Position numbers and translations under genes: made by a program | Source: Treponema sp. | Lineage (GTDB): Bacteria; Spirochaetota; Spirochaetia; Treponematales; Breznakiellaceae | NCBI GenBank assembly: GCA_031255285.1 | Contig: JAIRSU010000093.1 | Span: 1 to 35,379 of the forward strand | Reading direction: 5' to 3' | Length of the DNA: 35,379 bases | Part shown: positions 1 to 35,379 of the stretch, one piece after another | Layout of the letters: each line of letters starts with the position of its first letter | Position numbering within the stretch: position 1 is the first letter of the stretch | The notes under the pieces: generated by a model | Database searches by the model: none | Seen by the model: only the letters and a program-made list of their open reading frames with translations | What the model was told of the DNA's origin: nothing

Positions 1-244
1 TTTCTCCACTTAACCATCTTTTATTTATTTCAAAACTTTCCAGTATTTCGCTGCATGGTTCCATAGCGGTAATTTCTAAAATGTGTTTTCCTAATAACAG
101 GCAGTATTCTACCATCTCCATATGGCTCTTTCTGTCAAATATATTCTCAAGTTCAATTCTCAGTTCAGGTACATCGTCGATTCTTCTGAATATTCCTGCA
201 TAATTGACTGCTTTTGTTCTATTTCCATTAGAATTATCAATCAT
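1..244 (-). CDS. Imm-5-like putative immunity protein, 5' part only
   Basis: An open frame runs from an ATG at 244 leftwards off the window edge, giving 81 codons without a stop. A strong Shine-Dalgarno GGAGG lies about 6 bases upstream of the ATG, so the start is well supported. The visible protein has segments such as AVNYAGIFRRIDDVPELR and ILESFEINKRWLSGE. From memory these resemble the N-terminal half of small putative immunity proteins (Imm-5-like family), which carry an acidic stretch and a W-x-x-G-E motif. No toxin gene is visible in the window, so a protective role is inference. The gene points away from mnmG and has its own promoter and a repeat-bearing leader. Coding is fairly secure; the family call is moderate. 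Confidence 0.5.
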   Translation of the reverse strand, partial: MIDNSNGNRTKAVNYAGIFRRIDDVPELRIELENIFDRKSHMEMVEYCLLLGKHILEITAMEPCSEILESFEINKRWLSGE

Positions 245-263
245 TTCAAACCTCCGCTAACAT

Positions 264-354
264 CATTCCTAGTTGAAACCATCTGTGATTCCTGGTTAGA
301 ACCACTTGTGATTCCTAGTTAGAACCACTTGTGGTTTCTAATTGTAACATATCT
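264..354. repeat. 23-bp tandem repeats in the leader of the immunity-like gene
   Basis: Three 23-bp units lie head to tail at 264-286, 287-309 and 310-332, with a degenerate fourth at 333-354. The shared core is ATTCCTAGTTAGAACCACTT, with a few substitutions. The junction of units 3 and 4 also forms a near-palindrome around AGAACCACTTGTGGTTTCT. The array sits between the minus-strand promoter at 359-387 and the ATG at 244, so it would be in the 5' untranslated RNA. On the transcribed strand each unit carries AGGAAT, which resembles a Shine-Dalgarno. Confidence 0.85.
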
Positions 355-358
355 ATCT

Positions 359-387
359 ATATTAACTCCTTTCTCTTGAGTTTTCAA
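359..387 (-). promoter_or_regulatory. Predicted sigma70 promoter of the immunity-like gene
   Basis: On the minus strand TTGAAA (387-382) is followed after 17 bp by TAATAT (364-359). Transcription would start near 352 and run through the 23-bp repeats, giving a leader of about 108 nt. Confidence 0.5.
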
Positions 388-474
388 CAGATTTAGGCGC
401 CCCCGCATATAAACGTGGGTGACGGATGCGTGGGTCTATCTTCTTCAGAGCAGTAGCGGTAAATGAAGCCTGTC

Positions 475-504
475 TTGCCCTCTAGTCCCCGTTCAGTATA
501 TAAT
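475..504 (+). promoter_or_regulatory. Predicted promoter of mnmG, leaderless geometry
   Basis: TTGCCC (475-480), 18 bp spacer, TATAAT (499-504), then 7 bases and the mnmG ATG at 512. The usual start distance after a -10 places the RNA 5' end at or next to the ATG. No Shine-Dalgarno is present in the 7 bases (CTTCCTG). Confidence 0.55.
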
Positions 505-511
505 CTTCCTG

Positions 512-2434
512 ATGGACTACGATGCTATTGTGATAGGCGGCGGACACGCGGGTGTCGAAGCTGCACTCGCCATAAGCCGACTGGGATTTCGTGTGATTCT
601 CGTAACTCAGAATCCCGACCGTATCGGTGCAATGTCTTGCAACCCGGCCGTCGGAGGACTGGCAAAGGGCAACCTGGTGCGTGAGATTGATGCGCTCGGC
701 GGAGAAATGGCGCGCCTTATAGACAAGAGCATGATTCAATACCGTGTACTGAACCGTTCTAGGGGACCTGCAGTACAGGCGCCTCGTGCTCAAGCGGATA
801 AGGCGGTCTATCAAACGGCTGCCCGGTCCGCGGTAGAATGTCAGTTCGGTGTTCATATCCTCATGGATGCGGCGGTAGATCTCTTGACGCGAGGTAATGT
901 AATTCAAGGCGTTGTCACCGAAAGGGGATATCATATTTCTGCAAAAACAGTGGTGCTGGCCGCCGGTACTTTCATGGAGGGGAAAGTTTTTATCGGCTCA
1001 TTCGACGCGCCGCAAGGGAGGCTGGGCGAGCCGTCCGCATCAGGCTTGGGAATGCGTCTACGCGAACTGGGGTTCCCTATGGGACGGCTCAAGACAGGAA
1101 CACCTGCGCGCATCGACCGCGGCTCCATTGACTTCTCAGCTCTGGAATGTCAAAGCGGTGAACCGCCTGAATTATTTTCTTTCTGGCGTTCCAAAAATGT
1201 TTCCGAACATACAGACGGGACAGGAATGGAAGCCCTGCTCAGGCGGGGTTGGGGCGGGGGAGAGGCTTGTCTGTTCCTTTCACCTGAAACCCAGGCTTTA
1301 CCCCATACCTCTTGCTGGATTACCTATACCAACAAGCGCACACATGAAATTATCCGCGTCAATATCGGACGTTCCCCGCTCTACACAGGTAAGATTCAGG
1401 GTGTGGGACCACGTTACTGTCCTTCTATCGAGGATAAGGTTATGCGGTTCCCTGAAAGGGACAGGCACCACGTTTTTATTGAACCGGAAGGACTATATAC
1501 AAATGAAATGTACTTGAACGGACTGTCCTCTTCTCTGCCTGAAGACGTTCAACGCGATTTTATCCGCTCTATCCGTGGATTGGAACACGCGCATATTGTG
1601 CGTCCCGCTTATGCAGTTGAATACGATTACCTTGACCCGCTCGACTTGTTCCCCACACTCGAATCCAAGCGTCTGCGTGGACTCTTCTCCGCAGGACAAA
1701 CTAACGGAACTTCTGGTTACGAGGAGGCGGCGGCTCAGGGGCTTATGGCAGGTATCAACGCGGCGCTTAAAATGCGGAGCGATCCACCGCTTGTTCTTGG
1801 AAGAGACGAAGCCTATATTGGCGTATTGATCGACGATTTGACAACGCTCGGTACAAAAGAACCTTACCGTATGTTTACAAGCCGCGCAGAGTACCGACTT
1901 TTACTTCGTCACGATACGGCAGATATACGGCTTACGCCCAAGGGTAGATCCTTGGGACTAATAAACGATGAGCAATGGGAACGGTTTCAGGAGAAGTCGC
2001 GGGGCATCGAAATTATACACGAATTGCTACGCGTCCGTAAGTACGAAAACAAGCCTCTTGAACGAGGGTTGGCGGATGGTTCCTTTCTTATAGAAGAAAT
2101 TCGTGGCTGCATAGACGCTTTGCGTAATTTCCCGCCAGAATGGGTGAATCGCGCCGCACTCGACGTGAGATATGAGGGTTATATTGAAAAAGAACGTCGG
2201 ACCGCGGAACGTTCTGCTAAAATGGAAAACATCAGGCTTGCGCCAGACTTTGACTACCACACGGTACCAGGTCTTTCCGCCGAAGCCAAAGAGAAACTCT
2301 CGATCGTCCAGCCTATGAACTTGGGACAAGCGGCGCGAACGCCGGGTGTGCGCCAAGGAGATATTGCTTTGTTAATGGCTTTGTCGCGGAAAAATAGTCT
2401 TATTCTAAAGAATATCGAACCAAATGCTCTATAG
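512..2434 (+). CDS. mnmG: tRNA uridine 5-carboxymethylaminomethyl modification enzyme MnmG (GidA)
   Basis: MnmG is the FAD-binding partner of MnmE. Together they install the cmnm5 group on wobble U34 of several tRNAs in the cytoplasm. The 640-residue protein is close to the family's usual 620-630. The Rossmann FAD motif GGGHAG is at residues 9-14, followed by the family signatures [20 protein letters not shown] and [11 protein letters not shown]. The C-terminal part has the [20 protein letters not shown] block and ends in the small helical domain. The ATG at 512 fits the first FAD strand exactly, but has no Shine-Dalgarno and sits 7 bases after a consensus -10, so the mRNA is predicted to be leaderless. 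The next gene starts about 50 bases downstream with its own promoter. Identification is secure. Confidence 0.97.
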
Positions 2435-2448
2435 CTTGTGGGAGAATA

Positions 2449-2477
2449 TTGTTTTATACACGTCATTGTGATATAAT
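2449..2477 (+). promoter_or_regulatory. Predicted promoter of the 2485 gene, leaderless geometry
   Basis: TTGTTT (2449-2454), 17 bp spacer, perfect TATAAT (2472-2477), 7 bases, ATG at 2485. There is no Shine-Dalgarno in between. Confidence 0.6.
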
Positions 2478-2484
2478 ATAAGTA

Positions 2485-3681
2485 ATGAAGAAGTTTCTGT
2501 TTTTTGTATGTACATTAACAATCGCACTAGGTCTACATGACGTCTATACCGAAGATTTGCATAGCGATTCAGCCATCATCGTCTATAGCCATCACGGGGA
2601 AGAAAATACCCCGATTGAGCTTCGCCCTGAAGTTGAAAAAACCGCCTATATCGTCGACGCTGCGCTCTGGAACAAAGGCATACAAGTCCAGATTCCTTAT
2701 ATCAATAATAAAACGGAAAACTTTTCCGTGGAGGAACTGACGCGCTTATGTACAGAGAGAAACACCCGTTGGGCCGTTACCGTATGGACCGTATATAATA
2801 ATGGGAGACTCTCATGGCGTTTCGGGATGTTCGACGCGATAGAAAACAGGGTGCGTGCGAGCGAAACGTTCTTTACGCCCCTCATGACGGTCGGGGGCGG
2901 CGTTTCCATTGATAGTACCGTCGAGACTTCCGTGGCGCGACTCTTGCAAAAATACGACAAATCCTTCCCCTCGGTGGAGTTTAACAGGGATTTCGCGGTG
3001 AGTGTTCCCCAGCGTTTTTTCTGCGTTCAAGACGGGGTCGAAATTCGTTTTGGTGATGAAAACGGTATCAGTGCAGGCATTGTCAAAGATGGCGAACTGA
3101 CTGCCCCTATATTCCTCTTTGTTAAAAACGCACAGGTTTTCGGTACAGCAACAAAGAAAGGTTACTGGTCGCGTCCTTTTATCTTGCCGAATGGCATAAC
3201 CGACGAACCTTTTACTATAAAGCCTTTGTTAGCGAAAAACAGGCAGAGCCTTGTCCTTATGACGGAATTCCGCGACCTTGCGGTGTATTCCGCGGAGGTG
3301 GACTACAGATTCTTCATTTCTCCGGACCGATGGTTCCTCAAACTCGGTTTTGGAATGTGGAACGCGAGTACCGCTTTGTCTTCGTTTGAAGACAAAGCCC
3401 ACGGTGAGCTTCGGTTCGGAACAGGACTTTCCTTACTCCCGAAAAACAGATGGCCCCTGCGCCTCATAATGGGAACTGGTGTATCCTTCGTTTTTTCGGA
3501 TACTCAATACGACTTTCTGGCGGACCCGCTTTGGCTCGGTATGGAATACCATTTCTCAAGATGGGCCCTCGTAGGCGAATTCAGATTACCCAAAATCTTT
3601 TGGTACGCCAGAGATACTTTCGAAAAAGACAGAACCGATTTTGGTATGTGTATTTCCTTTGGAGCGATGATAAAATGGTAA
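2485..3681 (+). CDS. Secreted outer-membrane-type protein, function unknown
   Basis: A 398-residue protein begins with a signal peptide (MKKFLFFVCTLTIALGL, cut probably near residues 20-22). The first ~170 residues alternate short strands and polar turns. The C-terminal ~120 residues have repeated amphipathic strands rich in aromatic residues (for example DYRFFISPDRWFLKLGFG) and the chain ends in Trp. That pattern suits a small outer-membrane beta-barrel or a barrel-capped periplasmic protein. It overlaps the next gene by 7 bases, and that product also looks like an outer-membrane protein, so the two are probably coexpressed. I recognise no named family. The ATG lacks a Shine-Dalgarno and follows a -10 box by 7 bases. 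Confidence 0.75.
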   Translation: MKKFLFFVCTLTIALGLHDVYTEDLHSDSAIIVYSHHGEENTPIELRPEVEKTAYIVDAALWNKGIQVQIPYINNKTENFSVEELTRLCTERNTRWAVTVWTVYNNGRLSWRFGMFDAIENRVRASETFFTPLMTVGGGVSIDSTVETSVARLLQKYDKSFPSVEFNRDFAVSVPQRFFCVQDGVEIRFGDENGISAGIVKDGELTAPIFLFVKNAQVFGTATKKGYWSRPFILPNGITDEPFTIKPLLAKNRQSLVLMTEFRDLAVYSAEVDYRFFISPDRWFLKLGFGMWNASTALSSFEDKAHGELRFGTGLSLLPKNRWPLRLIMGTGVSFVFSDTQYDFLADPLWLGMEYHFSRWALVGEFRLPKIFWYARDTFEKDRTDFGMCISFGAMIKW

Positions 3682-5069
3682 CAAATATTCGAATTGCCAG
3701 ATTTACTTCTATTTTTATGTGTACGGCATTTGTCTTTGCCGCTACGTTTCTCCACGCACAAGAAGCGAGCTTCCCTGATTATCAGAAGGCGAGTATGAAT
3801 GTGTTATTCCGATTTACCATTGACGAAGATTTCTACATTCTGGCACAATCGGCCGGCGACGTGGTATGGCAAAACTACACAGGACCCTTTCCTGAAAAGG
3901 AATTCTGGAATTATTCTATCGAAGCCTCCTTGAGCAGTATAGAAAACGCCGCTCAAATCCTCCGTTATATGAACGACTCCGAGGACGGAGACCCTATCGC
4001 CGAAGCTACGGAACAAAAGATTCCGATTTTTATTGATATTCACGTAACAGGCAATATCAATACCGGCAGCTTGACTGTTCGTTACTCTATCCGCGAACTT
4101 TTTTCTGAATTGAACATACTGGAAAAGACTTTCTCGGAACATGCGCCGCGGGAAGACGACTTGCTCGTCTACTTTTGGCTTCCCATAGCAACCGACTTGG
4201 AAAATTTTATCAGGCACACCTTAAAGCCGCAATTCGTCGTTAATGGACCCCCAGGTACCCAAGTCTTTAGCGTTTTTGAGACGCCGTTCACCATACCGGA
4301 TTCAGGAACTATCGGTTTTGACGTATCCATGCCTGTGACGTTTTCATGGGAAACGTACCACAAGAAATACGCGAGGCGCAGAGGCATTTCCTACATAGAT
4401 AAGGACAACAATGTTTTAGACCTACCGCGTCAGCGTTTCCTCCCGACGAGTATTGATGTAGGTTTTTTTCAAGGCTGCTTCCCGGAATTCTGGATTTCAA
4501 GGCATATACAAAACGGATGGTTCTTCAGCATTGGGGTTCAACAACAGGCTTTTGGACTGTTCTCCGTTAAGCCAAACGGCCGTCCGCTGGAAACGAGTTT
4601 CAATAACCAAAGACTCATCATACCCGGATTTGCCATTGGATGGCATGCACTTTCACTGGAAAAACCTTATATTCCCCAACTATACTTCCAGTTCGTTGCG
4701 GCTATGCGTCTTGACCTTGATAAAATCGGTAAAAACAACACGGCTTCTCCGCCGTCTTTCGGAAACTCATGGAACGGCTACTGGAGGGGTTGGGGGAAGG
4801 TGTTTGAGACCATGTTTGAGACAAGCTGGTTTGATAACTTCAGCCCATTCAGTTTCGCCTTTGCCCTAGGTTATGAGTGGGAGACACCTCTGTATCTCAA
4901 ATTCTTTGTTGAAATTGGCGCTTCCGCCTATATTTTAACAAATTATTACAAGGAATCTACGTCAAAAGGACTGGAAGACAGCGGTTTTATTCAAGAAATA
5001 GTTGGCGACTCCGTGTATTTTGAATTACCGGTCTTCAAAATGGGCGTACGGATTATGTTCCCCTTCTAG
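3675..5069 (+). CDS. Secreted outer-membrane-type protein, function unknown
   Basis: The reading frame is open further upstream, but the sensible start is the ATG at 3675. It overlaps the previous stop (ATGGTAA), has GGAG about 10 bases upstream, and is followed directly by a signal peptide (RIARFTSIFMCTAFVFAATFLHAQ). The product is 464 residues. The second half has long amphipathic aromatic strands (WFFSIGVQQQAFGLFSVKP, LYLKFFVEIGASAYIL) and the chain ends in ...RIMFPF. A terminal Phe is typical of BAM-inserted outer-membrane beta-barrels. Translational coupling with the 2485 gene suggests a paired surface or envelope function. Substrate and family are not recognised. Confidence 0.75.
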   Translation: MVTNIRIARFTSIFMCTAFVFAATFLHAQEASFPDYQKASMNVLFRFTIDEDFYILAQSAGDVVWQNYTGPFPEKEFWNYSIEASLSSIENAAQILRYMNDSEDGDPIAEATEQKIPIFIDIHVTGNINTGSLTVRYSIRELFSELNILEKTFSEHAPREDDLLVYFWLPIATDLENFIRHTLKPQFVVNGPPGTQVFSVFETPFTIPDSGTIGFDVSMPVTFSWETYHKKYARRRGISYIDKDNNVLDLPRQRFLPTSIDVGFFQGCFPEFWISRHIQNGWFFSIGVQQQAFGLFSVKPNGRPLETSFNNQRLIIPGFAIGWHALSLEKPYIPQLYFQFVAAMRLDLDKIGKNNTASPPSFGNSWNGYWRGWGKVFETMFETSWFDNFSPFSFAFALGYEWETPLYLKFFVEIGASAYILTNYYKESTSKGLEDSGFIQEIVGDSVYFELPVFKMGVRIMFPF

Positions 5070-5085
5070 GGTCGCACCGTCAACA

Positions 5086-5127
5086 GGTTGAGAGTCTGGA
5101 TCCCCTGCAAGTCCCGCCTTCTCAACC
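5086..5127. other. Inverted repeat after the outer-membrane gene pair
   Basis: GGTTGAGA (5086-5093) pairs perfectly with TCTCAACC (5120-5127) across a 26-base loop, 16 bases after the stop at 5069. It could help end transcription of the upstream pair, but it lacks a good T-run, so it is not called a terminator. Confidence 0.35.
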
Positions 5128-5299
5128 GTTTGGCTTGCGGTCGTGATGAAAATGTGGCTTCTTCAGATCCGTTGTCGTATCTCCGTTATCAGTACCCAAT
5201 AAGCCGATCCTTCAACCCACCACTGCGTGGTTCATATCAGTGCAATATTCGTACTGCCTCTTTTCTGTATTTTTCTTCGATATCTTTTCATTCGCTTCC

Positions 5300-5404
5300 C
5301 TCATACTATGGGATGACTTTTTGCGGATATGAGACTACATAGTGGAGAATCCAGTGAAAGCCGTGCTCGAGGGACGAACCGTGGAATTGGTGTTTGCGGC
5401 GTAA
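5300..5404 (+). pseudogene. Remnant of a REP-associated (RAYT, Y1) transposase, C-terminal scrap
   Basis: One frame reads LILWDDFLRI, an in-frame TGA (5330-5332), then DYIVENPVKAVLEGRTVE, and ends with TAA at 5402-5404. FL-x(4-5)-YI-x-NPVKA-x-L-x(4)-x-E is the hallmark C-terminal segment of RAYT / IS200-like REP-associated transposases. The catalytic HUH and Tyr region is absent and the piece is interrupted, so it is dead. A second remnant of the same family is at 26349-26567. The 230 bases between 5070 and 5300 show no other recognisable gene. Confidence 0.65.
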
Positions 5405-5458
5405 ATGTCTGGTCATTCTGCTGTTTCATGACTTAACAATAGGCATAGTTCGAAGAAC

Positions 5459-5866
5459 TATATCACTGTCCTCAACTTGACGGCTACGCTTGCAGGCAAA
5501 TGTAGCCTGTACAGGGACATGAAGTTGTACAACGCGCTTAAGGAAGCACTATGCAAGATGCTTGACCTGTATAACAAGCCGCAAACTTGCAGAATAGCCG
5601 CTTGCCTGCTCTGTCATCCACGGACTGATGAACATCCAGCCTGTGGTGAACGATACGTTGAGCGCGACTGGTTGGTATAGCAGACGATCAAAGTGATTCC
5701 ATTTGAAGGGATAATCCCCTACACAGGAGGCTCGAATGATGGACATATCTACAGCACGTGGCGAGGTTCACGTGACTTTGAACATCGCCACATTGTGAAG
5801 CAGATGTACCGCATAGATATGGACAAGACGGTGGCGTTGGGTTCAACGACCGAGAAGTGGGCATGA
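5459..5866 (+). pseudogene. Frameshifted remnant of an unidentified gene
   Basis: Coding-like sequence moves through all three plus frames. From 5459 it reads YITVLNLTATLAGKC then SLYRDMKLYNALKEALCKML, to a stop at 5680. Around 5620 another frame gives GLMNIQPVVNDTLSATGWYS. From 5693 to the TGA at 5864-5866 a third frame gives VIPFEGIIPYTGGSNDGHIY through a TVALGSTTEKWA ending. Joined with two or more frameshifts these make one plausible polypeptide of about 130 residues. I do not recognise the family. It lies next to a RAYT scrap and converges on serA. Confidence 0.4.
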
Positions 5867-5880
5867 TAATTAAAGGCGGA

Positions 5881-7077
5881 CTAATCTTCACCATTTTCAA
5901 CAAGACGTACACTGACAACACCGTTTATACTTTTGATGCGTTCCGCTACGTCAGTGGGAATTTTTTGTTCTGTATCAATGATGTTATAGGCGTTATCATA
6001 ACGATGGTGGTTTACCATATCGGAAATATTAACGTCTGCACTCGCAAGTAAGGTAGTGATTTGTCCCACCATGTTCGGTACGTTACGGTTAATGACTATC
6101 AAGCGGTTCGGCGAGCGTCTGTGCCGCTCAAGGCGGCATTTGGGGAAATTTACCGAATTTACGATAGCGCCCTCTTCAAGGTAATCTATTATTTGACGAA
6201 CCGCCATGACCGCGCAGTTATTCTCCGCCTCCGGCGTTGATGCACCCAGATGTGGAATACAAAGTGCCGACGGACAAGCGAGTAATTCAGCGGTCGTGAA
6301 ATCCGTTACATAGGCCGCCAATTTTCCCGTGTTAAGCATTGCAATAAGGTCAGTCTCATTGACCAGACCTCCGCGGGCGAGATTAACGAGCCGTGCACCT
6401 TTCTTCATAATACGGAACTTTTCCGCATCCAAAAGCCCTTTAGTCGTATCCGTCAGCGGCAGGTGCAGGGTAACGTAATCCGTTTTTGCAAGCAAGCCTT
6501 CGAGCGTATCTTCCCGCTGTACCATCCGCGACAAGTTCCATGCGGCCTCAACCGAAATATAAGGGTCGTAGCCGACAACGCTCATCCCAAGATTAACAGC
6601 ATCGTTTGCAACCATCACACCAATAGCACCAAGCCCTATTACACCCAGAGTCTTACCTTTGAGTTCAGGTCCCTCGAACTTTGACTTGCCCTTTTCAATG
6701 AAATCAGGCACTTCGTCAGCTTTGTCCTTGAGGTTCAAAGCCCAATTTACGCCGGAAACGATTCTACGCGATGCCAGAAGCAGACTTGCAATAGTCAATT
6801 CCTTCACCGCATTAGCGTTACCGCCTGGAGTGTTGAACACCACAATGCCTCGTTTGTTACATTCATCTACGGGTATGTTATTGTAGCCCGCACCCACCCG
6901 TGCTATGGCTTTAACAGACGTAGGCAACTCAACACCATGCAAATCCGCACTCCGTACGAGTATCGCATCAGGATTCGGTATGTCGCTCGCAACCTCGTAA
7001 TGGTCCCGCGAAAAAAGATCAAGCCCTTCTGCGGATATTTTATTCATCGTACGTATCTTGAACATTTGTCTTTCCAT
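5881..7077 (-). CDS. serA: D-3-phosphoglycerate dehydrogenase (SerA)
   Basis: SerA oxidises 3-phosphoglycerate to 3-phosphohydroxypyruvate with NAD+, the first step of serine synthesis. The 398-residue protein has a split catalytic domain around a Rossmann domain with the dinucleotide motif GLGAIG (residues 148-153). The expected catalytic Arg235 (NLARGG), Glu264 and His276 (IPHLGAS) are all visible. The last ~75 residues (LIVINRNVPNMVGQITTLL... to the end) form an ACT domain, which in this family usually mediates serine feedback. The ATG at 7077 has AAGGAG about 8 bases upstream. It lies 79 bases downstream of serC on the same strand with no promoter obvious between them, so serC-serA is probably one operon controlled from the serC promoter. 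Confidence 0.95.
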   Translation of the reverse strand: MERQMFKIRTMNKISAEGLDLFSRDHYEVASDIPNPDAILVRSADLHGVELPTSVKAIARVGAGYNNIPVDECNKRGIVVFNTPGGNANAVKELTIASLLLASRRIVSGVNWALNLKDKADEVPDFIEKGKSKFEGPELKGKTLGVIGLGAIGVMVANDAVNLGMSVVGYDPYISVEAAWNLSRMVQREDTLEGLLAKTDYVTLHLPLTDTTKGLLDAEKFRIMKKGARLVNLARGGLVNETDLIAMLNTGKLAAYVTDFTTAELLACPSALCIPHLGASTPEAENNCAVMAVRQIIDYLEEGAIVNSVNFPKCRLERHRRSPNRLIVINRNVPNMVGQITTLLASADVNISDMVNHHRYDNAYNIIDTEQKIPTDVAERIKSINGVVSVRLVENGED

Positions 7078-7156
7078 TTAATTACTCCTTTTGGAATAGT
7101 CAGATTTCTGTGTGTAATCAAAACTTGCTTTCCACAGCGAAAACTTACTCCTATCT

Positions 7157-8281
7157 CTAATTTCTAATATTTTTCTCAAACCTTTCCATAAAGCCAATCA
7201 ACGCCTTGACACCCTCAATGGGCATGGCGTTGTAGATGCTTGCCCTCATTCCACCTACAAGTCGATGACCCGCAAGGTTTACCAAGCCTTCCGTAGCCGC
7301 CTCTTGTACGAACCGCTTCTCCAAGCTTGATTTTTCGTCAGAAGAATGGTACACAAAAGGGACACCCATCAGAAAAGGAATATTCATCAGGCTTCGGAAT
7401 GGCTTTTCAATGGGCGACAGGAACACTTTAGAATTATCGAGGTAATCATAAAAGAGTGTAGCTTTTTCACGGTTGCGTTGAGCCATTACTTCGACGCCCC
7501 CCTGTTCCTTAACCCACTCAAGTACCAAACCGATAATGTAGATACCATAACACGGTGGTGTGTTGTACATTGAACCATCTTTGACGTGAACGTCGTAGCG
7601 TAGCATAGTCGGAACCCATGACGGTACATTCCCAATGAGGTCTTCGCGGATGATAACGACTGTAGTTCCGGCTGGACCGAGGTTCTTCTGCGCCCCTGCA
7701 TAGATAACACCGAATCTTGATACGTCGAGTGGCTCGGACAAGATGCAACTGGATGCATCCGCCACAAGAGGGCTGCTTTCTGTCTCCGGTAGTTTGCTCC
7801 ACTTTGTGCCGATTATGGTATTGTTTAGGGTGATGTGGTAGAAAGCTACATTTTTCTGCGGAGGTGGAGCATCCGGTATATAGACATACCCTTTGTTGCG
7901 CGAGGAGGCGACGACATCAACGTCGATATATTTTTCAGCTTCCTTTATCGCCTTGTCCGCCCAGATGCCGGTGTCCACATAGTCGGCTTTCTTACGCGGC
8001 ACTCCCTGCTCCACACCCGCCAGATTAAGTGGAACCATGGCGAACTGAAGAGAAGCACCCCCTTGCAGGAAAAGCACACGGTAATTCATGGGTATATCCA
8101 TGAGTTCGCGCAAAAGCGACTCGGTTCGCTCGATAATGGGTTTATAATCCTTTGAACGGTGGCTCATTTCCATGACAGACTGCCCTGTGTCGTCAGCGTC
8201 CATTATCTCAACACCAGCTTTCTCTAGAACCTCCAACGGCAACATAGAGGGACCGGCGGAAAAGTTAAATACTCTTTTCAT
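7157..8281 (-). CDS. serC: Phosphoserine aminotransferase (SerC)
   Basis: SerC is a PLP enzyme that transaminates 3-phosphohydroxypyruvate with glutamate to give O-phosphoserine, and can also act in pyridoxal phosphate synthesis. The frame is open upstream to 8320, but the ATG at 8281 is chosen because GGAG lies 5 bases before it and the family's conserved start (RVFNFSAGPSMLP) follows at once. Length is then 374 residues, near the usual 360-370. The PLP lysine is K199 in YAGAQKNLGPAG. The C-terminal GHRLVGGMRASIYNAM block is typical. A perfect palindrome ending 10 bases upstream of the ATG covers the promoter -10 and matches the Rex operator, so control by NADH/NAD+ ratio is inferred. No serB is visible nearby. 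Confidence 0.95.
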   Translation of the reverse strand: MKRVFNFSAGPSMLPLEVLEKAGVEIMDADDTGQSVMEMSHRSKDYKPIIERTESLLRELMDIPMNYRVLFLQGGASLQFAMVPLNLAGVEQGVPRKKADYVDTGIWADKAIKEAEKYIDVDVVASSRNKGYVYIPDAPPPQKNVAFYHITLNNTIIGTKWSKLPETESSPLVADASSCILSEPLDVSRFGVIYAGAQKNLGPAGTTVVIIREDLIGNVPSWVPTMLRYDVHVKDGSMYNTPPCYGIYIIGLVLEWVKEQGGVEVMAQRNREKATLFYDYLDNSKVFLSPIEKPFRSLMNIPFLMGVPFVYHSSDEKSSLEKRFVQEAATEGLVNLAGHRLVGGMRASIYNAMPIEGVKALIGFMERFEKNIRN

Positions 8282-8290
8282 CTTTACTCC

Positions 8291-8312
8291 TATTGTGAAA
8301 TATTTCACAATA
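8291..8312. promoter_or_regulatory. Perfect 22-bp palindrome matching the Rex redox-repressor operator
   Basis: The palindrome is perfect over 22 bp. Its core TTGTGAAATATTTCACAA (8293-8310) agrees fully with the published Rex consensus TTGTGAA-N4-TTCACAA. Rex is a repressor released from DNA by NADH. The site overlaps the predicted serC -10 hexamer and lies between the promoter and the serC ribosome-binding site, the right geometry for repression. The regulator gene itself is not in the window. Another palindrome-binding factor cannot be excluded. Confidence 0.7.
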
Positions 8313-8330
8313 AAAGACATCTTTTGTCAA
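8302..8330 (-). promoter_or_regulatory. Predicted serC-serA promoter
   Basis: Minus-strand consensus -35 TTGACA (8330-8325), 17 bp spacer, -10 TGAAAT (8307-8302). The -10 falls inside the Rex-like palindrome, so bound repressor would block RNA polymerase. Confidence 0.5.
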
Positions 8331-8359
8331 GAGTATCTGTACGATTTTTTAATAAAACC

Positions 8360-8388
8360 TTGTTTTACAAACAAGTCTGTGGTATAAT
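8360..8388 (+). promoter_or_regulatory. Predicted promoter upstream of the 8509 gene
   Basis: TTGTTT (8360-8365), 17 bp spacer, perfect TATAAT (8383-8388). It is divergent from the serC promoter. Seven bases after the -10 is an ATG (8396) that opens a seven-codon frame, MKPARFL, ending at 8419. The real downstream gene starts about 110 bases later. Confidence 0.55.
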
Positions 8389-8395
8389 ACCCCGC

Positions 8396-8419
8396 ATGAA
8401 GCCGGCAAGGTTTTTGTAA
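8396..8419 (+). other. Possible leaderless mini-ORF (MKPARFL) or start of a frameshifted small gene
   Basis: ATG at 8396 sits 7 bases after the -10 box and reads seven codons to TAA. If one frame is shifted just after the start, the sequence stays open from about 8404 to the TGA at 8491-8493 (AGKVFVNNAVCPIKSGLI...TTGAGVLKSV), which abuts the next ATG. It may be a leader peptide or a broken small gene. There is no functional evidence. Confidence 0.3.
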
Positions 8420-8508
8420 ATAACGCCGTTTGCCCTATCAAGTCGGGGCTTATCATTGAAACCACAGGCGCTGGCGTTCTAAAAAGCGTATGAATGGAAG
8501 AGATAAAG

Positions 8509-9708
8509 ATGAAAAGATTATTTGCAGTAGTGATTTTTTCCCTCGCGATTTCTGCGGGCGCACAAGAGAGGGTGTTTGCGCCTTTTGTGTCGCGTTTGAC
8601 GGCTGAGGTGAAGAACAATCTTGTGCGTTTGAGCTGGATAGATTCCCCTGATGTAAAGGGTCCGGTAATCATTTTCAGTTCCGACAATCCCATCGACCCT
8701 TCGGTGATAAGCTTGTCCTCGGAGAGGAAGCCGGTCCATGTGGCTTACGGGGTCCAATCTTACGTTGACGAAGCCGATTACACGACCCGCTATTACTTTG
8801 CGGCCGCAAGCGATGAAAATGGAAGGGTCTACTATTTGTCGATACCTCTCAACAATATAATTACAGTCAATATGCAGGACTTGTTGAGACAGCAGGCTGA
8901 ACAGGCTCCGACGGTAAGAAGAACCGTCCAGGGTTTTTCCTTGAGCACGGTTCTTCAAGAAGAAAGCGTCATTGTGTCATTCAACACAGACGGTCATAGT
9001 AATTTGATTCTTTATCGGAACATTCAGCCTATACGTAAAATGGAGGACCTGTTAAGCGCAGTCATCGTTCAAGTAACCGCAGAGTCTCCTTTCATTGATT
9101 ATCCGATACCGGGAGTGCCCTGTTATTACGCCGTAGTTCCACAGGGGAGTCTGATAAGCGGGGGTGTGAGGATTTCACCGGGAGATAACGCCACCGTAAC
9201 GCCCGTGACGATATCACTGTCTGAATACAGCCTGAACCAGAGCAATTCTGCGCTCATGCGTCCCACCCCTCTTCCGCTTGTGTCCTTATCCGCGCTCATA
9301 GGCAGTAATTCCATCTTTAACACATCGCCACAAGAACTGAGCCCTGCCGCTGAGCAAGCTATCATGGACGTAAAAAGACCTGAGACACCGACCGTTATGA
9401 AGAAACCTCGCGCCTTCAAAGAAGACATGGAGACTCCGATAAGCGGGGAAGAATACACTCTTCGCTCTATCATGCAGACTACTTTTGCCAAGAGGGATTG
9501 GACAGCGGCGCGGGAACAGCTCTCATACTTTTTATCTCTTCCCCGCGCCGAGGACGTTGAGCTTCGCACGCGCTTCTATTTGGGGCAGGTTTACTATTTT
9601 CTTAATATGCCGCGGGAAAGCCTCTTCGAGTTTCTTCTGATAAAGATAAAATACCCCGAAGAAGCCGCCGAATGGATAAGTGCAGTATTGGAAATACTGA
9701 TTAAGTAA
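8509..9708 (+). CDS. Secreted protein with TPR-like C-terminus, function unknown
   Basis: The ATG at 8509 is preferred over the in-frame ATG at 8494, because GGAAGAG is correctly spaced upstream and the signal peptide (MKRLFAVVIFSLAISAGAQ) starts there. The product is 399 residues. Residues ~25-230 form two blocks that read like beta-sandwich (fibronectin-type) modules (VRLSWIDSPDVKGPVIIFSS and VIVSFNTDGHSNLILYRN). A Pro/Ser/Thr-rich linker follows. The last ~90 residues (WTAAREQLSYFLSLPRAED...YYFLNMPRESLFEF) look like TPR-type helices. It has the make-up of treponemal periplasmic or flagellar-envelope proteins, but I cannot assign a family. It converges on the M18 gene with only 15 bases between stops. 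Confidence 0.75.
   Translation: MKRLFAVVIFSLAISAGAQERVFAPFVSRLTAEVKNNLVRLSWIDSPDVKGPVIIFSSDNPIDPSVISLSSERKPVHVAYGVQSYVDEADYTTRYYFAAASDENGRVYYLSIPLNNIITVNMQDLLRQQAEQAPTVRRTVQGFSLSTVLQEESVIVSFNTDGHSNLILYRNIQPIRKMEDLLSAVIVQVTAESPFIDYPIPGVPCYYAVVPQGSLISGGVRISPGDNATVTPVTISLSEYSLNQSNSALMRPTPLPLVSLSALIGSNSIFNTSPQELSPAAEQAIMDVKRPETPTVMKKPRAFKEDMETPISGEEYTLRSIMQTTFAKRDWTAAREQLSYFLSLPRAEDVELRTRFYLGQVYYFLNMPRESLFEFLLIKIKYPEEAAEWISAVLEILIK
9683..9699. other. Short perfect hairpin at a convergent gene junction
   Basis: CAGTATT-GGA-AATACTG forms a 7-bp stem with a 3-base loop inside the last codons of the 8509 gene, just before its convergence with the M18 gene. It may act as a weak two-way terminator, but lacks a clear T-run on either side. 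Confidence 0.25.
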
Positions 9709-9723
9709 CAGCTTCCCCGCTTT

Positions 9724-11166
9724 CTAACAGTCCTTCAAAAACGCCAGATAGCCGCGATAGGTCGTCCATAAGTCTATCTTGCTGATGATCTCAAACGGTG
9801 AGTGCATAGAGAGAACGGGTATGCCGCAGTCTAGGACATCAACACCCAGGTCGGCGATATGGTAGGCAATGGTGCCGCCGCCACCCTTATCAACTTTTCC
9901 GAGGTTGCCGAACTGCCACTGCACTCCATTTTTGTTCAGGATGTTCTGCACTTTCCAGCAAAACTCAGCGCTTGCCTCGCTTCCCCCGTATTTACCGCCT
10001 CTGCCTGTATATTTCGATAAAACGATGCCTTTTCCACAATAAGAAGCCGTCTTCTTATCCCATACATCAGCAAAGCAGGGATCAAACGCCGCGTTCACAT
10101 CGGCGGAAAGCATCGCCGATCTGCTCAGAACGAGCCGCACATCGACCTCCGAATAAGCCGCGGATTTCGCGTGTAAAAGGGCAACGAAATTCTCGAACTG
10201 CCGCGATTGCGCTCCTGTATTTCCCATTGAGCCGATTTCTTCTTTATCTGACAAATAGCAGATAACGGTCTTTCCGGGCGTGTTGTCTTTGGCAATATCA
10301 AGTACCGCCCGCCACGCAGTAAAGGCGCAGCTTCGGTCGTCATGCCCGTAAGCTCCGATAAGACTGCTGTCAAGCCCTATATCCCGCGCCTTTCCCGCCG
10401 GCACAAATTCTACCTCAGCCGAGGCGAACGCCTCTTCGGTAATGCCATACCTTTTGTTCAAGACATCCAAAATAGTGAGCTTCACCTTTTCCTTGACTTT
10501 TTCGTCAGGATAAGGTTTTGAACCGACAAGCACATCAAGGTCTTCTCCGCGGAAGAACTCGGACGCTTTTTTTTGCATCTGGTCTTGCGCCAAGTGCGGT
10601 AAGAGGTCTGTTATGACGAACACCGGGTCGCTCTCATCTTCGCCGATGCAAATGTCGCACCGTTCCCCGTCTTTTGTAAAGATAACACCGTGCATAGCGA
10701 GCGGGATGGTTGTCCATTGATAGTGCTTGATGCCGCCGTAGTAATGGGTATCGAATAAAGCAAAGCCGCCGTCCTCGTATAACGGGTTGGTTTTAAGATC
10801 AATACGAGGCGAATCCACGTGTGCGCCCACGATATTTATACCCGCAGACAGTGGTTTCTTACCAAGAATAGCGAAAATTACAGATTTTCCCTTGACGTTC
10901 AGATAAATCTTCGCACCCGGCACTAATTTTTCGCTTTTTTCGTCCGAAATGAGGCTTTCAATATCAATAAAGCCTTCTTTTTTGAGAATATCAAGGCATT
11001 GTGCGGTGAATTCCCGTTCTGTCTTGCCTCTGTCGATGAATTTTTTATAATCAACGGAGAATTTCTCAACTTCCGCTATATCTTCCTGTTTAACAGTTTC
11101 CCAGCAGGTCTTCAAATCAAAAGACAGTCTCTCCGCGAGTTGCTGCCCCTCGGTTTTCTCTTCCAT
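9724..11166 (-). CDS. M18 family zinc aminopeptidase (aspartyl/leucyl type)
   Basis: This is a cytoplasmic dodecameric metallo-aminopeptidase of family M18 (yeast ApeI, bacterial ApeA/ApeB type) that removes N-terminal residues from peptides. The 480-residue length is normal. Co-catalytic metal ligands are visible in order: His116 in GAHVDSPR, Asp276 in GHDDRS, Glu309-Glu310 in DKEEIGSMG, an Asp in SADVNAAFDP, and a His in LSMHSPFEI. Glycine-rich KVDKGGGGTIA is also typical. The start at 11166 has AAGGAG about 8 bases upstream. It is flanked by a convergent secreted-protein gene and by a lipoprotein gene 174 bases upstream on the same strand, so operon membership is unclear. A role in peptide recycling is inferred. 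Confidence 0.93.
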   Translation of the reverse strand: MEEKTEGQQLAERLSFDLKTCWETVKQEDIAEVEKFSVDYKKFIDRGKTEREFTAQCLDILKKEGFIDIESLISDEKSEKLVPGAKIYLNVKGKSVIFAILGKKPLSAGINIVGAHVDSPRIDLKTNPLYEDGGFALFDTHYYGGIKHYQWTTIPLAMHGVIFTKDGERCDICIGEDESDPVFVITDLLPHLAQDQMQKKASEFFRGEDLDVLVGSKPYPDEKVKEKVKLTILDVLNKRYGITEEAFASAEVEFVPAGKARDIGLDSSLIGAYGHDDRSCAFTAWRAVLDIAKDNTPGKTVICYLSDKEEIGSMGNTGAQSRQFENFVALLHAKSAAYSEVDVRLVLSRSAMLSADVNAAFDPCFADVWDKKTASYCGKGIVLSKYTGRGGKYGGSEASAEFCWKVQNILNKNGVQWQFGNLGKVDKGGGGTIAYHIADLGVDVLDCGIPVLSMHSPFEIISKIDLWTTYRGYLAFLKDC

Positions 11167-11340
11167 AAAAGATACTCCTTATTAAAAAGGGTAGCGGATT
11201 CACAAAATAACATTCATGTGATTCGCTGACCTTTCTCTGTGAGTATAAAGAAAAGTGATGTAAAAGTAAAGGGGCGGCTTACTTGTTTGTGAGTAAGGGT
11301 CGTCGATATTGCTAAACTGCTAAAATTATGACAAGCCGTC

Positions 11341-12696
11341 CTATTCTTCCCCGCCCTCTCCCCTAAAGAAATAAATCACTGTGGGCGAAGCGTCTCTGTG
11401 AGTGATAGTAACTTCCTCTATATTGAAGTCGGGAACATATTCTATGCGGAAGCCCTGGCTTTCCAGCTTGTAAAGGAAGCTTACCGGGGCTTTTGCTCCA
11501 TTGAACGAAAGGGAGAAAGCGCCGTCATATTGGTTTTGCAAAGAGTCAGAGAGAAAGAGTCCCATGACAACCCTGCCTGTTCCCGCGACCGAAGATGGAA
11601 CGACGGTGGGCGTAAGCATATCAAAGCCGCTCCAAATAAAAGAACCATTGGGGTTAAAGGTCAGCGTTCCGTAATTAGTACTATAGAAGATGGGACCTGC
11701 ATTGTAGATTCTGCGGAAGAGGCTTGAACGCCGCGCATTCTCCCTCAAAATAATGTCGTCAACATCAGAGGTAAGATTCACGAAAAGCCACGTCCTGATG
11801 GCGCTTCCTCTTTCGGAATACTGTACCGCAAGCACAGTGGGACGCAGTTCCATCTGAAGGTCCGCTCCTTCAAAGGTCCAGATACGGGAGCCTATCTTCT
11901 TGATGTCTGTGTACTTGAAGGTTTTGTCTATGATGACATCGTTTTCTATGTCCTTAAGGAACACCCGGGCTGTACCTGAATCCTCCCCTGGATAAAAGCC
12001 CCAGCGTTGAGATAGCATATCCATGTCTATTTTTTCAGAATCAACCATTTGTTTATAGAACTCCGGAGACCATTTCTTTGAAAGAACCATCTCCAGGTCC
12101 GCGTCCTCTCCTTCCTCTTGCTCGTCTTGGACGATTTCCATGAATCCACCCGCATAGTCAAAAAGCTTGAGTCGGTAAGAAAAACAGTAGCCAAATGTAC
12201 CATTTTCTGTAAGTACCTGGTACCAATTGCCTGGCAGAGGATCTCCTGTACCGCTTATGGCAGGCGTTCCTTCAACTTGCATCATAATCTTGACAACTTC
12301 ACCCTTTTTGAGACGGTAGACCCTGCGGGCGTTATTGTCAGCGCTGTCCCGTACAGGAAGCCCGTCCTGTAGAGTTTCAGCATAAGCCGCTGCGAAGGGT
12401 GCGAATTCTTCCGCCCTTTTCTCTGCCTTTCCTTTCGAGCCGAATAGTTCCAAATGGACAAAAGGTATCTCAAATTTATCAATGTCTCCCTGGTTCTTCA
12501 GGTATTCATTTGGAATACCAGCTATCCAGACCTTGCTGATATTAGATTTAACGAAAATAGGTAAAACGGTCCCCGACGGAATCGCCGGGTCTTCATTTGA
12601 CCACAACAGTACGCCCCAGCCCAGACGCTTCGTGCATGACGTGCACAGTGTTATCACTATCGACAAAACAAAAGAAAGTTTGAAAAGAAACCGCAT
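11341..12696 (-). CDS. SH3-domain lipoprotein, function unknown
   Basis: The 451-residue protein begins with a lipoprotein-type signal peptide (MRFLFKLSFVLSIVITLCTSC) with the likely lipidated Cys at 21, following the relaxed spirochaetal lipobox. Residues ~95-190 (GLPVRDSADNNARRVYRLKKGEV... NWYQVLTENGTFGYCFSY) form a bacterial SH3 (SH3b) domain, a fold often used to bind peptidoglycan or peptides. The C-terminal half is a beta-rich region of unknown family with repeated TLTFNPNGSFIWSGF-type strands. No Shine-Dalgarno precedes the ATG. It lies 8 bases after a -10 box, which suggests a leaderless mRNA. Envelope location is likely; the exact role is unknown. Confidence 0.8.
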   Translation of the reverse strand: MRFLFKLSFVLSIVITLCTSCTKRLGWGVLLWSNEDPAIPSGTVLPIFVKSNISKVWIAGIPNEYLKNQGDIDKFEIPFVHLELFGSKGKAEKRAEEFAPFAAAYAETLQDGLPVRDSADNNARRVYRLKKGEVVKIMMQVEGTPAISGTGDPLPGNWYQVLTENGTFGYCFSYRLKLFDYAGGFMEIVQDEQEEGEDADLEMVLSKKWSPEFYKQMVDSEKIDMDMLSQRWGFYPGEDSGTARVFLKDIENDVIIDKTFKYTDIKKIGSRIWTFEGADLQMELRPTVLAVQYSERGSAIRTWLFVNLTSDVDDIILRENARRSSLFRRIYNAGPIFYSTNYGTLTFNPNGSFIWSGFDMLTPTVVPSSVAGTGRVVMGLFLSDSLQNQYDGAFSLSFNGAKAPVSFLYKLESQGFRIEYVPDFNIEEVTITHRDASPTVIYFFRGEGGEE

Positions 12697-12704
12697 AGCA
12701 AAGA

Positions 12705-12733
12705 ATCATATCAAAGATACGCCGAAAAGACAA
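12705..12733 (-). promoter_or_regulatory. Predicted promoter of the SH3 lipoprotein gene, leaderless geometry
   Basis: Minus strand: TTGTCT (12733-12728), 17 bp, TATGAT (12710-12705), 8 bases, ATG at 12696. No Shine-Dalgarno in the 8 bases. Confidence 0.45.
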
Positions 12734-12876
12734 GTTTAAAATCAATACATATCAACATCAGTTGGTACTGTCCGTTCACATTTCTATTGGTTTCTACAGG
12801 ACAAACTCTTCAACATAAAAGTATGTATCGTACAAAGATATGGTCCTTCGATAAACACTTTTGTCTATTCCACGTC

Positions 12877-12905
12877 TTGAATTTTCTTTTCTTGTATATT
12901 ATATT
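12877..12905 (+). promoter_or_regulatory. Predicted promoter of the 12926 membrane-protein gene
   Basis: TTGAAT (12877-12882), 17 bp spacer, TATATT (12900-12905). A short leader containing AGGAGA precedes the ATG at 12926, so this is a conventional leadered promoter. Confidence 0.55.
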
Positions 12906-12925
12906 ATGAAAAATAGGAGAAAACA

Positions 12926-13285
12926 ATGAACGACGTACAACCTTACGAACCGCCGAGTATGTTGACGAAACGCGCTGTTACGGCGATAGGAAGCATAGCG
13001 GGTGGTATAGGACTATTCGCTTTGGGAGCGCTTGGAACCATACCGGGCGTAATCGCAGGCACGATTGCGGTGGCAGTTGGACTGGCGAGTATGGCATCCT
13101 CTGACAAAACTGACAAGAATACAGGCACGTTTCTTACCGGAGCTGGTGCATTGACTATCGCGTCCAAAATACCTATTATAGGCGGACTCGCGGGGTTTGT
13201 TTCGGGAGTCAGCGCACTGTCGCTGATCGGAATAGGTGTCTGGAACGGTATTAAGTTTTTTAAAGGCTTGAAGGCGCGGAGTTGA
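12926..13285 (+). CDS. Small glycine-rich membrane protein, function unknown
   Basis: The 119-residue protein has a short polar N-terminus, then hydrophobic glycine/alanine-rich segments at about residues 18-60 and 74-110, separated by a polar loop (SSDKTDKNTG). The GxxxG-type spacing (GGIGLFALGALGTIPG) fits closely packed membrane helices or a hairpin. A good Shine-Dalgarno AGGAGA lies 6 bases before the ATG. The stop codon overlaps the TTG start of miaB (TTGA), so it should be cotranscribed and coupled with miaB. No family is recognised. Confidence 0.75.
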   Translation: MNDVQPYEPPSMLTKRAVTAIGSIAGGIGLFALGALGTIPGVIAGTIAVAVGLASMASSDKTDKNTGTFLTGAGALTIASKIPIIGGLAGFVSGVSALSLIGIGVWNGIKFFKGLKARS

Positions 13286-14628
13286 AGTATTTTTTTGAGA
13301 CTTACGGCTGTCAGATGAATCTTGCGGAATCCGCAGCAATGGTCAGGACGCTGGAGGAGCGAAGCTGGCAGAAAGCCAAAGATATTGGAGACGCAGACTT
13401 AGTCATTGTCAATACCTGTTCGGTACGACAGACCGCGGAACAGCGGGTTTTCGGACGGCTTGATTTACTCAATGCGCTCAAACGGAAAGCCGTTACAGGA
13501 CGAGGTTCTATAGGAGGGCGTCCATTTAAAGTACTGGTTGCCGGATGTATGGCGTCTCGTCTTGGGGAGAAGCTCAAAGCCGATTTTGTGATGGGAACCA
13601 TTGAAAAGGCGAATTTTCCACGAATTCTGGAAAAAGTCGAAAAAGAAGGGCTTGATAATCCAACTCCGCATTCCTTATCGGTCGACGAAATGGCTTCTGC
13701 GTTTGCTTTTTCTCCTTTGCATTATGAGGAGGGCGCGGTTCGTTCCTTTGTACCGATCATGCACGGGTGCGACAGTTTTTGCGCCTACTGCATTGTTCCC
13801 TATACACGGGGTAGGGAAGTTTCACGTCCGCCGTCCGACATCCTGGCGGAAATCAGGGCGTTATCCGCCAAAGATGTGCGGGAAATCACGCTTTTGGGAC
13901 AAAACATCAACGCTTATCAATGGAACGGCATCTCTTTCAATGAGCTCCTTGAAATGATTGCGCAAGAAATTGAGGGAATGGAAGGCGGAATCCATTGGGT
14001 ACGTTTCTTGTCAAGCCATCCCAAAAATTTTTCGAAAAAGACTGTTGAGGTAATGACACGGCATCGCTGCTTCTGCCGACACTTGCATCTGTGTGTTCAA
14101 CACGGGTCAGACCGTATGCTTACAGCAATGAATCGGCGTTACACAAGCGCCCAATATTTGGCGCTTGTCGACCAAATCCACACTGCTCTACCGGATGTAA
14201 CCCTTTCAACCGATATTCTCATCGGCTTTCCCGGTGAAACTGAGGCGGATTTCGAGGAAACCCTGGACCTTATGCGGCAAGTTCGGTTCCTTTACGCCTA
14301 TACGTACCACTTCAACCCACGCGAAGGAACTGCGGCCTTTTCCCTGCCCGATCGTGTACCTGATGAGGTGAAGCTGAGACGACTTTCTGCAATCATCGCC
14401 TTGCAAAAGAATATCACCACAGAACTGCTCAATGCCCGCATAGGTGGACGAGTCACAGTTTTGGTTGAAGGTCTCTCTAAAAAAAACACAGACGAGCTTA
14501 TCTGTAGGACCGAGTGGGACGAAATGGTGGTGATTCCGGGAGATAGTTCTCGTATCGGGGAGTTTGTGGAGGCCAGGCTCGAGGCACTGAATGGTAATAC
14601 GTTTAGAGGAAAAGAGCTGAAGGAATAG
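13282..14628 (+). CDS. miaB: tRNA-2-methylthio-N6-dimethylallyladenosine synthase (MiaB)
   Basis: MiaB is a radical-SAM methylthiotransferase that converts i6A37 to ms2i6A37 in tRNAs reading UNN codons. The 448-residue protein has the N-terminal UPF0004 domain with cluster cysteines C10 (TYGCQMN), C46 (VNTCSVRQ) and C89 (VAGCMA), then the radical-SAM motif C163-x3-C167-x2-C170 in HGCDSFCAYCIVPYTRGRE. A TRAM domain ends the chain (ARIGGRVTVLVEG...). The start is a TTG overlapping the previous TGA. No ATG is nearby, and this start gives the exact family N-terminus (KYFFETYGCQMN), so expression probably relies on translational coupling. Two tRNA-modifying enzymes (MnmG and MiaB) lie in this window but far apart. 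Confidence 0.96.
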   Translation: MKYFFETYGCQMNLAESAAMVRTLEERSWQKAKDIGDADLVIVNTCSVRQTAEQRVFGRLDLLNALKRKAVTGRGSIGGRPFKVLVAGCMASRLGEKLKADFVMGTIEKANFPRILEKVEKEGLDNPTPHSLSVDEMASAFAFSPLHYEEGAVRSFVPIMHGCDSFCAYCIVPYTRGREVSRPPSDILAEIRALSAKDVREITLLGQNINAYQWNGISFNELLEMIAQEIEGMEGGIHWVRFLSSHPKNFSKKTVEVMTRHRCFCRHLHLCVQHGSDRMLTAMNRRYTSAQYLALVDQIHTALPDVTLSTDILIGFPGETEADFEETLDLMRQVRFLYAYTYHFNPREGTAAFSLPDRVPDEVKLRRLSAIIALQKNITTELLNARIGGRVTVLVEGLSKKNTDELICRTEWDEMVVIPGDSSRIGEFVEARLEALNGNTFRGKELKE

Positions 14629-14668
14629 CGAGTATAATGAAAGCTTATCTTTATTAAAAGGAGTAATT

Positions 14669-14959
14669 ATGGTTGCATTGATTGAATTCATCGTCATTTT
14701 GATTGCTGCGCTTGTTTTTATCCTGTCAAATCAGCAAAGTAGTTGCGATATTTCACTTTTTGGGATATATACGTTTCACAACGAGCCGGTTTATGTTATA
14801 TCACTGGTTTCGTTCATTCTCGGAATTATCGCTTCTATACCATTTTTTCTTTTCTTTATTCTTAAGAAGAAATCAAAAGGGAAAACGGAAATTAAAAGGC
14901 GAAAAAAAAGTGAGATTGAAACGGAATATCCGATTCCGACTCCAGAGAGTCAAGATTAA
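14669..14959 (+). CDS. LapA-domain (DUF1049) inner-membrane protein
   Basis: The 96-residue protein has two hydrophobic helices (residues ~4-20 and ~41-64), joined by a loop with the family's N-x-Q-x(3)-D-ISLFG pattern (SNQQSSCDISLFGIYTF), and a basic cytoplasmic tail. This is the LapA / DUF1049 layout; in enterobacteria such proteins assist lipopolysaccharide assembly control, but that role need not hold in a spirochaete. A perfect AAGGAG lies 6 bases upstream of the ATG, and a possible -10 TATAAT is at 14633-14638 without a convincing -35. The coding end overlaps the likely start of the SPOR-domain gene. Confidence 0.8.
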   Translation: MVALIEFIVILIAALVFILSNQQSSCDISLFGIYTFHNEPVYVISLVSFILGIIASIPFFLFFILKKKSKGKTEIKRRKKSEIETEYPIPTPESQD

Positions 14960-15812
14960 AGCCATCCTTTGTTGTACATTGATGTTTTTTCCCGCTCTTG
15001 CCTCGTTTGTCTATCCTCAAAATGTAGAGTCTGAGCTTGAACGCCTTGAACGGTTTGTCCGTACCACCGGAAACGATGCCGAAAAACGCTCACATCTTAT
15101 GCGTATTGCAAAGCTCTACCGGCTGTCCGGGGACATAGAGGGTGCGGCGAACGCATGGCAGTCTGCGGCTTTTGCCGGTAAGCGAAATGACGATTGTCTA
15201 ATGGCGGCGGCTTTTTGCTTTGCCGCGATAGGTAGTTTTGATAAGGCAAATGCAAACGCTCGTATGGTTCTGCTCACAGGCGACGCTTGTTTCTCAGCAA
15301 AAGCCCGTTTCCTCATGGCGGAAATAGAAGCATTCAACAGGGGGGATGTCGCGCCAATCATCGCTCTTCTCTCGGATCCTGTCTATGAGGCTTACAAATC
15401 GGTTATCTATTACACTGTTTGGAAGATATCAGGAGATAATGTCTACAAGATGCGCCTTCTCTCCGAATATCCGTCAAGCCCGGAAGCCCTCGCATGTCAG
15501 GATGCGAGGAGAGTAAGTATCTTTCCGTCTCCTCTGTGGATTTTGTCTGTAAGAAAGGATGATATAATACCTTCCAATCAGCAGAATAACCGTGCCGAAG
15601 CTCTTGTTCTACAAGCCGGGCTCTTCAGTGAAGAGGCAAACGCTGAAGCCTTAGCGAAAAAAATAAAACAAGCAGGTTTCCTCGCGGAAGCTATATCAAA
15701 AACGAGGAATAACAAGCATTACTGGGCTGTCATAGTTTCTGTCGGGGATAACATAAATGCCTCCATATCGCGGCTCAAGGCGCTGGGTTTTGATGTATTC
15801 CCGGTGAAATGA
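14916..15812 (+). CDS. Secreted TPR and SPOR-domain protein
   Basis: The frame is open from further upstream, but the best start is the TTG at 14916. It gives a classic signal peptide: a basic N-region (MKRNIRFRLQRVK), then IKAILCCTLMFFPALASF. That makes 298 residues and a 44-base overlap with the LapA gene. The ATG at 14982 is the other option. Residues ~40-150 hold TPR-like helices (RIAKLYRLSGDIEGAANAWQ). The last ~75 residues (VLQAGLFSEEANAEALAKKI through RLKALGFDVFPVK) form a SPOR domain, which binds denuded glycan strands of septal peptidoglycan. A role in cell-wall or division-site binding is inferred. The exact start is uncertain. Confidence 0.8.
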   Translation: MKRNIRFRLQRVKIKAILCCTLMFFPALASFVYPQNVESELERLERFVRTTGNDAEKRSHLMRIAKLYRLSGDIEGAANAWQSAAFAGKRNDDCLMAAAFCFAAIGSFDKANANARMVLLTGDACFSAKARFLMAEIEAFNRGDVAPIIALLSDPVYEAYKSVIYYTVWKISGDNVYKMRLLSEYPSSPEALACQDARRVSIFPSPLWILSVRKDDIIPSNQQNNRAEALVLQAGLFSEEANAEALAKKIKQAGFLAEAISKTRNNKHYWAVIVSVGDNINASISRLKALGFDVFPVK

Positions 15813-15824
15813 AATAGAATGATA

Positions 15825-15853
15825 TTGAATTATTCTTCTAAAAGTGGTATATT
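15825..15853 (+). promoter_or_regulatory. Predicted hslVU promoter
   Basis: TTGAAT (15825-15830), 17 bp spacer, TATATT (15848-15853). A leader of about 27 nt follows, with AAAAGGGA before the hslV ATG. No CIRCE-type heat-shock operator (inverted TTAGCACTC) is visible here. Confidence 0.55.
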
Positions 15854-15886
15854 TTACTAATTTTGTAAAAGAGAAAAGGGATAGAT

Positions 15887-16441
15887 ATGGACAAAAAGGA
15901 TAATAAGATTCGTTCTACCACCGTTTTGGCGGTGCGAAAGAACGGGCAGGTGGCTATGGCGGGAGATGGTCAAGTCACAATGGGTGAGACGGTTATGAAG
16001 AATAACGCCCGGAAAGTACGACGACTCATGGACGGAAAAGTGCTTTGCGGTTTTGCAGGAGCGACTGCGGATGCGTTTACGCTTTTTGACCTATTCGAGG
16101 CGAAGCTAAAGGAGTATTCCGGTGATTTACTCCGCGCCGCTGTGGAGCTTGCAAAAGACTGGCGTACAGATAGAACCCTTCGCAAGCTCGAAGCTCTGCT
16201 TCTTGTCGCTGACATCAATAAGATTCTGCTCATATCCGGAACCGGAGATGTGATAGAGCCGGCCGAATCAGCGCTTGCAATAGGTTCGGGTGGTAACTAC
16301 GCTTATGCCGCGGCCCTGGCTTATCTTGAAGGTAGTTCTTTCACAGCCGCGGAAATCGCCAAAAAAAGTCTCACAATTGCAGGTAAGATCTGTATCTATA
16401 CTAATAGTAACGTTATTGTTGAAGAATTGAAGAAGGAATAG
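15887..16441 (+). CDS. hslV: ATP-dependent protease subunit HslV (ClpQ)
   Basis: HslV is the proteasome-like peptidase of the HslVU (ClpQY) complex, a double hexamer capped by HslU rings. The 184-residue sequence carries the family blocks [36 protein letters not shown] and [10 protein letters not shown]. The nucleophile is expected at Thr11 ([10 protein letters not shown]), aligned with Thr1 of mature Escherichia coli HslV. Ten residues precede it instead of only the initiator Met, so a short propeptide must be removed or the true start lies elsewhere. No other good start codon lies closer to Thr11. The Shine-Dalgarno is acceptable. The gene is 94 bases upstream of hslU and cotranscribed with it. 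Confidence 0.95.
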
Positions 16442-16535
16442 ACTGTGGAAATGAAGATTCTGATTTGTAAAAATCATAGTTAAACTTCTTTGTCGCATTC
16501 CCAAACTTTTTACTCTTAAAATCACAGGAGAAAAT

Positions 16536-18011
16536 ATGAAAGAATTAACCCCGCGCGAGATAGTCGCGGAACTTGATAAGTACATTGTAGGGCAAAAAAA
16601 AGCCAAGCGTGCTGTCGCAGTTGCTCTGAGGAATCGTATGCGGAGACTCAAGCTGGAGGATGGTATAAAAGAGGACATCACTCCGAAGAATATCCTCATG
16701 ATTGGTCCTACTGGCGTTGGAAAGACAGAAATTGCGAGGCGGCTTGCGAAATTGGCAGAATCACCATTCATCAAAGTAGAGGCTACCAAATATACAGAAG
16801 TAGGTTACGTGGGGCGGGATGTGGAGTCTATGATTCGAGATATCATGTCTGTGGGAGTCGCGATGGTGAAGCAGGAAATGCAGAAATCTGTGGAGAGTGA
16901 AGCCGAAAAACATACGGAAGAAGCCCTTCTGGACCTTCTCTTCCCCAAGAAAAAAAAGCAGAAAGAAAAACAACATGGTCCCACGGTGAGACCGGTAGGT
17001 GCTTTTTCATTGAACCCAGAAGAGGGTTCTGGTGCATCCATAATGGGAACAGCCATACAGGTCGGTATTCCCATATTTGACAAGAGAGGCAAAAGCAAGT
17101 CTGAGGAGTCGTCCCCAGAGACTCTCGAAGATGTTGCCGCGAAGGAAAGACTTCGCGAAATGCTTCGCGCGGGCAAGCTAGAAGACAAGATGGTGGAAAT
17201 TTCCGTGAGTCAGAATTTTCAGTTTCCAGGTATAGAAATGATGGGGAGCGGTTTCGAAGACATGGAGTCTAGCCTCTCTGGTATTTTTAACACTTTTGGA
17301 GGGAACCAGAAGCGTAAGCGGGTGACAGTTGCCCGGGCTCGTGAAATCGTTATGGCAGAAGAAATTGACAAGCTTATTGATCGCGAGAAAGTCAGCGAGG
17401 AGGCTAAAAAGAGAGTTGAACAGACCGGGATCATATTTATAGATGAAATTGATAAAATCGCCGCAAAAAATGAACGCAGCGGAGGTCCTGACGTGTCCCG
17501 TGAGGGTGTTCAGCGCGACATTCTTCCCATTGTGGAAGGTGCGACTGTGAATACTAAATGGGGACAAGTAAATACCGACCACATCCTTTTCATTGCGGCG
17601 GGTGCATTTAATGTCTCGAAACCCTCAGATCTGATTCCTGAATTACAGGGGCGTTTTCCACTCCGTGTGGAGCTAGAGTCTTTGGGCAAAGCAGATTTCC
17701 TCCGTATATTAACAGAACCAAAAAATGCTCTCACTAAGCAGTACACAGAACTACTCAAGACGGAAAATGTAGAGATAGAATTTACGAATGATGCTATTGA
17801 ACGACTCGCGGATCTTGCGGCAGAGGTCAACTCAAAGCTAGAAAACATCGGGGCGCGGCGGCTTCATACCATTATGGAAGCCCTGCTTGATGAACTTTCT
17901 TTCGATGCGCCCGATATCGCTCCAACAAAGGTTATTATCACTGAACAATACGTGAACGAAGAACTCATTGACTTGGTGAAGGATCAAGATCTGGGTAAGT
18001 ATATTCTATAA
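16536..18011 (+). CDS. hslU: HslU (ClpY) AAA+ unfoldase of the HslVU protease
   Basis: HslU unfolds substrates with ATP and feeds them into HslV. The 491-residue protein has Walker A GPTGVGKT (residues 57-64), Walker B with the IFIDEIDKIA block (Asp303-Glu304), and the pore-loop region near ATKYTEVGYVGRDVESM. The intermediate (I) domain is long and charged (KKKKQKEKQ and SKSEESSPETLED stretches), making the protein somewhat longer than the common 440-470. The chain ends in DLGKYIL, and the last residues of HslU normally dock into HslV. AGGAG lies 7 bases before the ATG. Confidence 0.96.
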   Translation: MKELTPREIVAELDKYIVGQKKAKRAVAVALRNRMRRLKLEDGIKEDITPKNILMIGPTGVGKTEIARRLAKLAESPFIKVEATKYTEVGYVGRDVESMIRDIMSVGVAMVKQEMQKSVESEAEKHTEEALLDLLFPKKKKQKEKQHGPTVRPVGAFSLNPEEGSGASIMGTAIQVGIPIFDKRGKSKSEESSPETLEDVAAKERLREMLRAGKLEDKMVEISVSQNFQFPGIEMMGSGFEDMESSLSGIFNTFGGNQKRKRVTVARAREIVMAEEIDKLIDREKVSEEAKKRVEQTGIIFIDEIDKIAAKNERSGGPDVSREGVQRDILPIVEGATVNTKWGQVNTDHILFIAAGAFNVSKPSDLIPELQGRFPLRVELESLGKADFLRILTEPKNALTKQYTELLKTENVEIEFTNDAIERLADLAAEVNSKLENIGARRLHTIMEALLDELSFDAPDIAPTKVIITEQYVNEELIDLVKDQDLGKYIL

Positions 18012-18023
18012 AAGACGGAAGTT

Positions 18024-18224
18024 ATGTTTACTGTAGACGAAGAGGGCAAAGACTATCACTTTCGCGAACAGCGGTTGCAATATTTGACGAATGACCTTTT
18101 CTTTCCTGAAATGTTCGTAGCATGTCCATTAATCGGAATTTTTTGCATGAAGGGGCGCCGAGGGCACCCTGAGCAAAAAATCCACAAGTGCAACAGGCTG
18201 CTAGAAGAGCGCCGGCTTGTATGA
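18024..18224 (+). CDS. Doubtful small ORF between hslU and the argA pseudogene
   Basis: A 66-codon frame begins with an ATG only 13 bases after hslU and has GGAAG unusually close (2 bases) upstream. The sequence (MFTVDEEGKDYHFREQRLQ...) matches no family I know, and its second half is unlike a normal domain. It may be a remnant of a gene lost with argA. The rest of 18012-18252 shows no other gene. Confidence 0.25.
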   Translation: MFTVDEEGKDYHFREQRLQYLTNDLFFPEMFVACPLIGIFCMKGRRGHPEQKIHKCNRLLEERRLV

Positions 18225-18246
18225 CCGGTCTTCTCCGTATTAAAAT
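18217..18246 (+). promoter_or_regulatory. Predicted promoter of the argA pseudogene, leaderless geometry
   Basis: TTGTAT (18217-18222), 18 bp, TAAAAT (18241-18246), 6 bases, ATG at 18253. The promoter appears intact although the gene is dead. Confidence 0.45.
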
Positions 18247-18252
18247 ATAATT

Positions 18253-18769
18253 ATGAATCACTCACTTCAAAACCATGTAGACCTTATCAGGGAGGTGTTT
18301 CATTATCAAAGCCGTTTTGACGGTTCCACTATGGTTTTCAAGATCGATTTTCCGGTAACCGAAGACCCAAGTTTTCCTACATTGATGAAGGATATTGCGC
18401 TGTTGACTCAGACAGGATTTAGGGTTGTTATCGTTCCCCGGGGCCAAGGAATGGATAGACGCGGTACTGCGGAAAATACGATTGCGGGGAATATACGGAT
18501 AACTACAAAGGAATCGATTCCCTTTGTGGAAATGGCGGCTTTTCATGTAGTGACACGGTTTATGACCGCGCCCTTTCCGTCAACCATATTGACGCGGTAA
18601 TCGGAAATCTAGTCAGGGCGCGCTGACTGGGCGTGGTTGACGGTCTTTTGATATGAAACATACGAAACATACCGGTACGGTAGACAAAATTTATACCAAT
18701 TCCTTCAATCATTTTCTCGATCAGGGAACGGTTCCTATACTCCCCTGTATAGGCTGGAGCCCTTCATAG
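18253..18769 (+). pseudogene. argA: Decayed N-acetylglutamate synthase (argA), amino-acid-kinase domain
   Basis: The intact gene would make N-acetylglutamate, the first step of arginine synthesis. The opening frame reads like treponemal ArgA (FHYQSRFDGSTMVFKIDF, then FPTLMKDIALL and TGFRVVIVP). At about 18438 an extra C (CCCC for CCC) shifts the frame; the shifted frame continues GAKEWIDAVLRK. A compensating shift restores RITTKESIPFVEMAAFH. From 18579 another frame gives VNHIDAVIGNLVRAR, an in-frame TGA (18624-18626), then LGVVDG. A third frame gives HTGTVDKIYTNSFNHFLDQG and TVPILPCIGWSPS, stopping at 18767-18769. The C-terminal acetyltransferase domain is missing. Several independent lesions make this a clear pseudogene rather than a sequencing error. 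Confidence 0.8.
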
Positions 18770-18984
18770 TACGTTTTCATGTTCGCCAAGATTCCCATGT
18801 ACATTATTACAATACGATTGATAGACATAAAAGCAAACTTTTACGTTAGAGAATCTAGCATACACAACGGGTGTCCGATTTCAAGTTTAAATCTCATGCG
18901 CTTTGAGAAGCAGGACTTTAACACTCGCAATAGTTATCATGCTTTTCAAAGCATTTCTGTTACTTGCCAATGTATTGGTAGGGT

Positions 18985-19941
18985 TTATTTTTTCAGAGTG
19001 TCGAATCGCGTTTTGCGAAACTGGGTGGTATCTGATATCTGGTACTTGGCCTCGAATTTATTGACATTGTTTATGCGGCTATTCACTGAAGGATGGGTTT
19101 TCCCGAAACCGACTTGCTCTTGTCCATGGGTGTGTTGTTTCAACACATTGAGCATATCGAGGATAGCCGAAGGTCTGTAGCCTGCGTCTGCTAAGAGAGT
19201 GTGCGCGGCCATATCCGCTTGGAATTCTTGGTCTTGGGTATACCCGTTGGTAATCATGGTGGTTACCATTTCCCGAATGGAACTGCTGAAAATCCGCGTG
19301 AGTTCGGGGATACCTGCGGTTTCCATGGCGACATCTGCCGCATAAGCGGCCGCGGCGTGGAGTATTCCGATAAACCGCTGATCCTTCACTGAGTCGATGC
19401 CGTGGTGGAGTTGAATGTGTGCCAGTTCATGGGCAAGCACCGCAGCCAGGGCGTCTTCGGAATTGGCGCACGCCAAAAGCCCACGGGTAATAAAAACGTG
19501 TCCCCCCGGCGTAGAGAATGCGTTGATTTCCTGACTGTCAAGTACGATCGCATGGTATCCATTGTAAATATCCGGCCGCGGCGAATTGATTGCCAGAACC
19601 ATTAATATTTTATTGATATAGATGATTAAATCCGTATTACTGGCGTAGATTTTGTATTTTGATAAAATGTTTGCGGCAACCGCCCGTCCGATGTAGTATT
19701 CTTCGACAGGGGTGATTTCTTCACTCGCTTTAAGAGCATTGTCCATCCTATTAAGGGCGTCACTAACGACCGAGTCGAAATCTACAGTCGATGCCCCTGT
19801 ACCAGAATTTTTTGCCTGTGCCATCGTGGCTCCGGACGTATGTTTTGCGATGTCGCCCGAACTAACAGTTGACACACTCACGCACCCGGTATGCATCAAC
19901 AACATTAAACAACACGTCAAACCAAATGCAATATATTTCAT
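18985..19941 (-). CDS. M48 family metalloprotease, lipoprotein
   Basis: This 318-residue zinc protease has a lipoprotein signal ending in LLMHTGC (Cys20), so it is probably anchored in the envelope facing the periplasm. The catalytic HELAH motif is at residues 171-175 and the third ligand Glu239 lies in QEFQADMAA, as in M48 proteases of the BepA/LoiP type that act in outer-membrane quality control. Upstream are the typical INAFSTPGGHVFITRGLL strands. AAGGAG precedes the ATG, and the ATG overlaps the stop of the SH3 gene by one base (TAATG), so the two are coupled. Substrate is unknown. Downstream is the argA pseudogene on the other strand. Confidence 0.92.
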   Translation of the reverse strand: MKYIAFGLTCCLMLLMHTGCVSVSTVSSGDIAKHTSGATMAQAKNSGTGASTVDFDSVVSDALNRMDNALKASEEITPVEEYYIGRAVAANILSKYKIYASNTDLIIYINKILMVLAINSPRPDIYNGYHAIVLDSQEINAFSTPGGHVFITRGLLACANSEDALAAVLAHELAHIQLHHGIDSVKDQRFIGILHAAAAYAADVAMETAGIPELTRIFSSSIREMVTTMITNGYTQDQEFQADMAAHTLLADAGYRPSAILDMLNVLKQHTHGQEQVGFGKTHPSVNSRINNVNKFEAKYQISDTTQFRKTRFDTLKK

Positions 19942-20426
19942 TACTTTTCTCCTTCTTCATCGCCTTTGAGATGACCTTCGCCAATGAAATTCTTCAAGAG
20001 TTCATCCGGAATAACGAGCTTTTCCATTTCATCGACAAGGTTATAGTCAAGGTTCATATTTTCCGATTTGTAGGTATTTTCAACCTCTTCGTTGAATCCT
20101 TTCCCGGCTAAAGCGATTTCCTTTGCCGACGCGGAGGTCGAACTACTGGTTGCCGTGATACGTTTACTTGTCAAATTTGCCATTTGCATCCATCCGCTGA
20201 CCTGCAGGGAGACGGATTGAACTTCAGCCCATTTCCCATTCACATTAAGAATCTTAACTGGAGTTCCATAAGTAAGAGCGGGTTTTACACTTGGCGCGAA
20301 AGCCCATGCAGAAGATTTTAGCGATACCATTTTTACTGCGATATACATCGTAGAGTCTTTTGTCTGTGCAAAGATCCCGCCTATAGCAAGGAGTCCTACT
20401 GCGAATAAAACAGAAATCCGTTTCAT
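19941..20426 (-). CDS. Secreted SH3-domain protein paired with the M48 protease
   Basis: The frame is open to 20510, but the ATG at 20426 is chosen: GAGGTG is at the right distance and a signal peptide (MKRISVLFAVGLLAIGGIFAQ) starts there. The mature part (161 residues in total) has an SH3b-like domain (YIAVKMVSLKSSAWAFAPS through GTPVKILNVNGKWAEVQSVS), a Ser/Thr/Ala linker and an acidic helical tail. The one-base overlap with the M48 gene suggests the product helps target or regulate that protease. The exact binding partner is not known. Confidence 0.8.
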   Translation of the reverse strand: MKRISVLFAVGLLAIGGIFAQTKDSTMYIAVKMVSLKSSAWAFAPSVKPALTYGTPVKILNVNGKWAEVQSVSLQVSGWMQMANLTSKRITATSSSTSASAKEIALAGKGFNEEVENTYKSENMNLDYNLVDEMEKLVIPDELLKNFIGEGHLKGDEEGEK

Positions 20427-20459
20427 ACTACACCTCATAAATAAATATTCATTATATGT

Positions 20460-20488
20460 ATAATAACACACAATTGTTTGAAAAACAA
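20460..20488 (-). promoter_or_regulatory. Predicted promoter of the SH3-M48 operon
   Basis: Minus strand: TTGTTT (20488-20483), 17 bp, TATTAT (20465-20460). A leader of about 25-30 nt with GAGGTG follows. Confidence 0.5.
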
Positions 20489-20510
20489 GAGGATGCTTAT
20501 AATAAAGCAC

Positions 20511-21296
20511 TCACCTACGGCCGATCCCGAAAAATTCACAACTGTTCTGGAATGTCTCCGCAGACAGTTCTGTGAGGGGCTTACTGAGCGCCGCAGACAC
20601 TATTCCCGCTATGTGAACCAAATTTGCCGGCGTGTTGCGGCTTTGCGCGTAGGGTAGGGAACGGGGTGTGAGAAATGGAGAGTCTGTCTCAAGCATGAGT
20701 CTGTCTGTCGGTATGTATTTAAGCAGGGTCAGAAGGTGTTCGCCACGGCGCTCGTCACACACCCAGCCGGTGATTCCGATATAACAGTCCAGCTCCAAAT
20801 ACTTAAACAGCTCTCTTTCCTGTCCAGTGAAGCAATGTACGACTTTTTTGATGTTCTTGGGACAATTCTGTTCAAGAATAGATACAAAGTCATCGAAAGC
20901 ATCCCGTTCATGTAGAAAAAGCGGCATATTAAGTTCACAAGCCAACAAAACTTGTTTCTCAAACCACTCTCTCTGAACCGGGCGTGGTGAATAGTCGCGG
21001 TTATAATCCAAGCCGCACTCACCTATAGCAACAACTTCCGGGAACTGCGCTAGTTCTCTCAACCTCGGTATGGTACCTGCATCGCAGTCGCGTGCTTCAT
21101 GCGGATGCACGCCGGCAGTTGCAAAACACCTCCCCGGTAAGCCAGCCGCATAATCGTATGCACCACAGCTTTCTTTTATACTCGTTCCTGTGACGATAAG
21201 CGGACAGACCCCCGCCTTTTCAGCGGCCGCGACCACTGTGTCCCTATCCTTGCCAAAAGATGGGTGGGTAAGATTTACCCCTATATCAATAAGCAT
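20511..21296 (-). CDS. tatD: TatD family metal-dependent 3'-5' nuclease
   Basis: TatD is a TIM-barrel hydrolase with 3'-5' DNase activity. The 261-residue product matches the classical TatD subgroup: MLIDIGVNLTHPSFGKDRD at the start, STAGVHPHE-type FATAGVHPHEARDCD, VVAIGECGLDYNRDYS with the metal Glu, HCFTGQERE, and GITGWVCDERRG followed by MLETDSPFLTPR. The frame extends upstream to a TTG at 21332, but that TTG is part of a TTGACA -35 box. The ATG at 21296 gives the exact family N-terminus. No Shine-Dalgarno is present and the ATG follows a -10-like box by 7 bases, so a leaderless mRNA is predicted. Confidence 0.93.
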   Translation of the reverse strand: MLIDIGVNLTHPSFGKDRDTVVAAAEKAGVCPLIVTGTSIKESCGAYDYAAGLPGRCFATAGVHPHEARDCDAGTIPRLRELAQFPEVVAIGECGLDYNRDYSPRPVQREWFEKQVLLACELNMPLFLHERDAFDDFVSILEQNCPKNIKKVVHCFTGQERELFKYLELDCYIGITGWVCDERRGEHLLTLLKYIPTDRLMLETDSPFLTPRSLPYAQSRNTPANLVHIAGIVSAALSKPLTELSAETFQNSCEFFGIGRR

Positions 21297-21303
21297 ATTT
21301 TTT

Positions 21304-21332
21304 ATTTTGTGACTCTTTACGGATATTGTCAA
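21304..21332 (-). promoter_or_regulatory. Predicted tatD promoter, leaderless geometry
   Basis: Minus strand: consensus TTGACA (21332-21327), 17 bp, CAAAAT (21309-21304), 7 bases, ATG at 21296. No Shine-Dalgarno between. Confidence 0.5.
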
Positions 21333-21396
21333 GCTTTCTCATCTTCTCGGTATTACTGCCTGCCTATGCAGGCGACCTTACATGAGCGGTCGTCTA

Positions 21397-22176
21397 TTAT
21401 TTCAAGTATTTGTTGCGAAATGCGCTTAAAACCGTCCTCATGGGAGGGTCGAGGCGGTTTTCGGCAAAGACTGCGAGTTCAGTTGGGACCCCTTTGTAGA
21501 AAGCCTCAGCGATACCGCCCGTGATACAGGCGAGTGTGTCCGTATCTCCGCCTATGGAAACCGCAAGTTTCATAGCATGGAGAAAGTCTTCGCTTTCCAG
21601 AAACACAATTACCGCTTCCGGCACAGTTCTTTGACAACTCTCGTTGAATCGGTAAGCTGGACGGATTTCAACAATCGTCCTGTCAAGGTCGTAGTCAAAT
21701 TTCTGTTCAATATGAGACTTTATTTCCTGTTTAGACGCGCCTGTGCGGGCGAGGAAGACGGCCGCACAGGTCGCTTGAGCACCCTTTACACCTTCAGGAT
21801 GATTATGGGTGAATTCTGCGGAACGCTTCGCCTGCGCCATTGTCTCTTCCAGTGTCTCAAACGCCCAGCCAATCGGTGAGACCCGCATTGCGGAGCCATT
21901 TCCCCAACTGTTATACGGTTTTTTCTCCTTCACGGCAAGCCACTGTATGAATCTGCTCCCATATCCAGACCATGGATAACGATTCCCCCAATCGTCAGCC
22001 GCATCCGCATAGTCTTTACCAGTCAGAATCGCATCCGCTACGGCTATCGTCATTACGCTGTCGTCAGTGAACTTCGCATCTGTATTGAAAAGCTCGACTT
22101 CTTCCGGGTGTTCCGTCTTAAAGTTATTAAATTCATAAACAGAACCGATAATATCGCCGACTATTGCCCCTAACAT
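21397..22176 (-). CDS. ADP-ribosylglycohydrolase family protein (DraG/ARH-like)
   Basis: The 259-residue protein belongs to the all-helical, di-magnesium ADP-ribosyl hydrolase family that removes ADP-ribose from proteins or hydrolyses related nucleotides. It starts with the family signature MLGAIVGDIIGSVYEF. Metal-binding motifs are FTDDSVMT near residue 37-44 and GGDTDTLACITGG near residues 209-221. DraG controls nitrogenase in some bacteria, but no nif or draT gene is seen here, so the substrate is open. GAGGGGAG lies 3 bases before the ATG. It is separated from tatD by about 100 bases on the same strand. Confidence 0.9.
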   Translation of the reverse strand: MLGAIVGDIIGSVYEFNNFKTEHPEEVELFNTDAKFTDDSVMTIAVADAILTGKDYADAADDWGNRYPWSGYGSRFIQWLAVKEKKPYNSWGNGSAMRVSPIGWAFETLEETMAQAKRSAEFTHNHPEGVKGAQATCAAVFLARTGASKQEIKSHIEQKFDYDLDRTIVEIRPAYRFNESCQRTVPEAVIVFLESEDFLHAMKLAVSIGGDTDTLACITGGIAEAFYKGVPTELAVFAENRLDPPMRTVLSAFRNKYLK

Positions 22177-22234
22177 TTCTCCCCTCTTTAATTTGTTTAT
22201 CGCAATCCATACGCGATGCGCGTATGAAGGCGTA

Positions 22235-22627
22235 TTATGGCTTTAATCCTTCAATATCCCATTGCGGAGGTATCTTTACAGGACGACCGCTGGAGTCCAC
22301 GAAAACCCATGTTACTTTAGCGTCTACGATTTCATCTTCGCCACAGAGGATTTTTTGAGTGATGATGCCGCTTACCGCTCCTTTCTTTACAGGGCGCGAG
22401 ATAATGCGTAATTTGTCGTCGACCTTCGCGGGTTTCTTATAGTCGATTTCTACGCGGGCGATAAATACTCCGTAACCAGCCTCTATAGCGGAAGGATAGT
22501 CAAAACCTATCTGTTTAAGAAATTCGTAACGTGCATATTCCAAATAATTGAGGTAATTCGCGTTATTGACGTGCCGATAACTGTCGCACTCATACGTGCG
22601 GACTTGTAATTCACATTCGGTAATCAT
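22235..22627 (-). CDS. Acyl-CoA thioesterase, YbgC/4HBT hot-dog family
   Basis: The 130-residue single hot-dog domain has the YbgC-type motif at residues ~10-36 (YECDSYRHVNNANYLNYLEY), in which the Asp acts in catalysis and the HVNNANY turn caps the long helix. Such enzymes cleave short acyl-CoA or acyl-ACP thioesters. The ATG at 22627 has no Shine-Dalgarno and lies 6 bases after TAAAAT of a well-formed promoter, so it is predicted to be leaderless. It is divergent from the ABC ATPase gene at 22717. Confidence 0.88.
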   Translation of the reverse strand: MITECELQVRTYECDSYRHVNNANYLNYLEYARYEFLKQIGFDYPSAIEAGYGVFIARVEIDYKKPAKVDDKLRIISRPVKKGAVSGIITQKILCGEDEIVDAKVTWVFVDSSGRPVKIPPQWDIEGLKP

Positions 22628-22633
22628 GACGGT

Positions 22634-22662
22634 ATTTTAGTATAAGTATCAATATATTTCAA
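22634..22662 (-). promoter_or_regulatory. Predicted thioesterase promoter, leaderless geometry
   Basis: Minus strand: TTGAAA (22662-22657), 17 bp, TAAAAT (22639-22634), 6 bases (ACCGTC), ATG at 22627. Confidence 0.55.
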
Positions 22663-22716
22663 CAGGCGAGGACTGTTGGACAACTTCGCAACGGGTACTG
22701 TTTGGAGGATGGACGT

Positions 22717-23673
22717 GTGAGTGTCTATAACGCCTTACGAAAGCCGTCCGGCAGACTCCACCTGCTTGACAAAGCGGGTGTGATTATTGATACTTTAAGC
22801 GTGAGTAGTGAAGACATCACCTATATATATGTTACAAGCTGTGAGCCTCCTTCTTCGAGTGAATGCCTTTCTCCCCAGTCCGAGGCAACCTATATTTGGG
22901 TAACGAGTCTTGACGAACCTGAAAAAGAGGAACCTTCTATAGTCGAAGAGCACCTGCTTTCCGTTACCAATCTCTACAAACGATTCGGCAGAAAAGAAGT
23001 TGTTCATGGCGTCAACTTTTCCATGCGTAACGGGCAGGTAGTAGGGCTTTTGGGACCAAACGGCGCGGGCAAGACTACAACTTTCTATATGATAGTGGGT
23101 TTCTACCACCCGACTATCGGTAAAGTAACTATGGATGATATTGATATAACCCGCAAGCCCATGTACAAAAGGGCGCGGCAGGGTATTGCGTATTTGCCCC
23201 AAGAGGCGTCCATCTTCCGTAGGCTCACTGTGGAGCAGAACATCTGGGCGATTCTTGAAAGCCGTCTAGACATCAACTACAGGCAAAAGAAGCGGCGACT
23301 CGAAGAGCTTCTCAACGAATTCGGCATCGCCCGCCTGCGAAAACAGCCCGGACTGACCCTTTCCGGCGGCGAAAGACGGCGTACCGAAATAGCCCGTGCC
23401 TTGGCGACCGAACCGAAGTTTCTCCTCCTAGACGAACCTTTCGCAGGCATAGACCCCATCGCAGTCTATGAAATCAAACAGATCATCCGCAAGTTAGCCC
23501 AAAAAGGTATTGGCGTGCTTATCACTGACCACAATGTTCGCGACACTCTGGAAATCACCACCGAAGCCTATATCATCAACGCAGGGACAATAGTCGCCCG
23601 CGGAGATAGAGAAGCCATTCTCAATAATGAAATGGTAAGGCAAGTATACCTAGGAGCGGAATTCAGAATGTAG
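22717..23673 (+). CDS. lptB: LptB-type ABC transporter ATPase with N-terminal extension
   Basis: Residues ~79-318 form a full LptB ATPase: Walker [10 protein letters not shown] (113-121), Q-loop LPQEASIF, signature LSGGERRR, Walker [14 protein letters not shown] and the switch histidine in [13 protein letters not shown]. LptB drives transport of lipopolysaccharide or other lipids to the outer membrane with LptFG. LptB is normally about 240 residues; here an extra ~78 residues precede it, containing a near repeat, [10 protein letters not shown] (35-44) and [11 protein letters not shown] (58-68). The GTG at 22717 is chosen because GGAGG lies 8 bases upstream; the TTG at 22702 is the alternative. 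Whether the extension is translated depends on that start. The partner permeases are not in the window. Confidence 0.85.
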
Positions 23674-23811
23674 TTCTGGCGCCGATGATATATTTCATAG
23701 TGACCTAAGATTATCTCTTGAAATCTCTAGAGTGATTTGCTACACTAAATTATTCTGTATACAGAAAATTCCAGTAAAACACCGTATGTTTTACGTTATT
23801 TAGGAGTAAAA

Positions 23812-26232
23812 ATGCCGAAATATCCGTTCTCAGAAATAGAATCCAAATGGCAAAAATACTGGGAGGAGAACAAGACGTTCAAGACAGAAGAAGACCCTAC
23901 ATTTCCTGTGGAAAAACGCCGCTATGTACTCGATATGTTTCCCTACCCATCTGCACAAGGCTTGCATGTGGGACATCCCGAAGGCTATACAGCCACCGAT
24001 ATTTATTGTCGGTATCTCCGCGCTGCGGGATACAACGTCCTACACCCCATGGGCTTCGATGCATTCGGACTGCCTGCGGAAAACTACGCTATTAAGACGG
24101 GTACACATCCCGCAGCGACCACAGCCGCGAACATAGACAAGTTCCGTGCCCAAATCAAGGCGCTCGGCTTCTCTTACGATTGGGACAGGGAAGTCAGTAC
24201 TTGTGACGCGGATTATTATAAATGGACCCAGTGGATATTCTTGAAACTATTCGAGAAAGGGCTTGCTTATGAAAGCGACAGTCCCATAAATTGGTGTCCC
24301 TCATGCAAGACTGGACTCGCCAACGAGGAGGTCAAAGACGGTGTATGCGAAAGGTGTGGTGCGAAAGTTACTCGTAAGCGCATACGGCAATGGATTCTCA
24401 AAATCACCGCATACGCGGAGCGGCTTCTTGAAGACTTGGATGGACTTGATTGGCCCGAACCTGTCAAACTCATGCAGAGAAACTGGATAGGCAGGAGTGA
24501 GGGCGCTAACGTCTTCTTTGCCATAGACGGATTTCCCAACAAGCTGGATATCTATACGACTCGCCCGGATACGCTTTTCGGCGTTACTTATATGGTACTT
24601 GCACCAGAACATCCGCTCATTGAGAAAATCACGTCTCCTGCTCAAAAGGCGGTAGTTTCCAACTACCTTGAGGAAGCCGCGAAAAAGAGTGATCTTGAAC
24701 GTACCGATCTTGCCAAAACCAAGACTGGTGTTTTTTCTGGCGCTTTCGCAATAAACCCTGTAAATAAGGAGAAAGTACCGATATGGATAGCGGACTATGT
24801 ATTGATTTCCTATGGGACAGGGGCGATAATGGCTGTACCGGCTCATGACGAACGGGACTGGGAGTTTGCCAAGACTTTTGATTTACCTATTCGGACCGTA
24901 GTAGTCGGAGAAAGAATGGTGAACGTAGACGTAGAACCAAAGGAATGTACCGTGGCTAATGGCTATTCGGTCAATTCAGGACAATTTTCTGGCTTGTCTA
25001 CAGATGAGGCAAAACGGCGCATTACCGAATGGATTGAGGCGTGTGGATGGGGTAAAAAGGCGGTTAACTACAAATTACGGGATTGGATTTTCAGCAGGCA
25101 GCGCTACTGGGGCGAGCCGATACCGGTCGTTCACTGTGAGAAGTGCGGCGTCGTGTCCGTACCGGAGAGTGAACTACCTCTGCGCCTGCCGGACATACAA
25201 TCCTATACGCCTACCGGTACAGGAGAGTCCCCGCTTGCGAGTATAGAGGACTGGGTAAATACTGTATGTCCCAAATGTAGCGGTGCGGCAAAGCGGGAAA
25301 CCAATACTATGCCCCAATGGGCCGGTTCATGCTGGTATTATCTGCGTTACCTTGATCCGAGAAATCCGGGTGCTTTTGCGGATAAAGATAAAATCATGTA
25401 CTGGATGCCGGTGGACCTCTATGTCGGCGGTACGGAACACGCAGTTCTCCACCTGCTTTACGCTCGTTTCTGGCACAAGGTTCTCTTTGATTTGGGCGTG
25501 GTCAACACGAAAGAGCCGTTTCAACGACTCGTCAACCAAGGTATGATTCTGGGTGAAGACAACCAGAAAATGAGCAAGAGTCGTGGCAATGTCATCAACC
25601 CAGACAATATCATCCATGAATACGGCGCAGATTCCATGCGCGTTTACGAAATGTTCATGGGACCGCTTGAAGTAAGTAAGCCTTGGGCGACTGCGGGTCT
25701 TGTCGGTGTATCCCGCTTTTTAGAGCGCCTGTGGAATATCGGAGAGAAGGTCGGACAGAGTGAGATCGCCCTTCCGCTTCTCAAATTATTGCATAAGACC
25801 ATAAAGAAGGTCTCGCAAGACACGGCGAGCCTGAATTTCAATACGGCTATCAGTCAAATGATGATATATTCGGGCGAGCTCGTCAAGATGGAGACGGTTC
25901 CTATCGTACTATGGGAACCGTTAGTTATTATGTCCGCGGCTTATGCGCCGCATTTGGGCGAGGAGCTGTGGCGAAAACTTGGACGTACGGAGTCTGTATC
26001 CAGTGCCGCATGGCCCGTATGGGACGAGGCGCTCACTCTTGATGATGAGACTACGGTGGTCGTGCAGGTAAACGGCAAGATTCGAGACAAGTTCGTCGTT
26101 GCGATGGGAACGCCCAATGCAGAGCTTGAGAAGACTGCGCTCGCATCGTCCGCCGTACAGAAATGGCTCGCGGGGAGGGTGGTCAAGACCATCGTCGTGC
26201 CTGACAAACTCGTGAATATCGTGTGCAAATAA
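23812..26232 (+). CDS. leuS: Leucyl-tRNA synthetase
   Basis: LeuRS charges tRNA-Leu. The 806-residue class I synthetase shows HVGH (52-55) in the HIGH position, KMSKS at 586-590, a zinc module with CPSCKTGL and CERCGAKV, and the CP1 editing domain with [21 protein letters not shown] second Cys-rich knuckle (HCEKCG... VCPKCSG) precedes the [19 protein letters not shown] block of the catalytic core. The C-terminal part ends with a short LeuRS-type module ([15 protein letters not shown]). Length is a little below many bacterial LeuRS (about 820-880). A good AGGAG precedes the ATG by 6 bases. It is a single gene; no promoter of the leaderless type is seen. Confidence 0.97.
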
Positions 26233-26348
26233 GTGGCGGCGGCCAATATTCGTCTGCTGTGCTGGATATTCGGCGTCAGACACATACGTCGTCGATGATG
26301 GGTTCGTCTGATAATCAGATTATTGATGCAGGAATGGTATAGGCTTCC

Positions 26349-26567
26349 TCATATCCACTCAGCAGTCCGCTCCACGAGTCCAGCCTTCACTGGATTATTC
26401 GCTATATACTCCCGCATCCACAAGAAGTCCACTATCCTGTTGGTTATCCGTGAATAGAAACGTTCTCCCCCGCAATACTCCTTGCGTTTATGCACCTTGT
26501 TCCACGCCTTGTCAAAATTACACTTTATCCATTGCATTATCTCTGATAAATTGCCGCCTTTCCCCGA
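26349..26567 (-). pseudogene. C-terminal fragment of a REP-associated (RAYT) transposase
   Basis: A 72-codon minus frame, bounded upstream by an in-frame TAG (26570-26568), reads GGNLSEIMQWIKCNFDKAWN then GGERFYSRI, FLWMREYI and NNPVKAGLVERTAEW before its stop at 26349. This is the second half of a RAYT (TnpA-REP, Y1 family) transposase, which copies REP-type palindromes. The N-terminal part with the HUH metal motif is missing, so it cannot act. It lies between leuS and the GH18 gene, next to 21-bp tandem repeats. A small palindrome TCTGATAATCAGA (26307-26319) lies just beyond its 3' end, but no flanking REP pair was found. Confidence 0.8.
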
Positions 26568-26575
26568 CTAGGAAG

Positions 26576-26638
26576 AGAAGTGGAGTATTGCACTAGAGAA
26601 GTGGAGCATCGCACTAGAGAAATGGAGTATTGCACTAG
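26576..26638. repeat. 21-bp tandem repeat, three copies
   Basis: Three units at 26576-26596, 26597-26617 and 26618-26638 with core GTGGAGTATTGCACTAG and single-base differences; a fourth starts but fails at once. They lie directly upstream of the truncated RAYT fragment, possibly at the deletion boundary. No function is evident. Confidence 0.85.
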
Positions 26639-26722
26639 AGAGTATTCTTTCTACCTTTGATAACAGTACCTAATAACGCCTATTAGGAAGCCATAAAACA
26701 AACAAAATTTCTTTAAAAGAAC

Positions 26723-26750
26723 TTGCATTTTCTGAAAATTCCTTTAGAAT
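26723..26750 (+). promoter_or_regulatory. Predicted promoter of the GH18 gene
   Basis: TTGCAT (26723-26728), 16 bp, TAGAAT (26745-26750), followed by a short leader with GGAGG six bases before the ATG. Confidence 0.45.
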
Positions 26751-26767
26751 AGATAGCGGAGGCAATT

Positions 26768-28009
26768 ATGAAGAAAATAAGAATTTTTGTGCTGACGCTT
26801 GTATTGTTTGGGATTGTTCTTTTCCCGATTCAGGCAATCGGCAAAAAGGACGGGGGGGGGGGTGTCTTGCCGCCTTCACAACCTAAAGTTTCCAGCTACA
26901 TAAGGACATGGCCGCTGGGTCTTGGAGCTGAAATTGATAACGGCGAGCATTGGACCGCGGATATGGTTCACGGGGAATATCTTACCGATATTATCATCGC
27001 ATTCGCACTCATTGACCAGACCGACCTTTCCACTATTTACATCAAGGATATGGCTGACCAAGAGTCGGAGCTTACGCCAGGTCTAATCGTACCGGGGTTC
27101 AATGACTTGTGGGAACAAACGGCCGCGCTGAAGCTGAAATTTCCTGAGCTGAAGATCAATCTTTCAGTGGGCGGCTACAAGGCGGAATTCACCCACACGG
27201 CGGATGATCCGGATAAACGTGCAAAATTCATCGCCAATGTGTGTGAATGGCTGGAGGCTTTTGACCTTGACGGCGTTGATATTGATTGGGAGTATCCTGT
27301 TGGTCCCGATTGGGGCGCGGAAATTGAGACTCAACCCGCAGATCGTAATAATTACATCTCGCTTTTGAGCGAGATGCGTACGGCTCTCGACCAGTTAGGG
27401 CAAAACACCGGTAAGCGTTATGGGTTATCCGTGGCGGTACCGGCGAGTCCGTGGTTCTGCGAAAAGAACCGGGCCAAAGATGCGGCGAATATCGTCGATG
27501 TGTTCAAGCTTATGGCCTATGACTATTACGGCGGATGGAACAAGACCACGGGCCACCACGCTAACCTGCGTAAGGCGGACGGGGATCCGGAATGGGGCGG
27601 CTGGTCTACCGCTCAAGCGGTACGAGCTTTCCTGCAAGCGGGCGTTCCTTCCGAAAAAATCATCCTTGGCGTGGGCTTCTACGGGCATGCATGGGAAGGC
27701 GTGCCTGAAGGCGCGAGGCATGGACTGTTCCAGCAATACGAGAAGGTCTCTCCGCTTGACGGACTCGGCTGGGACAAAATTAAACCGCTTCTTGAACCTG
27801 ACTCTGGCTATACCCGGTATTGGGACGATACGGCTAAAGCACCCTACCTTTACAACGGCGACACGTTCATCAGCTACACGGATGCGGAAGCTATTGGTTA
27901 TATAACGGAATATGTGAAACAACTTAAATTGGGCGGCGTGTTTGTCTGGGAATATGTCCACGACATAAATGGCGAGTTGCTTCAGGCTTTATCTGAAAAA
28001 ATACAGTAA
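26768..28009 (+). CDS. Secreted glycoside hydrolase family 18 (chitinase-like)
   Basis: The 413-residue protein has a signal peptide (MKKIRIFVLTLVLFGIVLFPIQA) and a complete GH18 TIM barrel. The catalytic motif DGVDIDWE is at 168-175 with Glu175 as the acid. Substrate-assist and barrel motifs include LSVGGY, KLMAYDYYGGW and GVGFYGHAWE, with a closing Trp in GGVFVWEYVHD. GH18 enzymes cleave beta-1,4 GlcNAc polymers such as chitin or the glycan of glycoproteins and peptidoglycan; chitin from a host or protist is an inference. Codons 29-32, just after the signal peptide, lie in an uninterrupted run of 11 G, a likely phase-variable tract; the current length keeps the gene in frame. A strong terminator follows the stop. 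Confidence 0.93.
   Translation: MKKIRIFVLTLVLFGIVLFPIQAIGKKDGGGGVLPPSQPKVSSYIRTWPLGLGAEIDNGEHWTADMVHGEYLTDIIIAFALIDQTDLSTIYIKDMADQESELTPGLIVPGFNDLWEQTAALKLKFPELKINLSVGGYKAEFTHTADDPDKRAKFIANVCEWLEAFDLDGVDIDWEYPVGPDWGAEIETQPADRNNYISLLSEMRTALDQLGQNTGKRYGLSVAVPASPWFCEKNRAKDAANIVDVFKLMAYDYYGGWNKTTGHHANLRKADGDPEWGGWSTAQAVRAFLQAGVPSEKIILGVGFYGHAWEGVPEGARHGLFQQYEKVSPLDGLGWDKIKPLLEPDSGYTRYWDDTAKAPYLYNGDTFISYTDAEAIGYITEYVKQLKLGGVFVWEYVHDINGELLQALSEKIQ
26852..26862 (+). repeat. G11 homopolymer inside the GH18 gene
   Basis: Eleven consecutive G encode four glycines (codons 29-32) directly after the signal peptide. It is by far the longest G run I see in the window. Poly-G tracts of this size mutate by slippage and switch genes on and off in Treponema pallidum and other bacteria. 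A change of one or two bases would destroy the enzyme after residue 28. Confidence 0.9.
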
Positions 28010-28021
28010 TCCTTTGAACGG

Positions 28022-28064
28022 CGGATTCTACAGCCACTTTGCTGGTTAGTAGAATCCGTTTTGT
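28022..28064 (+). terminator. Rho-independent terminator after the GH18 gene
   Basis: Perfect 10-bp stem CGGATTCTAC (28022-28031) with GTAGAATCCG (28049-28058), 17-base loop, followed by a T-rich tail TTTTGTCTTTCT. It ends GH18 transcription 12 bases after the stop. Confidence 0.85.
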
Positions 28065-28161
28065 CTTTCTAATAAGTTTTAATCGTCAATGAGTCCTTGA
28101 ATACGATCCGTGAAAATATCCCTGTCAATTTGCTTTTTTCGGTAAGTTCTCATAGGAAGAA

Positions 28162-28191
28162 TTGACAAAACCTTCCTGTTCGCGTTATTAT
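28162..28191 (+). promoter_or_regulatory. Predicted promoter of the aconitase-family gene, leaderless geometry
   Basis: Consensus TTGACA (28162-28167), 18 bp, TATTAT (28186-28191), 6 bases (CTCTGT), ATG at 28198. No Shine-Dalgarno. Confidence 0.6.
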
Positions 28192-28197
28192 CTCTGT

Positions 28198-30486
28198 ATG
28201 ATAAAGTTTTCTAATCACAAAGTCCGTTTTTCAAATGGCTCTTTCTCGGAATTTTCCGAAAATAATTTAGAAAGAAGTGCGATAAGGGGAAGTATCGCAC
28301 GTAAGATTCTCGTTGCGCACAATATTGGAGATGATATAGATCTCAAGCTACGGTTCGATGCGCTTGTATCTCACGATATTACCTTCGTCAACATTATTCA
28401 GACTGCGAAAGCCTGCGGGCTGGAAAAGTTCCCTCTGCCCTACATCTTGACTAACTGCCATAACTCCCTATGTGCGGTCGGCGGGTCCATCAATGAGGAC
28501 GACCATGTGTTTGGACTGTCTGCGGCTGTCAAATACGGCGGCGTCTTCGTCCCGCCCCACATGGCGGTGATTCATTCGTTTATGCGGGAAAAATTCGCAG
28601 GTTGCGGTAAGATGATACTTGGCTCGGATAGCCACACCCGTTACGGTGCGCTTGGAACGCTGGCTATCGGCGAGGGTGGCGGAGAGTTGACTAAACAACT
28701 GCTCGGACAAACCTATGACGTCGCAGCTCCTGATGTGATAGCTGTGCGTTTAAGCGGCGTACCTCGTAACGGTGTGGGTCCCCAAGACGTAGCCCTGGCG
28801 CTTATCGGTGCGGTCTTTCAAAACGGCTTTGTCAAGAATAAGATTATGGAGTTCATGGGAGAAGGAATCGCTAATCTGCCCATTGATTTCCGATTTGGAA
28901 TTGATGTGATGACTACTGAAACTGCGTGTCTATCCTCGGTTTGGTTGACTGACGATGTGGTGAAGGATTTTTTGACCGTACATGGACGTGCGGATGACTA
29001 CCAGAAGCTTGAAATGGAGGACGGCGCGGTCTACGATGGTCTGTTGGAGGTTGACCTTTCACAGATAAAGCCTATGATGGCCTTGCCTTTTCATCCCAGT
29101 AATGTGTTTGAGATAGATGAATTTAACGCAAACGCGGAAGATATTCTGCGCGAGGTGGAGAAAAATGCGATTGAGTTGGGTATAAATCTTAAGCTCATGG
29201 ATAAACTCGTGGGCGGGCGACTGAAGGTTGACCAGGCTGTCGTTGCTGGTTGCGCCGGAGGGACATTTGACAATATTATGGCTGTTGAAAATGTGTTATC
29301 AGCAGAAAACGGCACAAGATTTTACGATATTCCTCTGTCGATCTATCCTGGGAGTCAGCCGATTCTTCTAGAATTGACCAGAAACGGGACAATTTCACGA
29401 CTTCTGAGGCAAGGTGTGGTCGTTCGTACTGCGTTTTGCGGACCTTGTTTTGGTGCAGGAGACGCGCCGTCCAACAACGGCTTGTCGATTCGGCATACGA
29501 CGCGTAATTTCCCGAATCGTGAAGGTTCACGTCCGTCCGCGGGGCAAAGCGCAGGGGTCGTGCTCATGGACGCACGGAGTATTGCAGCTACTATGAGAAA
29601 CAAGGGCTTTCTCGCTTCGGCGGAGGGTTTTGAAATCTCGCAAGCGTCCTATAGTTTTGATGATGCGCCTTACCGCACACGTGTTTACAACGGCTGGGGA
29701 CGCGCTGAGTCGTCCGCACTTCTGCGCTACGGTCCAAATATCGTGGACTGGCCTGAAATACCTGCCTTGGGAACCAGTCTCTTGCTCAAAATCGTCTCCT
29801 ATATCACCGACGCGGTTACGACCACAGACGAGTTGATTCCTTCTGGGGAAACTTCTTCGTTTCGTTCTAATCCGGTTGGTCTGGCAGAATTTACTCTCTC
29901 CCGCAAGGACCCGTCTTATGTGGGTAAGGCGAAGGCGGTGAGGGATGCTGGTCTCCGTGCAGCTTATCTTATGGAAACTCCCGCCATATATGAGAAATCT
30001 GGCAGAAAAGACCTGCAAGACACGGCGCTTCCCTCAATTGAAGTTGAACTCAAGAGGATTTTACGGACGGTGGAAATACTAAATCGTGGTTATAATTTAA
30101 AAAGTCCGCAAATCGGCTCGGCTATTTTCGCCAGAAAGCCCGGAGACGGGAGTGCAAGAGAACAAGCCGCTAGCTGCCAAAAAGTTTTGGGAGGGCTTGC
30201 TAATTTTGCTAACGAATATGCGACTAAGCGCTATCGTTCCAATCTTATCAACTGGGGTATATTGCCTTTCGTCATAGAGGGAGAACCGTTTTTCAAGAAC
30301 GGTGATTATCTCTATATTCGGGAAACAAACTTGGATGCGCAGTACTGGAGTGTGTTTTATTTGCGTCCAGACTCCGATGAGGTCATGGTCTATAACCTGA
30401 AAACCCCGCAACTTACGCAGACCGAAAAAGAAATCATATGCGCGGGTTGTCTTATCAACTACAACCGACAGACACAGCTTGTTTAA
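28198..30486 (+). CDS. Aconitase-family hydratase (YbhJ-like)
   Basis: The 762-residue protein belongs to the aconitase superfamily, [4Fe-4S] hydro-lyases that isomerise carboxylic acids. Cluster cysteines are C352 (VVAGCAGGTFDN) and C414-x2-C417 (FCGPCFGAGDAPSN). Other core blocks are GSDSHTRYGALGTLAIGEGG and RNFPNREGSRPSAGQSAGVV, and the swivel domain is at the C-terminus (RSNLINWGILPF). Overall it resembles the uncharacterised YbhJ-type hydratases more than AcnA or AcnB, so the substrate is uncertain; no other TCA gene is nearby. The frame is open to 28162, but the ATG at 28198 is chosen because the upstream extension covers the -35 and -10 boxes. It has no Shine-Dalgarno. Confidence 0.88.
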   Translation: MIKFSNHKVRFSNGSFSEFSENNLERSAIRGSIARKILVAHNIGDDIDLKLRFDALVSHDITFVNIIQTAKACGLEKFPLPYILTNCHNSLCAVGGSINEDDHVFGLSAAVKYGGVFVPPHMAVIHSFMREKFAGCGKMILGSDSHTRYGALGTLAIGEGGGELTKQLLGQTYDVAAPDVIAVRLSGVPRNGVGPQDVALALIGAVFQNGFVKNKIMEFMGEGIANLPIDFRFGIDVMTTETACLSSVWLTDDVVKDFLTVHGRADDYQKLEMEDGAVYDGLLEVDLSQIKPMMALPFHPSNVFEIDEFNANAEDILREVEKNAIELGINLKLMDKLVGGRLKVDQAVVAGCAGGTFDNIMAVENVLSAENGTRFYDIPLSIYPGSQPILLELTRNGTISRLLRQGVVVRTAFCGPCFGAGDAPSNNGLSIRHTTRNFPNREGSRPSAGQSAGVVLMDARSIAATMRNKGFLASAEGFEISQASYSFDDAPYRTRVYNGWGRAESSALLRYGPNIVDWPEIPALGTSLLLKIVSYITDAVTTTDELIPSGETSSFRSNPVGLAEFTLSRKDPSYVGKAKAVRDAGLRAAYLMETPAIYEKSGRKDLQDTALPSIEVELKRILRTVEILNRGYNLKSPQIGSAIFARKPGDGSAREQAASCQKVLGGLANFANEYATKRYRSNLINWGILPFVIEGEPFFKNGDYLYIRETNLDAQYWSVFYLRPDSDEVMVYNLKTPQLTQTEKEIICAGCLINYNRQTQLV

Positions 30487-30555
30487 ATACTTCACAATGG
30501 GTGTTATAGCCGTTTTACTCAATAAGACCTAACGCCAATGATCGTAAATTGCAGT

Positions 30556-30952
30556 CTAAAGTAAATCACAAAGCGGAGCGGTATCGCGTAAATCACGCTC
30601 CATGTTTGCCCAATCTTTCTCTATAAGTAAACGTTTTTTACGGGTAATATCGAGTTTCTTGACCGTCTTATGTTGTAGCCTGCGGGTAAATATTAAACTT
30701 TTCTGCAAACGCTCCCAAATATCAATCGGGATGCGCCTCAAGTTAACGGGTCCGTTCACTAACGGATATCACCATCAGCCTCCACAATCGCAAACAACAC
30801 CGCCATGCGACAGTCATCTATAAAAATCTTGAAATGCTGACCACGTTAAGTGCGCATGAACTGTCTAGACACTCGTAAACTCCTCCTATGGGATTACGCT
30901 TGATGGCTCCGTTCAATTGCAACCGTGTACCTGCACTATCAGCAAGAAACTC
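30556..30952 (-). pseudogene. Probable decayed gene of unknown family
   Basis: Three successive minus-strand frames look coding. 30952-30818 reads EFLADSAGTRLQLNGAIKRN then PIGGVYECL. Near 30834-30759 another frame gives FKIFIDDCRMAVLFAIVEAD then GDIR and a stop. 30759-30556 gives NGPVNLRRIPIDIWERLQKS and a basic, helical tail ending DTAPLCDLL. Joined with two frameshifts they make one protein of roughly 130 residues. No family is recognised, and no start signal is visible. The stretch 30953-31054 shows nothing else. Confidence 0.35.
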
Positions 30953-31054
30953 ATGAGAAAACTATAGAAACTTTACTAAATATCACTCTTAATATTACAG
31001 GGAGAATAAACCAGCGCCAATTTACCCATTTTTTCAAATATTTTTCAAAATCGC

Positions 31055-31084
31055 TTGACAAAGAAAGCTTATTTAGAGCATAAT
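31055..31084 (+). promoter_or_regulatory. Strong promoter ahead of an ATA-initiated frame
   Basis: Consensus TTGACA (31055-31060), 18 bp, CATAAT (31079-31084). Seven bases later, where the other leaderless genes of this window have ATG, is ATA (31092-31094) opening a 73-codon frame. Confidence 0.45.
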
Positions 31085-31091
31085 AATTCTC

Positions 31092-31313
31092 ATACGTTTA
31101 GACACAGATTATCCTGATACTTTTCTTTCAGATCTCTCGACAAGTTCCTGCTTGGAGAATGATAATGAGTTGCGCTTGTTCCCCTCCCCCCGTGTTTTAA
31201 AATATTATGTAGTATATAATAAAGAATTTATCGGGAGAAGGGAGCGCCTGCGGGATGTATACATCCTATATGAGAGACTAATATCTTATTTAAATCTGCT
31301 GTCCGTATCATAA
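31092..31313 (+). CDS. Unidentified 73-codon frame with ATA in the start position
   Basis: From ATA at 31092 the frame stays open to TAA at 31311-31313. The product has an acidic start (RLDTDYPDTFLSDLSTSS) and a basic, helix-prone end (EFIGRRERLRDVYILYERL). The spacing from the -10 box to ATA is 7 bases, exactly as in the leaderless genes nearby. Either the gene uses a rare AUA start or an original ATG has mutated, in which case it is a start-loss pseudogene. Internal TTG codons would give a shorter product. No family is recognised. The stretch 31314-31485 shows nothing clear. Confidence 0.3.
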   Translation: MRLDTDYPDTFLSDLSTSSCLENDNELRLFPSPRVLKYYVVYNKEFIGRRERLRDVYILYERLISYLNLLSVS

Positions 31314-31485
31314 ATTACGCCCTCTCCTGGCAGCTGCGCCCGCTTGTATGCAAGGCTGTTCCAAAACCTTCTGAGACGACCTCATTTTATACCTTTTCGA
31401 GAAAACATATAAGCTCTTTTTAAAAACAGGCTCCGCTCGTTAGACAACTCCTTAATGAGATTTAAGCGTCTTAATAAGAAAAATC

Positions 31486-31514
31486 TTGACTTTTCTCTTA
31501 AATATACATATTAT
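31486..31514 (+). promoter_or_regulatory. Predicted promoter of the fabZ-fabV-accB-accC operon
   Basis: TTGACT (31486-31491), 17 bp, TATTAT (31509-31514). A leader of about 35 nt with GAGGAGAG before the fabZ ATG follows. Confidence 0.6.
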
Positions 31515-31542
31515 TATGACATAATTTAATATTCTGTCATAA
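31514..31542. promoter_or_regulatory. Inverted repeat, candidate operator or leader hairpin before fabZ
   Basis: TTATGACA (31514-31521) and TGTCATAA (31535-31542) are perfect 8-base inverted arms with 13 bases between, centres 21 bp apart, two helical turns. The site covers the expected transcription start, so a dimeric repressor could act here. It does not match the FapR, FabT or FadR consensus that I know. Confidence 0.5.
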
Positions 31543-31554
31543 CGAGGAGAGTAT

Positions 31555-31983
31555 ATGAAAGAAATAGAAAAATTGCTTCCGCACAGGGAGCCATTTTTGT
31601 TTGTCGATGAGATAATCTCAGTGGATAAAGATAAAACCATCGCTAAAAGCGTATTTACGGATAAAGAATTTTTTTTCAGAGGCCATTTCCCTGAATATCC
31701 AGTAACCCCCGGCGTGATTCTAATAGAGACGATGGCGCAGGCAGGCGGCGCAGGATTGCGAAAGCTCGGTGTTTTGTCCGAAGATGCTCTGTTTTTCCTT
31801 GCTACGGTTGATAAGGCAAAATTTCGCAGGCAGATCCGCCCTAACGAGGAGGTGCGTCTCGAAATCAGCAACTTACATACGTCGCCCAGAATGATAAAAC
31901 AGGCGGGCAGGGCGTTTGTCGGATACGAGCTCGCGGCTGAAGCTGAGTGGATGTGTCTAGTGGAGAATAAGAGTAAAGAATAA
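31555..31983 (+). CDS. fabZ: 3-hydroxyacyl-ACP dehydratase (FabZ-type)
   Basis: FabZ dehydrates 3-hydroxyacyl-ACP to trans-2-enoyl-ACP in type II fatty-acid synthesis. The 142-residue hot-dog protein starts with LLPHREPFLFVDEI and has the catalytic pair His44 in FRGHFPEYPVTPGV and Glu58 in LIETMAQAGG. Length is typical. GAGGAGAG is placed 5 bases upstream of the ATG. Only 2 bases separate its stop from fabV, whose product uses the enoyl product, so the pair works in sequence. First gene of the operon. Confidence 0.92.
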   Translation: MKEIEKLLPHREPFLFVDEIISVDKDKTIAKSVFTDKEFFFRGHFPEYPVTPGVILIETMAQAGGAGLRKLGVLSEDALFFLATVDKAKFRRQIRPNEEVRLEISNLHTSPRMIKQAGRAFVGYELAAEAEWMCLVENKSKE

Positions 31984-31985
31984 AT

Positions 31986-33170
31986 ATGAAACCAATGATT
32001 CGCAATAACATCTGTCTGAACAGTCATGCAGAAGGCTGTGCGGCTGTTGTGAGGCGGCAGATAGCTTATGTTGAGAACAATAACGTTTACGAAAAGCCGC
32101 CGAACGCCGCAAAGCTCGCGCTTGTGCTGGGCTGCTCAACAGGCTATGGGCTGGCAAGCCGCATCGCCTTGGGTTTTGGTTATGGCGCCGCTACGGTAGG
32201 CGTGTCGCTTGAAAAGCCCGCCGCGCCGAATAAAAACGGAACGCCTGGATTTTATAATAATCTCGCCTTTGACTATGAGTGCGCAAAGGTCGGAATTATA
32301 TCAAAGACCTTGAACGGAGACGCTTTCTCTGACGCTGTAAAGGCGCTGACCATTGAAGCCGTCAAAGAAATAGCAGAGAAGCTTGAAAGTTGCACCCAAA
32401 AGATTGATATGGTTGTGTATTCGCTAGCGTCTCCTGTGCGCGTGGACCCTAAATCAGGCGTCATGTACAAATCCGTCATCAAGCCTATCGGAACTGCGTT
32501 CAGCGGAACATCAATTGATATAATGACGGGAAGGCTGTTCACCGCTAATGCGGAACCTGCATCGAAAGAGGAAACCGCCGCTACGGTCAAGGTTATGGGC
32601 GGCGCGGATTGGGAATTATGGATAGACGCACTCCAAAACACAGGTCTTCTCGCGGAGAACGCCAAAACAATCGCCTATACCTATATTGGTCCAGAATCTT
32701 CTTGGGCGATTTATAAAAACGGCACGATAGGACGAGCAAAGGAAGACCTTGAACGCGCGTGTAGAGCTATCAACGCTGGATTCGCAGGTTCAGAGCGCAA
32801 AGCTTACGTCTCGGTCAACAAAGCGCTGGTCACGCGGGCAAGCGCGGTTATCCCAGTTATCCCATTATACGTATCCTGCCTCTTCAAAGTGATGAAAGAA
32901 AAGGGACTGCACGAGGGATGTATCGAACAGGCGGTACGGCTCTTTAGAGAGCGTATCTACTCTGTGGATGGAATCACGCTGACCGACCATGCGGGGCGCA
33001 TCCGCATCGACGATTACGAGATGCGGGAAGATGTACAGAAAGCCGCGGCTGACCTCATGCAGAGCGTAACACAGGAAAATGTCCTGTCCTCAACCGACGT
33101 CTCTGGGTTTAAGCATGATTTTCTGGAGGCTCACGGTTTCGATGTCCAAGGCGTGGATTATGAAGATTAA
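31986..33170 (+). CDS. fabV: Trans-2-enoyl-CoA/ACP reductase (FabV/TER)
   Basis: FabV reduces trans-2-enoyl-ACP or -CoA with NAD(P)H; the Treponema denticola homologue TER is a well-studied crotonyl-CoA reductase. The 394-residue length is right. The NADH fold has GCSTGYGLASR (residues 49-59) and the catalytic Y-x8-K motif is Tyr243/Lys252 (IYKNGTIGRAK), as in TER/FabV. The C-terminal HGFDVQGVDYED is typical. Between fabZ and accB it most likely completes fatty-acid elongation, though use in butyryl-CoA fermentation is possible. The ribosome-binding site is weak, and expression may depend on coupling with fabZ. Confidence 0.95.
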   Translation: MKPMIRNNICLNSHAEGCAAVVRRQIAYVENNNVYEKPPNAAKLALVLGCSTGYGLASRIALGFGYGAATVGVSLEKPAAPNKNGTPGFYNNLAFDYECAKVGIISKTLNGDAFSDAVKALTIEAVKEIAEKLESCTQKIDMVVYSLASPVRVDPKSGVMYKSVIKPIGTAFSGTSIDIMTGRLFTANAEPASKEETAATVKVMGGADWELWIDALQNTGLLAENAKTIAYTYIGPESSWAIYKNGTIGRAKEDLERACRAINAGFAGSERKAYVSVNKALVTRASAVIPVIPLYVSCLFKVMKEKGLHEGCIEQAVRLFRERIYSVDGITLTDHAGRIRIDDYEMREDVQKAAADLMQSVTQENVLSSTDVSGFKHDFLEAHGFDVQGVDYED

Positions 33171-33236
33171 GAGTCGAGAATTGAGAATAGGGGAGCAGAG
33201 GGATTCAGCGTCGATTTTCCCCAAAAAAGGAGAACT

Positions 33237-33680
33237 ATGGACAATAATTTTATTCTATCATTAATAGACAAATTTAACGCAGGCGTACTGACTGAATTAA
33301 AGTTCAGCGACGGCGTCAACCGCCTGTTCCTGCGGAAGAGCGGGGGCGAGGTTTCACAAGCTGAACAGGACAATTCGTGCACTCAAACAGCCAATGCAGT
33401 CTTAGAACCTGTACGCACCGCTGAAATAGACGCCGCGCACGGCGAATCGGTCATCAGTCCTATCATAGCGACTTTTTATTCATCGCCTAGCCCTGACGCG
33501 CCGCCTTTCGTCGTCCCTGGTTCAAAGGTTAAAGCGGGAGAAACGCTCTGTATTCTGGAAGCTATGAAGATGATGAACAAACTGGAGGCTGAATTTGATA
33601 TGGAGATCCTCTCGGTAGAGGTGAAAAACGGCGATTTGGTTGAATTCAATCAGGTTCTGTTCAAAGTTAGAGCCATTTAA
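33237..33680 (+). CDS. accB: Biotin carboxyl carrier protein of acetyl-CoA carboxylase (AccB)
   Basis: AccB carries the biotin that moves CO2 from biotin carboxylase to the carboxyltransferase to form malonyl-CoA. The 147-residue protein has an N-terminal helix, a linker at about residues 38-75, and a biotinyl domain with the motif EAMKMMN, Lys111 being the biotin site. The family's thumb block is seen as ATFYSSPSPDAPPFV. A strong AAAAGGAG precedes the ATG. It lies 32-44 bases before accC. Confidence 0.95.
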   Translation: MDNNFILSLIDKFNAGVLTELKFSDGVNRLFLRKSGGEVSQAEQDNSCTQTANAVLEPVRTAEIDAAHGESVISPIIATFYSSPSPDAPPFVVPGSKVKAGETLCILEAMKMMNKLEAEFDMEILSVEVKNGDLVEFNQVLFKVRAI

Positions 33681-33724
33681 ACGGATGAGTCAACGGCGAT
33701 ACATTTTGGGAATTGGGAAAAGGT

Positions 33725-35053
33725 ATGAAACAGGTTTCAAAGATACTCGTAGCCAATCGAGGGGAGATTGCGGTCCGCATCATCAGGACTTGCCGTGAAA
33801 TGGGCGTCCAAACCGTTGCGGTCTACTCAACTGCGGATAGGGATGGTCTCCACGTCCGTATGGCCGACGAGGCGGTTTGTATCGGTCCGCCGCAGCCGAA
33901 AGACAGTTACCTGGCGCAGAGAAATCTGCTGACGGCCGCTGTAAAAACGAACTGTGACGCAATCCATCCCGGGGTGGGCTTTTTATCGGAAAACGCGGGA
34001 TTCGCCCGTTCCGTCCGAGAGCAGGGGCTTTACTTTATCGGACCTTCGCCAGAGGTGATAGACCTCCTGGGCGACAAGGTGCGGGCGCGGGAAACCGCTC
34101 AAGAGTTTGGCTTGCCTGTAACCCCCGGAACCAAAACCGCGGTAGGAGATGCGGATGATGTGGAGAAAATCGTTACGGATTTGGGACTTCCAGTGATTAT
34201 TAAAGCCGCGGCTGGCGGCGGAGGCAAGGGTATGCGCATCGTCCGTAAAGCATCGGAACTCATGGAAAATCTCGCGGTCGCACGCAGGGAAGCGGAAGCG
34301 AATTTCAGCGACGGCCGCGTTTTCATCGAGCGTTTCATCGAAGACCCGCGTCATGTAGAACTTCAACTGCTCTCTGACGATAAAACCACGCTCGTTTTGG
34401 GTGAAAGAGACTGCTCGGTTCAACGGAATCATCAAAAACTCATTGAGGAAAGTCCTTCGAACGGAGTTACAGACTTTATGCGCGGCGTTATGGAGCAAGG
34501 CGCAGTCAGAATGTTTCGCGAATTGGGCTACCGCGGCGCGGGTACTATAGAATTCCTCGTTGAAGGGGATAAATTCTACTTCATGGAAGTGAACGCTCGT
34601 ATACAGGTGGAGCATCCGGTAAGCGAATTTGTATCCGGTGTAGATATCGTCAGACAGCAGATCTTAGCGTGCACGGAAGGCGAGATGGAAATCGACTCGG
34701 TTTCCTTGAAAGGTTGGGCTATTGAATGTCGAATCAACGCTCTGGGTCCGGGCAGGGTAACGGCTTTGCGCGTTCCAGGCGGTCCTGGCGTACGCTTCGA
34801 TGCCTTTTTATACGAAACTTGCACGGTCCCGCCCTATTACGACGCCATGGTCGGCAAACTTATCGTCCATGCGCCAAACCGCCGCCAGGCGGTCGCCAAA
34901 ATGGAACGTTCTCTCGGCGAGCTAGTTATCGAAGGTATTAAAACTAATCAAGCCGAACAACTCCGTATCATCAAAAATGACGTATTTCGTTCAGGCGACT
35001 TCGGCGTTTCATTCATCAAGCAATTCGAAAATAAGGTATCAAACAACTTTTAA
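33725..35053 (+). CDS. accC: Biotin carboxylase subunit of acetyl-CoA carboxylase (AccC)
   Basis: AccC carboxylates biotin on AccB using ATP and bicarbonate. The 442-residue ATP-grasp protein has KILVANRGEIAVRIIRT at the start, the glycine-rich loop AAAGGGGKGMRIV, and EVNARIQVEHPVSE in the active site. The frame starts at a TTG (33713), but the ATG at 33725 fits the family start and has a GGGAA-type site upstream. The carboxyltransferase genes accA and accD are not visible, so they should lie elsewhere. Last gene of the fab-acc operon. Confidence 0.95.
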   Translation: MKQVSKILVANRGEIAVRIIRTCREMGVQTVAVYSTADRDGLHVRMADEAVCIGPPQPKDSYLAQRNLLTAAVKTNCDAIHPGVGFLSENAGFARSVREQGLYFIGPSPEVIDLLGDKVRARETAQEFGLPVTPGTKTAVGDADDVEKIVTDLGLPVIIKAAAGGGGKGMRIVRKASELMENLAVARREAEANFSDGRVFIERFIEDPRHVELQLLSDDKTTLVLGERDCSVQRNHQKLIEESPSNGVTDFMRGVMEQGAVRMFRELGYRGAGTIEFLVEGDKFYFMEVNARIQVEHPVSEFVSGVDIVRQQILACTEGEMEIDSVSLKGWAIECRINALGPGRVTALRVPGGPGVRFDAFLYETCTVPPYYDAMVGKLIVHAPNRRQAVAKMERSLGELVIEGIKTNQAEQLRIIKNDVFRSGDFGVSFIKQFENKVSNNF

Positions 35054-35091
35054 GATAATCTTCTTGCTTTGCAGCGGTTGATTCTGCAAAC

Positions 35092-35182
35092 AGCACAAAA
35101 AGCCTCGTTCTTTAAGGTGGGGCATTAAACCCCAAAGGATATAGCACAAAAAACTGAAAATTGCGGGTCAAGTTTAACCCGC
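35092..35182 (+). other. Two repeat-plus-hairpin modules after accC
   Basis: AGCACAAAAA occurs at 35092-35101 and again at 35143-35152, 51 bases apart. Each is followed by a GC-stemmed hairpin with an A/T loop: TGGGG-cattaaa-CCCCA (35118-35134) and GCGGGT-caagttta-ACCCGC (35163-35182). Neither is followed by a T-run, so they are not simple terminators. They may belong to a structured RNA or be a decayed repeat. Confidence 0.45.
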
Positions 35183-35264
35183 GGGCTAGGAGTGCCATAG
35201 CGGGACGCTCAAGGATGAGATAAACACCGTAGACATGAATATTTAAAAAGCTTGCAAAAACGTA

Positions 35265-35293
35265 TTGACACAGCGCTATGAAACATATATAGT
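35265..35293 (+). promoter_or_regulatory. Predicted promoter of the gene at 35301, leaderless geometry
   Basis: Consensus TTGACA (35265-35270), 17 bp, TATAGT (35288-35293), 7 bases (ACTTCTC), ATG at 35301. Confidence 0.6.
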
Positions 35294-35300
35294 ACTTCTC

Positions 35301-35379
35301 ATGTTTTCACTTCATAGCGACATACGATACTCCTCCCGAGCCGATGGGGACCCGTCCATGCTTTCAAGCGTGAGCGGGT
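35301..35379 (+). CDS. Start of an unidentified gene, cut by the window edge
   Basis: Twenty-six codons are open to the end of the window (MFSLHSDIRYSSRADGDPS...). The start is supported by the promoter 7 bases upstream, not by a Shine-Dalgarno, which is absent. The stretch is too short to assign a family. Confidence 0.45.
   Translation, partial: MFSLHSDIRYSSRADGDPSMLSSVSG

Follow-up and report, generated by a model that had tools for sequence, protein, structure and literature searches.

The serC–serA genes of a Treponema genome (Breznakiellaceae, Spirochaetota) are preceded by a perfect 22-bp palindrome that is very likely the operator for a dedicated serine-operon repressor of the Rex family, here called Rex1. 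The locus lies on contig JAIRSU010000093.1, whose full 35,379 nucleotides are hereafter called the window. The linkage of rex1 to serC in relatives, the presence of the site before serC where the two genes are unlinked, and a match between a DNA-reading residue and an operator base together make a strong comparative case, and Rex1 very probably represses serC–serA.

A predicted Rex operator directly upstream of serC

The features of the locus are as follows:

5881–7077, minus strand: serA, phosphoglycerate dehydrogenase, 398 aa (curated models, Pfam domains)
7157–8281, minus strand: serC, phosphoserine aminotransferase, 374 aa (curated model and homologues)
8287–8290, minus strand: GGAG ribosome-binding site of serC (read from sequence)
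8291–8312, no strand: predicted Rex1 operator, 22-bp perfect palindrome
8293–8310, no strand: 18-bp core TTGTGAAATATTTCACAA, which fits the published Rex consensus without mismatch
8302–8307, minus strand: tentative -10 hexamer TGAAAT within the operator (inferred; 17-nt spacer, four of six consensus bases)
8325–8330, minus strand: -35 hexamer TTGACA, separated from the operator core by 14 nt (read from sequence)

The palindrome, TATTGTGAAATATTTCACAATA, is the longest perfect one in the window (the runner-up is 14 bp), and about 0.009 of 22 bp would be expected by chance given the window's base composition. The Rex consensus is published as TTGTGAAW4TTCACAA (PMC2883068), and the core matches TTGTGAA-N4-TTCACAA with no mismatches; across the 2,150,191-base assembly, where about 0.011 exact matches would be expected, the serC site is the single copy. 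As other targets in the same genome we considered 13 sites with two mismatches (L003–L015), most of which fall within open frames and a few of which lie close to some frame's start, and none was retained.

SerC scores 501.6 bits against a curated cut-off of 253. The best model for SerA, PGDH, gives 260 bits, under its full-length cut-off of 454, and the NAD-binding and catalytic domains both exceed their Pfam cut-offs. The longest open frame of serC begins at 8320, upstream of the palindrome, and family homologues align from 8281. Read along the minus strand, the order is thus TTGACA (8330–8325), 14 nt, the core (8310–8293), GGAG and the serC ATG (8281). A Rex operator would be expected at or just 3' of a promoter; here the exact consensus follows a perfect -35 hexamer by 14 nt, and the promoter itself is weak, TGAAAT (8307–8302) being the sole hexamer 17 nt off. 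The distance from TTGACA to the site is identical in those unlinked relatives that are closest to the window's genus.

The palindrome just before the serC ribosome-binding site, the fit of its core to the Rex consensus and the naming of the two genes had all been put forward in an earlier note on this DNA, and they hold: GGAG directly adjoins 8291, and the curated models agree on serC and serA. That note also placed the palindrome over the -10 box. TGAAAT does lie inside the operator, but with only four consensus bases of six, and a promoter scan that required A at position 2 called no serC promoter. The search that it suggested, for the same 18-mer before other NAD-linked genes, turned up no further exact copy in the whole assembly.

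A perfect palindrome this close to a ribosome-binding site could also fold into a hairpin in the leader RNA of serC. If the inferred promoter is right, the transcript would start inside the palindrome, so that the RNA would miss one arm; moreover, linked operons of relatives (below) carry the identical box before rex1, far from serC. A hairpin is thus extremely improbable. Elsewhere in the window, an open frame at 31986–33170 has a sequence that seems to resemble a FabV-type enoyl reductase.

Rex1 in the window's genome and its family

One Rex homologue was detected in the window's assembly (G000, 78.9% complete), a 201-residue protein (P0001) at G000:C85:4141–4743. It exceeds the thresholds of the NCBIfam Rex models NF003995 (148 bits against 126), NF003996 (140.8 against 138) and NF003994 (130.9 against 130), and falls on either side of the Pfam PF06971 cut-off of 27, at 27.7 in the genome search and 25.6 in the protein scan. 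The structure model of an 84% identical Rex1 (L195; pLDDT 87.9) combines a winged helix with a Rossmann domain as in solved Rex proteins, and its 39 best Foldseek matches in the PDB are all Rex chains (E 4.7e-18). In the window's genome rex1 follows what is presumably an rlpA/SPOR-like gene, which it overlaps by 14 bases (L001:651–1502 and 1489–2094). No operator precedes rex1 there, the best match having six mismatches.

Among the Rex1 proteins of the family, the base-reading residues R46 (44/44; Thermus numbering throughout) and K47 (43/44) are kept, as are the GxGxxG motif and the second-strand Asp D112 (44/44 each). Two features count against Rex1 as the reader of the operator: the usual recognition Gln is missing, 42 of 44 proteins having Thr there, and just two of 44 have the wing Arg. 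In one family genome (G065), another Rex homologue lies near rex1 in head-to-head orientation and is very divergent, at 28% identity (L178:1846–2480).

rex1 and serC are linked across the Spirochaetota

We surveyed 78 Breznakiellaceae genomes, including Breznakiella homolactica and Gracilinema caldarium, and found SerC in 68 and a close Rex1 in 46. In 39 of these 46, rex1 immediately precedes serC in the same orientation, 18–238 nt away. The other seven are the window's genome and G022, G065, G059, G047, G021 and G026. In G021 (L239 by coordinates) serA comes straight after rex1, with no serC between them (L239:2992–4808), an operator precedes rex1, and a serC only 48% identical sits elsewhere in the genome; in G026 a search for serC found none.

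The arrangement extends beyond the family. When 295 Spirochaetota genomes were searched with a profile, the scores formed two humps, with rex1-like matches at or above about 143 bits and the rest at or below about 121. Sixty-two of the 67 rex1-like matches outside the family were read (G362, G352, G173, G162 and G340 were left out), and serC lies beside rex1 on the same strand in 51 of them. Among the best 80 of 227 confirmed named loci, rex1 and serC are linked in 58. Some rex1 genes have neither serC nor serA nearby (L342, L335, L338 and L339; L299, L306 and L307), which counts against a role confined to serine; some of these retain a hybrid operator and some have none. Because most of the genomes are metagenome bins that are not complete, absences carry limited weight; the tables of residues and sites depend on alignments and guessed start codons of our own.

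The operator stays with serC where rex1 has left

Exact copies of TGTGAA-N4-TTCACA number 44 in 41 of the 78 family genomes: 32 before rex1, five before serC and seven elsewhere. The 37 at rex1 or serC stand 13–302 nt upstream, all in genomes that carry rex1, and none of the 23 family serC genomes without a detected rex1 has an exact site at serC. A partial exception, which counts against Rex1 as the reader of the site, is G009 (98% complete), where the near-match TTGTGAAATATTTCACTG precedes serC and a canonical Rex, but no rex1, was found. The usual form of the operator in the family is [TC]TGTGAAATATTTCACA[AG], just 3' of a TTGACA...TAnnnT promoter, and its inner AA/TT pairs are retained in most relatives. 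In nine rex1 genomes (G042, G068, G026, G014, G027, G005, G057, G062 and G072) neither rex1 nor serC has an exact site before it; G014 and G057 have a site with one mismatch in the 12 core bases and G027 and G068 one with two, and in G042 and G062 rex1 begins at a contig end. Of the seven exact family sites away from rex1 and serC, which also include L112, L115 and L116, four were read at gene level and set aside as targets: L123 and L183 lie inside open frames, L182 between convergent genes and L129 near a contig end.

In the 58 linked loci among the best 80 of 227, the 350 nt upstream of rex1 hold an exact site in 49, a site with one mismatch in three and with two in two; of the remainder, one has three mismatches, one has four and two have no upstream sequence. 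Of 280 background windows, not one came within two mismatches. Outside the window's family, 10 of 43 rex1 genes in family f2 have no recognizable site, which again counts against the Rex1 reading.

In the other 22 of these best 80 loci, rex1 has no serC beside it. A SerC search in 21 of these genomes (all but L239) found serC in 17. Two were set aside: L356, which has no upstream sequence, and L364, which by its coordinates is the serC of a truly linked operon (L257, same assembly as L222). In all 15 readable cases, including G022, G065, G059 and G047 from the family survey, the site stands 8–42 nt before the serC ATG with at most one mismatch in the 12 core bases. The operator thus stays with serC when rex1 leaves. 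On the tree unlinked rex1 genes occur in about three places, the forks between them being weakly supported. Both things on which the earlier note had staked its reading are therefore present in the data, a rex homologue in the genome (P0001) and a palindrome kept before serC or rex–serC in relatives.

These cases bear on whether the site serves only the autoregulation of rex1, with control of serC an incidental read-through. In most genomes the site does precede rex1 rather than serC, but the 15 unlinked genomes contradict that account, and the rex1 of the window's genus has lost its own site, leaving autoregulation alone with a negligible probability.

Residue 47 and the operator base change together

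In the available portion of the report on Thermotoga maritima Rex bound to DNA and NAD+ (7WB3), whose fold Rex1 shares, Arg48 and Lys49, corresponding to R46 and K47, read the operator, and Lys49 touches the second G of the half-site (PMC8836258). Across the phylum, residue 47 of Rex1 is K, R, H or Q. We searched 108 rex1 rows for sites with the discriminating base masked. All 18 rows with His47 have T for G, 13 of them in both arms (TGTTAA-N4-TTAACA) and five in one arm. Among the 69 rows with K, R or Q and a site, 64 have G in both arms, four and one are mixed, and none has T in both. No site was found in 19 rows with K or R, and in two rows no residue aligned at position 47.

Residue 47 and the operator base read by its T. 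maritima equivalent thus appear to have changed together, a neat match. The tree requires only about two changes to His, each together with T, so a test of independent pairs has no power, and this counts against the strength of the match. In f2, TGTTA(A/T)-N4-TTAACA with His47 occurs at L290, L296, L297, L302, L303, L305, L309, L310, L313, L314, L317, L325 and L327; hybrid operators that combine a T-type arm with a G-type arm stand at L329, L335, L338, L339 and L342.

This covariation also bears on a different class of regulator. TGTGA-N6-TCACA is the textbook CRP motif, and the serC site fits both it and the Rex motif. The window's genome has cNMP-binding-domain frames (four matches on two contigs), one of them a 211-residue CRP-like protein. 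Its sole match to a Crp-type helix-turn-helix, however, is a 119-residue open frame whose matching fragment also scores with MarR and ArsR models. The site follows the presence and linkage of rex1, most relatives retain the inner AA/TT pairs, and the discriminating base varies with residue 47 of Rex1. Binding of the serC site by a CRP/FNR-type regulator is accordingly quite unlikely.

The NADH switch and the canonical paralogue

Assignment of the operator to Rex1 leaves the question of what Rex1 senses. In T. maritima Rex, according to the text available, Tyr100 and Asp191 bond to each other upon NADH binding (PMC8836258). Unlike that protein, most Rex1 of the window's family have replaced both: Tyr98 is kept in four of 44 and Asp188 in one of 44, and P0001 has Phe at both positions. 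The pair occurs together in one of 46 Rex1 in the window's family (f1) and none of 43 in f2, but in three of three in f43 and four of six in f33. The Tyr98/Asp188 pair of an NADH-switched Rex is thus wanting from Rex1 of the window's family, and NADH sensing by Rex1, and with it the link that the earlier note drew between serine synthesis and redox state, is unproven, the dinucleotide motif being kept and the pair lost.

The canonical Rex of the family, rex2, retains these residues (Tyr98 in 22 of 25 and Asp188 in 25 of 25). This paralogue, rather than rex1, might read the site at serC, which would then belong to an ordinary NADH regulon; the operator does equal the classical Rex consensus. 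Yet the searches detected rex2 neither in the window's genome nor in G022 (93% complete), and, as noted above, serC genomes without rex1 have no exact site before serC. The 25 rex2 promoters themselves lack the box (best match three to seven mismatches) and have ATCGATAAA-like words instead. Control of serC by rex2 is, on this evidence, distinctly improbable. We looked for a TGTGAA box shared among those 25 promoters and found none; the ATCGATAAA-like words stand in about 9–11 of them (e.g. L175, L177, L179 and L191), and perhaps represent a different operator.

For Rex1, the most economical account starts from an NADH-switched Rex linked to serC, with later loss of the switch, although the tree is not securely rooted. 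We hold the operator and target of Rex1 firmly and its ligand loosely. A fuller history can be offered only tentatively: a global NADH sensor may have become a single-operon serine regulator, the Breznakiellaceae and f2 may then have dropped the Tyr/Asp switch, with Rex1 answering to NAD+ alone or to another ligand, and one lineage may have moved from TGTGAA to TGTTAA in step with the change to His.

A probable dedicated Rex for serine synthesis

The earlier note knew of no description of serCA as a Rex target, but reports from Caldicellulosiruptor precede it, so control of serCA by Rex is in itself not novel. In the available part of one, SerC and SerA are among the most conserved Rex targets, with sites upstream, in 14 Caldicellulosiruptor genomes (PMC8579813); in the portion available of another, C. 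bescii Rex reportedly controls a class V aminotransferase encoded in one operon with phosphoglycerate dehydrogenase (PMC6391272). As in the window's genome, the Caldicellulosiruptor sites precede a serC/serA-type operon. Unlike here, the accessible text describes one global Rex that also governs hydrogenases, pyruvate:ferredoxin oxidoreductase and others, whereas the spirochaetes have a separate paralogue within the serine operon, and further exact sites are almost absent from rex1 genomes. In the Thermotogales, a serine-pyruvate aminotransferase is a Rex target in five genomes (Ravcheev 2012, via the part available of PMC6391272), which likewise places a serine-related aminotransferase under Rex, but it is described there as serine utilization under a global Rex. 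Staphylococcus aureus Rex shares the operator TTGTGAAW4TTCACAA, but its targets are anaerobically induced and released by NADH (PMC2883068). A literature search covering few subscription journals found no published Rex dedicated to a serine operon and no spirochaete Rex; the dedicated paralogue predicted from these comparisons would be what is new here.

In most Spirochaetota with rex1, the gene appears to head a rex1–serC–serA operon with an operator over its start, and Rex1 would therefore repress its own gene along with serine synthesis. The rex1 of the window's genus seems to have moved behind the rlpA-like gene and lost its own operator, while serC–serA retained one directly upstream. Judging by its position, a Rex1 dimer across this promoter would block RNA polymerase, and release would most likely act through the NAD(H)-type site of the Rossmann domain.

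Overall, these data point to a predicted, highly specific spirochaete regulator of the supply of serine, and hence of glycine and one-carbon units. They suggest that a global redox regulator may have given rise to a local paralogue whose sensor site is altered, and that the rex1 lineages may offer a natural experiment in the co-evolution of a repressor and its operator.

Follow-up and report, generated by a model that had tools for sequence, protein, structure and literature searches.

A GH18 gene with an intragenic G tract

The DNA analyzed here (35,379 nt of a Treponema sp. contig, referred to as the window) carries a GH18 gene whose neighbors encode leucyl-tRNA synthetase and aconitase (Table 1). 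Membership in GH18 is indicated by the PF00704 domain together with the DxxDxDxE motif. The closest solved relatives of the protein are chitinases, the nearest being 5gzu (E value, 2e-113), which we take to be Paenibacillus ChiW, and on the strength of this likeness we refer to the product as chitinase-like. The catalytic motif and the domain are common to the protein, ChiW, and the Bacillus chitinase 1itx over residues 119 to 402. Compared with these two enzymes, however, the present protein consists of a single domain preceded by a short N-terminal linker, and it is this linker that bears the G tract.

Table 1. Features of the GH18 locus (window coordinates)
Feature	Position	Strand	Remarks
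Likely promoter, TTGCAT, 16 nt, TAGAAT	26723..26750	+	Largely kept in four orthologues; tract-free
Ribosome-binding site GGAGG	26758..26762	+	
GH18 chitinase-like gene, 413 aa	26768..28009	+	PF00704 at residues 67-396, E value 8e-68
Predicted signal peptide MKKIRIFVLTLVLFGIVLFPIQA, residues 1-23	26768..26836	+	Translation read by eye
G11 homopolymer, codons 29-31 and two bases of codon 32 (GGG GGG GGG GGT)	26852..26862	+	Proposed slippage switch
Catalytic motif DGVDIDWE, residues 168-175	27269..27292	+	3' of the tract

The G11 tract is the sole run of at least 8 G in the window. It lies 84 nt inside the open reading frame (ORF), which is open at the present length; a recount of the run and the translation of the ORF agree with the preliminary description as to its position, codons, and frame. 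The N terminus of the protein reads MKKIRIFVLTLVLFGIVLFPIQA-IGKKD-GGGG-V and, read by eye, lacks a lipobox. Signal peptidase I probably cleaves after A23 (IQA), as judged from the sequence, so that the tract, previously placed right after the signal peptide, does lie behind it but five residues beyond the likely cleavage site. In a structure model of the protein (mean pLDDT, 59.5), residues 1 to 41 contain no ordered element and are of low confidence, which weakly suggests a disordered N-terminal linker.

When the reading frame was recomputed for each tract length, 8, 11, and 14 G gave the full protein, while 9, 10, 12, and 13 G led to a stop at 38 to 45 amino acids. Any gain or loss of Gs not divisible by three is thus predicted to remove the whole catalytic domain, in agreement with the all-or-none control proposed earlier. 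The tract accordingly combines an uninterrupted run above the usual contingency-locus threshold of 8 G/C with a position at which, given the predicted truncation, a change in length would alter expression. It does not lie beside or between -35 and -10 elements, as do the promoter tracts of the opc, porA, and TP0126 type. Neither a second tract nor a polysaccharide gene cluster adjoins the gene, and an Rfam search found no known RNA near it. Short tandem repeats of about 20 bp (e.g., AGTGGAGTATTGCACTAGAGA) occupy window positions 26575 to 26645. Similar arrays are found upstream of genes at loci L009, L018, and L039, and the unit in the window resembles the reverse complement of that at L018.

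The tract in related GH18 genes

Four close orthologues, including that of the window, were compared, and the tract region is in frame in all four. The window copy has G11. An orthologue 83% identical to it (L096 in Gsp477_bin69, most likely the same genome as G218, locus L197) has G14, and that of the sister species G011 has G9, displaced within the linker; these homopolymer lengths are consensus values of metagenome-assembled genomes (MAGs) and may be off by one. In the second sister species, G010, the region reads GGAGGGGGAGGGGA, a run broken by A with the codons GGA GGG GGA GGG. Indels among the orthologues cluster at the tract, in contrast to the conserved signal peptide, catalytic domain, and promoter-like element. 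The preliminary description had called for a comparison of the tract in relatives and had held that interruptions there would speak against a switch: length differs at the same site, as is typical of contingency loci, and the run is interrupted in G010 alone among the orthologues compared.

More distant GH18 homologues (40 to 59% identical) lack a comparable intragenic tract, with the exception of that in genome G002, where G14 falls in a surface loop (FLS-G14-YTRYWDD) and breaks the frame. This is the only out-of-frame tract among the GH18 genes, and its site is not that of the tract in the window, suggesting that tracts have arisen at least twice in this enzyme family. Outside the four orthologues, only the G002 gene among the GH18 homologues of the family bears a comparable tract within the gene, so the tract is not conserved across this enzyme family. 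Poly-G runs that open the GH18 ORF of genome G277 look like a contig-end artifact. Another genus member (L083 in G005:C54) retains only a remnant of the GH18 gene from which the middle is missing, and some members of the genus therefore appear able to do without the enzyme.

Genome-wide repertoire of poly-G/C tracts

The source genome (assembly G000; 2.15 Mb, 131 contigs, 79% complete) contains 79 runs of at least 8 G/C, and the surroundings of all of them were taken. Their lengths are distributed as 20 runs of 8, 6 of 9, 6 of 10, 27 of 11, 14 of 12, and 2 of 13, in addition to four very long runs at contig ends. This distribution is bimodal and shows no decay, which argues for a separate class centered on 11 to 12; about 47 internal tracts of 10 to 13 make up the peak. 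By comparison, there are only 5 runs of at least 10 A in the whole genome. Among the 47 tracts, C precedes the G run in 43 and a purine lies ahead of the C position in 45. Long or clustered poly-G also occurs at the ends of contigs C95, C125, C28, C60, and C87 (L051, L062, L020, L035, and L049), probably as an artifact of two-color sequencing in the MAG.

Tracts are abundant in all 12 genomes of the genus (13 to 54 each with the pattern HCG10), and the sister species G010 and G011 hold sets similar to that of the source genome. Counts within the family range from 0 to 72 per genome, depending on the lineage, and genomes from other families of the order mostly have 0 to 5 HCG10 tracts. Loss of mismatch repair was considered as a cause and rejected, as MutS was found in the source genome and in every one of the 99 relatives examined, although some matches were partial.

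Placement of the intergenic tracts

Read on the C strand, the noncoding tracts mostly consist of C10-13 followed by G[TC], an AT-rich and often TATA-like stretch, and then a codirectional gene. The AT content 10 to 19 nt past the tract is 74%, versus about 54% elsewhere, and 26 of 72 tracts have a TATAAT-like hexamer (at most 1 mismatch) that starts 8 to 19 nt beyond them, versus 13.1 (standard deviation, 3.3) in local shuffles. With G000, G010, and G011 pooled, the next gene is codirectional for 61 intergenic tracts and convergent for 16, compared with 2,642:1,913 at random intergenic positions drawn from the stretches fetched around tract loci; the median distance from tract to start codon in the same three genomes is 193 nt. 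Collectively, the AT-rich, TATAAT-like sequence and the codirectional genes suggest that the intergenic tracts adjoin promoters, although the predicted -35/-10 geometry is statistical only, and no peak was seen for a TTGACA -35 element at a fixed distance from the tracts. An Rfam search of the tract leaders returned, one tRNA aside, no riboswitch or known RNA.

Tract-linked genes and tract length at orthologous sites

Genes linked to tracts in the source genome include a ManC-type mannose-1-phosphate guanylyltransferase, a 1,126-aa glycosyltransferase, another glycosyltransferase, a pectate lyase, Ig-like (Big_2 and Big_3) lipoproteins, a solute-binding lipoprotein, HU-like/DUF4469 paralogues, and a HAMP/cyclase protein. 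Signal peptides or surface proteins account for 26 of 86 tract-linked genes versus 48 of 223, an enrichment that is not significant (P = 0.07). The pectate-lyase-like protein (L070; PF00544) is secreted and has an in-frame G11 at position 1521, which makes it a second polysaccharide-degrading enzyme with a tract. The HU-like DNA-binding/DUF4469 proteins (L011, L025, L041, L047, and L048) are paralogous, and several have upstream a C11-13 tract and a leader with terminator-like hairpins.

Length varies at several orthologous sites of the sister species: 12/13/12 at the ManC promoter, 11/13 at a glycosyltransferase, 12/13 at an OMP-like gene, and 11/13 at a lipoprotein; the solute-binding lipoprotein site has 12/12. 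Three near-identical promoter copies inside the source genome carry tracts of 11, 12, and 11. Tracts within coding regions are in frame in the GH18 gene, the pectate lyase (L070), a glycosyltransferase (L042), L050, L033, and L045, and out of frame in an Ig-like lipoprotein (L056) and in L128 and L122 of G010; thus, both states exist across genes. In L128 (G010:C22), a frameshift at a G14 tract divides the gene, which, read by eye, combines an HsdR-like N-terminal domain with a DNA methylase and is marked as a candidate phase-variable restriction-modification gene. L058, initially taken for a frame-broken gene, is better explained as a pair of neighboring genes that meet at the tract.

Comparison with known phase-variable loci

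Poly-G tracts in the promoters of Treponema pallidum (tprE/G/J, TP0126, and tprL) vary in vivo, within an isolate, and affect transcription; the TP0126 tract lies between -35 and -10 and has been compared with the Neisseria porA and opc promoters, and transcription of tprL begins >200 nt ahead of the annotated start codon (PMC7864442). The tracts described here are of similar length and come from a related spirochete, and the tprL leader is comparable to our median tract-to-start distance. However, the tracts studied in T. pallidum are promoter tracts, whereas the GH18 tract is inside an ORF, and the present repertoire comprises dozens of tracts in an uncultivated gut spirochete, with secreted polysaccharide-degrading enzymes among the linked genes. 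In Neisseria meningitidis, homopolymers beside or between the promoter elements of opc (poly-C) and porA (poly-G) alter transcription (PMC7864442). Our intergenic tracts resemble these in that the C run is followed by AT-rich, TATA-like sequence, but here the promoter geometry is a statistical signal predicted from sequence, and the GH18 tract belongs to another type.

Both intragenic and upstream repeat switches are recorded in surveys of Neisseria (PMC5084427). The GH18 tract is closest to the intragenic loci of Neisseria, Campylobacter, and Helicobacter, which act on surface glycan and restriction-modification genes and in which a tract near the 5' end gives an all-or-none product. The targets overlap in glycosyltransferases, a methyltransferase fusion, and lipoproteins; they differ in that the target here is a secreted GH18 chitinase. 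The literature searched contained no phase-variable GH18, chitinase, or glycosidase and no phase variation in termite spirochetes, which is no proof of absence. The nearest named relatives of the source genome are Treponema MAGs with the isolate names Cd354, Cc175, and Gsp477, and these names, read together with PMC9137090, point to a termite-gut host for those MAGs.

A proposed translational switch and its alternatives

The G11 tract is genuine and belongs to a set of about 47 similar runs, many of them by promoters, and it is therefore probably an on/off switch. We consider it rather likely that the tract is a simple-sequence (translational) contingency locus within a genus-wide poly-G/C repertoire. 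Slipped-strand mispairing at replication would add or remove Gs. At 8, 11, or 14 G, the reading frame would run on from the signal peptide into the GH18 domain, and the enzyme would be exported; at 9, 10, 12, or 13 G, translation would end early and no enzyme would be made. Other intra-ORF tracts of the repertoire would be translational switches like that of GH18, and many of the promoter-side tracts are probable transcriptional switches. From these patterns we infer variation of the GH18 tract length within one population, changed export, and selection for switching. The phase-variable glycosidase proposed in the preliminary description is thus favored by the tract, its frame, the predicted truncation, the differing lengths in orthologues, the frame-broken G002 homologue, and the genome-wide class with its promoter placement and its in-frame and out-of-frame genes; the interrupted run of G010, the intact frame of all four orthologues, the rarity of tracts in other GH18 homologues, and the nonsignificant signal-peptide enrichment weigh against it.

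That intact frame also fits a constrained glycine linker, which is the main rival. The G11 would then merely encode a flexible linker kept in frame, its all-GGG spelling would be due to drift or slippage where the sequence tolerates it, and no adaptive switching would be involved. Each of the four close orthologues has three to four glycines here, encoded in G010 by a mixture of GGA and GGG codons, and the lack of an ordered element in residues 1 to 41 of the low-confidence structure model also agrees with a linker. The codon usage does not: only 18% of glycines are encoded by GGG, mixed codons spell the five remaining runs of at least 4 glycines in the complete long ORFs that were examined, and a G run of at least 11 appeared in only 119 of 20,000 (0.6%) synonymous redraws of the gene. 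Nor does a linker account for a length class of 11 or 12 that recurs across the genome, mostly in noncoding DNA, or for coding tracts that are out of frame. We regard this explanation as the less likely one, although it deserves serious weight.

Alternatively, the tracts could build up neutrally through a mutational bias of the lineage, such as poor repair of G slippage, with the frame changes unselected. An excess that is confined to G/C and lineage-wide would be expected from such a bias, and the conserved purine-C flank before the G run suggests a sequence-dependent process. Against it, MutS is present, and the tracts are oriented, placed by promoters, and kept at orthologous sites despite diverging flanks; with these observations a bias remains compatible as the origin of the tracts, but as a full explanation it appears improbable. 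It is least credible, to the point of being very nearly dismissed, that the G11 is a sequencing or assembly artifact of two-color chemistry. Runs of G18 to G34 at some contig ends (C95 and C125) do look artifactual, but the G11 is internal to a 35-kb contig, preserves the frame, and has equivalents in genomes assembled separately, and tract counts follow lineage. Overall, the switching reading is partly supported, and the single-gene proposal of the preliminary description is broadened here to a genome-wide class of tracts.

Implications for gut spirochetes

Homopolymer slippage is a mechanism of phase variation known chiefly from pathogens under immune pressure. We tentatively suggest, as a possibility that falls somewhat short of a firm proposal, that a genus of gut spirochetes possesses a repertoire of dozens of promoter-side and coding poly-G/C tracts, which may independently switch surface lipoproteins, glycan synthesis, a restriction-methylation fusion, and secreted polysaccharide-degrading enzymes (a GH18 chitinase and a pectate lyase). 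If so, a symbiont population would always be a mixture of cells with different digestive and surface outfits. It would, by chance switching, diversify its extracellular degradation of polysaccharides, perhaps as a division of labor or as a means of avoiding phages.
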